Assembly (NCBI RefSeq): GCF_000375585.1
Contig: NZ_AQWP01000005.1
Span: 1-64,000, forward strand
Direction: 5' to 3'
From: Sinorhizobium meliloti 4H41
GTDB lineage: Bacteria; Pseudomonadota; Alphaproteobacteria; Rhizobiales; Rhizobiaceae
Length of the DNA: 64,000 bases
Shown: positions 1 to 64,000 of the stretch, piece after piece
Layout: every line of letters starts with the position of its first letter
Position numbering within the stretch: position 1 is the first letter of the stretch
The notes under the pieces: generated by a model
Databases searched by the model: none
What the model was told of the DNA's origin: nothing
Seen by the model: the letters and a program-made list of their open reading frames with translations, nothing else
Position numbers and translations under genes: made by a program

Positions 1-636
1 GAGCGCATGAAGGTGTTGCTCATGGTGTCGCGCTTCGGCCATTGCCTGAACGATCTTCTCTACCGCTGGAAGATCGGCGCCTTGCCGATCGACATCGTCG
101 GGGTCGTCTCCAACCACTTCGACTACCAGAAGGTGGTCGTCAACCACGACATCCCCTTCCACTGCATCAAGGTGACGAAGGAGAACAAGCCCAAGGCCGA
201 AGCCCAGCTGATGGACGTCGTCGAGCAGACCGGCGCCGAGCTGATCGTTCTTGCCCGCTACATGCAGGTGCTTTCCGATGCGCTCTGCAAGAAGATGTCG
301 GGGAAGATCATCAACATCCACCACTCCTTCCTGCCCTCGTTCAAGGGGGCGAACCCCTACAAGCAGGCCTATGAGCGCGGCGTGAAGCTGATCGGCGCGA
401 CGGCCCATTACGTCACCGCCGATCTCGACGAGGGACCGATCATCGAGCAGGATATCGCCCGCATCACCCATGCGCAGTCAGCCGAGGACTACGTCTCGAT
501 CGGCCGCGACGTCGAAAGCCAGGTGCTGGCCCGCGCCGTGCACGCCCATATCCACCACCGCTGCTTCATCAACGGCAACCGCGTCGTCGTCTTCCCGCCG
601 AGCCCGGGTTCCTACGCGTCGGAGCGGATGGGCTGA
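1..636 (+). CDS. purU: Formyltetrahydrofolate deformylase, C-terminal part (5' end outside window)
   Basis: PurU hydrolyses 10-formyl-tetrahydrofolate to formate and tetrahydrofolate in the cytoplasm, balancing one-carbon pools. The frame is open from base 1, so the N-terminal ACT domain lies upstream; the first ATG at 7 is internal to the protein. What remains is the formyltransferase-fold catalytic domain: MKVLLMVSRFGHCLNDLL at its start, the conserved IHHSFLPSFKGANPY loop near residue 103, and TADLDEGPIIEQD with the catalytic-region acidic residues. The family C-terminus (RVVVFPPSPG) is present, so the 3' end is intact. The gene is convergent with lpdV, 46 bp away, and no clear terminator hairpin is visible between them. 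Identity is secure; only the length is incomplete. Confidence 0.95.
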   Translation, partial: ERMKVLLMVSRFGHCLNDLLYRWKIGALPIDIVGVVSNHFDYQKVVVNHDIPFHCIKVTKENKPKAEAQLMDVVEQTGAELIVLARYMQVLSDALCKKMSGKIINIHHSFLPSFKGANPYKQAYERGVKLIGATAHYVTADLDEGPIIEQDIARITHAQSAEDYVSIGRDVESQVLARAVHAHIHHRCFINGNRVVVFPPSPGSYASERMG

Positions 637-682
637 GGCCTGGTCGCCGGGCTCCGCAAGGGGCCTGGGACGCCGGGTCCGC

Positions 683-2077
683 TCACATATGCAGAGCGTG
701 CCCGAGCGTCTTGAAGGCCGCCTCCTGGAAGGCTTCCGATTGCGTCGGATGCGCATGGATGGTACCGGCGATGTCCTCCAGCCGCGCGCCCATCTCGATC
801 GCCAGCGCAAAAGTCGCCGACAGTTCCGAAACGCCATGGCCGACAGCCTGAATGCCGAGGACCAGGTGATTGTCGGCGCGGGCGATGACCCGCACGAAGC
901 CGTCCTCGGACAGCGTCGTCATGGCGCGGCCGTTCGCCTGGAAGGGAAATTGGCCGATCTTGACGTCGATGCCGGCAGCGCGCGCCTCTTCCGGCGAGAG
1001 GCCGGAGGAGACGATTTCCGGGTCGGTGAAGCAGACCGCCGGAATGCAGCGCTTGTCCCAGCTGCGCTTATGACCGGCGACGATTTCCGCGACCATTTCG
1101 CCCTGTGCCATCGCCCGGTGCGCAAGCATCGGCTCTCCGGTCACATCGCCGATCGCATAGATGCCGCGCATCGAAGTGCGGCACTGGTCGTCGATGCGGA
1201 TGAACCTGCCCGATCGGTCCAGATCGATCTCTTCAAGCCCCCAGCCGTCGGTCACCGGCCGGCGGCCGACGGTGACGAGAACCTTCTCCGCCGGGACCTC
1301 GAAGGCGCGGCCGTTCTCCTCGACAAGCAGGCCCCGCCGGTCGGCGGAGAGCCGTTTGGCCTTGGTGCGGGTGAAGACCTCCACACCGAGTTCGCCGAGC
1401 CGCTTCATCACCGGCTTTGAGAGGTCGGCGTCGTATTGCGGCAGGATCCGGCCCAGCGCCTCGAGCACGGTGACCTTGGAGCCCAGCTTGGCGAAGGCGG
1501 TTCCGAGTTCGAGACCGATATAGCCGCCGCCGATCACCGCGAGCGTCTGCGGCACGTCCGTCAGCGCCAGAGCCTGGGTCGAGGAAATGACGCTTCCGCC
1601 GAAGGGAAGGTCGGGAAGCGCGACCGGCGCCGAACCGGTCGCGATAACGATCGCTTCCGCCCGAATGCGCTGAAGCCCGGTTTCCGTTTCCACATCCACC
1701 GTCTTGCCGTCGACGAAGCGTCCCTCGCCGATGACCGCCTTGACGCCCGCCTTCTTCAGGAGCCCCGTGACGCCGCCGTTCAGCCGTCCGACGATGCCGT
1801 CCTTCCAGGCGATCGTTCGCCGGAGGTCGATCGCCGGAGCACTCAACGAAAGGCCGAGCGGGTTCTTGCCCGAGGCAGCCGTGCGGAGCCTGTGATATTC
1901 GTCCGCCGCGTGGATCAGCGCCTTCGACGGAATGCAGCCGACATTCAGACAGGTGCCGCCAGCCTTCGCTTTCTCGACGATCACCGTGTTGACGCCGAGC
2001 TGGCCGGCGCGGATCGCCGCGACATAGCCGCCGGGTCCGGCGCCGAGAACCAGGAGCTTGCAGGAGATTTCCTTCAT
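683..2077 (-). CDS. lpdV: Dihydrolipoyl dehydrogenase (E3) of the branched-chain 2-oxoacid dehydrogenase complex
   Basis: This is the FAD/NAD-dependent E3 component that reoxidises the dihydrolipoyl group of the E2 subunit, reducing NAD+. The 464-residue protein has the N-terminal FAD motif GAGPGG at residues 12-17, the redox-active disulfide in GGTCLNVGCIPSK (C43 and C48), a second NAD-binding glycine motif IGGGYIGLE near residue 188, and the C-terminal catalytic HPTQSE (H443, E448). It is the last gene of bkdAa-bkdAb-bkdB-lpdV, starting 6 bp after the bkdB stop with an AAGGA ribosome site 9 bases before the ATG. The context makes it the E3 dedicated to branched-chain 2-oxoacids rather than pyruvate; its sequence alone would not decide that. 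Confidence 0.93.
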   Translation of the reverse strand: MKEISCKLLVLGAGPGGYVAAIRAGQLGVNTVIVEKAKAGGTCLNVGCIPSKALIHAADEYHRLRTAASGKNPLGLSLSAPAIDLRRTIAWKDGIVGRLNGGVTGLLKKAGVKAVIGEGRFVDGKTVDVETETGLQRIRAEAIVIATGSAPVALPDLPFGGSVISSTQALALTDVPQTLAVIGGGYIGLELGTAFAKLGSKVTVLEALGRILPQYDADLSKPVMKRLGELGVEVFTRTKAKRLSADRRGLLVEENGRAFEVPAEKVLVTVGRRPVTDGWGLEEIDLDRSGRFIRIDDQCRTSMRGIYAIGDVTGEPMLAHRAMAQGEMVAEIVAGHKRSWDKRCIPAVCFTDPEIVSSGLSPEEARAAGIDVKIGQFPFQANGRAMTTLSEDGFVRVIARADNHLVLGIQAVGHGVSELSATFALAIEMGARLEDIAGTIHAHPTQSEAFQEAAFKTLGHALHM

Positions 2078-2083
2078 GGATGC

Positions 2084-3364
2084 CTATCCTTCAACGAAAA
2101 TCAGCGCCGGCGTTTCGAGCAGCGTCTTCAGGCGCTGGACGAAGACCGCGGCATCCCAGCCGTCGATGACCCGGTGATCGAAGCTCGACGAGAGATTCAT
2201 GATTTTGCGCGGGACGAATTGCGCGCCGTCCCAGACGGGCCGGACGGCAATCTTGTTCACGCCGACGATCGCCACCTCCGGATGGTTGATGACCGGCGTC
2301 GTGGCGATTCCGCCGATGGCGCCGAGCGAGGAGATGGTGATGGTCGAGCCGGTAAGCTCGTCGCGCGTCGCCGTTCCGGTGCGGGCCGCCTCCGCCAGCC
2401 GGTTGAGCTCGGCCGCGCAGTCCCATATCCCGCGCGCCTCGGCATGGCGCACCACCGGAACGGTCAGCCCGGCGGGCGTCTGGGTGGCGATGCCGATATG
2501 GACGGCAGCGTGGCGGTGAATGACGCCGGCATGGTCGTCGAACGTGGCGTTGACGCCGGGCTGCTCGGCGACGGTCTTCGCCAGCGCGCGCATCAGGAAA
2601 GGCAGGATCGTGAGCTTGGCCTGCTCCGGCTTGCGGTCGCGGTTCATCGTCGCGCGCAGATCCTCGAGCGCCGTCATGTCCACCTCTTCCACATAGGTGA
2701 TGTGGGGGATGCGTGAGGTGGAGAGCGACATCTTTTCGGCGATCCGGCGTCTGAGGCCGGTCATCCTGACCTCCTCGACGGCGGTCTTGCGGACGAGCCC
2801 GGCCTGCGCCGGCAGCGGCCCGGCGCCACGGCTGATGAAGAGATCGAGATCCTCATGGGTGATCCGGCCGGCCGGCCCGGTGCCGGCCACCTGCCTGAGA
2901 TCGATGCCGCTCTCTCTGGCGCGCAGCCGCACTGCCGGGGAGGCGAGTGGCTTTGGCGAAAGATCCGTCGTTTCGCGCGGCGCCGGCGCGGTTCTCGGCG
3001 CAGGTTTTTCAGGCTGCGGCGGCGCCTTGGCCGCAGGCCGGGAGGAGACGGCGACGGGCTCGTCCAGCACGTTTTCGGCCAGCGCCTCCGGGACGCTGTC
3101 CGGGACAGCATCGCCCGCCTCGCCGGCGGTCTCGATCCTGACCAGCGGCGCCTTCACCGCGACCGTGTCGCCGACCTCCGCTCCGAGCCACAGGACCTTG
3201 CCGGTGACTGGCGAGGGGATTTCGACCGTGGCCTTGTCGGTCATGACGGCGGCGAGCACCATATCCTCGCGCACCGGATCGCCGGGCTTCACATGCCACT
3301 CGACGAGCTCGGCCTCCGCGACACCCTCGCCGACGTCCGGCATCTTGATGATGAATTCACCCAC
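2084..3364 (-). CDS. bkdB: Branched-chain 2-oxoacid dehydrogenase E2 (dihydrolipoyl acyltransferase)
   Basis: This is the core acyltransferase, which transfers isobutyryl, 2-methylbutyryl or isovaleryl groups from E1 through lipoate to CoA. I place the start at a GTG at 3364 (426 residues): the longer ATG frame overlaps bkdAb, whereas the GTG has GGAGG 9 bases upstream and directly opens the lipoyl domain (GEFIIKMPDVGEG). The lipoylated lysine is in VMTDKATVEIPS (K44). A Pro/Ala-rich linker follows, then an E1/E3-binding domain (SPAVRLRARESGIDL) near residue 145, then the catalytic domain ending in DHRVIDG (H397). It starts 4 bp after the bkdAb stop, so translation is probably coupled. Confidence 0.93.
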   Translation of the reverse strand: MGEFIIKMPDVGEGVAEAELVEWHVKPGDPVREDMVLAAVMTDKATVEIPSPVTGKVLWLGAEVGDTVAVKAPLVRIETAGEAGDAVPDSVPEALAENVLDEPVAVSSRPAAKAPPQPEKPAPRTAPAPRETTDLSPKPLASPAVRLRARESGIDLRQVAGTGPAGRITHEDLDLFISRGAGPLPAQAGLVRKTAVEEVRMTGLRRRIAEKMSLSTSRIPHITYVEEVDMTALEDLRATMNRDRKPEQAKLTILPFLMRALAKTVAEQPGVNATFDDHAGVIHRHAAVHIGIATQTPAGLTVPVVRHAEARGIWDCAAELNRLAEAARTGTATRDELTGSTITISSLGAIGGIATTPVINHPEVAIVGVNKIAVRPVWDGAQFVPRKIMNLSSSFDHRVIDGWDAAVFVQRLKTLLETPALIFVEG

Positions 3365-3368
3365 CCGG

Positions 3369-4382
3369 TCAGCCCTCCATCGCTTCGGCGAGCGCACGCC
3401 CGACGCGTGCCGGACCGGGGAAATAATCCCACTCCTGCGCGTGCGGATAGGGCGTGTCCCAACCCGTTACCCGTACGACCGGAGACTCGAGGTGATAGAA
3501 GCAATGTTCCTGAACGAGAGCGGCGAGCTCTGCACCGAATCCCGAGGTCAGCGTCGCCTCGTGCACGACCACGCACCGCCCGGTCTTCTTCGCGGATTGC
3601 ACGATCGTCTCGAGATCGAGCGGCAACAGACTGCGCAGATCGATCACTTCCGCGTCGATACCGGTCTCCTCGGCTGCCGCGAGCGCCACATGCACCATCG
3701 TACCATAGGCGATGACAGTCACGCCTGATCCCTTGCGGCGTATCTCGGCCTTGCCGATCGGGATCGCATAGTGGCCGTCCGGAACGTCGCCGAGCTCGTG
3801 CTTGGACCAAGCCGTGACCGGGCGTTCGTGGTGGCCGTCGAAGGGGCCGTTATAAAGCCGCTTCGGCTCCAGGAACATCACGGGATCCGGATCCTCGATC
3901 GCCGAGATGAGCAGACCTTTGGCGTCATAGGGATTCGACGGCACGACGACCTTCAGCCCGCAAACATGGGTGAAGAGCGCCTCCGGGCTCTGGCTGTGGG
4001 TCTGGCCGCCGAAGATGCCGCCGCCCGTCGGCATGCGCACGACGATCGGGCAGGTGAAGTCGCCGTTGGAGCGGTAGCGGATCCGCGCGGCCTCCTGCGT
4101 GAGCTGGTCGTAAGCGGGATACATGTAGTCGGCAAACTGAATCTCGACGCACGGTTTCAGCCCGTAGGCGGCCATGCCGATGGCCGTGCCGACGATACCG
4201 GACTCGCTGATCGGCGTATCGAAGCAGCGCGTCTTGCCGTATTTCGCCTGAAGCCCCTGGGTGCAGCGGAAAACGCCGCCGAAATAACCGACATCCTCCC
4301 CGAAGACGACGACATTTTCGTCGCGCGCCATCGAGACGTCCATGGCGCTGCGCACCGCTTCGATCATCGTCATTCTGGCCAT
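3369..4382 (-). CDS. bkdAb: Branched-chain 2-oxoacid dehydrogenase E1 beta subunit
   Basis: This is the beta half of the thiamine-diphosphate E1 heterotetramer that decarboxylates valine-, leucine- and isoleucine-derived 2-oxoacids. It is a 337-residue transketolase pyrimidine-binding plus C-terminal domain protein opening with MARMTMIEAVRSAMD. VVVFGEDVGYFGGVF near residue 23 and FADYMYPAYDQL near residue 84 are typical of the 2-oxoisovalerate beta family. The start at 4382 is preferred over the ATG at 4481 because the latter lies inside bkdAa; here the ATG follows the bkdAa TGA by one base. Close homologues of pyruvate dehydrogenase beta exist, but the operon with a BkdA-type alpha subunit favours the branched-chain assignment. 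Confidence 0.93.
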   Translation of the reverse strand: MARMTMIEAVRSAMDVSMARDENVVVFGEDVGYFGGVFRCTQGLQAKYGKTRCFDTPISESGIVGTAIGMAAYGLKPCVEIQFADYMYPAYDQLTQEAARIRYRSNGDFTCPIVVRMPTGGGIFGGQTHSQSPEALFTHVCGLKVVVPSNPYDAKGLLISAIEDPDPVMFLEPKRLYNGPFDGHHERPVTAWSKHELGDVPDGHYAIPIGKAEIRRKGSGVTVIAYGTMVHVALAAAEETGIDAEVIDLRSLLPLDLETIVQSAKKTGRCVVVHEATLTSGFGAELAALVQEHCFYHLESPVVRVTGWDTPYPHAQEWDYFPGPARVGRALAEAMEG

Positions 4383-4383
4383 G

Positions 4384-7279
<2,896 letters not shown>

Positions 7280-7447
7280 CTCTTGGGTTTGTTCAGTTAT
7301 GTCTATCGCTGCATCCAATGTCGGCTTCGATCAAGCCTGCTTGGCCGGTTTCGGGCGGCGATGCACAGTTCCCGTGCCCGAAGTTCCCGCATCGTCTTTG
7401 AGCGGTCGCGCCTTCCCGTCTCCTGCGCCAGGCTTTATGTTCGCTCC

Positions 7448-7843
7448 ATGCACGATACCGAAGCCGACCCCCGCCCGATCCTCCGCATCGACTTGCCGCC
7501 GAACAGCCGTCTCGGGCGCGGCAAGATCATGCTTCTGGAACACATCCGCGAGACCGGCTCCATTTCCGCTGCCGGGCGGGCCATGGATATGTCTTACCGC
7601 CGTGCCTGGCTGCTGGTCGACGCCTTGAACCGCATGTTCAAGGAGCCGGCGGTGGACTCGCAGCGCGGCGGCAAGCAGGGCGGCGGCGCCGTCGTCACCG
7701 CTTTCGGCGAGATGCTGATCGAGCGCTTCCGGGCGATGGAGGCCAAGGCGCAGGCCGCGATCGCGGACGATCTCGATTGGCTCGACGCCATGCGCGACTG
7801 CAACGGTGCTCCGCAAGAGGAGCCAACCGGAAAGCCGCTCTAA
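7448..7843 (+). CDS. ModE-type winged-helix regulator lacking molybdate-binding domain
   Basis: This 131-residue DNA-binding protein resembles the N-terminal domain of the molybdate repressor ModE. GRGKIMLLEHIRETGSISAA, MDMSYRRAWLLVDALN and RGGKQGGGAVVTAFG are the hallmark helix-turn-helix and wing segments. The TOBE (molybdopterin-binding) domains that follow in the 262-residue E. coli ModE are absent; the frame ends cleanly about 25 residues after the helical dimerisation segment. It is convergent with modC (12 bp between stops), which supports a role in controlling modABC. Whether it senses molybdate itself is doubtful. The start ATG follows directly on a weak ribosome site, so the N-terminus could differ by a few codons. 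Confidence 0.82.
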   Translation: MHDTEADPRPILRIDLPPNSRLGRGKIMLLEHIRETGSISAAGRAMDMSYRRAWLLVDALNRMFKEPAVDSQRGGKQGGGAVVTAFGEMLIERFRAMEAKAQAAIADDLDWLDAMRDCNGAPQEEPTGKPL

Positions 7844-7855
7844 CCATTCGCTTCT

Positions 7856-8929
7856 CTAATGATCGAGCGCGACGGTCTTGATGATGACGTGCACCTGCTT
7901 TCCCGGGCCAAGCGCGAGCGCATCGCGGGAGACGGTCGTCACGCGCGCGGCGATGACGTTGCCGCCGCAATCCACGCGCATGTCGACGCTTCCTTGCCGC
8001 GGCGACGAGACGCCGACGATCGTTCCCGGAAGCACGTTCAGGGCGCTGATGCCTTCCGGGCGACGGGTCGCCAGCATGACGTCGCGCGCGGCAATGTAGA
8101 GGCGTAGACTTTGCCCGGCCTCGGCGACGAGATGCGGCACGCGGATCAGGCAGTCTCCGGCGCGCACCACGGTCAGTTCGTGGCCTTCGTCATGACTGTC
8201 GACGATGCCCTCGATCAACGCGCCCGCTTGCCGCCGGTCGGCGGCGGATGTCGGAAACGGCTCGTTCAGAACGGCCGCCGTTTTGCCGAAGGCCTTGACC
8301 CGGCCGTTTTCCATGACGACGACGCGCTCCGCCAGCCGCGCCACTTCAGCCACCGAATGACTGACATAGACGATCGGAATCCGCGTCTCGTCGCGCAGCC
8401 GCTCCAGATAGGGCAGGATTTCGGCCTTTCTGGCGTCGTCGAGCGCGGCGAGCGGCTCGTCCATCAGGAGCAGGCGGGGGGAAGCGAGCAGCGCCCGGCC
8501 GATGGCGACGCGCTGCCGCTCGCCGCCCGAGAGCGTCGAGGGCATCCGATCGAGCAGATGTTCGATGCCGAGCATTTCGACGATCCTGCCGAATTCAGGC
8601 CCCGATCGGGCCGCGCCTGCGAACCAACGGCCATAGGCGAGATTTCTGCGGACGCTGAAATGCGGAAAGAGGCGGGCTTCCTGGAACACATAGGCAAAGC
8701 GGCGGCGGTGGACGGGGGTGAAAAGCCGGCGCTCGCTGTCGGCGATCGTGTCGCCGTCGAGCACGACGCGGCCCTGATCGGGCCGGAGGAGGCCGGCGAT
8801 GATGTTGACGAGCGAGGTCTTGCCGGAGCCGGAGCGGCCGAAAAGGGCGGTCACGCCGCCCTCCGAGCCGAAGGCGGCGTCGATCGCGAAGGAGCCGAGA
8901 CGAAGGCGCGCTTCGACCTCGAGCCTCAT
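7856..8929 (-). CDS. modC: Molybdate ABC transporter ATP-binding protein
   Basis: This is the cytoplasmic ATPase energising high-affinity molybdate uptake. The 357 residues include Walker [10 protein letters not shown] (31-39), the ABC signature [16 protein letters not shown], Walker [14 protein letters not shown], and the switch histidine in YVSHS. The C-terminal part (from about residue 290: [19 protein letters not shown]) is a TOBE molybdate-binding domain, as expected for ModC. The ATG at 8929 overlaps the modB stop in an ATGA arrangement, so modB and modC are translationally coupled. It is the last gene of modABC. Confidence 0.95.
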
Positions 8930-9627
8930 GCCGCCACCGTCCGCCGCGCCGCGGCTGAAGCCATGGCTTCCGAAAGCATCAGGGCCGCCATCGAAATAAC
9001 GACGGAGATCGCGGCAAGGCGCATCGCGCCGGCGTCGCCGCCCGGCACCTGTGTGAAGGTATAGATCGCGGCGGAAAGCGTCTGGGTCTCGCCGGGGATA
9101 TTGGAAACGAAGGTGATGGTCGCGCCGAACTCGCCCATGGCCTTGGCAAAGGAGAGGACCATGCCGGCGAGAATGCCGGGAAGGATCAGGGGCAATGTGA
9201 CCGTCAGGAAGATCCAGGCGGGGCTAGCGCCAAGGGTTCCCGCCGCTTCTTCGAGCTTGCGGTCGACTGCTTCGATAGACAGCCGGATGCTGCGGACCAT
9301 CAATGGAAAGCCCATCACCGCGCAGGCGAGTGCCGCTCCCGTCCAGCGAAACGAAAAGACCAGCCCGAAATTCTCAGCGAGAAATGCACCGATCGGGCCG
9401 CGCCGGCCGAAAAGGAGCAGCAGAGCGAAGCCCGTGACGACCGGCGGAAGGATCAGCGGCATATGGACGAGGCCGTTCAGGAGCGACTTGCCCCAGAAGC
9501 GGCCGCGCGCAAGTATCATCGAGACAAGGAGCGCCGGCGGCAAGCTCGCAAGCATCGCAACGGTGGCGACCCGCAGGCTCAGGCGGACGGCCGTCCACTC
9601 CGCGTCGCTCAATGCCATCCAGTCCAA
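8926..9627 (-). CDS. modB: Molybdate ABC transporter permease
   Basis: This is the inner-membrane permease subunit. It contains about five hydrophobic segments and the EAA loop that contacts ModC ([21 protein letters not shown]). I choose a TTG start at 9627, giving [16 protein letters not shown] after the initiator, because GGGAG lies 7 bases upstream. The ATG at 9618 is too far from that site (16 bases), and the longer ATG frame at 9675 would begin with a hydrophilic non-conserved stretch. Its end overlaps modC by 4 bp, and modA ends 51 bp upstream of the chosen start. Confidence 0.93.
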
Positions 9628-9678
9628 GCTCGTACTCCCGTTCCTGATGCGCCGTGTCGTGCAATCATTCGGCAAGTT

Positions 9679-10464
9679 CTATTCCAGAACGGTGAAGCCC
9701 TCGGCCTGGAAAAGCGCCGCCGCCTTCGGCGAGCGGACGAATTCGAGGTAGGCGGCGGCATCGGCGTTCCTGCTGTCCGCGGTGATCGCGATCGGGTAGA
9801 TAATTGGGGGGTGGCTGTCCTCGGGGAAGGTGCCGACCACTTTCACATTGGCGTCCGCTGCAGCGTCGGTTCGGTAGACGATGCCGTAGGGCGCCTCGCC
9901 ACGTGACACGAGGAGGAGGGCGGCGCGCGCGCTTTCGGCGCCGGCGACCTTTCCGGCAACGTTCGGCCACAGCCCGAGCTTTTCCAGCGCGGCCTTGCCA
10001 TACTTGCCAGCAGGGACGGATTCCACGGCTCCCATGGCCAATCGTCCGTCGCCGAGAAGACCGGCAAGGTCGAGACCCGGCTCGATCTCGACAGCCCGGG
10101 CATCCGACTTGCCGGAGACGAGGACGATACGATTGCCGAGCAGGTTGGAGCGCGTGCCGGCCTTGATCAGCTTCTTGTCTGCGAGGTAATCCATCCAGGC
10201 GAGGTCGGCCGAGATGAACACATCGGCGGGCGCGCCCTGTTCGATCTGTTTCGCCAGCGCCGAACTCGCCGCATAGGAAACGGTGGCTTCCTTGCCGGTC
10301 TGCTTGAGCCATTCGCCGTTGATCGCATCGAGCGCATTCTTGAGACTCGCCGCGGCGAACACGGTGACCTTCTCCGCCGCCTGAGCCGGTGCAAAGGTCG
10401 TTCCCGCCAGTACCACGCCGAGCACCAGTGACACGCCCTTGAGCCAATCTCTTCTCGTTGTCAC
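9679..10464 (-). CDS. modA: Molybdate-binding periplasmic protein
   Basis: This is the solute-binding component of the molybdate transporter, exported by a Sec-type signal peptide: TTRRDWLKGVSLVLGVVLAG, then a likely cleavage after APAQAA. Mature-region motifs include FAAASLKNALDAI, SSALAKQIEQGAPADVFISA and AMGAVESVPAGKYGK, all typical of ModA. The start is taken as GTG at 10464 because GGGAG sits 8 bases upstream and the signal peptide follows immediately; the ATG-started frame from 10545 runs through the putative promoter. The twin arginine near the start (RRDWLKG) could also be read as a weak Tat signal. It is the first gene of the modABC operon. Confidence 0.95.
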   Translation of the reverse strand: MTTRRDWLKGVSLVLGVVLAGTTFAPAQAAEKVTVFAAASLKNALDAINGEWLKQTGKEATVSYAASSALAKQIEQGAPADVFISADLAWMDYLADKKLIKAGTRSNLLGNRIVLVSGKSDARAVEIEPGLDLAGLLGDGRLAMGAVESVPAGKYGKAALEKLGLWPNVAGKVAGAESARAALLLVSRGEAPYGIVYRTDAAADANVKVVGTFPEDSHPPIIYPIAITADSRNADAAAYLEFVRSPKAAALFQAEGFTVLE

Positions 10465-10481
10465 ACCCAAGTCTCCCGGTT

Positions 10482-10545
10482 CGTGATATTTCCCAAGATA
10501 TAGCGCTCCGGTATTTTGGTTACCGCTATATTCGTGGAAATACAA
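10482..10545. promoter_or_regulatory. Candidate molybdate-responsive (ModE-type) operator region upstream of modA
   Basis: Two identical inverted half-sites, ATATAGCG (10498-10505) and CGCTATAT (10524-10531), lie 17-70 bp upstream of the modA start. A nested CGGTA/TACCG pair lies between them. Each octamer also pairs outward with a degenerate partner: CGTGATAT (10482-10489) on one side and AAATACAA (10538-10545) on the other. Read that way, the region resembles two adjacent molybdate boxes of the CGnTATAT-N6-ATATAnCG type known from alphaproteobacteria. Spacing is 8 rather than 6 in the first, so the assignment is inference. Confidence 0.5.
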
Positions 10546-10666
10546 TGCGGCCGTTGCGCTGTAGTCAAAATCGGTGAACCGATGGGGTGGAGACGACGCG
10601 AGCGCTTGCGATAGGCGCTCATGCGTCTAAATTCCCGAACGAGACCCAAGGAGGTGGACGATCCAC

Positions 10667-11392
10667 ATGGACGCGACGATCAGGCTGGAAGAAAGCTGGA
10701 AAGCCGTTCTGGGCGGGGAATTCCGCCACGGTTACATGGCCGAGCTCAAGCGGTTCCTGCTGGAGGAAAAGCAGCAGGGTCGGCAGATTTTTCCGAGGGG
10801 CGTCGAATATTTCCGTGCGCTCGATCTGACCCCGCTCGACAGGGTACGCGTCGTCATCCTCGGCCAGGACCCCTATCATGGCGACGGGCAGGCGCATGGG
10901 CTCTGCTTCAGCGTTCGTCCGGGCGTGCGCACGCCGCCCTCTCTCGTCAACATCTACAAGGAATTGCAGGAAGACCTCGGCATTCCGCCGGCGCGCCACG
11001 GCTTCCTCGAAAGCTGGGCGCGCCAGGGCGTGCTGCTTCTGAACAGCGTGCTGACCGTCGAACGCGGCCGCGCGGCTTCGCATCAGGGCAAGGGCTGGGA
11101 GCGCTTCACCGACGCCGTAATCCGGGCGGTCAACGAGCAGGCGCAGCCTGTCGTCTTCATGCTCTGGGGCTCTTACGCACAACGCAAGGCCGCTTTTGTC
11201 GATCGTTCGCGTCATCTCGTGCTCACCGCACCGCATCCGTCACCCTTATCGGCCCATGCGGGGTTCTTCGGCTGCCGGCATTTCTCCAAGGCGAATGCGT
11301 TTTTGACGTCCAAGGGGCTGGATCCGATCGATTGGCGGTTGCCGGAAGATCCCCCTTTGGCCGTCGAGCGGCAGCTGGCGCCGAACTGCTGA
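10667..11392 (+). CDS. ung: Uracil-DNA glycosylase, family 1
   Basis: Ung removes uracil from DNA to start base-excision repair. The 241-residue protein has the water-activating loop GQDPYH at residues 66-71 (D68), the uracil-recognition segment [25 protein letters not shown], and the Leu-loop HPSPLS (H190) followed by GFFGC. Length and motif order are those of family 1. An AAGGAGG ribosome site lies 12 bases before the ATG. It is a single gene, divergent from modA and upstream of the cob cluster with 121 bp between. Confidence 0.96.
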
Positions 11393-11513
11393 CGCGGCCG
11401 TAGCGTTTGCCGTCGCGAATGGGCCTTGCACCCGCCGCGGCGATCCGTCAAACACTGGCCCGACATGCGGGCGGGACTGGCCCGATTATGCGGGTGGCGC
11501 AATGGGAGACGGC

Positions 11514-12284
11514 ATGCGACACATCCTGATCATCGGTATCGGTGCCGGCAACCCCGAGCACATGACGGTTCAGGCGATCAATGCGCTGAATCGGGCCGAT
11601 GTGCTCTTCATCCCGACCAAAGGGGAGAAAAAGACCGAGCTGGCCGAGCTGCGCCGAGCGATATGCGCCCGCTACGTGACGCGGGCCGGCAGCCGCACCG
11701 TCGAATTCGCGGTGCCCGTCCGCCGCACCGAAGGCCGCAGCTACGTGGAAAGCGTGGACGAGTGGCATGCGGGCATCGCCGCCGCCTACGAGGCGCTGCT
11801 GGAGAGCGAGCTTGCGGAAGGCCAGACCGGCGCCTTCCTCGTCTGGGGCGATCCGATGCTCTATGACAGCACGATCCGCATCGTGGAACGCGTGAAGTCG
11901 GGCGGCCGGGTTGCCTTCGGCTACGACGTCATTCCGGGCATTACCAGCCTGCAGGCGCTGTGTGCCAGCCATCGCATCCCGTTGAACCTCGTCGGCAAGC
12001 CGGTGGAAATCACCACGGGCCGGCGGCTCGCCGAAAGTTTTCCGCACAAAAGCGAGACGGCCGTCGTCATGCTCGACGGCGAGCAGGCGTTCCGGAGTAT
12101 CGAGGATCCGGACGCCGAGATCTATTGGGGGGCCTATCTCGGCACGCCCGACGAGATCGTCATTTCAGGGCGCCTCGCCGAGGTGAAAGAGCGGATTCTC
12201 GAAGCGCGGGCCGCGGCGCGCGAGCGGATGGGCTGGATCATGGATATTTATCTGCTCCGCAAGGGCGCCGATTTCGAAGAGTAA
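11514..12284 (+). CDS. cobF: Precorrin-6A synthase (deacetylating), C1-methyltransferase
   Basis: CobF uses SAM to methylate C1 of precorrin-5 with loss of acetate, giving precorrin-6A in the aerobic cobalamin pathway. The protein opens MRHILIIGIGAGNPEHMTVQ, the N-terminal tetrapyrrole-methylase glycine loop, and has LVWGDPMLYDSTIRI and the YDVIPGITSLQAL signature. The ATG at 11514 is used because GGGAG lies 5 bases upstream and it matches known CobF N-termini; an ATG at 11502 would add four residues. It is first of the cobFGHIJ series. No cobalamin riboswitch B12-box could be recognised upstream. Confidence 0.95.
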   Translation: MRHILIIGIGAGNPEHMTVQAINALNRADVLFIPTKGEKKTELAELRRAICARYVTRAGSRTVEFAVPVRRTEGRSYVESVDEWHAGIAAAYEALLESELAEGQTGAFLVWGDPMLYDSTIRIVERVKSGGRVAFGYDVIPGITSLQALCASHRIPLNLVGKPVEITTGRRLAESFPHKSETAVVMLDGEQAFRSIEDPDAEIYWGAYLGTPDEIVISGRLAEVKERILEARAAARERMGWIMDIYLLRKGADFEE

Positions 12285-12407
12285 TCGGGCGTTGCCCTGC
12301 TCTCGGCGGCAGATCTTTGATCTCTCTCGACGCTCCCCCTGTGATATAGGCTCGATCGATCAGGCGTGCCGGGTTGGCTCGCAGATACCGAAGGATTACC
12401 GAGACGA

Positions 12408-13775
12408 ATGAAAAGCTGCGCCGCCCCACGAGCCGACCGATCTGCGACCGGCGCATCGATGCGCCGCGGGAGCTGTCCTTCGCTGGCGGCGCCGATGCAG
12501 ACCGGGGACGGCCTGCTCGTGCGGCTGCGACCGGCAGGCGACGGCCTGACGCCGGCCGAGATGAGGGCGATTGCCGGTGCGGCTGCGACATGCGGCAGCG
12601 GGATCATTGAGGTCACGGCACGCGGCAACCTGCAGATCCGCGGCCTGACGCCGGAAAGCGTTCCGGCGCTCGCCGAAGCGATCGGGGCGGCGGAGATAGC
12701 CATTGCCGAAGGGGTGGCGATCGAGACGCCGCCGCTTGCCGGCTTCGACCCGGACGAAATCGCCGATCCTCGCCCGCTCGCCCGCGCGCTGCGCATGGCG
12801 ATCTCCGGCGCGGGTGAGGCGCTCAGGCTCGCGCCGAAACTTTCGATCGTCGTGGATGGAGGCGGCCGCTTCCGCCTGGGAAGCCTGACCGCCGACCTGC
12901 GTGTCTCTGCGTTCGAGCATGAGGACGGCGTGCGATGGCTGCTTTCGCTCGGCGGGACGGCGCGCTCGGCAAAGCCCGTCGCGCTCCTGGAATCGAACGA
13001 AATCGTGCCTATCGTTCTCGAAATCCTGGGAGATCTCGCTGCACTCGGCCCCGCTAGCCGGGCCCGCGACCTTGATGCCGATCTTCTTCGGCGGCGCGCG
13101 GCGGCCGGCGATGCCCTGCCGCGCGCGGACGGTCCCGCTTTTTCGCCGCCACCGGCGGGCATTCACCACTTCGGCGGCGCCGGCACCGTGCTCGGCGTCG
13201 GCCTGGCCTTCGCGCAAACCGATGCGGGCAGTCTCGTCGCATTCCTCAGACAGGCGGAGGAACTCGGCGCAAACGAGATACGCTTGGCACCCCCGCGCGG
13301 TCTGTTCGTCCTCGGTCTCTCGGGCGAAACGGCGGCCGTCGTGCAACGCCTTGCCTGCTCGCACGGCTTTCTGGTCGCCTCCGACGATCCGCGCAATCAC
13401 ATAGCCGCCTGCGCAGGCCTCGCCTGCGCCTCGGCGCGAATGGACACAAAGGCGACGGCGAGGCTGTTGGTCGAATCCGCGCCGGAGCTCCTCGACGGTT
13501 CGGTGACGGTGCATCTCTCCGGCTGTCCCAAGGGTTGCGCCAGACCCACGGTGTCGCCGCTGACGCTCGTCGGTGCGCCATCAGGATATGCGCTTGTCGT
13601 AAATGGCACTGCTTCCGTCGCGTCGAGTGCCTACAGGGATGAAAACGGAATAGGATCTGCGTTCGGCGCGCTGAACGCGCTCGTGCGGGAAAACAAAGAC
13701 GCTGGCGAATCGGCGCTGTCCTGTCTTACACGGCTCGGGACCGCGCGCATCGCCGCCGCGTTTGAACAGGGATAG
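12408..13775 (+). CDS. cobG: Precorrin-3B synthase
   Basis: CobG is the oxygen-dependent iron-sulfur monooxygenase-like enzyme that converts precorrin-3A to precorrin-3B, so its presence marks the aerobic pathway. The 455-residue protein shows two ferredoxin-like nitrite/sulfite-reductase half domains. The Fe-S ligands are visible in ACAGLACASARMDT and LSGCPKGCARP, a C-x5-C ... C-x3-C pattern. VTARGNLQIRGLT is the typical sulfite-reductase N-terminal half signature. I use the ATG at 12408 (MKSCAAPRADRS); an in-frame ATG at 12366 would add 14 residues. There are 123 bp between cobF and this gene, and 2 bp to cobH. Confidence 0.93.
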   Translation: MKSCAAPRADRSATGASMRRGSCPSLAAPMQTGDGLLVRLRPAGDGLTPAEMRAIAGAAATCGSGIIEVTARGNLQIRGLTPESVPALAEAIGAAEIAIAEGVAIETPPLAGFDPDEIADPRPLARALRMAISGAGEALRLAPKLSIVVDGGGRFRLGSLTADLRVSAFEHEDGVRWLLSLGGTARSAKPVALLESNEIVPIVLEILGDLAALGPASRARDLDADLLRRRAAAGDALPRADGPAFSPPPAGIHHFGGAGTVLGVGLAFAQTDAGSLVAFLRQAEELGANEIRLAPPRGLFVLGLSGETAAVVQRLACSHGFLVASDDPRNHIAACAGLACASARMDTKATARLLVESAPELLDGSVTVHLSGCPKGCARPTVSPLTLVGAPSGYALVVNGTASVASSAYRDENGIGSAFGALNALVRENKDAGESALSCLTRLGTARIAAAFEQG

Positions 13776-13777
13776 AA

Positions 13778-14410
13778 ATGCCTGATTACGATTACATCCG
13801 CGATGGCAACGCCATCTATGAGCGTTCCTTCGCGATCATCCGCGCGGAAGCCGATCTTTCCGGCTTTTCGGAAGAAGAAGCCGATCTCGCCATACGCATG
13901 GTTCATGCCTGCGGATCGGTCGAGGCGGTGCGACAATTCGTGTTCTCGCCCGGCTTCGTCTCCGCCGCGCGCGCGGCGCTGAAAGACGGCGCGCCGATCT
14001 TCTGCGACGCCGAAATGGTCGCCCATGGCGTGACGCGCGCCCGGCTGCCCGCCGGCAACGAGGTGATCTGCACGCTTCGCGATGCGCGTACCGCGGAGAT
14101 CGCCACCGAGATCGGCAATACGCGTTCCGCAGCGGCGCTGAAGCTCTGGGGCGAGCGGATGGCTGGCTCCGTGGTAGCGATCGGCAATGCGCCGACCGCG
14201 CTCTTCTATCTGCTCGAAATGCTGCGCGACGGCGCGCCGAAGCCGGCGGCGATCCTCGGAATGCCCGTCGGTTTCGTCGGTGCGGCCGAATCGAAGGACG
14301 CGCTTGCCGAAAATTCCTATGGCGTTCCCTTTGCGATCGTTCGCGGCCGTCTGGGCGGCAGTGCGATGACCGCCGCCGCGCTGAATTCTCTCGCGAGGCC
14401 GGGCCTGTGA
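13778..14410 (+). CDS. cobH: Precorrin-8X methylmutase
   Basis: CobH moves the methyl group from C11 to C12, producing hydrogenobyrinate. The 210-residue size matches the family. Motifs include AIYERSFAIIRAEADL, VRMVHACGS-like (IRMVHACGSVEAV, containing the catalytic histidine), DAEMVAHGVTRARLPAGN, and the C-terminal AILGMPVGFVGAAESKDAL. It starts 2 bp after cobG, and its TGA overlaps the cobI GTG (GTGA), indicating coupled translation. Confidence 0.95.
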   Translation: MPDYDYIRDGNAIYERSFAIIRAEADLSGFSEEEADLAIRMVHACGSVEAVRQFVFSPGFVSAARAALKDGAPIFCDAEMVAHGVTRARLPAGNEVICTLRDARTAEIATEIGNTRSAAALKLWGERMAGSVVAIGNAPTALFYLLEMLRDGAPKPAAILGMPVGFVGAAESKDALAENSYGVPFAIVRGRLGGSAMTAAALNSLARPGL

Positions 14411-15180
14411 GCGGCGTGGAATCAGGCCGGCTTATCGGCGTCGGAACGGGTCCCGGCGATCCTGAACTCCTGACCGTAAAGGCCGTCCGGGCACTGGGCG
14501 AAGCGGACGTCGTCGCCTATTTCGCCAAGGCCGGACGCAACGGCAACGGCCGCGCGGTGGTGGAAGGTCTTTTGAAGCCGGACATGACCGAATTGCCGCT
14601 CTACTACCCGGTGACGACCGAGATCGACAAGGATCACGACGCCTATAAGCGCCAGATCACCGATTTCTACGACGCCTCGGCCGAGGTCGTCGCGGCGCAT
14701 CTCCTCGCCGGACGGACGGTCGCGGTGCTGAGCGAGGGCGATCCGCTTTTCTACGGTTCCTACATGCATCTCCATGTGCGGCTTGCCGGCCGCTTCCCGG
14801 CCGAGGTCATTCCGGGCATCACCGCAATGTCGGGCTGCTGGTCGCTGGCGGGGCTGCCGCTGGTGCAGGGCGACGACGTGCTCTCGGTTCTCCCCGGCAC
14901 GATGGGCGAGGGCGAGCTTCAGCGCCGCCTCGCCGACACGCAAGCCGCGGTCATCATGAAGGTCGGCCGCAACCTGCCGAAGATCCGCCGGGCGCTGGCG
15001 GCGGCAGGCCGGCTCGAGGCGGCCGTCTATGTCGAGCGCGGCACCATGAGGAATGCGGCGATGGTTCCGCTCGGCGAGAAGCCGGACGACGAGGCGCCCT
15101 ATTTCTCGCTGGTGCTCGTCCCTGGCTGGAAGGACAGGCCCGGCCGGAAGGAAAGGCCCGGATCGGAGGGCAGCGCATGA
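14407..15180 (+). CDS. cobI: Precorrin-2 C20-methyltransferase
   Basis: This SAM-dependent methylase acts on C20 of precorrin-2 to form precorrin-3A. It carries the tetrapyrrole methylase signatures GVGTGPGDPELLTVKAVRAL, VLSEGDPLFYGSYMH and VIPGITAMSGCWSLAGLPL, and a final AAVYVERGTM. The start codon is GTG, lying within the stop of cobH (4-bp overlap). The C-terminus carries a basic duplicated hexamer-like tail (KDRPGRKERPG) that is poorly conserved in other CobI proteins as I recall them. Its stop overlaps the cobJ ATG by 4 bp. Confidence 0.95.
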   Translation: MSGVESGRLIGVGTGPGDPELLTVKAVRALGEADVVAYFAKAGRNGNGRAVVEGLLKPDMTELPLYYPVTTEIDKDHDAYKRQITDFYDASAEVVAAHLLAGRTVAVLSEGDPLFYGSYMHLHVRLAGRFPAEVIPGITAMSGCWSLAGLPLVQGDDVLSVLPGTMGEGELQRRLADTQAAVIMKVGRNLPKIRRALAAAGRLEAAVYVERGTMRNAAMVPLGEKPDDEAPYFSLVLVPGWKDRPGRKERPGSEGSA

Positions 15181-15941
15181 CCGGAAAGCTCTTCATCGTC
15201 GGCACCGGCCCCGGCAATCCGGCGCAAATGACGCCCGAGGCCGAGGATGCGATAACGGTCGCGACCGAGTTCTTCGGCTACGGCCCCTATCTCGATCGCC
15301 TGCATCTTCGGGCGGATCAACGGCGCATCGCTTCGGACAATCGCGAGGAACTGGACCGTGCCCGGGCAGCACTCGCGCGCGCCGCAGCCGGGGCAGATGT
15401 GTGCGTCGTCTCCGGCGGCGATCCCGGCATCTTCGCGATGGCGGCCGCCGTCTGCGAGGCGATCGACAAGGGACCGCAGGAATGGCGTGAGGTCGATCTC
15501 ACGATCACGCCCGGCGTCACCGCGATGCTCGCGGTCGCAGCCCGGATCGGGGCGCCGCTCGGACACGATTTCTGCGCCATGTCGCTTTCCGACAACCTGA
15601 AGCCGTGGGATGTCATCACCAGACGACTGAGGCTTGCCGCCGAAGCGGGGCTCGTCATTGCGCTCTACAATCCGATCAGCAAGGCGCGTCCCTGGCAGCT
15701 CGGCGAGGCCTTCGAGGTTCTTCGGCAGGTGCTGCCGGCCCGCGTTCCGGTTATCTTCGGCCGCGCCGCCGGCCGGGCGGACGAGCGCATCGCAGTCATG
15801 CCGCTCGGTGAGGCCGACCCCGACCGCGCCGACATGGCGACCTGCGTGATCATCGGTTCGCCGGAGACGCGCACTATCGCCCGCGAGGGTAAGCACGACC
15901 TCGTCTACACGCCGCGGTCCTTCACCGGAGAAAGCCATTGA
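15177..15941 (+). CDS. cobJ: Precorrin-3B C17-methyltransferase
   Basis: CobJ methylates C17 with ring contraction, giving precorrin-4. It shows VGTGPGNPAQMTPEAEDAI, the CbiH/CobJ-specific VCVVSGGDPGIFAMAAAV, ITPGVTAMLAVAARIGAPLGHDF, and IALYNPISKARPWQL. The ATG overlaps the cobI stop (ATGA). The 3' end overlaps the 3' end of the convergent cobK by 37 bp, so the two mRNAs are antisense to each other there. Confidence 0.95.
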   Translation: MTGKLFIVGTGPGNPAQMTPEAEDAITVATEFFGYGPYLDRLHLRADQRRIASDNREELDRARAALARAAAGADVCVVSGGDPGIFAMAAAVCEAIDKGPQEWREVDLTITPGVTAMLAVAARIGAPLGHDFCAMSLSDNLKPWDVITRRLRLAAEAGLVIALYNPISKARPWQLGEAFEVLRQVLPARVPVIFGRAAGRADERIAVMPLGEADPDRADMATCVIIGSPETRTIAREGKHDLVYTPRSFTGESH

Positions 15942-16705
15942 CGGATGCGTTCGAGCGCCTCGTCGCAGTCGCCGACCGATTGAACGTCGGCAGGCTTGTG
16001 GCGCTCGACCATCACCACCTCGATCCCGAGGTGACGCGCCGCCGCTATCTTGCCGTAGGTGGCCGCACCGCCGCTGTTCTTGGCGACGATGACGTCGATC
16101 CCGTGGCGTTCGAGCAGTTCTGTTTCGTCGGTCTGCGCAAAGGGGCCGGAGGCGAGGATGGCGGTGACATCCGGCAGATCGAGCGGCGGCATCACCGGAT
16201 CGACGCTGCGCACGACGTAGCTGTGCTGCGGCGCCTTCTCGAAATGGTAAGCCTCCTGCCGGCCGATTGCCAGCAAGACGCGGCGCGGCTCCTCGCCCAA
16301 TGCGGACACCGCTTCCGCGACGCTTCCGACGCAGGTCCATCGATCGCCGGGCTCTGCCGCCCAGGCGGGGCGGCGGAGCGCAATGAGCGGCGTTCCGGTC
16401 ATCTTGGCCGCTGCGGCGGCGTTGAGCGAGATGCGGGCGGCGAAGGGGTGCGTCGCATCGATCAGCAGGGCGATATTTCGTTCGCGCAGAAAGGCGGCAA
16501 GCCCTTCGGCGCCGCCGAAGCCGCCGATGCGCGTCGGAAGCGGCTGCGGGCGGGGATCGGCGGTACGGCCGGCAAGCGAGATCGCCGTATCGTAATGCGG
16601 TTCGCAGACCAGGCGCTCTGCGAGCTGCCGCGCCTCGGTCGTTCCACCCAGGATCAGAATGCGAGGTCTGCCCGTGGCTGACATGTCGAACAGTGGCTCG
16701 GCCAT
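15905..16705 (-). CDS. cobK: Precorrin-6A reductase
   Basis: CobK is the NADPH-dependent reductase that reduces the C18-C19 double bond of precorrin-6A. The protein has PRILILGGTTEARQLAERL near the N-terminus, LIDATHPFAARISLNAAAA, and the C-terminal IDVIVAKNSGGAATYGKIAAA. It is on the opposite strand to all other cob genes, as in the Pseudomonas denitrificans cob cluster. The start at 16705 (266 residues) has AGGGAG 5 bases upstream. A second ATG at 16684 exists and lies back to back with the cobL ATG. Both its ends overlap neighbours: 37 bp with cobJ, and about 32 bp with cobL. Confidence 0.93.
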   Translation of the reverse strand: MAEPLFDMSATGRPRILILGGTTEARQLAERLVCEPHYDTAISLAGRTADPRPQPLPTRIGGFGGAEGLAAFLRERNIALLIDATHPFAARISLNAAAAAKMTGTPLIALRRPAWAAEPGDRWTCVGSVAEAVSALGEEPRRVLLAIGRQEAYHFEKAPQHSYVVRSVDPVMPPLDLPDVTAILASGPFAQTDETELLERHGIDVIVAKNSGGAATYGKIAAARHLGIEVVMVERHKPADVQSVGDCDEALERIRQWLSPVKDRGV

Positions 16706-17915
16706 CGTCGCTCCCTGGCTCACCGTGATCGGTATCGGAGAAGACGGTGTAGCCGGTCTCGGCGACGAGGCCAAGCGCCTGATAGAGGCAGCTCCCGTCG
16801 TCTTCGGCGGGGCCCGCCATTTGGAACTCGCCGCACCGCTGATCGCCGGCGAACGCCATAGCTGGCAGAGCCCCTTTGAAAAGTCGGTGGAGGCGATCGT
16901 CGTTCGGCGCGGCAGCCCTGTCGTTGTGCTCGCCTCCGGCGATCCGTTTCTTTACGGCGTCGGCGCCACGCTGGCGCGCCGCGTCGATGCCGCGGAAATG
17001 CGCACCATCCCCGCGCCGTCCGCCTTCAGCCTCGCCGCTTCCCGGCTAGGCTGGCCGCTGCAGGAAGTCGCGACCGTTTCGCTGCACGGCCGTCCGCTCG
17101 ATCTCATACGGCCGCATCTTCAGCCGGGCGCGCGCGTCCTGGCGCTGACCTCGGACGAGAACGGGCCGAAGGCGCTTGCCGGGCTGCTTGCAGAAAGCGG
17201 GTTCGGTCAGTCACGGCTTACGGTTCTCGAAGCGCTCGGCGGCGCAAGCGAGCGTGTCTCCCGCCACCTCGCTTCCGGCTTCGCGATGGAGGAACTCGAC
17301 GCTCTGAACGTCTGCGCACTTGAGGTGGTGGCCGATGCCGATGCACGCGTTCTGACGCTTGCCAGCGGCCTGGACGATCGGTTTTTCGAGCATGACGGCC
17401 AGATCACCAAGCGGGAGGTGCGGGCGCTGACGCTCTCGGCGCTCGCGCCGCGCAAGGGCGAACTCCTCTGGGACATCGGCGCCGGCGCAGGCTCGATCGC
17501 GATCGAATGGATGCTTGCCGATCCGGCGATGCGCGCCGTCGCCATAGAGGCGTCGTCCGAACGGGCTGCGCGGATCGGCCGCAATGCCGCCCGCTTCGGC
17601 GTTCCGGGGCTTGTGGTCGCCGAAGGGCAGGCGCCGGAGGCGCTGCGCGGCCTTCCGCAGCCGGACGCGATCTTCATCGGCGGCGGCGGCAGCGAGCCCG
17701 GGGTGATGGAGGCGGCGATTGCGGCGCTCGCGCCCGGCGGACGTCTCGTCGCCAATGCCGTGACGACGGAGATGGAAGCGGTGCTGCTCGACCGACACGC
17801 GCGGTTCGGCGGCTCGCTGATGCGGATCGACATCGCCCGGGCCTCGCCCGTCGGCGCCATGACGGGCTGGCGGCCGGCGATGCCGGTGACGCAATGGTCG
17901 TGGATCAAGGCGTGA
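16674..17915 (+). CDS. cobL: Precorrin-6Y C5,15-methyltransferase (decarboxylating), CbiE-CbiT fusion
   Basis: CobL methylates C5 and C15 and decarboxylates the C12 acetate, giving precorrin-8X. The N-terminal half (about 1-200) is a CbiE-type tetrapyrrole methylase: [55 protein letters not shown]. The C-terminal half (about 220-413) is a CbiT Rossmann methylase: [18 protein letters not shown], then [16 protein letters not shown] prefer the GTG at 16674, with GAGG 7 bases upstream; the ATG at 16683 is the alternative. Its 5' end overlaps cobK on the other strand, so each gene's ribosome site lies inside the other's coding region. Confidence 0.93.
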
Positions 17916-17953
17916 GCCGATCTACGAGCCATGCTTTTTCGAGAGGACAGATC

Positions 17954-18712
17954 ATGACGGTTCATTTCATCGGCGCAGGCCCGGGCGCGGCAGATCTCAT
18001 CACGATCAGGGGCAGGGACCTGATCGGCCGCTGCCCCGTCTGCCTCTACGCCGGTTCGATCGTATCGCCCGAGCTCTTGCAATATTGCCCGCCGGGCGCT
18101 CGCATTATCGATACGGCGCCGATGTCGCTCGACGAGATCGAGGCGGAATATGTCCGCGCTGCCGAAGCCGGCGAGGATGTCGCCCGGCTGCATTCCGGCG
18201 ATCTCTCCGTCTGGAGCGCGGTGGCAGAACAGATCCGCCGGCTGGAGAAGAATGGGATCGCCTACACGCTGACCCCGGGCGTCCCCGCCTTCGCTGCCGC
18301 TGCCGCGACGCTCGGCCGCGAGCTGACGATCCCGGCGGTCGCGCAGAGTCTGGTGCTGACCCGCGTCTCGGGTCGTGCCTCGCCCATGCCGAACAGCGAG
18401 ACGCTCGCCGCCTTCGGCGCCACCGGTTCGACGCTTGCGATCCATCTTGCGATTCACGCGCTCGGTCAGGTGATCGAGGAGCTGACGCCGCTTTACGGCG
18501 CCGACTGCCCGGTCGCGATCGTGGCCAAGGCCTCCTGGCCGGACGAACGCGTCGTCCGCGGCACGCTCGGCGATATCGGGGCCAGGGTCGCGGCGGACCC
18601 GATCGAACGCACCGCGCTGATCTTCGTCGGACCGGGCCTGGAGGCATCGGATTTCCGCGAAAGCTCGCTCTACGACCCGGCCTATCAGCGCCGCTTCCGC
18701 GGGCGCGATTGA
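17954..18712 (+). CDS. cobM: Precorrin-4 C11-methyltransferase
   Basis: CobM methylates C11 of precorrin-4 to form precorrin-5. The 252-residue protein starts [20 protein letters not shown], with [38 protein letters not shown] and the [18 protein letters not shown] signature, all diagnostic of CobM/CbiF. GAGAGGACAG lies just upstream of the ATG. It is 38 bp after cobL and probably cotranscribed with it; it is the last cob gene in the window. Confidence 0.95.
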
Positions 18713-18789
18713 ACGGGCGGGCATCGTTCAAAGTGTTACAGCGAGCTTTCCTGATAAGACACGCGGCGCCGCAGAAAAGCGCCGGCTGA

Positions 18790-19722
18790 TCATTGCCCGT
18801 TCGGCGAACGGTCCATTCCCGGAAGCTTGCCGATCTCATTTGCGAGGAAGTCGATGAGAAGGCGGACCCGGGAGATGCCGGCGCGTTCCGGTACGACCAG
18901 CACGTTGAGCGGCACGGAAGGAAGCGAATAGTCGGGCAGCACGACCTCGATCCTTCCCGACTCCAGAAGATCGCCGACAAGCCATCGATGCGCAGGCGCG
19001 ATGCCGCGTCCGGAGACGAGCGCTTCGCGTGCGGCGAGGCCATGGTCCACTCTCAAGCGACCGCCGAAGGGAACGGCGTGGTACCTCCCATCTCGCCCCT
19101 GCAGGGCGAGGGTTTCGCTGCCTGCCACATTCGACATCCGGATGCCTTCGTGTCCGATGAGCTCCTGTGGAGTGGCCGGTCTTCCTCGCTTCGCCAGGTA
19201 GGCCGGCGCTGCCACCAGCAGCCGTCGGCTTTGGCCAAGCGCCTTCATCCGCATCGAACTGTCGGTAAGAGGCCCCAGGCGGAGCGCCACATCAATTCCC
19301 TCCCGCACGAGGTCGATCCGCTCATCGGTAAGACTCAAATCGACGCCGATATTCGGATAGGCGTCCTGAAATTCGAAGATAAGCCGGCTTACATGCAGCA
19401 CACCGAAAGCCGCCGTGCAGGAGATGCGGATCGTGCCGGCGTGGGCGCCGCGCGTAACGCGCACCTCGTCGCTGGCCTGTTCCACCAGGCGCAGGATCTC
19501 GACGCTTCGAGCATAGTAGCGGCTGCCTTCGTCGGTCATCGTGACGCGCCGGGTGGTCCTGCTCAGCAAAGGCGCGCCGACGGCCTCCTCGAGTTCGCGC
19601 AGATGCCGCGTCACGGTGGATTGGCCGATGCCGAGCTCTCGCGCCACTGCCGACAGGCTGCCCCGTTCCGAGACGCGAACGAAGGTGCGTATCCGTTCGA
19701 GGGTGACGTCCGATTTATCCAT
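18790..19722 (-). CDS. LysR-family transcriptional regulator
   Basis: This is a 310-residue DNA-binding regulator. The N-terminal winged helix-turn-helix (residues about 5-64) contains SLSAVARELGIGQSTVTRHLRELEEAVGAPLLSRTTR. A periplasmic-binding-type effector domain follows, with a VDLSLTDERIDLVREGIDVALRLG signature segment. The closest general subgroup is the one controlling quinone reductases and other redox genes. The ATG at 19722 fits the usual LysR start; a TTG at 19734 is also in frame. The gene is divergent from the quinone reductase at 19813, and the palindromes in the 90-bp gap make that gene its likely target. Confidence 0.88.
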   Translation of the reverse strand: MDKSDVTLERIRTFVRVSERGSLSAVARELGIGQSTVTRHLRELEEAVGAPLLSRTTRRVTMTDEGSRYYARSVEILRLVEQASDEVRVTRGAHAGTIRISCTAAFGVLHVSRLIFEFQDAYPNIGVDLSLTDERIDLVREGIDVALRLGPLTDSSMRMKALGQSRRLLVAAPAYLAKRGRPATPQELIGHEGIRMSNVAGSETLALQGRDGRYHAVPFGGRLRVDHGLAAREALVSGRGIAPAHRWLVGDLLESGRIEVVLPDYSLPSVPLNVLVVPERAGISRVRLLIDFLANEIGKLPGMDRSPNGQ

Positions 19723-19723
19723 T

Positions 19724-19763
19724 ATATGGCTCAATCATATCCATTCCAAACATATAGTGGAAT
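19724..19763. promoter_or_regulatory. Paired palindromes in the LysR/quinone reductase intergenic region
   Basis: ATATG (19724-19728) and CATAT (19736-19740) form an inverted repeat with a 7-base spacer, immediately upstream of the LysR ATG. ATTCCA (19743-19748) and TGGAAT (19758-19763) form a second inverted repeat with a 9-base spacer. LysR regulators bind pairs of such dyads between divergent genes (T-N11-A cores), so these are good candidates for the autoregulation and activation sites. No binding data are available. Confidence 0.5.
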
Positions 19764-19812
19764 ACTGATGCTCCGGCTACAGTGAGGCGACCTACTAACA
19801 GGAGAATGATCC

Positions 19813-20625
19813 ATGAAAATTCTGCTCGTCTTTGCCCACCCTGAATCGCGTTCGCTCAACGGAGCGCTCCGCGACGTCGCCGTCGAGGAGCTCATGACCC
19901 AAGGTCACGAAGTGCGGATCTCTGACCTCTATGCCGACGGCTGGAAGTCCGAAGTCGGTCACGCCGATTTCCCCCTTTTGCCGCCGGATGCGCGGCTGGT
20001 GCCGGTCGCGGCGTCCAAGAAAGCCTTCGAAACCGGTGCTTTGACGGAAGATGTAAGGGCGGAGATCGACAAGCTGCTGTGGGCCGACGTTCTGATCCTC
20101 CAATTCCCGCTCTGGTGGTTTTCCATGCCGGCCATTCTCAAGGGCTGGGTCGATCGGGTGTTCGCCTACGGCTTCGCCTATGGCGTCGGCGAACATAGCG
20201 ACAAGCGCTGGGGCGACCGCTATGGCGAAGGCAGCCTGGCAGGCAAACGCGCGATGCTGATCGTCACCGCCGGGGGGTGGGAAGAGCACTATTCGGCCCG
20301 CGGGGTGAACGGACCGATCGACGACCTTCTGTTCCCGATCAATCACGGTATCCTCTATTATCCCGGCTACGACGTGCTTCCTCCCTACGTGGCTTATCGC
20401 GCCGATCGCCTCGACGAAGCCGGATTCACTGAGGCCGCTGAGGGGCTTCGGGAAAGGATGCGGACGATCGGGACCGTCTCACCCATTCCATACAGGCAGC
20501 AAAATGGCGGAGACTATCTCATTCCAAGCATGCAGCTCCGCCCCGGACTGAGAGATCAGACTGCGTCCGGTTTTGCGCTTCACCTGGATGAGACGCGGGA
20601 GGCGCTTCGTCAGGCGGGCGAGTAG
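19813..20625 (+). CDS. NAD(P)H:quinone oxidoreductase, flavodoxin-like fold
   Basis: This protein of the NQO/KefF/YhdA-like flavodoxin-fold family reduces quinones or other electrophiles by two electrons using FMN or FAD. MKILLVFAHPESRSLNGALRD is the N-terminal phosphate-binding strand-loop, QFPLWWFSMPAILKGWVDRV the flavin and subunit contact helix, and AMLIVTAGGWEEHYS the third strand. The length of 270 residues is typical. GGAGAATGATCC precedes the ATG. It is divergent from a LysR gene, which suggests induction by a quinone-like ligand. Its TAG stop abuts the phaG stop with no space. Confidence 0.88.
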   Translation: MKILLVFAHPESRSLNGALRDVAVEELMTQGHEVRISDLYADGWKSEVGHADFPLLPPDARLVPVAASKKAFETGALTEDVRAEIDKLLWADVLILQFPLWWFSMPAILKGWVDRVFAYGFAYGVGEHSDKRWGDRYGEGSLAGKRAMLIVTAGGWEEHYSARGVNGPIDDLLFPINHGILYYPGYDVLPPYVAYRADRLDEAGFTEAAEGLRERMRTIGTVSPIPYRQQNGGDYLIPSMQLRPGLRDQTASGFALHLDETREALRQAGE

Positions 20626-20991
20626 CTATTCTTCACCCGGTGCGGGTTTCTGCTTGCGCGGCACGCCCTGCCTTTCCTCGAAGCGGTCGCGGTAGAGGGT
20701 CGCTTGGCCAAGCAGCATCAGGGTCACGGGCGTCGTCACCGTCACGAAGAAGATGATGAGAACTTCGTGGAATACCCAGCGGCTCTGCAGGACGGCGAAG
20801 CAGAGGATGGACGCGAGGCAGAGGAGGATGGTGCCGCCGCTGGTCGCGATCGTCGGGGCGTGCAGGCGCGCGTAGAAATCGGGCAGGCGCAGGAGCCCGA
20901 GCGATCCGATCAGGGTGGTCGCGGCGCCGATAAGCATCAGCCCGCAGACGAGCAGCGCCGCCCATGGCGGAAGGTCGGTCAGATGGCTCAT
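20626..20991 (-). CDS. phaG: Pha/Mrp cation:proton antiporter subunit G
   Basis: This is a small integral-membrane subunit of the multisubunit K+/Na+:H+ antiporter. The 121 residues contain three hydrophobic helices (LLVCGLMLIGAATTLIGSLG, a middle one near residue 50, and VLIIFFVTVTTPVTLMLLGQ) and the MnhG motif RLPDFYARLHAPT. The C-terminus is a charged cytoplasmic tail. Its ATG overlaps the phaF stop by 4 bp. It is last in the phaAB-C-D-E-F-G operon and ends exactly at the convergent quinone reductase stop codon. Confidence 0.94.
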   Translation of the reverse strand: MSHLTDLPPWAALLVCGLMLIGAATTLIGSLGLLRLPDFYARLHAPTIATSGGTILLCLASILCFAVLQSRWVFHEVLIIFFVTVTTPVTLMLLGQATLYRDRFEERQGVPRKQKPAPGEE

Positions 20992-21269
20992 TCGATCACC
21001 TCGCCGCGCATGAGGAATTTTGCCAACGCGATGGACGAGGCGAAGCCGATCACTGCGATGATCAGCGCCGTTTCGAAATAGACCGTGTTCGCCGTACGGA
21101 TACCGAAGGTGATGAGCATCAGCATCGCATTGATGTAGAGCGTGTCGAGACCGAGAATGCGGTCCTGGGCCCTCGGTCCTCTGGCCATGCGGTAGAGCGC
21201 GAAGGCCATGGCGAGCGCAAGCATGGTCTGCGCGACGAGCACGGACCAGACGACGGCAAGCTCCATCAT
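20988..21269 (-). CDS. phaF: Pha/Mrp cation:proton antiporter subunit F
   Basis: This is a 93-residue membrane subunit with three helices. The MnhF motif RGPRAQDRILGLDTLYINAML, shortened here as GPRAQDRILGLDTL, follows helix 1. I choose the first of two tandem ATGs at 21269, since AAGGAG lies 8 bases upstream; the ORF extends farther upstream only through phaE sequence. The start overlaps the phaE stop codon, and its own stop overlaps phaG. Confidence 0.93.
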   Translation of the reverse strand: MMELAVVWSVLVAQTMLALAMAFALYRMARGPRAQDRILGLDTLYINAMLMLITFGIRTANTVYFETALIIAVIGFASSIALAKFLMRGEVIE

Positions 21270-21751
21270 TCGAATATCTCCTTCAAATCGGCCGCATAGC
21301 GCGTGATCGTTTCCCGCCACAGGTCCTCGTTTTCGATGTCGAGCACGTGGAAGAGCAGGATCTTCCGGCGACGGTCATATTCGAGCCATGCGGTGCCCGG
21401 CGTCGCCGTGACGACGCAGGCGAGCAGCGCCAGGGCGTTCTCGTCGGCGAGATCGAGGCTGACCGTCATGAAGCCCGCATTCACCGGACGCCTGCCTGCG
21501 CGCAGGATGATGAGCGTGACGGCGATATTCGAGCGGATGACGTCGCCGACGACGCGCAGGATGAATCCGGCGATCCTGCTCCAGCGGTGGAGACGCGAGC
21601 GGGCGGGATGCAGGTTGAGCGTCACCCATGCGAGAACCGTGCTGACCACCAGGCCGAGGACGATCGAGCCCGGCGTCACGGACTGGCTCAGAAGCAGCCA
21701 CATGAGGAGGAGCGCGATCGAGAGCAGCGGGTAGGGGAACCAGGTACGCAT
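21266..21751 (-). CDS. phaE: Pha/Mrp cation:proton antiporter subunit E
   Basis: This membrane subunit has 161 residues, with two or three N-terminal hydrophobic segments (LLSIALLLMWLLL, GSIVLGLVVSTVLAWVTL) and a cytosolic domain. The conserved FMTVSLDLADENALALLACVVT-type segment and TPGTAWLEY are typical of MnhE. It starts 2 bp after the phaD stop, and its TGA overlaps the phaF start. Confidence 0.93.
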   Translation of the reverse strand: MRTWFPYPLLSIALLLMWLLLSQSVTPGSIVLGLVVSTVLAWVTLNLHPARSRLHRWSRIAGFILRVVGDVIRSNIAVTLIILRAGRRPVNAGFMTVSLDLADENALALLACVVTATPGTAWLEYDRRRKILLFHVLDIENEDLWRETITRYAADLKEIFE

Positions 21752-21753
21752 CG

Positions 21754-23373
21754 CTACTGGCTCCCGGCCCGCGGCGCCGAAAGCACGCGATCGCTGTGGG
21801 TGAGGGGCGCGAGCAGATCGTCAGCCGTCGCCTGCATGTAACGCATCGCGGGTCCCGCCTGCAGGCTCAGGAAGATGCAGGCTGCGAGCAGGACGACGAC
21901 CGGCGTGATCTCGATCACGACGACCCGCGGGATCGTACCCTCGATCGACGCCCAGAACGTTCGGATGCCGATGCGGTTCATCGCGATCATGGCAGCGAGC
22001 CCGGACAGGATGAGGAGAGTGACATAGGTCCAGTCGGCGGCGGACGTTGCCGTCGCGAGCTCGGCGGCCGGCATGTCGAAGAGGCCGCTGATGAGCGCGA
22101 ATTTGGCGATGAAGCCGGAGAAAGGCGGCAGGCCGGCGAGCAGCAGGGCACAGAGGCAGAAGCAGAGGCCGAGAACGGCCATAGTGCCGGGAATGGCGAC
22201 GCCGACCTCTTCCTCCTCCTCGTCCTCGTCGAAATCGCCATAGGCTTCCATCGTCACGGCCAGAACGTCGGCGCCGGCGTCCCGGCCGCGTTCGACGAGC
22301 TCGATCAGCAGGAAGAAGGCCCCGATCGTCAGTGTCGAGCTGACCAGATAGAAGAGTGCGCCGGCGAGCATTCCGTCGTGGCCGAGGCCGACCGCGGCGA
22401 GCAGGGTCCCCGAGGATACGAGAACGGAGTAGCCCGCAAGACGGCCCATCGCCTGCGAGGCGAGCACGCCGATACCGCCGAAGGCGATCGTCAGCATTCC
22501 CCCGGTGACGAGCCAGTCCTGGCCGAAACCGGACGATGCGCCCGCCGCGGTGCCGAAGACGAGCAGATGCAGGCGGATGATGACGTAGATGCCGACTTTG
22601 GTCAGGACCGCGAAGACGCCTGCGACCGGCGGCGTCGCCGCGGCATAGGCCGTCGGCAGCCAGAAACTGAGCGGCCACATGCCCGCCTTGACGAGAAAGG
22701 CGACGCCGAGGATGGCCGAGCCCATTTCGACGAGTGTTCTGCTTCTGGGTTCGAGGGCTGCGAGCTTCGTCGCGAGGTCGGCCATGTTGAGCGTGCCGGC
22801 GGCGCCGTAGATAAGGCTGACGCCGATCAGGAACAGCGCCGAGGCGGCGAGGTTTACGGCGATATAATGCAGCCCCGCCTTCACGCGCAGCGGACCGGAG
22901 CCGTGCAGGAGCAGGCCATAGGAGGCGGCCAGCATCATTTCGAAAAAGACGAAGAGATTGAAGAGGTCGCCCGTGAGAAAGGCGCCGTTGAGACCGGCTA
23001 CGAGAAGCTGGAAAAGCGAATGGAAGTGATGCCCCGCCGTGTGCCACCGCGCCATGGAATAGGCCTGCGCGGCGAGTGCAAGGCCGCTCGTCAGGCACAG
23101 CATCAGGGCCGACAGGCGGTCGAGCACGAGGACGATCCCGAAGGGGGCGGGCCAGTTTCCGAACTGATAGACCCCTGATCCGGGCAGGCTGCCGGTGCCG
23201 GCCGCGGCAAGTCGCATGAGGATCATCGAGAGGATGAAGACGACGAGCGTGGACGCGAAGCCGATGGCCCCCTTCAATGTCCGGTCGCGCTCGTTGATCG
23301 GGATCAGCACCGCAGCCACGGCAAGCGGCAGGAGGATCGGCAGGATGAGAAGATGATCGAGCCAATCAGTCAC
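21754..23373 (-). CDS. phaD: Pha/Mrp cation:proton antiporter subunit D (NuoN/NuoM-like)
   Basis: This large proton-translocating membrane subunit is homologous to complex I antiporter-like subunits, with about 14 transmembrane helices. I place the start at a GTG at 23373 (539 residues), overlapping the phaC stop, with GGGAG 7 bases upstream. The conserved lysine-bearing helices are visible in FLVKAGMWPLSFWLPTAYAA and VFAVLTKVGIYVIIRLHLL. An acidic loop DFDEDEEEEEVGVAIPG sits between two late helices. It belongs to the pha operon involved in K+ and pH homeostasis. Confidence 0.94.
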   Translation of the reverse strand: MTDWLDHLLILPILLPLAVAAVLIPINERDRTLKGAIGFASTLVVFILSMILMRLAAAGTGSLPGSGVYQFGNWPAPFGIVLVLDRLSALMLCLTSGLALAAQAYSMARWHTAGHHFHSLFQLLVAGLNGAFLTGDLFNLFVFFEMMLAASYGLLLHGSGPLRVKAGLHYIAVNLAASALFLIGVSLIYGAAGTLNMADLATKLAALEPRSRTLVEMGSAILGVAFLVKAGMWPLSFWLPTAYAAATPPVAGVFAVLTKVGIYVIIRLHLLVFGTAAGASSGFGQDWLVTGGMLTIAFGGIGVLASQAMGRLAGYSVLVSSGTLLAAVGLGHDGMLAGALFYLVSSTLTIGAFFLLIELVERGRDAGADVLAVTMEAYGDFDEDEEEEEVGVAIPGTMAVLGLCFCLCALLLAGLPPFSGFIAKFALISGLFDMPAAELATATSAADWTYVTLLILSGLAAMIAMNRIGIRTFWASIEGTIPRVVVIEITPVVVLLAACIFLSLQAGPAMRYMQATADDLLAPLTHSDRVLSAPRAGSQ

Positions 23374-23713
23374 CGCGCTGCTCCCTTCCGTCCACATGGT
23401 CGGTTCCGGTGAAGCCGCGGGAGGCGAGCAGCACCACGAGGAAAAGTGCGGTCATGGCGAAGCCGATGACGATCGCCGTCAGCACCAGTGCCTGCGGCAC
23501 AGGGTCGGTATAGCGGGCGAGATCGCCGACGCCGCCGGGATCGAGGATCGGAGGAGCGTTCACCCGCAACCGGCCCATGCCGAAGATGAAGAGATTGACG
23601 GCGAAGGAGAGCAGCGAAAGCCCGATGATCACCTGGTATGTTCGCGGCCTCAGGAGAAGATAGACGCCCGATGCGGTCAGCGTGCCGATCCCGGCCGAAA
23701 GAATGAGTTCCAT
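23366..23713 (-). CDS. phaC: Pha/Mrp cation:proton antiporter subunit C (NuoK-like)
   Basis: This is a 115-residue membrane protein with three helices, homologous to NuoK/MnhC. It contains ASGVYLLLRPRTYQVIIGLSL, shortened as GVYLLLRPRTYQVIIGL, and ALVLTAIVIGFAMTALFLV. The ATG overlaps the phaAB stop (23713-23715) by one base, and its TGA overlaps the phaD GTG. The C-terminal tail is polar. Confidence 0.94.
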   Translation of the reverse strand: MELILSAGIGTLTASGVYLLLRPRTYQVIIGLSLLSFAVNLFIFGMGRLRVNAPPILDPGGVGDLARYTDPVPQALVLTAIVIGFAMTALFLVVLLASRGFTGTDHVDGREQRGD

Positions 23714-26640
23714 TAGCGTACCGCCTCCTTGTCCGAGCGTGCGGCCTTCGCATGCGCACGCGGTGCACGGACCGACTGGTGCGCCAGCGCGATCAGGATG
23801 AGCACGGTGGCGCCGAGCACCAGCGAGAAGACGCCGAGGTCGAAGAGGATCGCGCTTGCGAGCGGAAACTTGCCGACGACCGGCAGGCTTGCATATTGCG
23901 CGTGGGAGGTGAGGAAGGGATAGCCGAAGAACCAGGACCCGACGCCCGTGGCCGTCGCGACCAGCAGGCCGATGCTCATCCAGCGAAGCGGATGGATGCG
24001 GAGCCGTTCCTCGACCCAGCGGGTGCCGCCGGACATATATTGCAGGATAAAGCCGATCGACATGGCGATGCCGGCGGCAAAGCCGCCTCCCGGCAGATCA
24101 TGTCCGCGCAGGAAGAGAAAGGCCGCGAGCATTCCTGTGACCGGAAACATCCAGCGCATGATCACTGCCGGGATGAAGAGATATTCGGCGACGCTGTCCC
24201 CGGCGGCGCGCTCGGGATGATCGTCGTCGAAGGCGTTCTGCACCCTTTGCTGCTCCGGCGTCTCCAGGCTGTCGGACTGCGGGCGGAAGCGCAGGAGAAG
24301 CGCGAAGACCGTGAGCGCGACGATGCAGAGCACGGCGATCTCGCCAAGCGTATCGAAGCCGCGGAAATCGACGAGGATGACGTTGACGACATTGGTGCCG
24401 CCGCCCTCCCGATAGGCGCGCTCGAGAAAATAGCTGGCGATGGTTTCGGGGAGGGGCCGCGTCATCACCGTGTAGGCGATGAGCATCATTCCTCCGCCGG
24501 CGCCGATCGCCAGCAGCAGGTCGCGCAAGCGCCTCAGGCGGACCCTGATCGAGATGTCCTCCGCCGCTATCGGCTCCTCGATGCGCTTCGGAAGCCAGCG
24601 CAATCCGAGCAGAATGAGCACGGTGGTGACGATCTCCACGAGGAGCTGGGTGACCGCAAGATCGGGTGCGGATAGCCAGACGAAGGTGATGCAGGTGACG
24701 AGCCCTGCTCCGCCGAGGAGGACCAGCGAGGCGAGACGGTGGAATTTCGCCTGATAGGCGGAGCCGATGGCGCAGGCGATGCCGATCGCCCAAAGCAGGG
24801 CGAAGGCGGGATCGATGCCGCGGATCACGAGCGGCGGCAGTTCGAAATTGCCGAGAAGAAGCGGCGATGCCCCTGCCGCAAGCGCAAGAAAGACGAGGAG
24901 ACGCATCTGCGGCTGCAGGCGACGCGTGCCGAGCCGCTGTTCGAGCCATCGGGCCCACTTCCAGGAAAGCGTTACCAGCACGCGCTCGAAAATGCGCTGC
25001 CCCTGGAGCAGGCGGAAGACCGGCGGACCCTCGACGGCCGTCGCCAGATAGGAGCGCATCAGGAAGTAGAGGCCGATGCCGCCCGAAAGCGCGACGAAGC
25101 TCATGATCAGCGGAATGTTCCAGCCGTGCCAGACCGAAAGGCTGTAATAGGGCGTTCCCTCGCGCAGAACCGAGAGAACGGCCGTGTGAAGGAAGGGACC
25201 GATCGTCTGGGCGGGAATTATGCCGACGACCAGACAGGCGAGAACGAGGAAGTCGACCGGCGCCCGCATCCAGCGGGGTGGCTCATGCGGCTTTCTCGGG
25301 AGGTCCGCCGGCAGCCGGCCGAAGAAGACGCCGTGGATGAAGCGGAGCGAATAGGTGACGGCAAACATGCCCGCGATCGTCGCCACATAGGGCGTAGCCG
25401 TGTCGAGCGGGTTTACGAGATGCGTCTCGATCGCCTCGGCGAAGAACATCTCCTTGGACAGAAAGCCGTTGAGCAGCGGCACGCCGGCCATGGCGGCACT
25501 CGCCACCATGGCGAGCGTCGCGGTGATCGGCATGAAGTGGAAAAGCCCGCTCAGCCTGCGCATGTCGCGGGTGCCGCATTCGTGGTCGATGATTCCGGCC
25601 GCCATGAAGAGAGAGGCCTTGAAGGTCGCGTGGTTGACGATATGGAAGACCGCGGCGACGGCCGCCAGCGGACTGCCGAGGCTCAGGAGAACGGTGATGA
25701 GCCCGAGATGACTGATCGTCGAATAGGCGAGGAGCCCCTTAAGATCCTGCTGAAAAATCGCGAAATAGGCGCCGAGCAGGAGCGTTGTGAGGCCCGCAAG
25801 GCCCACGATCCAGAACCAGGCTTCCGTGCCGGCCATCACCGGCCAGAACCGCACGAGCAGGAAGACGCCGGCCTTCACCATCGTCGCCGAATGCAGATAG
25901 GCCGAAACCGGCGTCGGGGCCGCCATCGCGTGCGGCAGCCAGAAATGGAAGGGGAACTGGGCGCTCTTCGTCAACGCCCCGAGCAGGACGAGGACAAGTA
26001 CCGTGCCATAGAGCGGATGGTTGCGGATCGCGTCGCCCGAGGCGAGGACCGCGTCGAGTTCATAGCTGCCGACGATCTTGCCGATGAGTATCAGGCCGAC
26101 GAACATGGCGAGGCCGCCCATGCCGGTAATCGTCAGCGCCATGCGGGCGCCGTCGCGGGCGTGTGCGTTATGGTGCCAATAGCCGATCAGCAGGAAGGAG
26201 ACGATGCTGGTCAGCTCCCAGAAGACGGCGAGCAGAATGAGGTTGCCGGAAAGGACGACGCCCAGCATCGATCCCATGAAGGCGAGGAACAGCGCGAAAA
26301 AGCGCGGGACCGGGTCCTCCTCGGCCATATAGTAGCGGGCATAAAGCACGACGAGAACGCCGATCGCCGTGATCAGCGCCGAAAACAGCCAGGCGAAGCC
26401 GTCCATCCTGAGGGTGAAGTTCAGCCCGAGTTGCGGAACCCAGTCGATCCGGTAATGGAGGACGCCGCCCGAGGCGACGTAGGGGTAGAGGCCGGCGGTC
26501 ACCAGGAAGCAGACAAGCGCGATCGCACCTGCGAACCAGGAAATCGCACCGCGCTGATCGGACGGGAAGAAGATTGCAATGAGGCTTCCCGCGAAGGGGA
26601 CAAGAATGAAAACAGAAAGCAATTTCTCCGCGTATTCGAT
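23713..26640 (-). CDS. phaAB: Pha/Mrp cation:proton antiporter fused subunit A/B (NuoL-like)
   Basis: This is the largest antiporter subunit, about 975 residues. It is homologous to NuoL/ND5 over the first 500 residues (LTKSAQFPFHFWLPHAMAAP, VSAYLHSATMVKAGVFLL), then an MnhA C-terminal region, then an MnhB domain at the end (LRGHDLPGGGFAAGIAMSIG). The A/B fusion is the known rhizobial form. The start is unusual. The conserved N-terminus IEYAEKLLSVFILVPFAG is in frame with no ATG, GTG or TTG at its beginning. AAGGAG lies exactly 8 bases before an ATC at 26640. TTG at 26622 and an ATG at 26736 without a ribosome site are alternatives. It is the first gene of the operon. Confidence 0.92.
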   Translation of the reverse strand: MEYAEKLLSVFILVPFAGSLIAIFFPSDQRGAISWFAGAIALVCFLVTAGLYPYVASGGVLHYRIDWVPQLGLNFTLRMDGFAWLFSALITAIGVLVVLYARYYMAEEDPVPRFFALFLAFMGSMLGVVLSGNLILLAVFWELTSIVSFLLIGYWHHNAHARDGARMALTITGMGGLAMFVGLILIGKIVGSYELDAVLASGDAIRNHPLYGTVLVLVLLGALTKSAQFPFHFWLPHAMAAPTPVSAYLHSATMVKAGVFLLVRFWPVMAGTEAWFWIVGLAGLTTLLLGAYFAIFQQDLKGLLAYSTISHLGLITVLLSLGSPLAAVAAVFHIVNHATFKASLFMAAGIIDHECGTRDMRRLSGLFHFMPITATLAMVASAAMAGVPLLNGFLSKEMFFAEAIETHLVNPLDTATPYVATIAGMFAVTYSLRFIHGVFFGRLPADLPRKPHEPPRWMRAPVDFLVLACLVVGIIPAQTIGPFLHTAVLSVLREGTPYYSLSVWHGWNIPLIMSFVALSGGIGLYFLMRSYLATAVEGPPVFRLLQGQRIFERVLVTLSWKWARWLEQRLGTRRLQPQMRLLVFLALAAGASPLLLGNFELPPLVIRGIDPAFALLWAIGIACAIGSAYQAKFHRLASLVLLGGAGLVTCITFVWLSAPDLAVTQLLVEIVTTVLILLGLRWLPKRIEEPIAAEDISIRVRLRRLRDLLLAIGAGGGMMLIAYTVMTRPLPETIASYFLERAYREGGGTNVVNVILVDFRGFDTLGEIAVLCIVALTVFALLLRFRPQSDSLETPEQQRVQNAFDDDHPERAAGDSVAEYLFIPAVIMRWMFPVTGMLAAFLFLRGHDLPGGGFAAGIAMSIGFILQYMSGGTRWVEERLRIHPLRWMSIGLLVATATGVGSWFFGYPFLTSHAQYASLPVVGKFPLASAILFDLGVFSLVLGATVLILIALAHQSVRAPRAHAKAARSDKEAVR

Positions 26641-26851
26641 CGTTTTGTCTCCTTCCGAGTGTATTGGAGGTCGGGACTTCGGTCCCCCGAGTCTGACGCC
26701 GGACGGGTCACGCGGACGAGGTCCGCGCGTTCGCATAAGCGGCAGGAGGCATATGTTTTTATGACTATTTTCCGGACGGCTGCCAAGCCTTAGCAGCAAG
26801 AAAAAGCCGCGTCTGTACAGTCCGCCTCCGAAAGCGGGGTCCGGATCCCGG

Positions 26852-29488
26852 TCAAGCGGCTCGCCACCGCCGCTCGAAGACGAAAGTGGCAAGATCGTTG
26901 GCGTTCATCGGCCGGGCGAAGGCGTAGCCCTGCAGCCCATGGCATTCCATTTCCTTGAGGATGCGGGCGTGCTCGAGCGTTTCGACGCCTTCGGCGATTA
27001 CTTCGATCCCGAGCGACGTGCCGATGTCGATGATCGATGCCACCAGCCGGCGCTCCGCCGGAGAGGCGAGAATAGGCAGCACCAGTTGCCGATCTATCTT
27101 CAGGCGGCGTGGCGTCAGCTTCAGCAGGCTCAGGATCGAGGCATAGCCGGTACCGAAGTCGTCGATCTCGATGTCGATGCCGAGTTCCTTGATGCGCCGG
27201 ATGTTGGACATGACCGTCACATCGTTCTCGTCGAAGGAAATCGATTCGAGCAGTTCGAAGGAAAGCCGCCCCTCGGGTATGGAAAGCTCCTCCAGCCGGT
27301 CGATCAGTCCCTCGTCTCTCAGGCGCGGATAGGAGAGATTGACCGACACCTTCGGCACGTAGATGCCGTTTGCCTCCCAGCGATAGATCTGAAAGAGCGC
27401 CTGTTCGAGAATTTTCTGATCGATCGCAGCGACGACGTTGATGTCCTCCGCCGTCTTGAGAAAGGCGTGCGGGCCGAGAAGCCCCTTGGTGGGATGATCC
27501 CATCGTGCGAGTGCCTCGACGCCGATGATGTCGAGCGAGCTCGGACAGAACTGCGGCTGGAAATATGCGACGAATTCGTTCTGCTCGAGACCGCGCAGGA
27601 TCTCGTCGGCCGTCTGTTTCGTCTGGAGCACGGCGGTCTTCAGCGCACCCGTAAAGGTCTCTTGCCGGTTGCGGCCCCGGCGCTTGGCCTCGTAGAGGGC
27701 GATATCGGCGTTGACCAGTACCTGGGAAAGGTCATCCGTCGCATCGGTTTGAGCGGCAATCCCGATGCTCACGCCTATGCGGCATTCCTGATCTTCGTAG
27801 CGCACCGGAACGCTCATAGCCTCGATCACGCGGGAAGCCAGAGCCGCGTCCTCGTCGCCGCCGCCGCTTGCGCGAATGATGACGAACTCGTCGCCGCCGA
27901 TCCGGGCGACGAAGTCGTCCTGGCGTGCATTGTCCCGCAAAAGGCTTGCCGCATGCTTCAGGATTTCGTCGCCGGCTGCATGGCCCATCGTGTCGTTGAT
28001 CTGCTTGAAACGGTCGAGATCGATATGGAAGATGCTGATCTTCGCATTTGCGTCGGCCCGTCGGCTGCGGTCGAAGAGAATCTGGTCCAGGAAGCGGCGA
28101 TTGGGCAGTCCGGTCAATGGATCGTGCAGCGCGTTGAATTCCATGCGATGGCGCGCCGCCTCCAACTCGGCACTGTGGGCTTCCGCGAGGCGTTTGGCCT
28201 CCGATAGCGTCGCGCGTGTCTTCACGTCGGCCGTTACGTCCCAGTTGACGCCGACGATCTTCCTGTTGCCGTTCGTTCCGGCATAGGTCGAGCCGACCGC
28301 GCGGATATGGCGGACTTCCCCATCCGGAAGGCGGATGCGGAATTCCGTGTTGTATGCGCCGCCCGTGGCGAGCGTTTCGGCGAATTCCGCCTCGGCACGG
28401 GCGAGATCGTCGGGATGAAGCGTGTTCCGCCAGTCCTCGTAGACCTCGCGCATCGACGATCCGATGCCGTAGAGCTCCTTCATGCGGCTGTCCCACAGGA
28501 GCGTGCCGCTGTCGACGTCGAGCTCCCATATGCCGATCTTCGAAGTGTCGAGCGCGATCCTCAGCCGGTGCGAAAGCTCCTGAAGCTGATCCTTGCTCTG
28601 CCTCAATGCGCGAAAGTTCGCCTGCCGCTCGGCCATGAGACGGCCGGCGACGATCATGGGAGCGACGATCATCAGGCCGCCGAATATGATGAGGAAGCGG
28701 ACCTGCCACGCATTCTGCGGTGTCGTCGGCCACCCGCCTTTGGGGATCGCGGCCATGCGCCAGGAACCGCCGGGCAAGGATACGCTCATCTCGACAGGGG
28801 CGCTTTCGAAGATTGCCGGGTCGCCGAAGAAATGCGGGCCGCCGCGTCCCGTGCCGTCGCGGCCGGCAATGGCGATGTCGATGTCGAGCGCCGGCGATGA
28901 AAGCCCACTGTCGCGATAAAGGCGATCGACATCGATCACCGCTGATACAACGCCCCAGAAGCGCCTGCCACCTTCCGGACCGGTGGTTACCGGGAAGCGG
29001 CCGATCAGCCCGCGACCGCCTTGCACGAGGTCGACAGGGCCCGCGAGCACCATTTCTCCGGATGCCACTGCGCGCATGACGGAACTGCGTTGTTTGTCGT
29101 TCGCGCGGTAATCGAGACCGATCGCCTTCTCATTGCCCGTCAGCGGGTAGACCATCGCGACCACCAGTTCGGGCGCGGCGGCGATGTTGCGAAGCTGCGA
29201 GCCGCCGCTGAAGACGCTGCGTGCGAGCTCTCCGAAGCGCTGCTGCTGCATGTCGGGTTCGGTCTCGATCGTGGCGATCAGGCCCCGGACCAGCTGAATA
29301 TTGCCGTTGACGCTGCTCTCGAGGCTCGAGCGTATCGGGTTGAGCGCGTCGGCAACCTCGGAGCGCAGCCGCGCTTCCGAAACGATCCGGTTCTGATTGT
29401 CCGCGAGAACCCCGGCGGCGACTACCACAACGGCCGCGATGAGGGCCGGAAGGTAGCTGGGGGTGAGAAAGCGCGACAGACGGGACAT
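26852..29488 (-). CDS. Membrane sensor with CHASE-like, PAS, GGDEF and EAL domains (cyclic di-GMP turnover)
   Basis: This 878-residue inner-membrane signalling protein makes and/or degrades c-di-GMP. There is a transmembrane helix near residues 12-30 (ALIAAVVVVAAGVLA), a periplasmic CHASE-type sensor to about 265, a second helix (FLIIFGGLMIVAPMIVAG), then PAS. A GGDEF domain follows with intact IGGDEFV and an inhibitory RxxD site (RQDD) five residues before it. Last is an EAL domain with intact EALARWDH and the late IEIDDFGTGYAS and VIAEGVE motifs. Both catalytic domains look competent. The ATG at 29488 is chosen by homology (MSRLSRFLTPSYLPAL); the frame is open 21 codons farther upstream. 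No clear operon partner is seen. Confidence 0.92.
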   Translation of the reverse strand: MSRLSRFLTPSYLPALIAAVVVVAAGVLADNQNRIVSEARLRSEVADALNPIRSSLESSVNGNIQLVRGLIATIETEPDMQQQRFGELARSVFSGGSQLRNIAAAPELVVAMVYPLTGNEKAIGLDYRANDKQRSSVMRAVASGEMVLAGPVDLVQGGRGLIGRFPVTTGPEGGRRFWGVVSAVIDVDRLYRDSGLSSPALDIDIAIAGRDGTGRGGPHFFGDPAIFESAPVEMSVSLPGGSWRMAAIPKGGWPTTPQNAWQVRFLIIFGGLMIVAPMIVAGRLMAERQANFRALRQSKDQLQELSHRLRIALDTSKIGIWELDVDSGTLLWDSRMKELYGIGSSMREVYEDWRNTLHPDDLARAEAEFAETLATGGAYNTEFRIRLPDGEVRHIRAVGSTYAGTNGNRKIVGVNWDVTADVKTRATLSEAKRLAEAHSAELEAARHRMEFNALHDPLTGLPNRRFLDQILFDRSRRADANAKISIFHIDLDRFKQINDTMGHAAGDEILKHAASLLRDNARQDDFVARIGGDEFVIIRASGGGDEDAALASRVIEAMSVPVRYEDQECRIGVSIGIAAQTDATDDLSQVLVNADIALYEAKRRGRNRQETFTGALKTAVLQTKQTADEILRGLEQNEFVAYFQPQFCPSSLDIIGVEALARWDHPTKGLLGPHAFLKTAEDINVVAAIDQKILEQALFQIYRWEANGIYVPKVSVNLSYPRLRDEGLIDRLEELSIPEGRLSFELLESISFDENDVTVMSNIRRIKELGIDIEIDDFGTGYASILSLLKLTPRRLKIDRQLVLPILASPAERRLVASIIDIGTSLGIEVIAEGVETLEHARILKEMECHGLQGYAFARPMNANDLATFVFERRWRAA

Positions 29489-29641
29489 GGCATGATGCGG
29501 CTTCAAAAGAGCAATTCCAGGGCGTGGCCCACAAAGGGGCGGGGACGGCATGCAGCAAGCCCGGATAATTCCAGACTCTCCTTAACAAACCTTCATTCGG
29601 GGTTTCTGAAATAACTTACGGTAACGCGTGGTCCAAGCGCT

Positions 29642-31255
29642 TCAGCGTTGCGTTCCGATCATAGCCTGCAGTGTTTCGAGCCTGTCGGCATCGCGAGGCA
29701 GCTTGTCGGGTCTGAGGCGGGCGATCCGCGGGAAGCGCATGGCCACCCCGGATTTGTGGCGCGTGGAGCGGTTGAGGCCTTCAAAGGCAACCTCGACGAC
29801 GAAGCCGCTGTCGGGTTCGGCGCGCACCGCGCGCACGGGGCCGAAGCGTTCGACGGTATTGTCGCGCACGAACCGGTCGAGGACCTCCAGCTCGGCATCG
29901 GTGAAGCCGAAATAGGCCTTGCCGACGGGAACGAGGCTCGTCCCGTCTTCACCCTGCGCCCAGACGCCGAAGGTGAAATCGGAGTAATAGCTGGACCGCT
30001 TGCCATGGCCGCGCTGGGCATACATCAGCACGGCGTCGATATTGAAGGGCGCCCGCTTCCACTTGAACCAGGGCCCCTTGGCCCGTCCGGCCATATAGGG
30101 CGAATCCAGCCGTTTCAGCATGACGCCTTCGATCACCGGATCGGGCGGGTTGGAGCGCAGCTCGTCAAGCTCCTTCCAGCTTGAAAAGCCGACGAGCGGC
30201 GAGAGATCGAAATGCTGCGGAGAGGCCGCTTCGATCAGCGCCGACAGCGCCTCGCGGCGGAGGTGAAAGGGCTCGGGCCTGATATCGCGCTCGCCTGAAA
30301 AGAGAATGTCGTAGGCACGGATGAAGGCCGGAAACTCGTCCATCAGCTTGCGACTGACGGTCTTGCGGTTCAGCCTTTGCTGCAGGTCGGCGAATGTCGC
30401 GGTGGCGCGGTTGCTGCGCATCGTTCCGCCGACCAGAAGCTCGCCATCGATGACGCCGGTGATATCGGCAGCCTCGATGATCTCGGGAAAGGCGGAGGAT
30501 ATCTCGTCGCCGCTGCGTGAATAGAGGCGTCGAGTCCCGCCGACATTGGCGAGCTGGACGCGGATGCCGTCCCACTTCCACTCGGCCGCGAAGTCGGCCG
30601 GGTCGAGCCCTTCGAGATCGCCCTCTCCGACCGCTGTCGCGAGCATCACCGAATGAAAGACCGCAGGTGTCTTGAGCACCGGCATCTCCGCCTCACCGGT
30701 GAGCCAGAGGAAAAGCGGCAGGTATGGCGGCTCCAATCCGTGCCAGAGCGTTTCGATCTCGCTCACCTCCTTGCCGCCCATCTCCGCAAGCGCCTGTTTT
30801 GCGAGCCGCGCCGAGACCCCGATCCGCAAGCCTCCTGTCGCGAGCTTGAGGAGTGCGAAGCGGCCGGAGGTGTCGAGCCGGTCCAGAAGGTCGCGGACGA
30901 GCGAGCGAACCTCGGAGCGGCCGGCACGCTGCAGCCGCTCGACAACCTCGCCGAGCGGAATGTCCTCGGGGGCGACGTCCGGCGGCGGCTCCCAGGCGAG
31001 GGAGACCGTTTCCGCGAGGTCGCCGACATAGTCGTAGGAATAGTGGAACAGCACGTCGTCCATGCGCTCGAGCAAGAGGTCGCGAATGAGGGCCGGCTTT
31101 ACCGTGTTGAGCGAGAGCGTGCCCGCGATCGCGGCCAGCGCGTAGCCGCGGCTCGGATCGGGTGCGCCGCGGAAATAGTCGACGAGCAACCGGATCTTGC
31201 CGTTTCGCTGCGGCGTCAGCACGAGCCGGTCGAGCAATTCGGCGAATGCTCTCAT
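29642..31255 (-). CDS. ATP-dependent DNA ligase (LigB/Lig-type, exonuclease-associated)
   Basis: This 537-residue ligase is of the type found beside an SNM1-like exonuclease, probably acting in DNA repair. The N-terminal domain (about 1-200) is the DNA-binding region. The nucleotidyltransferase domain carries the adenylated lysine in AEWKWDGIRVQ (KxDG, near residue 239), then RLYSRSGDEIS, FDGELLV-like VIDGELLVGG, and EGVMLKRLDSPY with motif V/VI in WFKWKR. An OB-fold C-terminal domain follows. It starts 3 bp after the stop of the exonuclease gene. The Lhr helicase and PdeM phosphoesterase that often complete this cassette are not adjacent. Confidence 0.9.
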   Translation of the reverse strand: MRAFAELLDRLVLTPQRNGKIRLLVDYFRGAPDPSRGYALAAIAGTLSLNTVKPALIRDLLLERMDDVLFHYSYDYVGDLAETVSLAWEPPPDVAPEDIPLGEVVERLQRAGRSEVRSLVRDLLDRLDTSGRFALLKLATGGLRIGVSARLAKQALAEMGGKEVSEIETLWHGLEPPYLPLFLWLTGEAEMPVLKTPAVFHSVMLATAVGEGDLEGLDPADFAAEWKWDGIRVQLANVGGTRRLYSRSGDEISSAFPEIIEAADITGVIDGELLVGGTMRSNRATATFADLQQRLNRKTVSRKLMDEFPAFIRAYDILFSGERDIRPEPFHLRREALSALIEAASPQHFDLSPLVGFSSWKELDELRSNPPDPVIEGVMLKRLDSPYMAGRAKGPWFKWKRAPFNIDAVLMYAQRGHGKRSSYYSDFTFGVWAQGEDGTSLVPVGKAYFGFTDAELEVLDRFVRDNTVERFGPVRAVRAEPDSGFVVEVAFEGLNRSTRHKSGVAMRFPRIARLRPDKLPRDADRLETLQAMIGTQR

Positions 31256-31258
31256 CGC

Positions 31259-32269
31259 TCACTCTCCCTCATCGTCGTAACCGACAAGATGCAATGGCCG
31301 GGCGGGTATGCCCTGTAACTGGCACCAGCGAACCAGCGCCTCCTCACGGCCATGCGTCACCCAGACTTCGGCAGGCGCGATTTCGCGGATCGTGGCCATG
31401 AGCTCGACCCAGTCGCAATGATCGGAGATGACGAGCGGCAGCTCGACGCCGCGCTGCTTGGCGCGCTGTCGGATGAGCATCCAGCCGGAGGCGAAGATGG
31501 CGAGCGGATCGGCGAAACGGCGCGCCCATCGCTCGGCAAAAGCCGCCGGAGGCCCGAGGACGATAGCGCCGGCGAGGTCCTGCCGGTTTTCCTGGCCGAG
31601 CGTTGCCGGACGGATATCGCCGAGATCGATGCCCTGGCTCTGGTAATATTCGCACAGCCTGGCGAGTGCGCCATGGATGTGGATAGGTTGGTCGTAGCCC
31701 TGCTGGCGTATGAGCGCGATGAGACGTTGTGCCTTGCCGAGGGCGTAGGCGCCGACCACATGCGCGCGCTCGGGAAACTGCCGGAGAGACTGGAGGAGCC
31801 GCGCGATCTCTCCCTTGTCGTCCGGGTGGTGGAAGACCGGCAGGCCGAAGGTCGCTTCCGTGATGAAAACGTCGCAGGCGACCGGCTCGAAGGACGGGCA
31901 GGTCGGATCGGGTCGTCGCTTGTAATCGCCGGAAACGACGATCCGCGTCCCGTCTGCCTCGACGGAGATCTGCGCCGAACCGAGCACATGGCCGGCCGGG
32001 TGGAAACGGACGCGCACGCCGCCGACCGAAATCGTCTCGCCGAAGCGCGCGTCTTGGCTCGCGCCGCAGAAGTCGTCACCATAGCGCAGGCGCATGATGT
32101 CGAGCGTCTCGCGCGTCGCGAGCACATGGCCATGTCCGGCGCGCGCATGGTCGGAATGTCCGTGGGTGATGAGTGCCCTCTCGACCGGTTGCACCGGGTC
32201 GATATAGAAATCCCCGTATTGGCAGTAGAGACCCTTGGGGGCGGGAAAGAGCAAGGCGTCCGGCTTCAT
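31259..32269 (-). CDS. Ligase-associated DNA exonuclease, metallo-beta-lactamase/beta-CASP (SNM1-like) family
   Basis: This putative nuclease processes DNA ends for the adjoining ligase. It has the metal-binding THGHSDHARAGH motif near residue 35, HPAGHVLGSAQ, VVSGDYKRRPDPTCPSFEP, and beta-CASP features including ITEATFGLP and SDHCDWVEL in the C-terminal half. The 336-residue length fits. Its TGA is 3 bp from the ligase ATG, and the pair is transcribed toward lower coordinates. Identification rests on the gene pair as well as the motifs, since RNA nucleases share the fold. Confidence 0.88.
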   Translation of the reverse strand: MKPDALLFPAPKGLYCQYGDFYIDPVQPVERALITHGHSDHARAGHGHVLATRETLDIMRLRYGDDFCGASQDARFGETISVGGVRVRFHPAGHVLGSAQISVEADGTRIVVSGDYKRRPDPTCPSFEPVACDVFITEATFGLPVFHHPDDKGEIARLLQSLRQFPERAHVVGAYALGKAQRLIALIRQQGYDQPIHIHGALARLCEYYQSQGIDLGDIRPATLGQENRQDLAGAIVLGPPAAFAERWARRFADPLAIFASGWMLIRQRAKQRGVELPLVISDHCDWVELMATIREIAPAEVWVTHGREEALVRWCQLQGIPARPLHLVGYDDEGE

Positions 32270-32405
32270 ACGGATAAAGATAGCCGGCGGCGGCGCATCT
32301 GCCAGCTATCCGCGAAAGATTTTCGCCGTAAGGCGGCTGCGGGCCGTCCGCGGATAAACCCTTCCCCAGCGCCGGCGTCAGGAAGCGGCGGTGCGACGGG
32401 TCAAG

Positions 32406-32427
32406 CCCCTCCCGCCTGTGGGAGGGG
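32406..32427. terminator. GC-rich hairpin downstream of the nucleoside hydrolase gene
   Basis: CCCCTCCC (32406-32413) pairs with GGGAGGGG (32420-32427) around a 6-base loop, followed by TTGGGGAGGGG, which could pair alternatively. It lies 24 bp beyond the nucleoside hydrolase stop on the minus strand and upstream of the exonuclease start. No U-tract follows, so it may be a terminator or an mRNA 3'-end stabiliser. A related CCCCTCCC-based hairpin occurs at 34234. Confidence 0.5.
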
Positions 32428-32451
32428 TTGGGGAGGGGCGCTTTCCGGAGG

Positions 32452-33405
32452 TTAGTTGCCGCCCGCGAGCGTATCGCCGATGAGTTTCAGCACCGCTTCG
32501 GCATCGATGTCGATACAGGCCTGCTGGCTTGGGAAGCCGTCCCAGGCGTTCGGGGGAAACAGTCGCCCATCCGGCTTTTGAACCGTCTGGCCGTCGGCGA
32601 TGCCGCCGCAAAGGACCCGGATGGCGCCGCCACGGGTCTGAAAGAATTGGGGCGCGACGACATAGGCGCAGGCGCAGCTGTCGTGCACGATCATGCCGTC
32701 ATCCACATGGTGCTCGTAGAAGTCGATGTAGAATTGCGAGATGTCGGAAAGAAGCCTCGCCGGTGAACCGCCGCGTTCGGCGATCTCGGAGAGCATGGCG
32801 CGGCTCATCACCGTCTTGGTCGTCACGTCGAGACCGATGACGGTCACCGGCCATGGCGCCGTCATCACCACATCGGCCGCTTCCGGGTCGCCGTGGATAT
32901 TGGCTTCCGCCGCCGGCGTGATGTTGCCGGGAACATCGAAGGCGCCGCCCATGATCACCACCGCCTTGACGAGCGCGGCAATCTCCGGATCGTCGCGCAA
33001 GGCGCGCGCCAGGTTGGTCATCCGGCCGACGGCAACGAGCGTCACCTCGCCGGGATTGGCGCGCACCGTGTCGATGATGAAGCGGTGGGCAGGACGGGGG
33101 TCGAGCGGCAGGTCCATCTGCGCCGGCACGCCGATATTGCCGAGCCCGTCATCGCCGTGAATGCCCGTCGGCCATTCGACATGCGGCCGGCCGGCATCGA
33201 ACGTCTCGCCCATGCCCCTGGCAACCGGTGCGGCAATATTCCATGCCCCTTTGAGGAACAACGCATTGCGCGTCGTCGTCTCGATCGAGGCATTGCCGAA
33301 GACCGTGGTGATGCCGAGCAGCTCTATGGCCGGGTGACGGTGCAGAAAGAGGAGGGCCATCGCATCGTCGACGCCCGGATCCGTATCGAAAATAACCTTG
33401 TGCAT
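32452..33405 (-). CDS. Inosine/uridine-preferring nucleoside hydrolase
   Basis: This member of the IunH/RihA family cleaves the N-glycosidic bond of ribonucleosides for base salvage. The N-terminal DTDPGVDDAMALL is the calcium-binding signature; GITTVFGNAS and RPHVEWPTGIHGDDGLG follow. The central NIHGDPEAADVV and the late VHDSCACAYV contain the further metal and substrate ligands. The 317 residues are full length. The substrate range (inosine, uridine or other) cannot be told from sequence. It is a single gene on the minus strand. Confidence 0.92.
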   Translation of the reverse strand: MHKVIFDTDPGVDDAMALLFLHRHPAIELLGITTVFGNASIETTTRNALFLKGAWNIAAPVARGMGETFDAGRPHVEWPTGIHGDDGLGNIGVPAQMDLPLDPRPAHRFIIDTVRANPGEVTLVAVGRMTNLARALRDDPEIAALVKAVVIMGGAFDVPGNITPAAEANIHGDPEAADVVMTAPWPVTVIGLDVTTKTVMSRAMLSEIAERGGSPARLLSDISQFYIDFYEHHVDDGMIVHDSCACAYVVAPQFFQTRGGAIRVLCGGIADGQTVQKPDGRLFPPNAWDGFPSQQACIDIDAEAVLKLIGDTLAGGN

Positions 33406-33604
33406 ACCGCCTCTTCCTGGTTACGGGGGATTCCCGCCTACAGCGACGTTGTGCATGGCGCAATGGACAAGCTGCGGAAGAAAGTCAATCTCTGGCCGCC
33501 TGCAGGAGGCCTCCGTTTAAACTTTCCGAAAGGTGGTTCGTCTATCTTCGAAGACGCCTTCGGGCCTTTCTTGCGATCCTTTACGACGACAGCGGAGCCA
33601 TCCC

Positions 33605-34225
33605 TTGAAGGCCATTCTCAGCAAATTGCGCCCTTCGAAGCGGCTGGTGATCATCCTGTCCGCCGCCTTCGGGGTCTCCGCCGCATCCGGCGGTGCCGCG
33701 GTCTATGTCGGTCGCGACAAGATACTGACGCGCTTCGCGGAGCCCTCCGCCTCCGGCCTCGAATGCACCGCGCTCCGGACCTTGAAGCTCGACCACAAGG
33801 GGCAGCGGTGGATCCGCATGCATGTGAAGACGGACCGGGCAACCGGGCCGGATCGGATCAGGACCGCCTTGCGCGTCGCAGGTGGCCTCGCCAAAAAGGA
33901 GGAGGCCGATCTTTACCAGGTGGTCGTGCTCGATGCGGCAGGTCCGGAGGATCGCGCAGGCGTGCGCGGTTCGGCGATCGGCGCGGAGGTGCTCTTCGCC
34001 CCCGGTCCGCGGAGCGTGCCGGGTTTGGATGAACCCTTCCGCGCCTCCTATAACGAGGCCACGGCCAACGCTGCCGGCAGGTTCCACGGCAAGGTCGTGA
34101 CGCTCGAACTGGCCGACGTCCGCGCCATCATGGCCAAGATGGACGACCGCTCCATGTGCAACGATCCGTCCGCAGCGGGCGATGTCGCGGCCGCTGCGCC
34201 GGCCGAGGAACAGGCGAGTCATTAA
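33605..34225 (+). CDS. Uncharacterised membrane-anchored protein
   Basis: I do not recognise this family. The likely start is a TTG at 33605 with GGAG 7 bases upstream, giving 206 residues (KAILSKLRPSKRLVIILSAA at the N-terminus). One hydrophobic segment at about 13-35 is preceded by basic residues, so the bulk is probably periplasmic. Two cysteines, C54 in SGLECTALR and C185 in DRSMCNDP, could form a disulfide. The C-terminus is an Ala/Glu-rich tail. The middle, RIRTALRVAGGLAKKEEADLY, looks helical. It is convergent with lysS, sharing a hairpin with it. Codon use is similar to its neighbours. An ATG-started frame opens at 33533. Confidence 0.6.
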   Translation: MKAILSKLRPSKRLVIILSAAFGVSAASGGAAVYVGRDKILTRFAEPSASGLECTALRTLKLDHKGQRWIRMHVKTDRATGPDRIRTALRVAGGLAKKEEADLYQVVVLDAAGPEDRAGVRGSAIGAEVLFAPGPRSVPGLDEPFRASYNEATANAAGRFHGKVVTLELADVRAIMAKMDDRSMCNDPSAAGDVAAAAPAEEQASH

Positions 34226-34233
34226 GGGAGAGC

Positions 34234-34264
34234 CCCTCCCCAACCCTCCCTTTGTTGGGGAGGG
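34234..34264. terminator. Bidirectional hairpin between convergent genes
   Basis: A perfect 10-bp stem, CCCTCCCCAA (34234-34243) with TTGGGGAGGG (34255-34264), encloses an 11-base loop. It lies 8 bp after the stop of the unknown + strand gene and 14 bp after the lysS stop on the other strand, so it can serve both. The AA/TT end of the stem gives only a short U run in either direction. Confidence 0.65.
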
Positions 34265-34278
34265 CCTGCTCCAGGGTA

Positions 34279-35775
34279 TCAATCGGCCTTCTGACGGCGG
34301 GCCGGGAAGAGGATGATGTCGCGGATCGACGGCGAGTTGGTGAGCAGCATGATCAGCCGGTCGACACCGATTCCCAACCCCCCGGCTGGCGGCATGCCCT
34401 GGTCCATGGCATCGAGGAAGTCCTCGTCCAGCGTCTTTTCCTTCTCGCCGCGGGCATGCGCCTGTTCCATCTGCTCGACCATGCGGGCGCGCTGCTCGAC
34501 CGGGTCGTTGAGCTCGGAAAAGGCGTTGCCGATCTCCCATCCGTTGCAATAGGTCTCGAAGCGCTCGACGAGCCGCGGCTCGCCCGGCACCTCCTTGGCG
34601 AAGGGCGAGATGTCCTTCGGGAAGTGGATGACGTGAGCAGGCTGGATCAAGGTCGCTTCGACCTTCTCCTCGAAGAGGAAGGCGAGCACCTCGCCCCAGG
34701 TCGCGTCCTTCTCGATCTCGACACCGGCGTCGCGAGCCGCCTGCCGGGCCTCCTCGTCGCTCTTGATGGCAAGGAAATCGATTCCGGTCGCATCCTTGAC
34801 CGCCGCCGGCATGGAGACGCGCGGGAACGGCCCCTTGAAGGAGAGCTGCTTGTCGCCGAACTCGAATTCCGTCTTGCCGTGAACCGCAAGCGCCAGGGTC
34901 TCGAACATGCGTTCCACAAGACCCATCACGTCCTCGTAGTCGGCATAAGCCCAGTAGCACTCCATCATGGTGAATTCAGGATTGTGCCGGGTCGAGACAC
35001 CTTCGTTGCGGAAGTTGCGGTTGATCTCGAAGACCTTGTCGGTAAGGCCGGAAACGAGAATGCGCTTCAGGTAAAGCTCGGGCGCGATGCGCAGATACAT
35101 GTCGAGCTTCAGCGTGTTGTGATGCGTCTTGAAGGGCTCGGCCGTCGCGCCGCCATAGATCGGCTGCAGCATCGGCGTCTCGACTTCCATGAAGCCTTCG
35201 TCCTCGAGGAATCGGCGCAGGCTCGATACGATGCGGCTTCGCTGCTGGAAGCGCCGCTTCGATTCCTCGTTGACCATGATGTCGAGGTAACGCTTGCGGT
35301 AGCGCGTCTCGATGTCGGCAAGCCCGTGATACTTCTCCGGCATCGGCAGGAGCGACTTGCAGAGCATGGTGATCTCTTTGGCGTTGACCGTCAGTTCGCC
35401 GCGCTTGGTGCGGCGCACCTCTCCGGTCACGCCGATGATGTCGCCGAGATCGATCATCGGCAGAAGCGCGCGCGCCTCCTCCGGTGCCGTATCCTTGTGC
35501 GAAAAGATCTGGATCTTGCCGGAAGCGTCATGAAGATCCATGAACATGCCGGAATTGCGCGAGGAGAAGACGCGGCCGGCAACGGTTACCGTTTCGCCGC
35601 TTTCGGTATCGGGCTCCAGCCCGGCATATTTCTCCGCGAGTTCCGAATTGGTGAGCGTACGGTGGAAATGCGCGGGATAAACATCGCCGATCTGCTGGCG
35701 CAGCAGGTCGAGCTTCTGGGAGCGCACTTCCGTCGCGTCGGAGGAAAGGCCGGCTGCCTGTGTCTTGTCGGTCAT
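34279..35775 (-). CDS. lysS: Lysine--tRNA ligase, class II
   Basis: LysS charges tRNA-Lys in translation. The 498-residue protein has an N-terminal OB-fold anticodon-binding domain (VTVAGRVFSSRNSGMFMDL near residue 65) and class II motifs: motif 1 near KRRFQQRSRIVSSLRRFLED, motif 2 FRNEGVSTRHNPEFTMMECY, and motif 3 GLGIGVDRLIMLLT. The ATG at 35775 is preferred over 35796 because AAGGA lies 7 bases upstream and the upstream gene ends at 35786. It follows gltX closely, so two aminoacyl-tRNA synthetases share an operon. Confidence 0.95.
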   Translation of the reverse strand: MTDKTQAAGLSSDATEVRSQKLDLLRQQIGDVYPAHFHRTLTNSELAEKYAGLEPDTESGETVTVAGRVFSSRNSGMFMDLHDASGKIQIFSHKDTAPEEARALLPMIDLGDIIGVTGEVRRTKRGELTVNAKEITMLCKSLLPMPEKYHGLADIETRYRKRYLDIMVNEESKRRFQQRSRIVSSLRRFLEDEGFMEVETPMLQPIYGGATAEPFKTHHNTLKLDMYLRIAPELYLKRILVSGLTDKVFEINRNFRNEGVSTRHNPEFTMMECYWAYADYEDVMGLVERMFETLALAVHGKTEFEFGDKQLSFKGPFPRVSMPAAVKDATGIDFLAIKSDEEARQAARDAGVEIEKDATWGEVLAFLFEEKVEATLIQPAHVIHFPKDISPFAKEVPGEPRLVERFETYCNGWEIGNAFSELNDPVEQRARMVEQMEQAHARGEKEKTLDEDFLDAMDQGMPPAGGLGIGVDRLIMLLTNSPSIRDIILFPARRQKAD

Positions 35776-35785
35776 GGTCTCGTCC

Positions 35786-37243
35786 TTACTTTCCACTGCC
35801 CGCCATGGAGGCGACGACCTGCGCGGCGACCTTCAGCCGCTGGCGCACGACCGAACGGCCGAGCAGTTCCATCGAATCGAACAGCGGCAGCGAGCGCTGC
35901 GAGCCCGAGCAGGCGACGAAGAGCGGCGCCACCACGGCTTTCAGCTTCTTGCCCATCCGCTCCGCGCTGGCGCGCAGCTCCGTCTCGATCGATTCCTTGT
36001 TCCATTCCAGAATCTTTTCGAGATCCGGCTGGACGGTGTTCAGGATTTCGAGCATCTCCTCGGGCGAGGCCTTCACCCCGGCAAAGGCGGCGGGCTGCAG
36101 GCCGAGATCCGACTTGAAGAGGAAGGCGGCGAGATCAGGCAGTTCGCCGAGCTTCGAAATGCGGGTCTGAGAGAGCTTCAGACCTTCCTTGAGCCGCTCG
36201 TTGTCCATCGCCCAGGCGAGGACGCGGGCTGCGAATTCCTCGTCGGAAAGCTTCTCACGGATCCAGCGCGCGTTCAGCCAGTCGAGCTTCTGGATGTCGA
36301 AGATCGCGCCGGCCTTGGACAGGTTTTCCGGATCGAATTTCTCCGCCAGCTCCTCCACCGTCAGCAGTTCTTCGCCTTCGGCGATCTGGATGAAGAACAG
36401 GCCGAGGAAGTTCATCAGCGCTTCCGGCAGGTAGCCGAGCGCCGTGTAGTAGGAGATGGAGGTCGGGTTCTTGCGCTTCGACAGTTTCGATTTGTCGGCA
36501 TTGCGCATCAGCGACAGATGCATGAAGACAGGCGGTTCGAGGCCAAGATACTGATAGATCAGAATGTGCTTCGGCACGGAGGCGAGCCATTCCTCGCCGC
36601 GTGCGACATGGGTGATCTTCATCAGATGGTCGTCCACGACGTTTGCCATGTGATAGGTCGGCATGCCGTCGGCCTTGAGCAGTACCTGCATGTCGACGGC
36701 TTCCCACGGGATCTCGACATCGCCATAGACGCCGTCGTGGAACTTGCAGGAGCCCTCGGTCGGGATCTTCATGCGCACGACATGCGGCTCGCCGGCGTCG
36801 ACGCGCGACGTCACTTCCTCGGCCGAGAGGCTGAGGCAGAGGCCGTCATATTTGGGCGGCTTGCCGGCGGCACGCTGCGCCTCGCGCATCTGCTCCAGCC
36901 GCTCGGGCGTGCAGAAACAGCGGAAACCGTGGCCGTTCGCAACGATCTTCTCGACGTAAGGCTTGTAGATGTCCTTGCGATCGCTCTGGCGATAGGGGCC
37001 GTAGGGGCCGCCGATATCGGGACCTTCCGACCATTCCAGTCCGCACCACTTCAGCGCGTCGAGCACCTTCTTCTCGAATTCCGGCGTCGAGCGCGTCGCA
37101 TCCGTGTCCTCGATGCGCAGGATGAATTTGCCGCCGTGCTTCTTGGCGAAGAGATAGTTGAAGAGCGCTATATAGGCGGTGCCGACATGCGGCTCGCCGG
37201 TGGGGGAAGGTGCGATACGCACCCGGACTGCAGAATCTGCCAT
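35786..37243 (-). CDS. gltX: Glutamate--tRNA ligase
   Basis: This class I synthetase charges tRNA-Glu (and possibly tRNA-Gln, with later amidation). The N-terminus VRVRIAPSPTGEPHVGTAYI contains the HIGH-equivalent HVGT motif, and KLSKRKNP is the KMSKS-equivalent. The 485-residue length fits. The frame is open far upstream on the same strand, but homology clearly begins at the ATG at 37243 (MADSAVRVRIAPSP). The lysS start lies 10 bp downstream. Confidence 0.95.
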   Translation of the reverse strand: MADSAVRVRIAPSPTGEPHVGTAYIALFNYLFAKKHGGKFILRIEDTDATRSTPEFEKKVLDALKWCGLEWSEGPDIGGPYGPYRQSDRKDIYKPYVEKIVANGHGFRCFCTPERLEQMREAQRAAGKPPKYDGLCLSLSAEEVTSRVDAGEPHVVRMKIPTEGSCKFHDGVYGDVEIPWEAVDMQVLLKADGMPTYHMANVVDDHLMKITHVARGEEWLASVPKHILIYQYLGLEPPVFMHLSLMRNADKSKLSKRKNPTSISYYTALGYLPEALMNFLGLFFIQIAEGEELLTVEELAEKFDPENLSKAGAIFDIQKLDWLNARWIREKLSDEEFAARVLAWAMDNERLKEGLKLSQTRISKLGELPDLAAFLFKSDLGLQPAAFAGVKASPEEMLEILNTVQPDLEKILEWNKESIETELRASAERMGKKLKAVVAPLFVACSGSQRSLPLFDSMELLGRSVVRQRLKVAAQVVASMAGSGK

Positions 37244-37474
37244 TGTCTTTTGCCCGTCTTGACGTGCTTTCGGGGCCCTTTGCCGGAGTGCTCTCCAGCT
37301 TGCGGGCGCGCATTTTATGGGAAGGAAAGGCCCGCAAGAGTTCCGCACCAGCGGTTTAGCCAGGCAATTCCAGTCGGCAGGCGTGAGACCATAGAAAGCC
37401 CTGCATGTCAACGGAAAGCCGCCGGCGGCAATGTCGTCGTCTCGCCGCACGCAAAGAGCAAAGATCGCCGCGAA

Positions 37475-37499
37475 GGCCCGCATCGGTGCGATGCGGGCC
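37475..37499 (-). terminator. Strong hairpin downstream of terC
   Basis: GGCCCGCATC (37475-37484) and GATGCGGGCC (37490-37499) form a perfect 10-bp stem with a 5-base loop, 16 bp beyond the terC stop. It separates terC from the gltX-lysS unit. There is no long U-tract (only TT follows on the minus strand), so termination efficiency is uncertain. The rest of the 37244-37474 gap shows no further feature. Confidence 0.6.
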
Positions 37500-37515
37500 C
37501 TGTCGTGTCGTGCTT

Positions 37516-38268
37516 CTATTTCGTCCTTGCGGTCTGTCGCTTCATGCGCGCGTTGCGGGCGACCATGTTGAGAACCTCGACCAGTGCGGAGAAGGCCATC
37601 GCAGCATAGACGTAGCCCTTCGGCACGTGGAAGCCCATGCCTTCGGCGATCAGGGTCGTGCCGATCATCAGGAGGAAGGCCAGCGCCAGCATGACGATCG
37701 TCGGATTTCTCTCGATGAAGTTCGCAAGCGGGTTCGCTGCAACCAGCATGACGGTCACGGCGACGACGACGGCGACGACCATGATCGGCAGATGCGGGGT
37801 CATGCCGACGGCGGTGATGATGCTGTCGACCGAGAAGACGAGGTCGAGAAGCAGGATCTGGCCGATGGCGGCCGCGAAGCTGTTGATCGCGGAGCTGGCG
37901 ATGAAATCCTCCTCGTGATCTCTCGGATCGACACTGTGGTGGATTTCCTTGGTCGCCTTCCACACGAGGAAGAGCCCGCCGGCGATCAGGATCATGTCCT
38001 TCCAGGAAAAGCCGTGGCCGAAGGCCTCGAAGACCGGCTGCGTCAGTTGAACGATCCAGGCGATGGTGCCGAGCAGCGCCAGCCGCATGACGAGTGCAAG
38101 GCCGATGCCGATGCGCCGGGCGCTGACGCGGTTCTCCGGCGGCAGCTTGTTGGTGAGGATCGAGATGAAAATGAGATTGTCGATGCCGAGGACCACCTCC
38201 ATGACGATGAGTGTGATGAGGGCGATCCAAGCCTCGGGGCTTTGAGCAAGCGTGAGGATTTCCTGCAT
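37516..38268 (-). CDS. TerC-family integral membrane protein
   Basis: This 250-residue protein has about seven transmembrane helices and the TerC signatures [18 protein letters not shown] near residue 26 and [15 protein letters not shown] near residue 140, each with the acidic Asn/Asp pair in the membrane. TerC/Alx proteins export manganese or assist metal loading; some are linked to tellurite resistance. The N-terminus is probably the ATG at 38268 ([14 protein letters not shown]), with AAGGA 10 bases upstream; a TTG two codons earlier is possible. No yybP-ykoY manganese riboswitch could be recognised in the 166 bp upstream. Confidence 0.88.
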
Positions 38269-38434
38269 CGGCAACGTTTCCTTTTCGAGACACGACAGAT
38301 GGCGCAGTATTTAGGGATACTTGCGAAAGTCGCAAGCGCCGCCGCGCGTTTCGCGGCGACGTTGTCGGCTCCAGGTGATCGAAAAGGTGGAATTGTCGAA
38401 GGAAAGCCGGCTGCAGCTGTCCGTGCACCGGAAA

Positions 38435-39274
38435 TCAGCCCTTCAGCGGCACCCAGATCTCCACCGCACCCATGCCGGAATGCGGATCGAAGCGCTCGTC
38501 GTAGCGTTCCATCAGGTCGGGCAATTCACCGTGTCGGTGGCCGGACTGCGGAAGCCAGGTCGTGAAGATGTGATGGGCCGTGTTGGCGATCCCGGAAATG
38601 TGCCCGCGATGGATGAAGATCGCGTAACGCTGCCGGGGCAGCTTGAGTGTCGAAAAGCCGGTGGGCAGGGCCTCGGCTTCCCGTATCTCCGCCGCAGCCA
38701 TGTAGCGGAAGCGGCCCGCCTCGCCGTCCGACTGGGTGCAGACGCCATAGGCGACATTGCCGTGCTGACCGGGAATGCTGCCGAAATAGGCGTTGAAACG
38801 CTGCCAGAGGGAAGGGATGCCTTCGGTGCGGTTGTAGTCATAGGTCTCTGCGAGACCGGCGAGAAGAAGCCCCGGGCTTTCCTCGAAGCGCGGCGGCTCG
38901 ATCTTCAAAGTGCGTGCGTCGTCCATTCTGATCGGCTCCAAAAGCTCGACATTGCGGACGTGCCCCTGCTTGCGGATGGACTCGGGCGTCACCCCGAACT
39001 GCTCGCGAAAGGCACGGGTGAAAGCCTCGTGCGAGCCGTAGCCCGCCTCGAGGGCCACTTCGAGAATGCCGGATGTGCCGTTGGCGAGGGCAAGCGCGGC
39101 GCCGCTCAGGCGTCGGCCGCGGATATAGGCACTGATCGAGCGACCGGCCGAAAGGCCGAATACGCGCGAAAGATGATAGCGCGAAAGGCCGGCGGCCGCG
39201 GCGATGTCATCCAGTGATATATCCTCGGCGAAATGGCTTTCAATGAACCAGATCGCCCTTCCGATGGCACTCAT
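38435..39274 (-). CDS. AraC-family regulator with GyrI-like effector domain
   Basis: This is a Rob/MarA-like transcriptional regulator of 279 residues. The N-terminal double helix-turn-helix (residues about 1-105) includes ISLDDIAAAAGLSRYHLSRVF and the signature region ALEAGYGSHEAFTRAFREQFGVTPES. The C-terminal half (about 125-279) is a GyrI-like small-molecule-binding domain, ending MGAVEIWVPLKG. Such proteins respond to drugs or amphipathic compounds. The ATG at 39274 has GGGAG 5 bases upstream. It is a single gene; its targets are unknown, though the adjacent emr efflux locus is functionally suggestive. Confidence 0.88.
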   Translation of the reverse strand: MSAIGRAIWFIESHFAEDISLDDIAAAAGLSRYHLSRVFGLSAGRSISAYIRGRRLSGAALALANGTSGILEVALEAGYGSHEAFTRAFREQFGVTPESIRKQGHVRNVELLEPIRMDDARTLKIEPPRFEESPGLLLAGLAETYDYNRTEGIPSLWQRFNAYFGSIPGQHGNVAYGVCTQSDGEAGRFRYMAAAEIREAEALPTGFSTLKLPRQRYAIFIHRGHISGIANTAHHIFTTWLPQSGHRHGELPDLMERYDERFDPHSGMGAVEIWVPLKG

Positions 39275-39392
39275 CGTCACTCCCTTTGTGGACACGCAAG
39301 GTCTTACGGCCTTTCAGGCGAGCGCGTTTGATCGCGATTGCTGGATTGCAAGAAGATGGTGCGGCATGTTTCGCCGGCAAGGCGCCGGGCGT

Positions 39393-40088
39393 TTACTTCG
39401 TGCCCGTCGTCTTTCCGTAGGCGGCGAGGAAAACGCGGATGGCGGATCTGACGTTCTTTTCGATGCTTTCGGCCGAGACCGCATCGCACATGCCGAAAAG
39501 CCGTCCCTTGAACATGCCGGCCATGGCGAGATCGATGAACTGCTTTGCGGCTATTTCCGTGTCTTCGATCGAGAGCGTGCCTGCCGACACCTGCTGGTCG
39601 AGATAGGCCTTGAGCACGGTGTATCCGTTCTCCGGCGTCGCAGTGAAGAAGCGCTGCGCAAGCCGGGGCATCCGGTCGATCACGCCGAGTACCGTGCGCA
39701 TCGCGCGGATCGTGTAATCCGACGTTATGCTCGTCACCAGCTTCACGCCGAAAGCGTGAAGCGCCTCCTCGATCGGTTCATTGCCGTTCAACGATTGCTT
39801 GACGCTGTTGACGATAATGTTCCGCTCGCGCGCGATGAGCGCCGTGAACAGATCTTCCTTGTTATCGAAATAGACGTAGAGCGTGCCCTTGGAAACGCCG
39901 GCCTCGCGCGTGATGTCGTTCATGCTGGCGGCGTCGAAACTGCTCCGCATGAAAACGCGTTTGGCGCCATCGAGAATTCGCTCGCGTTTGACCGGATCCT
40001 CGCCGGCGGCGTGCCGCCCGCCGGTGGACGGGTGTTCGTGCTGATCCTGCAGGGATTTTTCCTGCTCTGCGCTTTTCGCTGACGTCAT
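39393..40088 (-). CDS. emrR: TetR-family repressor of the emrAB efflux operon
   Basis: This 231-residue regulator has a TetR helix-turn-helix at about 40-80: AASMNDITREAGVSKGTLYVYF, shortened to ITREAGVSKGTLYVYF with the following KEDLF. The N-terminal 30 residues are polar and may be disordered. The C-terminal ligand domain includes TAMAGMF-like DLAMAGMFKGRLFG. It is divergent from emrA, 225 bp away, with two palindromic operators between. A flavonoid-responsive TetR gene controlling emrAB is known from Sinorhizobium meliloti, and this arrangement matches it. The symbol is assigned on that basis. Confidence 0.85.
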   Translation of the reverse strand: MTSAKSAEQEKSLQDQHEHPSTGGRHAAGEDPVKRERILDGAKRVFMRSSFDAASMNDITREAGVSKGTLYVYFDNKEDLFTALIARERNIIVNSVKQSLNGNEPIEEALHAFGVKLVTSITSDYTIRAMRTVLGVIDRMPRLAQRFFTATPENGYTVLKAYLDQQVSAGTLSIEDTEIAAKQFIDLAMAGMFKGRLFGMCDAVSAESIEKNVRSAIRVFLAAYGKTTGTK

Positions 40089-40202
40089 GGCTGCCGGACG
40101 TATCCACTCCTTTGATCTAGCTGCGTCACGGGAACGCGTTCAGATCGATTCCAATGAGAATAGCGGGCGCGGAGAGAACGCGCACACTTTATCTTCACCT
40201 TA

Positions 40203-40228
40203 CAAATCGAACCGACCGGTTCGATTTG
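40203..40228. promoter_or_regulatory. Palindromic operator O1 in the emrR-emrA region
   Basis: A perfect inverted repeat has 12-base arms around AC: CAAATCGAACCG (40203-40214) and CGGTTCGATTTG (40217-40228). It lies just upstream of the putative emrA -35 element and 115 bp upstream of the emrR start. Arm length, the short spacer and the divergent TetR gene make it a strong repressor-binding candidate. Confidence 0.8.
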
Positions 40229-40231
40229 CTC

Positions 40232-40259
40232 TTGATATGCGGTGCGAAAGGCATTATGT
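40232..40259 (+). promoter_or_regulatory. Putative emrA promoter
   Basis: TTGATA (40232-40237), a 16-base spacer and TTATGT (40254-40259) resemble a sigma-70-type -35/-10 pair. They lie between the two repressor palindromes, as expected if repressor blocks RNA polymerase. Transcription would start near 40266, within or next to the second operator. This is assigned by eye; an alternative -10 (CATTAT) is shifted by two bases. Confidence 0.45.
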
Positions 40260-40270
40260 CAAGCGTCATC

Positions 40271-40284
40271 GAACCGAACGGTTC
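40271..40284. promoter_or_regulatory. Palindromic operator O2 in the emrR-emrA region
   Basis: GAACCG (40271-40276), AA, then CGGTTC (40279-40284) repeats the core of O1 with the same 2-base spacer but shorter arms. It is centred 62 bp downstream of O1, close to six helical turns, and 30 bp before the emrA ATG. It probably binds the same TetR protein with lower affinity. Confidence 0.72.
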
Positions 40285-40313
40285 AGTTCAATTCCAAACC
40301 AGATCGGTGGCCC

Positions 40314-41519
40314 ATGTCCGCTTCCAGCTCTTCCAGTGCTGCCCGTGTTCGTCCCGTAGGCGACGATTTCGAAATGGATACCCAGAAGGCCGAGGCCAAG
40401 GGGCTCGGAACCGACGCTGCAGCCGCAGAGCAAACCGGGACCGAAAGCGCTGCGCCCCCGAAGAAGCGGCGCAAAATCCTTCCGGTGCTGGGTCTCGTGC
40501 TCCTCGGTGCCGCCGGCTGGTACGGCTATGACTGGTGGACCAACGGCCGTTTCCTGGTCTCGACCGACGACGCTTACATAGAAGGGGACATCGCGACCAT
40601 CTCGCCCAAGGTGTCCGGCTATGTCGCCAAGGTCGACGTCGTCGCCAACCAGCATGTAAAGGCCGGAGATCCCCTCGTGACGCTCGACGACGGCGATTAT
40701 CGTATCGCGGCCGAACAGGCAGAGGCGCAGATCGCCACGCAGAAGCTTGCGCTCGACCGCTTCGATGCGCAGATCGCCGGCGCCAAGGCGAGCCTTACTC
40801 AAACCGAAGCGCAGAAGAAGGCGCTCGAGGCAACGGTACGTGGCGCGGAACTGGCCCAGAAACGCGCCAGCGAGCTGCAGTCGAAGTCCTTCGGCACCGA
40901 CGCTTCCCTCGACAGCGCACAGGTCGCACTCGATCAGGCTCGCGCGAACCTCGCCGGCGCGGAGGCGAACATTGCTGCGGCCAAGTCCAACATCACCGTG
41001 CTCCAAGCTCAGCGGATGGAAGCGGAAAGCACTATCCGCTCTCTAGAGCTTACCCGCGACAAGGCAAACAGGGACCTGGCCTTCACGGTGCTGAAGGCTC
41101 CCTATGACGGCGTGATAGGCAATGTGGCGGTTCAGGTCGGCGATCTCGTTTCGGCGGGCCAGCGGCTGGCCGCGCTCGTTCCGACGGATGAGCTCTATAT
41201 AGACGCCAACTTCAAGGAAACGCAGATCGCGCATCTGGTGCCGGGTTCCAAGGTCCAGATCCATGTCGACGCCTATGAGGATCATCCGATCGAAGGCACC
41301 GTCGCATCGATCTCGCCGGCGTCCGGCTCCGTCTTTTCGCTGCTGCCGGCGGAAAACGCGACCGGCAACTTCACCAAGGTCATCCAGCGCGTTCCGGTGC
41401 GCATCACGCTGCCGGCCGACGTGCTGGCGGAAGGGCACCTGCGCGCGGGGCTGAGCGTCGTGGTCGACGTCGATACCCGCACCGCACCGGAACAGTCGAA
41501 GGTCGCGGCCGCGAAGTAA
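40314..41519 (+). CDS. emrA: EmrA/HlyD-type membrane fusion protein of a multidrug efflux pump
   Basis: This periplasmic adaptor connects the EmrB exporter to an outer-membrane channel. The 401-residue protein has a polar, Ala/Glu-rich cytoplasmic N-terminus, a basic patch PPKKRRK, one membrane anchor (ILPVLGLVLLGAAGWYGY, about 58-76), the lipoyl-like half motif STDDAYIEGDIATISPKVSG, a long alpha-hairpin (about 140-230, KLALDRFDAQIAGAKA onward), and the second half FTVLKAPYDGVIGN. The start at 40314 is preferred (MSASSSSS); ATGs at 40242 and 40374 are alternatives, and the former would overlap the operator. emrB follows after 28 bp. Confidence 0.9.
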   Translation: MSASSSSSAARVRPVGDDFEMDTQKAEAKGLGTDAAAAEQTGTESAAPPKKRRKILPVLGLVLLGAAGWYGYDWWTNGRFLVSTDDAYIEGDIATISPKVSGYVAKVDVVANQHVKAGDPLVTLDDGDYRIAAEQAEAQIATQKLALDRFDAQIAGAKASLTQTEAQKKALEATVRGAELAQKRASELQSKSFGTDASLDSAQVALDQARANLAGAEANIAAAKSNITVLQAQRMEAESTIRSLELTRDKANRDLAFTVLKAPYDGVIGNVAVQVGDLVSAGQRLAALVPTDELYIDANFKETQIAHLVPGSKVQIHVDAYEDHPIEGTVASISPASGSVFSLLPAENATGNFTKVIQRVPVRITLPADVLAEGHLRAGLSVVVDVDTRTAPEQSKVAAAK

Positions 41520-41547
41520 AGGGCTCAAGGCCCGAGGAGTGGCGGAA

Positions 41548-43137
41548 ATGGCCGCAACAGCAACAGCGGGCGCGGCTGCGCCGAGCCTAACCAAGGCCGA
41601 GGAGCATATGGACCCGCGGCGGCTCATCGCCTTTTTCGCGATGGTCGTCGGAATGTTCATGGCGATCCTCGACATCCAGATCGTCTCCGCCTCGCTCGCC
41701 GAGATCCAGGCGGGCCTGTCGGCCGGATCTGACGAGATCGGCTGGGTGCAGACCGCCTATCTGATCGCGGAAGTCATCATGATCCCGCTCTCGGGCACGC
41801 TTGCCCGCATCGTCTCGACGCGGGTGCTCTTCTCCGTGGCTGCGGCCGGCTTCACGGCCGCCAGCGCTCTTGCCGCCACGGCCACCAACATCGAACAGAT
41901 GATCGTTTACCGGGCGATTCAGGGATTTATCGGCGGCGGCATGATCCCGTCGGTCTTTGCCGCAGCCTTCACCATCTTCCCGCCGTCGAAGCGCAACGTC
42001 GTCTCGCCCATCATCGGGCTCATCGCGACGCTTGCGCCGACCATCGGCCCCACGGTCGGCGGCTATCTGAGCCATGCCTTTTCCTGGCACTGGCTGTTCC
42101 TCGTCAACGTCATTCCCGGCATCATCGTCGCGACGGTCACCTGGATCTTCATCGATTTCGACAAGCCGGAACTCGGATTGATCAAGAAGTTCGACTGGTG
42201 GGGACTTCTCTCCATGGCGGTTTTTCTCGGCTCGCTCGAATACGTGCTGGAGGAAGGCAATGCCAATGACTGGTTCAACGACGAGCACATCGTCATGGGT
42301 GCCGTCGCCGCCACGGTCGCCGCCGCCGTCTTCTTCTATCGGGCGTTCAAGGTCGATTTCCCGGTCGTCGATCTCAAGGCCTTCGCCAACCGCAACTTTA
42401 CCTTCGGCTCGCTCTTCTCCTTCGTCATGGGGATCGGCCTTTACGGGCTCACCTATCTCTATCCGCTCTATCTCGGACGTATCCGCGGCTACGACTCCCT
42501 GATGATCGGCGAAACCATGTTCGTCTCGGGTCTAGCCATGTTCCTGACCGCGCCGGTTGCGGGTTTCCTCGCCGGGCGAATGGATCCGCGGGCAATGATG
42601 ACCATCGGCTTTGCCGGCTTTGCCGCGGGCACCTGGCTGATGAGCCAGATGACCGCCGACTGGGATTTCTGGGAGCTGCTCGTTCCGCAGATCCTGCGCG
42701 GCTGCTCGCTGATGCTCTGCATGGTGCCGATCAACAATATCGCGCTCGGCACCCTGCCGCCGGCGCGCATCCGCAATGCGTCGGGACTCTACAACCTGAC
42801 GCGTAACCTCGGTGGCGCGGTCGGGCTGGCGGTCATCAACACGATCCTCACGCAACGCCAGGATTTCCACTACGCCCGGCTCGCCGAGCACGTGGAATGG
42901 GGCAACCCGGAGGCCGTCGAACGGATGCGTAACATCGCCACGACCTTCACTGCGCATGGCCTCGACGGAACCACGGCTGCGGTCAAGCAACTGGCGGCGA
43001 TGGTCCAGCAGCAGGCGGCGATCATGTCCTTCATCGACGTGTTCGTATTGCTCACCGTCCTGTTCCTGTCGATGATCGCCGGCGTCCTGATGATCGCCAA
43101 GCCACAAGGCGCCGGCCCAGGAGGCGGCGGGCATTAG
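41548..43137 (+). CDS. emrB: EmrB/QacA-type MFS drug exporter (DHA2, 14 transmembrane segments)
   Basis: This is the proton-driven inner-membrane exporter of the EmrAB system. The 529 residues give about 14 hydrophobic helices. MVVGMFMAILDIQIVSASL is helix 1 with the DHA2 motif D1-like sequence; LSGTLARIVSTRVLF is the motif A region; GPTVGGYLSHAFSWHWLF is motif C and its continuation. The ATG at 41548 is used because GAGGAG lies 8 bases upstream; a GTG at 41539 is also open. It forms an operon with emrA. Its stop codon lies inside a rhizobial palindromic repeat. Confidence 0.92.
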   Translation: MAATATAGAAAPSLTKAEEHMDPRRLIAFFAMVVGMFMAILDIQIVSASLAEIQAGLSAGSDEIGWVQTAYLIAEVIMIPLSGTLARIVSTRVLFSVAAAGFTAASALAATATNIEQMIVYRAIQGFIGGGMIPSVFAAAFTIFPPSKRNVVSPIIGLIATLAPTIGPTVGGYLSHAFSWHWLFLVNVIPGIIVATVTWIFIDFDKPELGLIKKFDWWGLLSMAVFLGSLEYVLEEGNANDWFNDEHIVMGAVAATVAAAVFFYRAFKVDFPVVDLKAFANRNFTFGSLFSFVMGIGLYGLTYLYPLYLGRIRGYDSLMIGETMFVSGLAMFLTAPVAGFLAGRMDPRAMMTIGFAGFAAGTWLMSQMTADWDFWELLVPQILRGCSLMLCMVPINNIALGTLPPARIRNASGLYNLTRNLGGAVGLAVINTILTQRQDFHYARLAEHVEWGNPEAVERMRNIATTFTAHGLDGTTAAVKQLAAMVQQQAAIMSFIDVFVLLTVLFLSMIAGVLMIAKPQGAGPGGGGH

Positions 43138-43246
43138 AGCGGGAATGAGGAAAAGTGTGCGCGGTTTTCCGCCCGCGTCCCGCTCTACCTGTTGGAATCG
43201 ATCACGTTCATGATCTTAGGTCGACCCGCCCAAGATCGACGTGATC
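43136..43246. repeat. Rhizobial intergenic palindromic repeat after emrB
   Basis: AGAGCGGGA (43136-43144) pairs with TCCCGCTCT (43178-43186), enclosing an inner GCGG-TTTT-CCGC hairpin. GATCACGT (43200-43207) and ACGTGATC (43239-43246) form a second dyad with internal GATCTT/AAGATC. This two-hairpin arrangement is one I recognise as recurrent between Sinorhizobium genes. The first arm begins within the emrB stop codon, so the element also supplies the 3' end of the emr mRNA. Confidence 0.7.
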
Positions 43247-43375
43247 CACAGGGCGCCGATGCCGCGGGTGGCTGCCTTTATTCCGCTCCAGCGCTTTACG
43301 CGGTTTCGAGTTCGCTGCAATATCCCGTCTCGTCGAAGCTGTCGGAGGGCGCGCGGAGCAACGCGCGGGCGGCGC

Positions 43376-44497
43376 ATGAACGATCATCCTTGCCTACGGC
43401 CTTCGCGGCGGATGTTCCTCGCCGGTGCGGTCGGATTCGGTCTCTCGATGACCGTCGGCGGCAGACCTGCGAGGGCGGCCGGCCCTCCGGTTGACGTGAC
43501 CTTTCTCTTTGCCGCGGATATCCATGCCTGCCTCGTTTCGACGGACGGCTTGGCGCCGAACTGTGAAGCGGAGGGCAAGACCGACGCCAGCCTCTTGCGC
43601 CACATCGCCGCGCTGAACGCATTGACGGCACAGCACTGGCCGCATGCCGTTGCAGGGAAGCCGAGCGGCCTTGCCAGTGCGGGCACGAGGATTTCGCGTC
43701 CGCTCGGTCTGGTGCTCGGCGGCGACATCACCGACGACGGCGGCGGCCAGGTTCGCCAGCCCCGCGAAGGGCGGCAATTACAGCAGTTCCAGAGCCGATA
43801 CGAGCAGGCGCCGGGCCCGCACCATATCCACATTCCCGTTTATGTCGGCCTTGGAAACCATGATCTCGACCAGGACGGGCCGCCGCCGAATGCCGACTGG
43901 CATCGCCGGGAGCTGCGGGACTATGTCGAGCTTACCCATCGTCAAACCGTTTTCTACAAGCCGCCGGTGCCGGTCGCGAATTACGATCCGCTATCGGACA
44001 GCTATTCCTGGGACTGGGGCGGTCTTCATCTCGTACACCTGCAGCGTTTCGGAGGCGACGAGAACAAGGGCGCGGTGAGCGGATTGCCGTGGCTCAAGAG
44101 CGATCTCTCCTCCCGTGCCGCCGATGGCCGGCCGGTCGTCCTCTTCCAGCATTATGGCTGGGACGCGTTTTCGACCGAGGCCTGGGATCCGGCGGCAAAG
44201 ACCTTCGACGACAAGGGGGAGGGCGAGCCGCATTGGTGGAGCGCCGACGAGCGCCAGGCATTGCTCGACCATTTGCAGGGTTACAACGTCGTCGGCCTCT
44301 TCCATGGGCACGAGCATGACCGCGTCATGGCCTACAGGGTCGGCGGGATCGACGTCTTCAAGCCCAAGGCGGCCTTTCTCGGCGGTTTCGCGGTCGTGCG
44401 CGTGACCGGCAGCTTCATGGATGTAGCCTTCGGCGAGGCCGAGGGCGAGCATGGCCACGTCGTGTTCACGCAGGCCTTCAGCAGGCGTTTCGACTGA
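43376..44497 (+). CDS. Tat-exported calcineurin-like metallophosphoesterase
   Basis: This predicted periplasmic phosphoesterase has 373 residues from the ATG at 43376. The N-terminus has a twin-arginine signal, SRRMFLAGAVGFGLSM, with a probable cleavage after PARAA. Metal-binding motifs follow in family order: FAADIHACL (D and H), LGGDITDDGG, VYVGLGNHDLDQDG (GNHD), FQHYGWDAF, and LFHGHEHDRVM (GHxH). The substrate is unknown; related proteins include extracellular phosphodiesterases. The upstream 130 bp after the repeat show no clear promoter. The frame opens farther upstream, but without homology-like sequence. Confidence 0.85.
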   Translation: MNDHPCLRPSRRMFLAGAVGFGLSMTVGGRPARAAGPPVDVTFLFAADIHACLVSTDGLAPNCEAEGKTDASLLRHIAALNALTAQHWPHAVAGKPSGLASAGTRISRPLGLVLGGDITDDGGGQVRQPREGRQLQQFQSRYEQAPGPHHIHIPVYVGLGNHDLDQDGPPPNADWHRRELRDYVELTHRQTVFYKPPVPVANYDPLSDSYSWDWGGLHLVHLQRFGGDENKGAVSGLPWLKSDLSSRAADGRPVVLFQHYGWDAFSTEAWDPAAKTFDDKGEGEPHWWSADERQALLDHLQGYNVVGLFHGHEHDRVMAYRVGGIDVFKPKAAFLGGFAVVRVTGSFMDVAFGEAEGEHGHVVFTQAFSRRFD

Positions 44498-44544
44498 AGC
44501 GACATTCCGGAACTCGTCCATTCGATCGCCCGCCCGGAGTTTTC

Positions 44545-44560
44545 TGATTTACGTACATCA
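44545..44560. promoter_or_regulatory. LacI-type operator candidate upstream of the LacI gene
   Basis: TGATTTAC|GTACATCA is a 16-bp near-perfect dyad (7 of 8 positions match) with a central CG, the pattern of LacI-family operators. It is 34 bp upstream of the LacI start and probably mediates autoregulation of the regulator-xylB-xylA genes. A weak TAATGGG follows before the ribosome site. Confidence 0.55.
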
Positions 44561-44594
44561 AAAATTCCTCTAATGGGTTTGCCGGGAGGAAGAG

Positions 44595-45629
44595 ATGCGA
44601 CCGACAGTTCACGATATCGCCGCCGAGGCGGGCGTCAGCCTCGCCACCGTCGACCGGGTGTTGAACAATCGTCCGGGCGTGAGAAGCGTCACGCGCGAGC
44701 GGGTGGAACGGGCGATCGCCACGCTCGGCTATGTTCGCGACGTCGCCGCTGCCAATCTTGCGAAGAGCCGCAGCTATCCTCTGGTCTTCATCCTGCCCGC
44801 CGGCGAAAACTCCTTCATGCGCGGTCTCGAGGCGGAGGTTCGCTCGGCAATGTCGCGTTCCGCGACAGAGCGGCTGGATATCACCATCCTCTCCGTTCCA
44901 GCCTTCGACGCAGCGGCGCTCGCCGCCGCGCTGCTCGAGGCGCGTAAGCGCCGGCCGGCGGGTGTCGCGGTGGTTGCCGTCGACGCGCCGGACGTGACGG
45001 AGGCGGTAAAGCGGCTCCGCGAAGACGGCATTGCCGTCGTTACGCTGGTTTCCGATCTGCCGGGGTCGGGGCGCGACCATTTCGCCGGCGTCGACAATGT
45101 CGCCGCGGGCCGCACCGCCGGCAGCCTGATGGGCCGGTTTCTCGGCGGCGAAGGACCGGTCGCGGTGCTTGCCGGCTCCATGCTGGTACGCGACCACCGC
45201 GATCGGCTGGAGGGTTTCCAGGCCGTTATGAGCGAGGATTTCCCCTCGCGCCGGATACTGCCGGTGATCGAGGGGCAGGACAATCCGTCGCGTGTCGAGA
45301 CGCTCGTCGGCGCACTTCTCGGGCAGCATCCCGATCTTGCCGGCATCTACAGCCTCGGTGCCGGAAACCGCGGCCTTGTCGCGGCGCTCGAAAAGGCGGG
45401 CAAAGGAAGGGCCGTTTGCACGATCGCGCATGAGTTGACGCCGCACAGCCGCGCCGGGCTTCTTTCCGGCACGATCGACGCGCTGCTCAACCAGAATGCG
45501 GGTCACGAGGTCAGGAGCGCCATCCGGGTGCTGAAAGCAAAGGCGGACGGGCTGCCGGTCATCGCGGCGCAGGAGCGCATCCGCATCGATATTTTCCTGA
45601 AGGACAACCTGCCGCTCGAGCAGGAATAG
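44595..45629 (+). CDS. LacI-family transcriptional regulator, probably of xylose genes
   Basis: This is a 344-residue repressor-like protein. The helix-turn-helix at residues 3-24 (TVHDIAAEAGVSLATVDRVL) is followed by the hinge NNRPGVRSVTRERV and AAANLAKSRSYPLVFILP, the start of a periplasmic-binding-protein type sugar domain. It belongs to the subgroup whose ligand domain resembles ribose/xylose-binding proteins (DNVAAGRTAGSLMGRFL). GGGAGGAAGAG lies directly upstream of the ATG. xylB begins 9 bp after its stop, so the three genes regulator, xylB and xylA appear to form one unit. The xylose link is from this context. Confidence 0.88.
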   Translation: MRPTVHDIAAEAGVSLATVDRVLNNRPGVRSVTRERVERAIATLGYVRDVAAANLAKSRSYPLVFILPAGENSFMRGLEAEVRSAMSRSATERLDITILSVPAFDAAALAAALLEARKRRPAGVAVVAVDAPDVTEAVKRLREDGIAVVTLVSDLPGSGRDHFAGVDNVAAGRTAGSLMGRFLGGEGPVAVLAGSMLVRDHRDRLEGFQAVMSEDFPSRRILPVIEGQDNPSRVETLVGALLGQHPDLAGIYSLGAGNRGLVAALEKAGKGRAVCTIAHELTPHSRAGLLSGTIDALLNQNAGHEVRSAIRVLKAKADGLPVIAAQERIRIDIFLKDNLPLEQE

Positions 45630-45638
45630 GAGGGCACC

Positions 45639-47093
45639 ATGTATCTCGGACTGGATCTCGGCACGTCCGGCGTCAAGGCCATGCTGATGGACGGCGAGCA
45701 GCGGATCATCGGCTCCGCCAGCGGCGCGCTCGACGTCGACCGGCCGCATCCCGGCTGGTCGGAACAGGATCCGGCCGACTGGATCCGTGCCGCCGAGGAG
45801 GCGATCGCCCGATTGAGGGAAACGCATCCGCAAGCGCTTGCCGCCGTCCGCGGCATCGGCCTTTCCGGCCAGATGCACGGTGCGACATTGCTCGACGAAG
45901 GCGATGCGGTCCTGCGGCCGTGCATATTGTGGAACGACACCCGCAGCTTCCGCGAGGCGGCAGCGCTCGACGGCGATCCGCAGTTTCGGGCGCTGACCGG
46001 CAATATCGTCTTTCCGGGCTTCACCGCACCGAAGCTCGCCTGGGTGCGTGAAAACGAGCCGGAGCTGTTCGCCAGGATTCGCTGGGTGCTGCTCCCGAAG
46101 GATTACCTGCGCCTCTGGCTGACCGGCGAGCACATGTCGGAAATGTCCGATTCGGCCGGCACGTCATGGCTCGATACGGGCAAGCGCAAGTGGTCGGCGA
46201 GCCTGCTTGCCGCTACGCAGCTCGAGGAGAGGCAGATGCCCGAACTCGTCGAGGGTACCGATGTAGCCGGCACGCTGCGGCCGGAGCTCGCCGCGCGTTG
46301 GGGGATGGGGCCTGGCGTCGTGGTCGCCGGCGGTGCGGGCGACAACGCAGCCTCGGCCTGCGGCATGGGGACCGTCGGGGAGGGGCAGGCCTTCGTCTCG
46401 CTCGGCACGTCCGGCGTCCTTTTCGCGGCCAATGCAAGCTATCTCCCCAACCCGGAGAGCGCGGTCCACGCCTTCTGCCACGCATTGCCCAACACTTGGC
46501 ACCAGATGGGCGTGATCCTCTCGGCGACGGACGCGCTGAACTGGCATTCCGGCATCACCGGCCGGAGTGCTGCGGAACTCGCCAATGAACTCGGCGAGAG
46601 CCTCAAGGCGCCGGGCTCGGTTACGTTTCTTCCCTATCTCTCCGGCGAGCGCACGCCGCACAACGACGCGGCGATCCGCGGCGTCTTCGCCGGCCTCGGG
46701 CACGAGAGCTCCCGGGCGGTGCTGACGCAGGCGGTGCTCGAAGGCGTTTCCTTCGCGATCCGCGACAGTCTCGAGGCATTGCGCGCGGCCGGCACGAAGC
46801 TCACGCGGGTCACGGCGATCGGCGGCGGTTCGCGCTCGCGTTATTGGCTGAGCTCGATCGCGACCGCACTGAACCTGCCGGTCGACCTGCCCGCGGACGG
46901 CGATTTCGGCGCTGCTTTCGGCGCGGCGCGGCTCGGCCTGATCGCCGCCACCGGAGCTGACCCGGCCGCGGTCTGCACCGCACCCGAGACGGCGGAAACG
47001 ATCGCGCCGGAGGCATCGCTCGTGCCCGCCTATGAAGATGCTTACCAGCGCTATCGCCGGCTCTATCCGGCGATAAAGGAAGCGGCGCTGTGA
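45639..47093 (+). CDS. xylB: Xylulokinase
   Basis: XylB phosphorylates D-xylulose to xylulose 5-phosphate, feeding the pentose phosphate pathway. The 484-residue FGGY-family kinase opens MYLGLDLGTSGVKAMLMDGE (phosphate 1 motif). GIGLSGQMHGATLLD is typical of xylulokinase, AGGAGDNAASACGMGTV lies in the middle, and the adenosine motif is ITAIGGGSRSRYWL-like (VTAIGGGSRSRYWLSSIATA). The FGGY signature 2 corresponds to GVSFAIRDSLEALRAAG. GGAGGGCACC precedes the ATG. xylA follows after 94 bp. Confidence 0.94.
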   Translation: MYLGLDLGTSGVKAMLMDGEQRIIGSASGALDVDRPHPGWSEQDPADWIRAAEEAIARLRETHPQALAAVRGIGLSGQMHGATLLDEGDAVLRPCILWNDTRSFREAAALDGDPQFRALTGNIVFPGFTAPKLAWVRENEPELFARIRWVLLPKDYLRLWLTGEHMSEMSDSAGTSWLDTGKRKWSASLLAATQLEERQMPELVEGTDVAGTLRPELAARWGMGPGVVVAGGAGDNAASACGMGTVGEGQAFVSLGTSGVLFAANASYLPNPESAVHAFCHALPNTWHQMGVILSATDALNWHSGITGRSAAELANELGESLKAPGSVTFLPYLSGERTPHNDAAIRGVFAGLGHESSRAVLTQAVLEGVSFAIRDSLEALRAAGTKLTRVTAIGGGSRSRYWLSSIATALNLPVDLPADGDFGAAFGAARLGLIAATGADPAAVCTAPETAETIAPEASLVPAYEDAYQRYRRLYPAIKEAAL

Positions 47094-47187
47094 GCAGTTT
47101 CGGCGCATCCACCACCTGCCTTCCACCCGATAGCCGGCTCCGTCGCGAACGGTGCCGCCAATTCACAATCCATGAGAGGAGACTGTC

Positions 47188-48498
47188 GTGAGCACGGGAT
47201 TTTTCGGCGATATCGCCAAGATCAAATACGAGGGACCGGAAAGCACCAATCCGCTCGCCTTCCGCCATTACAATCCGGAGGACGTCGTCCTCGGCAAGCG
47301 GATGGAGGATCATCTGCGCTTCGCCGTCGCCTACTGGCACACCTTCGTCTGGCCGGGCGGCGATCCCTTCGGCGGGCAGACCTTCGAACGCCCCTGGTTC
47401 AAGGATTCGATGGATGCCGCCAAGCTGAAGGCGGATGTCGCCTTCGAATTCTTCCAGCTTCTCGGCGTACCCTACTACTGCTTCCACGACGCGGACGTGC
47501 GCCCGGAGGGGCGGAACTTCGCCGAGAACACGAGCAATCTCAACGAGATCGTCGATTATTTCGCCGGGAAGCAGGAAGAGACCGGCGTCAAGCTGTTGTG
47601 GGGCACGGCGAACCTCTTTTCCAACCGCCGCTTCATGGCCGGGGCTGCGACGAACCCGGACCCGGACGTCTTCGCCTTTGCCGCCGCGACGGTGAAGACC
47701 TGCATCGACGCGACGCAGCGGCTGGGCGGCGAGAACTATGTGCTCTGGGGCGGACGCGAGGGTTATGAGACCCTGCTCAACACCGACCTGAAGCGCGAGC
47801 TCGATCAACTCGGCCGCTTCCTCAATCTGGTCGTCGAATACAAACACAGGATCGGCTTCAAAGGCACGATCCTGATCGAGCCGAAGCCGCAGGAGCCGAC
47901 CAAGCACCAGTACGACTACGACGTCGCAACCGTCTACGGCTTTCTCAAGCGATACGGCCTCGAAAACGAGGTGAAGGTCAACATCGAGCAGGGCCACGCG
48001 ATCCTTGCCGGACATTCCTTCGAGCACGAGCTGGCGCTGGCCAATGCGCTCGGCATCTTCGGTTCGATCGATATGAACCGCAACGACTACCAGTCCGGCT
48101 GGGACACCGACCAGTTCCCGAACAACGTGCCGGAAATGGCGCTCGCCTATTACCACGTGCTTGCGGGCGGCGGCTTCAAGACCGGTGGCACGAACTTCGA
48201 CGCGAAGCTGCGCCGCCAGTCGATCGACCCCGAAGATCTGCTGATCGGCCATATCGGCGGCATGGATTGCTGCGCGCGCGGCCTGAAGGCGGCCGCGAAG
48301 ATGATCGAGGACAAGGCGCTCTCCGCACCGCTCGAAGCGCGCTATGCCGGCTGGAACGTGCCGGAGGCAAAGAAGATGCTCGACGGCGGCTTCTCGCTCG
48401 AGGAGATCGAGGCCTGGGTGCGGAAGGCCGACGTCAACCCGCAGCCGAAATCCGGCAGGCAGGAGCTTCTGGAAAACGTGGTCAATCGCTACGTCTGA
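47188..48498 (+). CDS. xylA: Xylose isomerase
   Basis: XylA converts D-xylose to D-xylulose. The 436-residue class II enzyme shows the catalytic histidine region [31 protein letters not shown] (metal-ligand region), [19 protein letters not shown] (metal-binding E and K), [19 protein letters not shown], and [17 protein letters not shown]. The start codon is GTG at 47188 with GGAG 6 bases upstream. A strong hairpin lies 18 bp after the stop. Confidence 0.96.
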
Positions 48499-48516
48499 CG
48501 GGCACGGAGATCCTTT

Positions 48517-48553
48517 TTCGCGAGGGGGGCACAAGCCGATTGCCCCTCGCGAA
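48517..48553. terminator. Hairpin after xylA
   Basis: TTCGCGAGGGG (48517-48527) pairs perfectly with CCCCTCGCGAA (48543-48553), an 11-bp stem with a 15-base loop. It separates the xyl genes from the following sugar operon. No U-run follows on the plus strand; the T-run is on the 5' side. It may stabilise the xylA 3' end rather than terminate efficiently. Confidence 0.6.
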
Positions 48554-48573
48554 GAATCTGCTAGCTTCTGGCT

Positions 48574-48589
48574 CCTGCAACGTTGCAGG
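48574..48589. promoter_or_regulatory. Perfect 16-bp palindrome upstream of the TIM-barrel/GH1 gene group
   Basis: CCTGCAAC|GTTGCAGG is a perfect dyad with a central CG and a TGCAACGTTGCA core, the form of LacI/GalR-family operators. It lies 100 bp before the TIM-barrel gene. It differs from the dyad at 44545, so a different LacI-type protein, not encoded here, probably binds it. Confidence 0.65.
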
Positions 48590-48689
48590 TGTATCAGCTT
48601 CTGCGAATTCGCGGGCCGGAAGCACTCGAAGTCAACGGTCGGCCGTAGTGCCGGCACATCGGACACCGCTCTATCTGGGAGGAAGTTGT

Positions 48690-49742
48690 ATGAAGACGAT
48701 CAAAGGACCGGGGCTGTTTCTTGCGCAATTCGCCGGCGATGCCGCACCCTTCAATTCCTGGGATTCGATCACCAAATGGGCAGCCGATTGCGGCTATAAG
48801 GGCGTGCAGGTCCCGAGTTGGGACGGCCGGCTCTTCGACCTGAAGAAGGCTGCCGAATCGAAGACCTATTGCGACGAGGTCGCCGGCAAGGCTCGCGACA
48901 ACGGCGTCGAGATCACCGAGCTTTCGACCCACCTCCAGGGCCAGCTCGTTGCGGCGCATCCCGCCTATGACGAGGCTTTCGACGGTTTCGCCGTTCCGCA
49001 AGTGCGCGGCAATCCCCGCGCGCGCCAGGAGTGGGCGGTCGAGCAGGTGAAGCTGGCGCTGACCGCCTCGAAGAACCTCGGCCTCGATGCGATGGCAAGC
49101 TTTTCCGGCGCACTCGCCTGGCCCTTCGTCTATCCGTGGCCGCAGCGCCCGGCGGGCCTGGTGGAGACCGCCTTCGACGAGCTCGCGCGGCGTTGGAAGC
49201 CGATCCTCGACCATGCGGAGGATTGCGGCGTCGACGTGTGCTACGAGATCCATCCGGGCGAGGACCTGCACGACGGCATCACCTACGAGATGTTCCTGGA
49301 GCGCACCGGCAACCATGCCCGCGCCTGCATGCTCTACGACCCGTCGCACTATGTGCTGCAGTGCCTCGACTATCTCGAGAATATCGACATCTACAAGGAC
49401 CGCATCCGGATGTTCCACGTCAAGGACGCGGAGTTCAACCCGACCGGACGCCAGGGCGTCTATGGCGGCTATCAAAGCTGGGTGAACCGTGCCGGCCGCT
49501 TCCGCTCGCTCGGCGACGGTCAGGTGGATTTCGGGGCCGTCTTCTCGAAGATGGCCGCCAATGATTTTGCCGGCTGGGCCGTCGTCGAGTGGGAATGCTG
49601 CCTGAAACATCCGGAAGACGGCGCGCGTGAAGGCTCCGAGTTCGTGAAGGCGCATATCATCCGCGTCACCGAAAAGGCCTTCGACGATTTCGCCGACAGC
49701 GGCACCGACGAGGCGGCGAACCGGCGGATGCTGGGAATCTAG
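48690..49742 (+). CDS. TIM-barrel sugar isomerase/epimerase family protein
   Basis: This 350-residue protein belongs to the xylose-isomerase-like AP endonuclease 2 fold. The N-terminal FNSWDSITKWAADCGYKGVQ is the first barrel strand-helix. VDVCYEIHPGEDLHDGITYEMF carries likely metal ligands (E, H, D), ACMLYDPSHYVLQ holds the Asp-His pair, and IRMFHVKDAEFNP the later His/Asp. These fit a metal-dependent sugar isomerase or epimerase; the substrate is not evident. GGGAGGAAG lies just before the ATG at 48690; upstream in-frame sequence belongs to the intergenic region. The dehydrogenase at 49927 is its likely partner. Confidence 0.82.
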   Translation: MKTIKGPGLFLAQFAGDAAPFNSWDSITKWAADCGYKGVQVPSWDGRLFDLKKAAESKTYCDEVAGKARDNGVEITELSTHLQGQLVAAHPAYDEAFDGFAVPQVRGNPRARQEWAVEQVKLALTASKNLGLDAMASFSGALAWPFVYPWPQRPAGLVETAFDELARRWKPILDHAEDCGVDVCYEIHPGEDLHDGITYEMFLERTGNHARACMLYDPSHYVLQCLDYLENIDIYKDRIRMFHVKDAEFNPTGRQGVYGGYQSWVNRAGRFRSLGDGQVDFGAVFSKMAANDFAGWAVVEWECCLKHPEDGAREGSEFVKAHIIRVTEKAFDDFADSGTDEAANRRMLGI

Positions 49743-49756
49743 TTCGTGATCTCACT

Positions 49757-49890
49757 GTCTGACCCTCACCCTGACCCTCTCCCCGCAAGCGGGGAGAGGG
49801 GACTTGCCCCGCGGTCCTGACAAAAGGAGGCGTCGCCACGAGTCCTTCTCCCCGCCTGCGGGGAGACGGTCGCGGCAGCGGGATGAGGGG
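49757..49890. repeat. RIME-like rhizobial intergenic repeat between two sugar genes
   Basis: There are two hairpins. CCCTCTCCCCGC/GCGGGGAGAGGG (49775-49800) has a 12-bp stem with a 2-base loop, and TCTCCCCGC/GCGGGGAGA (49847-49866) has a 9-bp stem. They are flanked by GACCCTCACCCTGACC and the trailing GGGATGAGGGG. This composition and order are typical of Rhizobium intergenic mosaic elements. It sits between the TIM-barrel gene and the dehydrogenase gene. Confidence 0.72.
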
Positions 49891-49926
49891 CAGTTCCACG
49901 CCAAACACTTCAGAAGAGGAAACAGA

Positions 49927-51111
49927 ATGGCTATCGAGGGAAGCAGTACGGAAACGCGTCAGAAGCGCATTCGGCTCGGAATGGTGGGCGGGGGCTCGGG
50001 CGCCTTTATCGGCGCGGTGCATCGGATCGCCGCCCGGCTCGACGATCACTACGAGCTTGTCGCCGGCGCGCTCTCGTCGACACCGGAAAAGGCCGAGGCT
50101 TCGGGCCGCGAGCTCGGGCTCGACCCATCGCGCGTCTATTCGGATTTCAAGGAAATGGCGATCCGTGAGGCGAAGCTGAAGAACGGCATCGAGGCGGTGG
50201 CGATCGTCACCCCGAACCATGTTCACTATGCTGCTGCCAAGGAATTCCTGAAGCGCGGCATCCATGTCATCTGCGACAAGCCGCTGACGTCGACGCTCGC
50301 CGATGCGAAGAAGCTCAAGAAGGCGGCCGACGAAAGCGATGCGCTCTTCGTGCTGACGCACAACTATACCGGCTATCCGATGGTGCGCCAGGCGCGCGAA
50401 ATGGTCGAAAATGGCGACATCGGCGCCGTCCGCCTCGTGCAGATGGAATATCCGCAGGACTGGCTGACCGAGAATATCGAGCAGTCCGGCCAGAAGCAGG
50501 CCGCCTGGCGCACCGATCCGGCGCGCTCCGGCGCCGGCGGCTCGACCGGCGACATCGGCACGCATGCCTATAATCTCGGATGCTTCGTTTCCGGCCTCGA
50601 ACTCGAGGAGCTCTCCGCCGATCTCGACAGCTTCGTTGGCGGGCGGCAGCTCGACGACAACGCGCATGTGCTGATGCGCTTCAGGGAAAAGGACGGAACG
50701 CGCGCCAAGGGGATGCTGTGGTGCAGCCAGGTGGCGCCCGGCCACGAGAACGGCCTGATGGTGCGCGTCTACGGTACCAAGGGCGGTCTCGAATGGACGC
50801 AGAAGGATCCGAATTACCTCTGGTACACGCCCTTCGGCGAGCCGAAGCGTCTGTTGACGCGCGCAGGCGCCGGCGCTTCGCCGGCGGCGGCACGCGTATC
50901 GCGCATTCCGTCCGGCCACCCCGAGGGCTATCTCGAAGGCTTCGCCAATATCTATACGGAAGCGGCACGGGCGATCTATGCCAAGCGCAACGGCGGGAAG
51001 GCGGATACTTCCGTCATCTATCCGACGATAGACGATGGCATGAAGGGCATGACCTTCGTCGATGCCTGCGTGCGTTCCTCGGAGCGCAACGGCGCCTGGA
51101 TCAAGGTCTGA
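49927..51111 (+). CDS. Gfo/Idh/MocA-family sugar oxidoreductase
   Basis: This 394-residue NAD(P)-dependent dehydrogenase probably acts on a sugar or glycoside. The N-terminal Rossmann fold has IRLGMVGGGSGAFIGAVHR (GxGxxG-like), then AIVTPNHVHYAAAKEFLKRG and HVICDKPLTSTLADAKKL (the family EKP-equivalent, here DKP). The C-terminal domain carries the catalytic His-region GSTGDIGTHAYNLGCFVSG. The ATG at 49927 has GAGGAAACAGA upstream; the in-frame extension to 49804 runs into the repeat. It ends 54 bp before a good terminator. Alongside the TIM-barrel protein it resembles pairs that act through 3-keto sugars. Confidence 0.86.
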   Translation: MAIEGSSTETRQKRIRLGMVGGGSGAFIGAVHRIAARLDDHYELVAGALSSTPEKAEASGRELGLDPSRVYSDFKEMAIREAKLKNGIEAVAIVTPNHVHYAAAKEFLKRGIHVICDKPLTSTLADAKKLKKAADESDALFVLTHNYTGYPMVRQAREMVENGDIGAVRLVQMEYPQDWLTENIEQSGQKQAAWRTDPARSGAGGSTGDIGTHAYNLGCFVSGLELEELSADLDSFVGGRQLDDNAHVLMRFREKDGTRAKGMLWCSQVAPGHENGLMVRVYGTKGGLEWTQKDPNYLWYTPFGEPKRLLTRAGAGASPAAARVSRIPSGHPEGYLEGFANIYTEAARAIYAKRNGGKADTSVIYPTIDDGMKGMTFVDACVRSSERNGAWIKV

Positions 51112-51165
51112 ACCATGTAAGCCGGAGCATTTCCGCGACTCGGTGAAAAATGGAAATGTTCAGGG

Positions 51166-51191
51166 AAGGGCGGGGATACCTCGCCCTTTTT
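51166..51191 (+). terminator. Rho-independent terminator after the Gfo/Idh gene
   Basis: AAGGGCG (51166-51172) pairs with CGCCCTT (51182-51188) around a 9-base loop and is followed by TTTT. It has the classical form of an intrinsic terminator, 54 bp after the stop. It implies that the downstream beta-glucosidase gene has its own promoter; a TTGACA at 51194 is a possible -35, but no matching -10 is clear. Confidence 0.75.
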
Positions 51192-51321
51192 CATTGACAT
51201 TTGCCACCGCGGCCTTAGGCCACATCCACAGACGAGGGCGAGACTACCATGGCCCGCCTTACCATTGACCCGAACGCAGCCATGCCTTCGGTCCGGCTGC
51301 GCAGACGATGAGGCTCAAACG

Positions 51322-52695
51322 ATGATCGAAGCCAAGAAACTGGCAGAGCGTTTTCCCGGCGACTTTGTCTTCGGCGTTGCGACCGCATCCTTCCAGATCG
51401 AGGGAGCCAGCAAGGCGGACGGGCGCAAAGCCTCCATCTGGGACGCCTTCTCCAATATGCCGGGGCGCGTTTACGGGCGCCACAACGGGGACGTCGCCTG
51501 CGACCATTACAACCGGCTGGAGCAGGATCTGGACCTCATCAGCGGCCTCGGCGTCGAGGCCTACCGCTTCTCGATCGCCTGGCCGCGGATCGTACCGGAG
51601 GGCACGGGGCCGATCAACGAGAAGGGGCTCGACTTTTACGACCGCCTCGTCGACGGCCTGAAAGCGCGTGGCATCAAGGCGTTTGCAACCCTCTATCACT
51701 GGGACCTGCCGCTGGCGCTGATGGGCGACGGTGGCTGGACGGCGCGCACGACCGCCTATGCCTATCAGCGTTACGCCAAGACCGTGATTGCGCGTCTCGG
51801 CGATCGTCTCGATGCGGTCGCGACCTTCAACGAACCGTGGTGTTCCGTCTGGCTCGGCCATCTCTACGGTGTCCATGCACCGGGCGAGCGCAACATGGAT
51901 GCAGGACTTGCCGCACTGCATTTCACCAATCTCGCCCATGGTTTGGGGGTTGCGGCGATCCGCTCGGAACGGCCGGAGCTGCCGGTCGGCATCGTCATCA
52001 ATGCCCATTCGGTCTATCCCGGCAGCGACAGCGCCGAGGACAAGGCCGCTGCAGAGCGCGCCTTCGATTTCCACAACGGCGTCTTCTTCGATCCGATCTT
52101 CAAGGGCGAGTATCCGGAGGGTTTCCTCTCCGCGCTCGGCAAGCGCATGCCGGCGATCGAGGACGGCGACATGGCAACGATCGCCCAGCCGCTCGATTGG
52201 TGGGGGCTCAACTATTATACGCCGATGCGCGTTTCGGCAGACTCCGCGAAAGGCGCCGAATATCCGGCGACCGTCAATGCCAAACCGGTCAGCGACGTGA
52301 AGACCGATATTGGCTGGGAAGTCTATGCGCCGGCTTTGGGCAGCCTGGTGGAGACGCTCAATGCGCGCTACAGGCTCCCCGATTGCTACATCACCGAAAA
52401 TGGCGCCTGCTACAATATGGGCGTCGAGAACGGCACCGTCGACGATCAGCCTCGGCTCGACTACATCTCGGACCACCTCGCCGTCACCGCCGATCTCATT
52501 GCCAAGGGTTATCCGATGCGGGGCTATTTCGCCTGGAGCCTGATGGATAACTTCGAATGGGCGGAGGGCTACCGGATGCGCTTCGGCATCGTTCACGTCG
52601 ATTACGAGACACAGGTCCGCACGATCAAGAAAAGCGGTCGCTGGTATAAGGATCTGGCGGAACGGTTTCCGAGGGGCAACCACAAGCCGGGATGA
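51322..52695 (+). CDS. Beta-glucosidase, glycoside hydrolase family 1
   Basis: This retaining glycosidase hydrolyses beta-glucosides such as cellobiose or plant aryl-glucosides. There are 457 residues from the ATG at 51322, with GAGG 8 bases upstream; an ATG at 51265 would add a 19-residue non-conserved stretch. GH1 motifs: FVFGVATASFQIEGA, RFSIAWPRI, the acid/base glutamate in ATFNEPWCSVWLG, NYYTPMRV, the nucleophile in CYITENGACY, and YFAWSLMDNFEWAEGY. No signal peptide is seen, so it is cytoplasmic and needs an importer encoded elsewhere. It is separated from the dehydrogenase by a terminator. Confidence 0.93.
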   Translation: MIEAKKLAERFPGDFVFGVATASFQIEGASKADGRKASIWDAFSNMPGRVYGRHNGDVACDHYNRLEQDLDLISGLGVEAYRFSIAWPRIVPEGTGPINEKGLDFYDRLVDGLKARGIKAFATLYHWDLPLALMGDGGWTARTTAYAYQRYAKTVIARLGDRLDAVATFNEPWCSVWLGHLYGVHAPGERNMDAGLAALHFTNLAHGLGVAAIRSERPELPVGIVINAHSVYPGSDSAEDKAAAERAFDFHNGVFFDPIFKGEYPEGFLSALGKRMPAIEDGDMATIAQPLDWWGLNYYTPMRVSADSAKGAEYPATVNAKPVSDVKTDIGWEVYAPALGSLVETLNARYRLPDCYITENGACYNMGVENGTVDDQPRLDYISDHLAVTADLIAKGYPMRGYFAWSLMDNFEWAEGYRMRFGIVHVDYETQVRTIKKSGRWYKDLAERFPRGNHKPG

Positions 52696-53031
52696 TGCCG
52701 GAGCGGGCGGACGGCGGTTCTGCACAAAAAGAGTAGACTTTTGCGTCGCACTTTGGGGCTCCGGAAAAACGTACCTGTAAAAGGGCGCGCTCGCGCGCCA
52801 TAAGATCCACATGCTCCTCGGCGTGGCAGTCATGCCGAGGAGGCGTTGAACTGACCGGTTGGCCGATGATAGAGAGTTGCTCCACGTTTCGAATGCCTTG
52901 CCGAATGTTTGTCTGACGAGGCGACATTTTTTCCGTGCCGGCCCTATTTAGCAGGGACCGGAGTTTCGAACATCCGAGAGCATCATGTATCCTCCCATCG
53001 TTTTGATCCCTCCTGCGGGGGCGACCGGACA
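52696..53031 (+). other. Long, structured leader region upstream of metN
   Basis: This 336-bp non-coding stretch has several hairpins. GGCGCG/CGCGCC around CTCG lies near 52783-52798. CTCCTCGGC (52814-52822) pairs with GCCGAGGAG (52834-52842) in a 9-bp stem, with an inner GGCA/TGCC alternative. A CCGGCCCT/AGGGACCGG imperfect stem lies near 52939-52962. Part of it may terminate the upstream GH1 gene; the remainder could be a regulatory leader for methionine transport. I compared it by eye with the SAM-II pattern and found no convincing match. Confidence 0.4.
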
Positions 53032-54108
53032 ATGACACTCCCTCGATCCGAGATATCGGCCGGTGATGCGGTCGTCTTCGATGCCGTGTCCAAGCGCTTT
53101 GCCGCCTCCGGCGGAAATACGGCCTTCACTGCGCTCGACAATGTCAGCCTGACGGTCGCTCGCGGCTCGATCACCGGTATCATCGGCCGTTCCGGCGCCG
53201 GCAAATCGACGTTGATCCGGCTGGTGAACGGCCTCGAAAAGCCTTCGAGCGGCAAGGTGTTCGTCGATGGCGTCGATGTGGGTGCGCTGGACGAGGCGGG
53301 CCTGCGCGATCTCCGCCGCTCCGTCGGCATGATCTTCCAGCATTTCAACCTGCTTTCCTCGCGCACCGTCTTCGGCAATGTCGCGCTGCCGCTCGAAATC
53401 GCCGGCATGGATCGGCGCGCGATCGAGCAGCGTGTGCGCCCGCTTCTCGAACTCGTCGGTCTTGCCGACAAGCACGGGCGCTATCCGGCGGAACTGTCGG
53501 GCGGCCAGAAGCAGCGCATCGGCATCGCCCGGGCGCTTGCGACCGAACCCAAGCTGTTGCTTTCGGACGAGGCGACCTCGGCGCTGGACCCGGAAACGAC
53601 GCAGTCGATCCTGGAATTGCTCAGACGGATCAATGCGGAGCTGGGCCTTACCGTTCTGCTCATCACCCACGAGATGGAGGTCGTGAAAGCGATTACCTCC
53701 GACGTGGCAGTGATCGACAAGGGCGAGATCGTCGAGCGAGGGCACACTTTCGATGTCTTCACGCATTCCAGGCACGAGACGACGCGGGCGCTGCTTTCCG
53801 GTCTGGCGGGTTCGAAACTGCCGGAAGCCGTTGCCAGAGGCCTGAAGCCGGCGGCGGCAAGCGGCGATCGCGTCGTGGTGCGCCTCACCTTTTTCGGGGC
53901 AGCGGCGGAGCGCCCGCTGATCTCGCAGCTCATCCAGTCGGTCGGTGCAGAGGTCAACATCATCGCCGGCACGATCGACGAGATCGGCGGCAAGCCCTAT
54001 GGCTCGCTCGTCGTCGCCTATGGCGCCGATGCCGAAACCTCGGGCAAGGCGGAGCGCTTCTTCGCCGAAAACGGACTGGTCACGGAGGTGCTCGGCTATG
54101 TCGCCTGA
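53032..54108 (+). CDS. metN: D-/L-methionine ABC transporter ATP-binding protein
   Basis: This is the ATPase of the MetNIQ methionine importer. The 358 residues include Walker [10 protein letters not shown], the Q-loop [14 protein letters not shown], signature [16 protein letters not shown], Walker [14 protein letters not shown] and ITHEMEV. The C-terminal NIL (ACT-like) domain from about residue 275 ([21 protein letters not shown]) is the regulatory methionine-binding domain of MetN. The start is the ATG at 53032 after the long leader; an upstream in-frame ATG at 52909 lies within that leader. metI starts inside its last codons. Confidence 0.93.
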
Positions 54109-54763
54109 TCTTCTGCTTCGCATAGGCAGCGCCACGCTGGACACGATGTACATGGTGGCGATCGCCGGCCTCGTGGGGTCGCTGATCGGGCTGCCGATCG
54201 GCATCTTTCTGGCGACCAGCGGCAAGGGCGAGCTGTTTCCCGCACCCAATCTCAACCGCGCGGTGGGACTTGTGGTGAACGCGACGCGGTCGACGCCCTT
54301 CATCATCCTCGTCGTGGCGATCATTCCGTTGACGCGCCTCATCACCGGTACCTCCATCGGCACCAAAGCGGCGATCGTGCCCTTGACGATTGCGACCATT
54401 CCCTTCGTCGCCCGCCTTGTCGAGGCGGCGATCCGCGACGTCGACAAGGGGCTGATCGAGGCGGCGCGCGCCATGGGCGCCACCCCGATGCAGATCGTCT
54501 TCAAGGTCCTGCTCGCCGAATCGCGGCCGGCGCTGACGCTGGCGCTCACCATGACCATCGTCAGCCTCATCGGCTATTCGGCGATGGTCGGCGCGGTCGG
54601 CGGCGGCGGTCTCGGCGATCTGGGCATCCGCTACGGCTATCAGCGCTTCATGCCCGACGTGATGCTCGTCGTGGTCGTCGTGCTCATCGTACTCGTACAG
54701 CTCGTCCAGAGCGCCGGCGACCGGATGGCGCGGCGCTTCGACAAGCGCAGCCGCAAGACCTGA
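54098..54763 (+). CDS. metI: Methionine ABC transporter permease
   Basis: This is an inner-membrane permease of 221 residues with five hydrophobic helices. The EAA loop [21 protein letters not shown] contacts Met[21 protein letters not shown] and [20 protein letters not shown] are signature stretches of MetI. The ATG at 54098 overlaps the metN 3' end by 11 bp. metQ follows after 36 bp. Confidence 0.94.
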
Positions 54764-54799
54764 TCTTTCCAACACACCACCAGCAACAAGGAGACATCC

Positions 54800-55576
54800 A
54801 TGAAAAACCTCATTCTCGCGGCGGCCTTCGCCGCCCTGGCTGCCGGTACGGCGCTTGCAGAGACCATCAAGGTGGGCGTGACCCCGGGCGAGCATGCCGA
54901 GATCATGGAGAAGGTGAAGGAAGTCGCCGCCCCCAAGGGCCTCGACATCGAAATCCTCGAATTCTCCGACTACGTGGTTCCGAACCAGGCGCTCGCCGAC
55001 GGAGACCTCAATGCCAATTCCTTCCAGCACCAGCCCTATCTCGACAACCAGATCGCCGATCGTGGCTTCGACATCGTCAGCGTGGGCCTGACCATCACCA
55101 CGCCGATGGGCGTTTATTCGAACAAGGTGAAGAGCCTCGATGAGCTGGAGGACGGCGCCACGATCGCCATCCCGAACGATCCGACCAATGGCGGCCGCGC
55201 GCTCCTGGTTCTCGCATCGAAGGGCCTCATCAAGGTCAATCCGGATGCCGGGCTGAAGGTCACCCCGGCCGACGTGACGGAAAATCCGAAGAACATCGAG
55301 TTCGCCGAGCTCGATGCGGCCCAGCTGCCGCGCTCGCTGGCCGATGTCGACGCGGCCGTGATCAACACCAATTACGCGCTCGAGGCCGATCTCCACCCGA
55401 AGGAAGACGCCATCGCCATCGAAAGCGAGAAGTCTCCCTACGCCAACGTGATTGCGGTGCGTAGCGCAGACAAGGATGCGCCCTGGGTGAAGACGCTCGT
55501 GGAATCCTACCATGACGACAAGATCAAGGCCTTCATCGTAGAGCACTTCAAAGGTGCGCTTATCCCGAGCTGGTGA
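54800..55576 (+). CDS. metQ: Methionine-binding periplasmic protein
   Basis: This is the substrate-binding component of the methionine importer, in the NlpA family. The 258-residue protein has a signal peptide, MKNLILAAAFAALAAGTALA, cleaved before ETIKVG. No lipobox cysteine is present, so it is soluble in the periplasm rather than a lipoprotein as in E. coli. LEILEFSDYVVPNQALADG, NANSFQHQPYLDN and NTNYALEADLHP are typical MetQ motifs. An AAGGAGACATCC ribosome site precedes the ATG. A rhizobial repeat follows. Confidence 0.93.
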   Translation: MKNLILAAAFAALAAGTALAETIKVGVTPGEHAEIMEKVKEVAAPKGLDIEILEFSDYVVPNQALADGDLNANSFQHQPYLDNQIADRGFDIVSVGLTITTPMGVYSNKVKSLDELEDGATIAIPNDPTNGGRALLVLASKGLIKVNPDAGLKVTPADVTENPKNIEFAELDAAQLPRSLADVDAAVINTNYALEADLHPKEDAIAIESEKSPYANVIAVRSADKDAPWVKTLVESYHDDKIKAFIVEHFKGALIPSW

Positions 55577-55649
55577 AGATCGCACCGGCGGGAAGCGGAT
55601 ACATGCCCCGCGAAAGCCGGTGTTAACGGCAGTCGAGACGCTTGCCACG

Positions 55650-55707
55650 GGTCCCTTCTTCCCACCCTCGGGGAGAAGGTGCCGGCAGCCGGATGAGGGG
55701 CATTCTG
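55650..55707. repeat. RIME-like rhizobial repeat after metQ
   Basis: CCCTTCTTCCC (near 55653) and GGGGAGAAGG (55670-55679) form an imperfect stem followed by TGCCGGCAGCCGGATGAGGGGCA, a shape and tail close to the element at 49757-49890. It lies between metQ and the convergent receiver-cyclase gene and may double as a transcription end for both. Confidence 0.65.
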
Positions 55708-55731
55708 CGAAGACCGCTTACAAGTGCTCGA

Positions 55732-56982
55732 TCATCCCACCTGTATGCGGATGCCCGTGGCGCCGTTGAGCAGCCGCCTCAAATGATAGCTGGCGAGCGG
55801 ATCATCGGAGTGCATGCCAACCAGCGCGGCGAAAGCCGGCATGGCCGTGGCGCAGTTCTGCTCGAGCTTGGCAAAGGCTTTCAGATACTGCGTCGTGATC
55901 GGCGCATCGAACTCCGCCGCCGACAAGGGCTCGTGGGCGCGCAACGGCTCGCTGCGTCCGCGCAGGACAAGATCGCCGATCGGCCGCCCGCTGAATTTCT
56001 TTGCCCCGCTCGCGACACTGTCGCTGACGCAAATCCGCGTGCCCAGCGCCTTGTTTGCGGCTTCTAGCCTCGCGGCGGTGTTGATTGTGTCGCCGTAGGC
56101 GGTGAAATCGAAAAAGCGATCGCCGCCGAAATTGCCGACCAGCGCGGGACCTGCGTGAACGCCGATACGTGTGGTCCCGAAGTCAACGCCTTTCTGTTTC
56201 CAGCGCAGGCGAAACGCTTCTGCCCATTGGTCGAGTGCTTGTGCGCAGGCGATCGCGCGGGCCGCATAGTCGGCTTGGTCGTCAGGTGCGTTGAACAGCA
56301 CCTGAACCGCATCGCCGATCACTTTGGCCACGGTTCCTTCATGCATGAAGACGACATCCGCAAGGCCGCCGACATATTCGTTGAGCAATTCCGCCAGCAC
56401 CTCGGGAACGGCTGTCTCGACCAGCGAGGTGAAGCCTGTGATGTCCGTGAAGATCACAGCGATGTTGCGCCAGCGTACCTGCATGTCATCGTTATCACCG
56501 CCAGCGGCAAGGCGCCTGGCAAGTTCGGGCGAAAAATAGCGAGACAGCGACGCATGCGCGCGCTCCGCTTCCGCCTGGCGGCGGCGTGCCTCGCGCAAGA
56601 CCTCGACATGATGGATGGTCTTCAGGATCGTCGCTTCCAGATCCGCGAAATCGATCGGTTTGGTTAGGAAGTCGAACGCACCGCGATTCATCGCGGTCCG
56701 TATATTACTCATATCACCGTAGGCCGAGACGATGATGGCCGATTTCTTGTCCTCTCTCTCCTGCAGTTTCGCCAACAATGAGAGGCCATCCATGCGCGGC
56801 ATATTGATGTCCATGACCACAAGATCGACATGGGGATGCTGCTCGATCGCCTGGAGCGCATCAACACCGTCACGCGCGAACACAAAACTGATGCGTCCGT
56901 CGCGAACTTGCTTTCGGAATTTCCGCAGAATAAGCGTCTCCAAGTCTGGCTCGTCATCGACCACGAGAATAGTTGCGGTCAT
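55732..56982 (-). CDS. Response regulator with class III adenylate/guanylate cyclase output domain
   Basis: The N-terminal receiver domain (1-125) has D9/D10, the phosphoacceptor D58 in VVMDINMPRMDG and K108 in LTKPID. A short coiled linker (125-150, rich in Arg/Glu/Ala) leads to a class III cyclase domain (about 170-325). That domain has metal-binding D180 (IFTDITGF) and D224 (KVIGDAVQVLF), substrate-specifying K220 and T294 (FTAYGD), and the transition-state pair N301/R305 (INTAARLE). All catalytic positions are present; the K/T pair points to ATP, so cAMP is the expected product. The C-terminal 90 residues are unassigned. It is last of the four-gene operon, starting in the stop of the stand-alone receiver (ATGA). 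Confidence 0.9.
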   Translation of the reverse strand: MTATILVVDDEPDLETLILRKFRKQVRDGRISFVFARDGVDALQAIEQHPHVDLVVMDINMPRMDGLSLLAKLQEREDKKSAIIVSAYGDMSNIRTAMNRGAFDFLTKPIDFADLEATILKTIHHVEVLREARRRQAEAERAHASLSRYFSPELARRLAAGGDNDDMQVRWRNIAVIFTDITGFTSLVETAVPEVLAELLNEYVGGLADVVFMHEGTVAKVIGDAVQVLFNAPDDQADYAARAIACAQALDQWAEAFRLRWKQKGVDFGTTRIGVHAGPALVGNFGGDRFFDFTAYGDTINTAARLEAANKALGTRICVSDSVASGAKKFSGRPIGDLVLRGRSEPLRAHEPLSAAEFDAPITTQYLKAFAKLEQNCATAMPAFAALVGMHSDDPLASYHLRRLLNGATGIRIQVG

Positions 56983-57368
56983 GCGGCCGGTCCCAGTCTC
57001 GCCTCGATGGCCTGCCGCAGCTGGCTGAGGTCGATCGGTTTGGTCAGCATGCCCTCCGCGCCCCGATCCAGCGCAGTCCTGTGTGTCTCGGCATCTCCAT
57101 AGGCGGTGATCATGATGATTGGAACATCCGGCCTTCGTGCGCGCATTTCCGGCAGCATGTCGAGACCGGTCATCCCAGGCATGTTAATGTCGGAAAAAAT
57201 CAAAATCAGCGTTTGCTCACCAGTGTCGGCAATGCGGGTCAGGGCCTGCGCTGCTGAGGCCGCAAAATCCATCACAAAACGTCCGGCGCGAAGATCGCGG
57301 CGAAATTGCTGGCGTAACAAGACTTCGACGTCGGCTTCGTCGTCCACCACGAGAACCAATTGAGTCAC
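56979..57368 (-). CDS. Single-domain response regulator (receiver only)
   Basis: This 129-residue receiver without an output domain has D9/D10 near the N-terminus, phosphoacceptor D60 in IFSDINMPGMTG, T89 region MITAYGD, and K110 in LTKPIDL. The start is a GTG that overlaps the kinase TGA (GTGA), and its stop overlaps the receiver-cyclase ATG. It could shuttle phosphate, compete for the kinase as a phosphate sink, or act by protein-protein contact. It is similar in sequence to the receiver of the neighbouring cyclase, which suggests an old duplication. Confidence 0.9.
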   Translation of the reverse strand: MTQLVLVVDDEADVEVLLRQQFRRDLRAGRFVMDFAASAAQALTRIADTGEQTLILIFSDINMPGMTGLDMLPEMRARRPDVPIIMITAYGDAETHRTALDRGAEGMLTKPIDLSQLRQAIEARLGPAA

Positions 57369-58843
57369 GGCTCTTCTCCTATTGTGCGAAATTGCTTGCG
57401 CGGCAGCAGGATGATGAACTCGGTAAACGCACCGGGCTCGGTCTCGACATCGATCGTGCCGCCGTGTTGCTTCACGATAATGTCGTAGCTCATGGAGAGC
57501 CCGAGGCCAGTGCCTTCGCCAGGCGGCTTGGTCGTGAAGAATGGATTGAATATCTTCTCCCTAACCTCTGGCGGAATGCCGCCGCCGTTGTCGCGGATGC
57601 GGATTTCGACATGTTCGCCACGGTTGCGTGTGCTGGCGCAGAGCTCGGCTTCAAAGCCGAGGCTTTCATCACGGCTCCGCTTGGCTACGGCGTAGAATCC
57701 ATTGGACATCAGATTCAGCAGCACGCGTGTGATCTCCTGCGGGAACACGTCGGCGACGCCGGCGTCGGAATCGAATGCCCGTTTGAGGGTCACGTTGAAC
57801 TGCGGCTTATCGGCGCGCGCACCATGAAAAGCGAGATTGAGACTTTCTTCGACCAGCGTATTCACGTCCGTTGGCCGGTGTTCGCCGCCGCCTCCGCGCG
57901 AATGCAAGAGCATGTTCTTGACGATGGAATCGGCTCGCTTGCCGTGCTGCACAATCTTTTGCAGATTGTCCTTCAACAGTCCGCGCAGTTCATCGAGTTC
58001 GTCGCGAATATCGTCCGGGAGCGCGGCCGGCGCGAGCGCATCATTCAACTCGTCCGTCAATTCGACCGATAACGCCGCGAAATTGTTGACGAAGTTGAGC
58101 GGATTCTTGATTTCGTGCGCGATGCCGGCTGTGAGCTGGCCGAGCGAGGCGAGTTTTTCAGTCTGCACCAGACGATCCTTTACGGCGCGCAGGTCGTCAA
58201 GAGACTTGGCGAGCAGCGTGGTCCGCGACTGGATTTCTTCGAACAGCCGCGCGTTCTCAATCGCGATTACGGCCTGATCGGCGAACGTGTTTAGGAGTTT
58301 GATCTGGCTGTCGGTGAAGGTGCCCGGTTCGGCACGCGAAACACCGATCGTGCCAATAGCGATGCCCTCGCGAAGCAGGGGCACCACGATGATGCTTCGG
58401 TACCCCCTGGCGCGGGCCATCTCCTTGACGGCTTGAGGGATGCCGGGTTCGGTTTCGATATCGGAGCGGAACACCATGGTCGAGTTCATTGCGGCTCGAC
58501 TGTGGATCCCTGAAGATGCCAACGGAGCAGGAAATGAAGCCCGGATCTCCTCGTGGCTGGCCCGGCTTCCCGCCGTGCATGCCGCCAGATGAAGCATACC
58601 ACCTGCGACGCGCGTCACAAGCGCCGTTTGCCCGCCGAGCAGCCGCCGGGAGCTCTCAGAAATGACGTCGAAAACGGGCTGCACGTCGGTTCGCGACATG
58701 GAGATGACGTTGAGAATTTGCGCGGTGATAGTCTGGCGTTCCAGCGCAATGACAAGCTCCGATTGCAGGCTGGCATTCTCGGCCGCTGCGGAGCGTAGTT
58801 GCTGCTCAAGCTCTTCGATCCTGCGCCTCGGTTCGATGTCCAT
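57365..58843 (-). CDS. Cytosolic GAF-domain sensor histidine kinase
   Basis: This 492-residue kinase has no transmembrane segment. A coiled coil at 5-35 ([20 protein letters not shown]) leads into a GAF domain (about 45-200; FVVPLLRE-type core [18 protein letters not shown]), another short coiled coil, then the phosphoacceptor H243 in [16 protein letters not shown]. The ATPase domain has an N-box region ([17 protein letters not shown]), DNGGGIPP and [14 protein letters not shown]. The likely partners are the two receivers encoded next in overlap. It begins 6 bp after the MscS stop without its own good ribosome site, so translation is probably coupled to MscS. Confidence 0.92.
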
Positions 58844-58849
58844 GGCTGA

Positions 58850-59905
58850 TCATTCATTATCTGAAGCGCGCGCATAGCGCGATGAGAGCGGGGTGAGGTT
58901 GGCTGCAGGCTCGCCAGCCGCAACGGCTGGCCCCCAGAGCAGGCTCTCCGGCGGCATTGCCAGAGAAAGGCCGTTCGCCTTGCAGCCGCGGTAGACGAGA
59001 TCGATGACCTCGTTTTTGGCCGGCATTCGGGTCGCCGGGCTCGCCACGCAGAACTGCAGCTCGACCTCGATAGCCATCGCATCGATCGCTTTGAGCGCTA
59101 TGGCCGGCGCCGGAACCTTGACGATTCGCTCGCTGTTCCGCAGAACGCCTAGCATGATCTCTTCAACGACGGACGGCGCGTGGGTGGCGGCAATGTGCAC
59201 GGCAAACGCAAGCCAGTGCGTTTCGTCAGGACGGCTGAGGTTGGTTACTCCTTGCTTCGCCAGGACGCTGTTGGGCACCACCAACTCATTATGCGCGCCG
59301 GTCAGCAGATTCGTCGAGCGCCAGTTGGTTTCGGCGACTCTCCCTTCCGTGCCGTCGCTGAGCCGGATCCAGTCGCCGATGACATAAGCCCGTCCGAGCG
59401 TGAGCGCGATCCCCGAAAAGACGTCGGCGAGCGTATTCTGCAGCGCCAGGCCGATGATGACGGCAACCACGCCCGAGGTGGCGACCAACGGGCCTATTGG
59501 CGCGCCGAAGACGAAGCCGATGATCGATAGCGCCACGCCGAGATAAACGAGGGCTACGATCAGATCCTGCAGGAGATGTGCCTCCCGCGGCCTGTGGTTG
59601 AGGCCGATATAGATGTGCAGGAAGCCGATGATCGTCCATGCAAGATGGCTCCACCAGAGGATCCTCGCCGATTTGGCAAGCAACAGGCCGGCGCCCTTAA
59701 GCTCGGCCTGGTCGAGCTGGAAAGGCGATATTCTGCCCATGCCGAGCACGAGGCTCATGGTGGCGAAAAACAGAATCTGCACAATCAAGCGCCCGGTCGG
59801 ACGATTGCGCCCCTGAATGTGCCATACGAGAATGCCGGCAAGACCCAGAAGATTGATCAGGGCGAGCGGCAGAAAATGATGTTCGGCGAACATGGCAAGG
59901 CTCAC
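58850..59905 (-). CDS. MscS-family mechanosensitive/small-conductance channel
   Basis: This 351-residue membrane protein has four or five N-terminal helices. The pore-lining helix and its exit include VVAVIIGLALQNTLADVFSGI followed by ALTLGRAYVIGDWIRL, the hallmark of MscS. Then comes the beta domain (EGRVAETNWRSTNLLT, ELVVPNSVLAKQGVTN) and the cytoplasmic alpha/beta cage region. The protein ends about 20 residues after the cage, and no cyclic-nucleotide-binding domain is visible, although this pore-helix style is shared with bacterial cyclic-nucleotide-gated MscS channels. The start may be the GTG at 59905 or the ATG at 59893; neither has a strong ribosome site. It is the first gene of the kinase-receiver-cyclase operon. 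Confidence 0.88.
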   Translation of the reverse strand: MSLAMFAEHHFLPLALINLLGLAGILVWHIQGRNRPTGRLIVQILFFATMSLVLGMGRISPFQLDQAELKGAGLLLAKSARILWWSHLAWTIIGFLHIYIGLNHRPREAHLLQDLIVALVYLGVALSIIGFVFGAPIGPLVATSGVVAVIIGLALQNTLADVFSGIALTLGRAYVIGDWIRLSDGTEGRVAETNWRSTNLLTGAHNELVVPNSVLAKQGVTNLSRPDETHWLAFAVHIAATHAPSVVEEIMLGVLRNSERIVKVPAPAIALKAIDAMAIEVELQFCVASPATRMPAKNEVIDLVYRGCKANGLSLAMPPESLLWGPAVAAGEPAANLTPLSSRYARASDNE

Positions 59906-59961
59906 CCGGAATGATGTGCAACTGGGCGGAAAGGCCGGGCGTGGGCACCCGGCCTCGCCGG

Positions 59962-60378
59962 CTACTTCTTGATCGGGAAGGTCAGCTCCTTCTCATTGGT
60001 GTCGACGACGAAGACCGCCAGCAGCCTCGCAGGCTGTGTATCGCTGGCATTCTCGCTGACGCCGTGGCGGTCGCCCGGGATTTCCGAGAAGCTTTCGCCC
60101 GCCTTGTAAACGGTAATGGGGCCGTCGTTGACCTGGCTGCGGATGGCACCCTCCAGCACCGTCGCATAGATGAAGGCGGAGTTTGGATGGGTATGAGCCG
60201 AAGAGAAACCGCCGGGACCATATTCAACGAGGACGCCCTTCATGCTCTTGCCCGGGACGTTGGGCAATTCGTGCTCGTAGACGAGCGTGACTTTGGCGTC
60301 CTTGTCGCCGGCGTCGTGGGCCGTGGCCGTCGTGGACAAGAGGGCAGCTACGGCAAGGGCAAGGATTGGCTTGGTCAT
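59962..60378 (-). CDS. Secreted cupin-domain protein
   Basis: This small protein of 138 residues starts with a Sec signal peptide, MTKPILALAVAALLSTTATA, cut before HDAGDK. The cupin barrel has metal-binding histidines in FSSAHTHPNSAF and DRHGVSEN, the classical two-motif arrangement. Its function is unknown; periplasmic cupins of this size occur beside redox and stress genes. The ATG at 60378 has AAAGGA 7 bases upstream. It precedes the MscS gene by 56 bp on the same strand, so it may be part of the same transcript. Confidence 0.82.
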   Translation of the reverse strand: MTKPILALAVAALLSTTATAHDAGDKDAKVTLVYEHELPNVPGKSMKGVLVEYGPGGFSSAHTHPNSAFIYATVLEGAIRSQVNDGPITVYKAGESFSEIPGDRHGVSENASDTQPARLLAVFVVDTNEKELTFPIKK

Positions 60379-60439
60379 GTCGAATTCCTTTCTCGAAAAC
60401 CGGAGGGTGCGCCGCAGGAGGCGGTACACCGTCATCCAT

Positions 60440-61192
60440 TCAGTTGCGGGTAGAGGTTGCGAACCACTGCTCGAAGGTGATCCGGCCGAGGCGGGGATTG
60501 TTGTCGGAAACGAGCGAGCCATCTTCCAATTTGGCGCCGAAGTAGCGAGCCTCCGGATCTGCCTCCACTTTCCGGGCATCGCCCTTTGCTTTCAGGAAGC
60601 GACTAACGAGTTCGTGCAGCCGGACCCGCTCCGGACCCGAAATCTCCACAATGCCATTGATGGGCGCGGCCGTCGCAACGGCGGCCATGTTGTCGGCCAC
60701 ATCGTCGGAGGCGATAGGCTGGACGTAGGCTGGCGACAGATGCACGGTGTCACCGACCGTGCCGGATTGGGCGATGCCGCCGAGGAATTCCATGAATTGC
60801 GTCGAATGGACGATCGTGTAGGGAATGCCGGATTCCCGGATGATATTTTCCTGGGCTACCTTGGCCCGCATGTAGCCGCTGTCGGGCAGCCGGTCGACGC
60901 CGACGATGGAAAGCGCGATGTGATGCTTTACGCCGGCCGCCTTCTCCGCTGCCATCAGGTTGCGCCCCGATGTTTCAAAGAATTCGAGCACGGCCTTGTC
61001 ATCGAACGACGGCGAGTTTGCGAGGTCGATAACGACGGAGGCCCCGGCCAGCGCCTCGGCGAGACCTTCACCCGTGATCGTGTTGACGCCGGTGTTCGGG
61101 GCGGCGGCAATGACTTCATGGCCTTGCCTGCGAAGGCGGTCGGCCGTCTTCGAACCAATTAGGCCGGTTCCGCCAATAATGACGATTTTCAT
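60440..61192 (-). CDS. NmrA/SDR-like NAD(P)-binding protein
   Basis: This 250-residue Rossmann-fold protein of the atypical short-chain dehydrogenase group starts MKIVIIGGTGLIGSKTADRL (GxxGxxG). ALSIVGVDRLPDSGYMRAKV contains a Y-x-x-x-K-like pair (YMRAK), and YTIVHSTQFMEFL follows. Members act as redox sensors, isoflavone-reductase-like reductases or quinone reductases; the substrate cannot be told. The ATG at 61192 is chosen (GGAG 6 bases upstream). The cupin gene follows after 61 bp. Confidence 0.82.
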   Translation of the reverse strand: MKIVIIGGTGLIGSKTADRLRRQGHEVIAAAPNTGVNTITGEGLAEALAGASVVIDLANSPSFDDKAVLEFFETSGRNLMAAEKAAGVKHHIALSIVGVDRLPDSGYMRAKVAQENIIRESGIPYTIVHSTQFMEFLGGIAQSGTVGDTVHLSPAYVQPIASDDVADNMAAVATAAPINGIVEISGPERVRLHELVSRFLKAKGDARKVEADPEARYFGAKLEDGSLVSDNNPRLGRITFEQWFATSTRN

Positions 61193-61328
61193 GAGCTTCT
61201 CCAGGGGCGGCACGCTGAGCGTGCCGCGTTGTTCATTGGTTGCCGAGGGTGGTCACAGGGTCTGGTTCAGGTCGACCCGGATCTGGGGTTCTGTGGCAGA
61301 GCCGGGAGCCGCCTGAGCCAATAGTCGG

Positions 61329-62297
61329 TCAGTAATCCCAGAAGACCGGAACCCACCGAAAGGCATCGCCTTCAATCGCCACCCGGCCAACGGATGGGAA
61401 GGGCAGGTGAGTGGCGACGAGTTGCTCGCCAGTCTGAGCCAGCTCCGTCAGAAGTCGCACGCGGACTCGAGCCGCTTCCTCAGGATCGTGCTCGAAACCG
61501 TTGAACCAGTCGGGGTGGTCGAAGCCGACCGCAAATACGGCATCGCCGGCAAACGTCAGGCGGTCACCGCCAGATGCCACACGAACTATACTGTGACCGG
61601 GCGTATGGCCGCCGGTGCGCTGGACGATCACGCCTGGCGCGACCTCATGCTGCTCATCGAACGGCCGCAGATGGCTCCGGTATTCTGCCATGAAACGCTT
61701 GGCGGTTGCCCTAAGAGCGTCCGGGAATCCCTGCGGCATGTGAGCGTGGGTGAAGTCGGGCGACTCCCAAAAGGTGACCTCGGCGGCTGCCACGTGAATC
61801 TGCAGATCTGGCCGCAGCCGGTCCTTCACACCTTCTACAAGGAGGCCACCGATATGGTCCATGTGCAAATGGGTCAGCACAATGTCGGTTACAGACCGAA
61901 GATCAATGCCCGCTGAATCCAGTCGCCTGACCAACTGGCCAGCACGCGGGAGGTTCAGATTAGGATCCAGTCCCAGCCCTGCGTCGATCAGGATGGTTCG
62001 ATCACCGCTGCGCACCAGGGCTACGTTGAGCGACCAGTCGAACGCATCCGCTGGCAAGAACATCTCGCCCAGCCAGGCCGCGCGGGAGGCTGGATCAGCG
62101 TTGTGTCCCAGCATTTCGGTTGGGAGCGGTAGCATCCCGTCGCTGACCACCAGCACGTCAATCTCACCGACTCGCACCGCATAGCGCGACGGGACCAACT
62201 CTTCGGGTCCCGTTCTGCCGGGGTGTGAGTTGTTGTCCAAGCTCATGCTGGTCTCCTGCTGAGCAATCGAAGGGGGTATGGTTTCTGTCTGCGGCAT
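61329..62297 (-). CDS. Metallo-beta-lactamase-fold hydrolase (AHL lactonase/organophosphate hydrolase-like)
   Basis: This zinc-dependent hydrolase has 322 residues. The metal motif is THLHMDHIGG (HxHxDH), with the third histidine in GGHTPGHSIV, the bridging Asp in TFAGDAVF and a final His in ATHLPFP. The overall pattern RYAVRVGEIDVLVVSDGML, ending FRWVPVFWDY, is close to quorum-quenching lactonases and methyl-parathion-hydrolase-like enzymes; no signal peptide is clear. Two starts are plausible: 62297 (AGGAG, 6 bases) and 62246 (GGAG, 6 bases). The substrate is unknown. Confidence 0.85.
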   Translation of the reverse strand: MPQTETIPPSIAQQETSMSLDNNSHPGRTGPEELVPSRYAVRVGEIDVLVVSDGMLPLPTEMLGHNADPASRAAWLGEMFLPADAFDWSLNVALVRSGDRTILIDAGLGLDPNLNLPRAGQLVRRLDSAGIDLRSVTDIVLTHLHMDHIGGLLVEGVKDRLRPDLQIHVAAAEVTFWESPDFTHAHMPQGFPDALRATAKRFMAEYRSHLRPFDEQHEVAPGVIVQRTGGHTPGHSIVRVASGGDRLTFAGDAVFAVGFDHPDWFNGFEHDPEEAARVRVRLLTELAQTGEQLVATHLPFPSVGRVAIEGDAFRWVPVFWDY

Positions 62298-62447
62298 GAT
62301 GCGCTCCTGTTCTGCGTAATTGAAACGTGTCGGTTACAAGCCAGGGCGGATTTTATATTGAGGCGTGTTTGGCGGTCGATCCGGCCAAGGAAGAGGAAAG
62401 GCCATACCTGAGGATAGGGCAGCCTATGCTCTCTGTGCGGCCGCAGC

Positions 62448-62479
62448 GGAGATTTTGGCAGAGGGAGATTTTGGCAGAG
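62448..62479. repeat. Perfect 16-bp tandem duplication
   Basis: GGAGATTTTGGCAGAG occurs twice in direct succession (62448-62463 and 62464-62479) in the otherwise featureless 264-bp gap between the AhpD-like and hydrolase genes. It is consistent with replication slippage. I see no coding role. Confidence 0.75.
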
Positions 62480-62561
62480 GCTGGCATGAAGGAGCAGACG
62501 CTTTGCATCGGACCCTCCAGAGCGGATGAATCCGCCCGGTGCGTTCGCGTCTGCTCGGTGA

Positions 62562-63011
62562 TCAAGCGGCGCGCTTGTGGTCTGCCGGATGCTGCAGCCG
62601 AAATCCGATCGCCAGCCGGTTCCATGCATTGATCATGGCGATGCCGATAGACAGCACCAGGAGTTCGTCTTCCGAAAAGACGCTTTGAGCAATTTCATAA
62701 TCCGCATCCGGCGCACGGCTCTCGGCGATATTGGTCAGCGACTCGGCCCAGGTGAGTGCTGCGCGCTCACGGTCGCTGAACAGCTGCGATTGGCGCCAGG
62801 CGCTCAGAAGACGCTCTTCCGTCTCGCCCCGTTTCAGGGCGTCCTGACGATGCATGTGCAGGCAATGGGCGCAACCGTTGATCTGCGACACGCGCACCTT
62901 GACGATCTCCATTAGTTTGGGGTCGAAGCTTTTGGCAATCCAGGCTTCGACGGCGACGAGGCCATCGACTCCGTCATTCTTCCTGGTCAATATGTTCAAA
63001 CGTCCGGTCAT
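62562..63011 (-). CDS. AhpD-like/carboxymuconolactone-decarboxylase-family protein
   Basis: This is a 149-residue alkylhydroperoxidase-like protein. The redox-active C47-x-x-C50 with H54 is in INGCAHCLHMH, the AhpD core. VKVRVSQINGCAHC and RERAALTWAESLT are typical of the family. Members serve as peroxidase partners or thiol-disulfide proteins. The ATG has GGAG 6 bases upstream. It is the first gene of the minus-strand block 55.7-63.0 kb and divergent from the hydrolase at 63413. Confidence 0.88.
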   Translation of the reverse strand: MTGRLNILTRKNDGVDGLVAVEAWIAKSFDPKLMEIVKVRVSQINGCAHCLHMHRQDALKRGETEERLLSAWRQSQLFSDRERAALTWAESLTNIAESRAPDADYEIAQSVFSEDELLVLSIGIAMINAWNRLAIGFRLQHPADHKRAA

Positions 63012-63412
63012 TCTGCTCTCCGTGGATTGATTGCGATCGGGTCGAAGCCACGCGGGTCGCCCGGATCACCAACTATCGACGGCATGGCGGATCATCCATC
63101 TGTCCGGAAGGCGCGCCCGATGCGCATCTGATGGAGCTGAGCCTTTCCGATCGATTAGGCTTCCCGTCGTTTGGGCCACCTCCTCCTATACTTCGGCAGA
63201 GGAAGGTCGCGTCCCATGTAGAATGGTGTGCGATCGCGAACCCACGCATTCTCCCGGCATGCGCAACCGCTGCCTTAGGAGAAAGAAGATGCCCAAAAAT
63301 ATCAATGTGTTGGCGCTCTGACGCAGCCGTCGCGACGGGTCGTTCGACGCGATCGGCTCGGGCCGGCGGTTCCCATCCTCTTTCGCATTTCAATCATCGT
63401 GAAGGATAAAAT
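63012..63412. other. 401-bp divergent intergenic region
   Basis: This lies between the AhpD-like gene (minus) and the Tat-exported hydrolase (plus), and should carry promoters for both. No clear operator palindrome stands out. It holds a short ATG-started remnant with its own ribosome site at 63289 (listed separately). A GAAGGATAAAAT precedes the hydrolase ATG as its ribosome site. Longer open frames in this stretch lack coding character. Confidence 0.5.
63289..63360 (+). pseudogene. Apparent 5' remnant of an NADPH-dependent FMN reductase gene (or a 10-codon leader)
   Basis: AGGAGAAAGAAG precedes an ATG coding for MPKNINVLAL and then TGA. FMN reductases of this fold begin with a strand of this kind followed by CGSLRxGSFN. 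In the same frame after the TGA the bases read RSRRDGSFDA, which lines up with that motif with the stop in the Cys position. The similarity then fades within about 10 codons. I read this as a decayed and truncated gene. A functional 10-residue leader peptide is the alternative. Confidence 0.4.
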
Positions 63413-64000
63413 ATGCAGGACATTTCAAACCCACCGGCTGTCGGCGTCTCGCGCCGCGACGCGCTGCTCGGCAGCCTTACCGCCGGTATCGCAACGGCCT
63501 TGCCGGCGGTTGCCGCCGCAAACACTCCGAAGCAGCCTCTCACCGCCACCATTAACCACGGAAAGCAAGCCATGAGCACCATCACCACCAAGGACGGCAC
63601 AGAAATCTATTACAAGGACTGGGGCACCGGTCCGGTCGTCACCTTCTCGCACGGCTGGCCGCTGAACTCCGATGCATGGGACGGTCAGATGCTATTCCTC
63701 GTCCAGCAGGGCTTTCGCGTCGTGGCGCACGATCGCCGCGGCCATGGACGCTCAAGCCAGCCGACGTCGGGGAACGACATGAACGGATACGCCGATGATC
63801 TGGCGGCCGTTATCGAGGCGCTGGACCTCAGGGACGCAACGCTGGTCGGTCACTCCACCGGCGGGGGCGAGGTTGCCCGCTATATCGGCCGGCACGGTAC
63901 GAAGCGCGTCGCCAAGGCCGTCCTCATCGCCGCCGTGCCGCCAGTCATGGTGAAATCGGCGGCCAATCCGGAAGGCCTGCCGATCGAGGCGTTCGACGCG
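63413..64000 (+). CDS. Tat-exported alpha/beta hydrolase, non-haem chloroperoxidase-like (3' end outside window)
   Basis: The frame is open from the ATG at 63413 to the window end (196 codons, incomplete). The N-terminus has a twin-arginine signal, [15 protein letters not shown], with a likely cleavage after PAVAAA. Typical chloroperoxidase/esterase sequence then starts at an internal ATG, M54 ([17 protein letters not shown]). It has the oxyanion [22 protein letters not shown], and the nucleophile S148 in [10 protein letters not shown] (GxSxG). The rest of the catalytic triad lies beyond the window. Such enzymes are esterases with perhydrolase activity. The Tat extension is unusual for the family. 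Confidence 0.85.

Follow-up and report, generated by a model that had tools for sequence, protein, structure and literature searches.

Why does the gene of a mechanosensitive channel stand directly in front of the genes of a cAMP signalling module in Sinorhizobium meliloti 4H41? Each protein type involved (receiver-cyclase, GAF kinase, MscS channel) is a known kind; here they occur together as four adjacent genes. The genes lie in the window, the whole stretch of 64,000 nucleotides analysed (positions 1 to 64,000 of contig NZ_AQWP01000005.1), and are all on the minus strand. The first (58850..59905) encodes an MscS-type channel of 351 amino acids from a GTG start; its stop codon TGA is followed by a 6-bp spacer, TCAGCC, and the ATG of the kinase. 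The kinase (57365..58843) is a predicted soluble histidine kinase with one GAF domain, a HisKA domain carrying H243 within the motif HEIKNP, and HATPase_c. A single-domain receiver with D60 (56979..57368) comes next, and the last gene (55732..56982) joins a receiver with D58 to a class III adenylyl cyclase (D180, K220, D224, T294, N301, R305). The kinase overlaps the lone receiver, and the lone receiver the cyclase gene, by 4 bp each. A sequence-only reading had described these four ORFs, and its coordinates, strands, gap and overlaps were confirmed on the window sequence; the catalytic and phospho-acceptor residues that it listed (H243, D60, D58, D180, D224, K220, N301 and R305) are all present.

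Pfam identifies Response_reg and Guanylate_cyc in the receiver-cyclase, Response_reg in the lone receiver, and GAF_2, HisKA and HATPase_c in the kinase; HisKA with its histidine, together with HATPase_c, makes this a two-component histidine kinase. The best PDB alignment of the cyclase domain is with the adenylate cyclase chains 1wc0/1wc1, presumably CyaC. K220 and T294 fall at the Lys and Thr positions, which we take to be the Lys/Thr substrate pair of a class III cyclase. The earlier assignment to a soluble GAF kinase, two receivers and a class III cyclase is thus borne out by Pfam domains, complete phospho-site residues and a Lys/Thr pair as in CyaC.

The kinase, receiver and cyclase genes are an alphaproteobacterial module, usually found without MscS. 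Full-length relatives of the receiver-cyclase are present in 7 of 199 genomes of the order, the window genome included; 20 of the 199 match at E ≤ 1e-60, 13 of these by the cyclase half only. The receiver-cyclase was also found in 13 of 33 genomes of the genus (E ≤ 1e-90) and 10 of 394 of the family (E ≤ 1e-120), both counts including the window genome, and in 10 of 119 genomes of the family of genome G035 (E ≤ 1e-100; one is partial with a stop). Named strains that carry it belong to Bradyrhizobium, Mesorhizobium, Rhizobium, Ensifer and Methylobacterium. At E ≤ 1e-90 the window genome yields a single copy. MscS was found at none of 31 other module loci (one duplicate pair among them) and at none of 80 named loci fetched by a cyclase profile; 14 of these 80 counted as module loci, and several lie on short contigs.

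Gene order and residues are well conserved among the 31 module loci compared, which include the window and were all picked by their cyclase; residues were counted from alignments, and L186 was left out of these counts and of the cyclase tree as a duplicate of L057. The kinase lies at most 800 bases from the cyclase in all 31. The lone receiver stands between them in 26 and is absent in five, and 4-base overlaps are common. The phospho-acceptor aspartate is invariant (31/31 cyclase receivers, 26/26 lone receivers), and the complete catalytic set D9, D10, D58 and K108, as in CheY-AC receivers, is found in 31/31 cyclase receivers. D180, K220, D224, N301 and R305, the residues of a class III cyclase, are likewise present in all 31 cyclases; position 294 is T in 18 (the window among them), S in 11 and A in two. 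HEIKNP is found in 30/31 kinases, the best match in L059 being split over two frames.

The sensor part of the kinase is exchangeable. The window kinase has one GAF domain; 10 other module kinases differ from it, with two to six GAF domains, dCache and HAMP with or without GAF, or PAS. An NKFDE-like motif marks cAMP-binding GAF domains; no such pattern was found in the five GAF kinases scanned. The two receivers of a module share features of helix alpha-1: L17, Q20 and R23 occur in 30/31 cyclase receivers and 26/26 lone receivers, the window cyclase having R at position 20. Cyclase receiver and lone receiver are on average 54% identical in this helix and 44% over the rest; in the window pair the values are 40% and 43%. 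The shared helix fits one kinase acting on both receivers, of which it is a weak mark. A structure model of the receiver-cyclase (mean pLDDT 63, 8 sequences) is confident for the receiver and poor for the cyclase; in this weak model a long helix, 112-149, joins the two.

MscS itself belongs to a cupin-NmrA(-MBL) cluster that is usually without the module. The window protein has the MS_channel_2nd beta domain (1.3e-14) and hydrophobic membrane-type segments of the MscS superfamily; MS_channel_3rd scores 19.2 bits, just under its cut-off of 21, and the best solved relatives are YnaI, MscM and MscS. Upstream on the minus strand lie genes for a cupin (59962..60378; identified by Pfam and cross-genome identities), an NmrA-like NAD(P)-binding reductase (60440..61213), an MBL-fold hydrolase (61329..62297) and a carboxymuconolactone decarboxylase-family (CMD) protein (62562..63011). 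Between the cupin stop and the MscS start is a GC-rich hairpin (59932..59956, minus strand; z -3.3 in a shuffle test made for the window). By visual inspection, without a shuffle test, all 10 loci that were folded have a hairpin in this gap; it may separate MscS and the module from the cupin transcript.

Relatives of this MscS occur in 19 of 33 genomes of the genus (E ≤ 1e-50). At seven same-genus loci (L167-L173), which have neither a module nor a cyclic nucleotide-binding (cNMP) domain, NmrA and cupin lie upstream in 7/7 and MBL in 3/7. An S. meliloti comparison locus likewise carries MBL, an NmrA-type SDR, cupin and MscS, with no module directly behind. The same is true of 24 of the 31 rows of the MscS tree, one of which (Tardiphaga) has a module 5 kb away. 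The data do not establish that MscS genes in general lie close to cyclase genes.

bCNG channels consist of an MscS part and a cNMP-binding domain. The sequence-only reading had the circuit act with or on the channel. One conceivable route is that cAMP from the cyclase binds and gates the window MscS in a bCNG-like manner. A longer MscS type does exist in the genus (frames of 483-556 amino acids). Three long proteins, 43-58% identical, were tested by Pfam; two have a cNMP domain (1.4e-17 and 2.3e-9), and the match in the third, L179, is below the cut-off at 0.014. L179 is the only one of six fetched long-type loci with NmrA and cupin beside it, the place that matches that of the window channel. 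In the window MscS, however, Pfam detects no cNMP-binding domain, and none of the six PF00027 matches in its genome is at an MscS place. Direct gating was rejected on this ground and is, in our view, very improbable.

Profile searches of the window genome gave 23 PF00211 cyclase matches, 6 PF00027 matches and 6 PF00924 matches. Three of its six MscS genes lie less than 4.5 kb from a PF00211 match (p about 5e-4, assuming uniform placement and calculated post hoc). Among the matches listed, the C2 pair of MscS and cyclase, with its genes on opposite strands, keeps its proximity in G199, G205 and G207, whereas G213 and G230 have 23 kb between the two genes. The C4 pair recurs in G212, and G207 has another cyclase, on the other strand, 2.8 kb from the matching MscS.

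The four genes are at the edge of a genomic island of 16.3 kb (contig positions 55704-72052), of which 55704..64000 lies in the window; a dispersed repeat at 55643..55706, with many short matches in three genomes, lies at its left edge. The island is strain-specific: G212, another genome of this species, lacks it here, its flanks joining within 21 bases, and has at a different place an MscS of 66% identity that stands without the module. Besides the unit, the island carries the cupin, NmrA, MBL and CMD-family genes, an alpha/beta hydrolase, LysR and an SDR-type reductase (the last two named from sequence), and a second two-component set: a MASE1-PAS kinase, two LuxR-type regulators and a lone receiver, the latter named from sequence. 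As far as their loci were fetched, Rhizobium gallicum, R. etli, Rhizobium sp. CB3090, R. tropici CIAT 899 and the Rhizobiaceae genome G700 have most of these genes, arranged in like order.

The possibility of a chance junction, with the genes adjacent only in this strain, was overturned by the Nitrobacteraceae and plasmid searches, which found MscS with the module in other species. The sequence-only reading had counted such a restriction against its own proposal; the four genes in fact recur together in several species. The intact order MscS, kinase, receiver, cyclase is present in the window strain, R. gallicum M101, R. etli 8C-3 and G700. The receiver-cyclase overlap is 4 bp in all four. Between kinase and receiver there is likewise a 4-bp overlap in the window and R. 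etli, but 10 bp of spacer in R. gallicum and G700. CB3090 has MscS and the module without the lone receiver, with a 132-bp gap. The kinase behind MscS in R. gallicum is 88% identical to the window kinase, and cupin identity to the window is 89% in R. gallicum, 91% in R. etli, 85% in CB3090, 84% in G700 and 78% in CIAT 899.

Two older pieces, the module and the MscS cluster, were apparently joined by one event. The window is similar in DNA to the module of Bradyrhizobium ivorense over 58863 to 55753, a single gap interrupting the match; the similarity begins within the last MscS codons, at the edge of the MscS/kinase junction (58844..58863, minus strand). In the cyclase tree the window copy and that of B. 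ivorense pair with 100/100 support and belong to a clade of Bradyrhizobium type (100/99); the other copies from the genus fall in a separate clade of 11 rows (100/100). The window kinase has one GAF domain fewer than the B. ivorense module; the kinase of G254 has a single GAF and the window's length, with 78% over residues 1-483, so the donor module may have had one GAF. The seven loci with a unit, variant or remnant form one clade in the MscS tree (G215 was left out as broken), which at a support of 90/87 is not beyond doubt. Two junction forms, 6 bp (TGA TCAGCC ATG) and 2 bp (TAG CC ATG), match two MscS sub-clades; G226, R. gallicum and R. etli share the 6-bp form. Recurrence of the MscS-kinase junction in other species argues for more than chance.

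Of 72,556 plasmid records, 20 match the receiver-cyclase (E ≤ 1e-60); the five matches of at least 75% all have this MscS less than 6 kb away, among the 60 of 192 MscS records listed. In four of these five, MscS precedes the cyclase in the same orientation, and nothing but the kinase part (and receiver) separates the two. Tardiphaga sp. 709 has, within 12 kb of a 99.8-kb plasmid, a kinase, a cyclase (no lone receiver), two MBL genes, a hydrolase, MscS and the second two-component set, in a gene order that differs from that of the window. In G254, module and MscS are on one 42-kb contig, about 30 kb apart. Only two of the 119 genomes of the G035 family (Tardiphaga and G254) have both MscS and receiver-cyclase at the cut-offs used.

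Synonymous distances bear on whether the genes are inherited together. Between the window and R. gallicum, dS is 0.29 for MscS, 0.27 for the kinase, 0.27 for the receiver and 0.20 for the cyclase; the neighbours NmrA and MBL have 0.71 and 1.04. With such similar values inside the unit, MscS in R. gallicum is tied in descent more closely to the module than to NmrA and MBL. The four genes stay within 0.20-0.33 when R. etli is included, where NmrA has 0.72 and MBL 0.41. Against G700 they range from 0.27 (cyclase) to 0.60 (MscS), and between CB3090 and G700 dS is 0.20 for the kinase and 0.54 for the cyclase; such unevenness suggests that recombination also cuts within the unit. Across the four genes, comparisons of the window with five relatives give dN/dS values of 0.14-0.28. 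What the sequences establish is the gene content, the junction and its recurrence, purifying selection, invariant phospho-acceptor and catalytic residues, and one natural fusion.

The natural fusion is known from one strain only, CIAT 899. Two bp behind its MscS is a single ORF of 607 amino acids that joins GAF and HisKA (kinase residues 1-319) in frame with cyclase residues 129-416. The six cyclase residues are intact; the catalytic domain of the kinase is gone, as are the two receivers. Residue 129 falls inside the helix 112-149 of the weak structure model. Both halves have a dN/dS of 0.13 against CB3090, which is no proof that the fusion is used. That sensor and cyclase stayed behind MscS though the relay was lost is the strongest hint for a functional tie. 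The strongest hint against it is loss in G226 and G215, of the same genus, which have kinase remnants behind MscS and keep a module copy elsewhere; their cupins are 93% and 83% identical to that of the window. In the genomes compared, the unit is lineage-restricted, and its signalling part has decayed in G226 and G215.

We prefer, at about an even chance, a reading in which a Bradyrhizobium-type module recombined, apparently once, behind a rhizobial MscS and was kept and spread as a four-gene unit, in which the kinase acts through the cyclase on cAMP and MscS is a co-expressed output. Recombination would have joined the module to the MscS of the cupin-NmrA-MBL cluster. A small molecule inside the cell, or a redox cue, would be sensed by the GAF domain, and phosphorylation of D58 by the kinase would switch the class IIIb adenylyl cyclase. 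Through D60, the lone receiver may compete for or drain phosphate and tune the output, and would be dispensable; its absence from CB3090 and from five of the 31 module loci fits such a role. cAMP would work via CRP-type regulators of the host. MscS, on the same transcript, would be the osmotic output, so that a single condition, probably one of osmotic or envelope kind, would call forth both release valve and cAMP signal.

The module may instead have come to lie behind MscS by chance and be held there only by the MscS promoter, without functional relation; this is possible, if less than probable. A breakpoint within the last MscS codons and confinement to one MscS clade speak for it. So do lineages that have lost the lone receiver, or the greater part of the module, and loci where the module stands behind other genes, such as the large RND-pump-like ORF (identity judged from sequence) of L053 and L055. 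Against it, several species retain the module immediately after MscS over an MscS dS of about 0.6, and CIAT 899 kept sensor and cyclase there although the catalytic domain of its kinase and the two receivers were lost. A stronger claim is doubtful: that MscS and the GAF kinase/receiver-cyclase are one osmo-signalling unit, coupling valve opening or need to cAMP, and that in CIAT 899 the phosphorelay was short-circuited into a direct GAF-HisKA-cyclase sensor still serving the channel.

The channel could also be the input: efflux through MscS would alter the cytoplasm, the GAF kinase or the cyclase would read the change, and cAMP would report valve opening. The single GAF domain is the only sensor detected in the kinase, and the best solved relatives of the cyclase are 1wc0/1wc1; a review describes a cyanobacterial CyaC as stimulated by bicarbonate (PMC4284465). 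The same kinase family uses dCache or PAS sensors elsewhere, however, and this reading is distinctly unlikely. As a whole, the sequence-only interpretation is supported in part: its four proteins are as described and recur together across species, but direct action of cAMP on MscS is unlikely, and the unit is lineage-restricted, with its signalling part decayed in two genomes. That several species of nodule bacteria have the unit in common suggests a possible link between cell pressure and cAMP signalling.

No operon of MscS, cyclase and two-component genes was found described in the literature searched, mostly outside subscription journals. One paper that names both CIAT 899 and adenylate cyclase uses the enzyme as a two-hybrid reporter. 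To our knowledge, little is known of the functions of accessory MscS channels. The natural variants, without the lone receiver or with a sensor-cyclase fusion, are ready-made strains to test the link between osmotic valve and cAMP; they also bear on the role of a lone receiver beside a receiver-enzyme. The biological roles of most rhizobial class III cyclases are reported as unknown (PMC4222275).

Several known systems resemble parts of the unit. A receiver fused to a class III adenylyl cyclase is a named class, CheY-AC (PMC1183210), and in Anabaena the phytochrome-like histidine kinase AphC purportedly phosphorylates and activates CyaC, according to the review (PMC4284465). A receiver and a class III cyclase are common to CheY-AC and the window protein; unlike AphC and CyaC, the window has kinase, lone receiver and receiver-cyclase in one operon behind MscS. 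CyaC also has further domains of its own.

In the Chp system of Pseudomonas aeruginosa (ChpA, PilG, PilH; CyaB), one kinase and two receivers with opposing effects on cAMP are linked to a mechanical input (PMC10519157). The likeness (one kinase, two receivers, cAMP) is an analogy of working and not of membership: the Chp kinase is of the chemotaxis type, and pili take the place of the channel. The Chp receivers are not known to be fused to the cyclase.

The window channel shares the beta domain and hydrophobic membrane-type segments with YnaI, MscM and MscS, and differs from most of the relatives compared in the cAMP module directly behind it. bCNG channels likewise tie an MscS channel to cyclic nucleotides; they do so by the cNMP domain that the window MscS lacks. 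Among rhizobial class III cyclases are CyaD1, CyaD2 and CyaK of S. meliloti, which work with Clr in a genome with 26 reported cyclases (PMC4222275). The window genome, with its PF00211 matches, is similarly rich in cyclases. CyaD1, CyaD2 and CyaK are described as receptor-like, whereas the window cyclase is a response regulator.

The island that carries the MscS unit also holds a second two-component set, mostly outside the window (approximately 64920-70091 on the same contig; L206:9921-15092). Its closely packed genes encode, in order, a kinase with MASE1 and PAS domains, a LuxR-type regulator, a lone receiver and another LuxR-type regulator. On Rhizobium plasmids, this set is again found together with the MscS cluster. 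The left edge of the island bears a dispersed repeat (window 55643-55706), which has numerous copies in related genomes. In G226, a genome of the same genus in which MscS is accompanied by a kinase remnant, integrase-like gene remains, recognised by eye, come right after that remnant (L165:8801-9600).

There is a strong hairpin in the gap between the upstream cupin gene and MscS (window 59932-59956). This gap contains a hairpin, judged by eye, in 10/10 loci folded; the hairpin sequences are unrelated in at least several of the ten.

Two more MscS genes of strain 4H41 have class III cyclases approximately 3 kb away or less. One pair (C2:435420-438833) lies on opposite strands and recurs in some of the genus's other species; the other (C4:113706-116475) is also present in the same-species genome G212.

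R. tropici CIAT 899 has a natural in-frame GAF-HisKA/cyclase fusion (L218:13996-15819) without the ATPase domain or receivers. In Bradyrhizobium, a large ORF, putatively RND-pump-like from its sequence, precedes the module kinase (L053:164-7004, L055:1173-7004), whose sensor at L053 is of the dCache-HAMP type.
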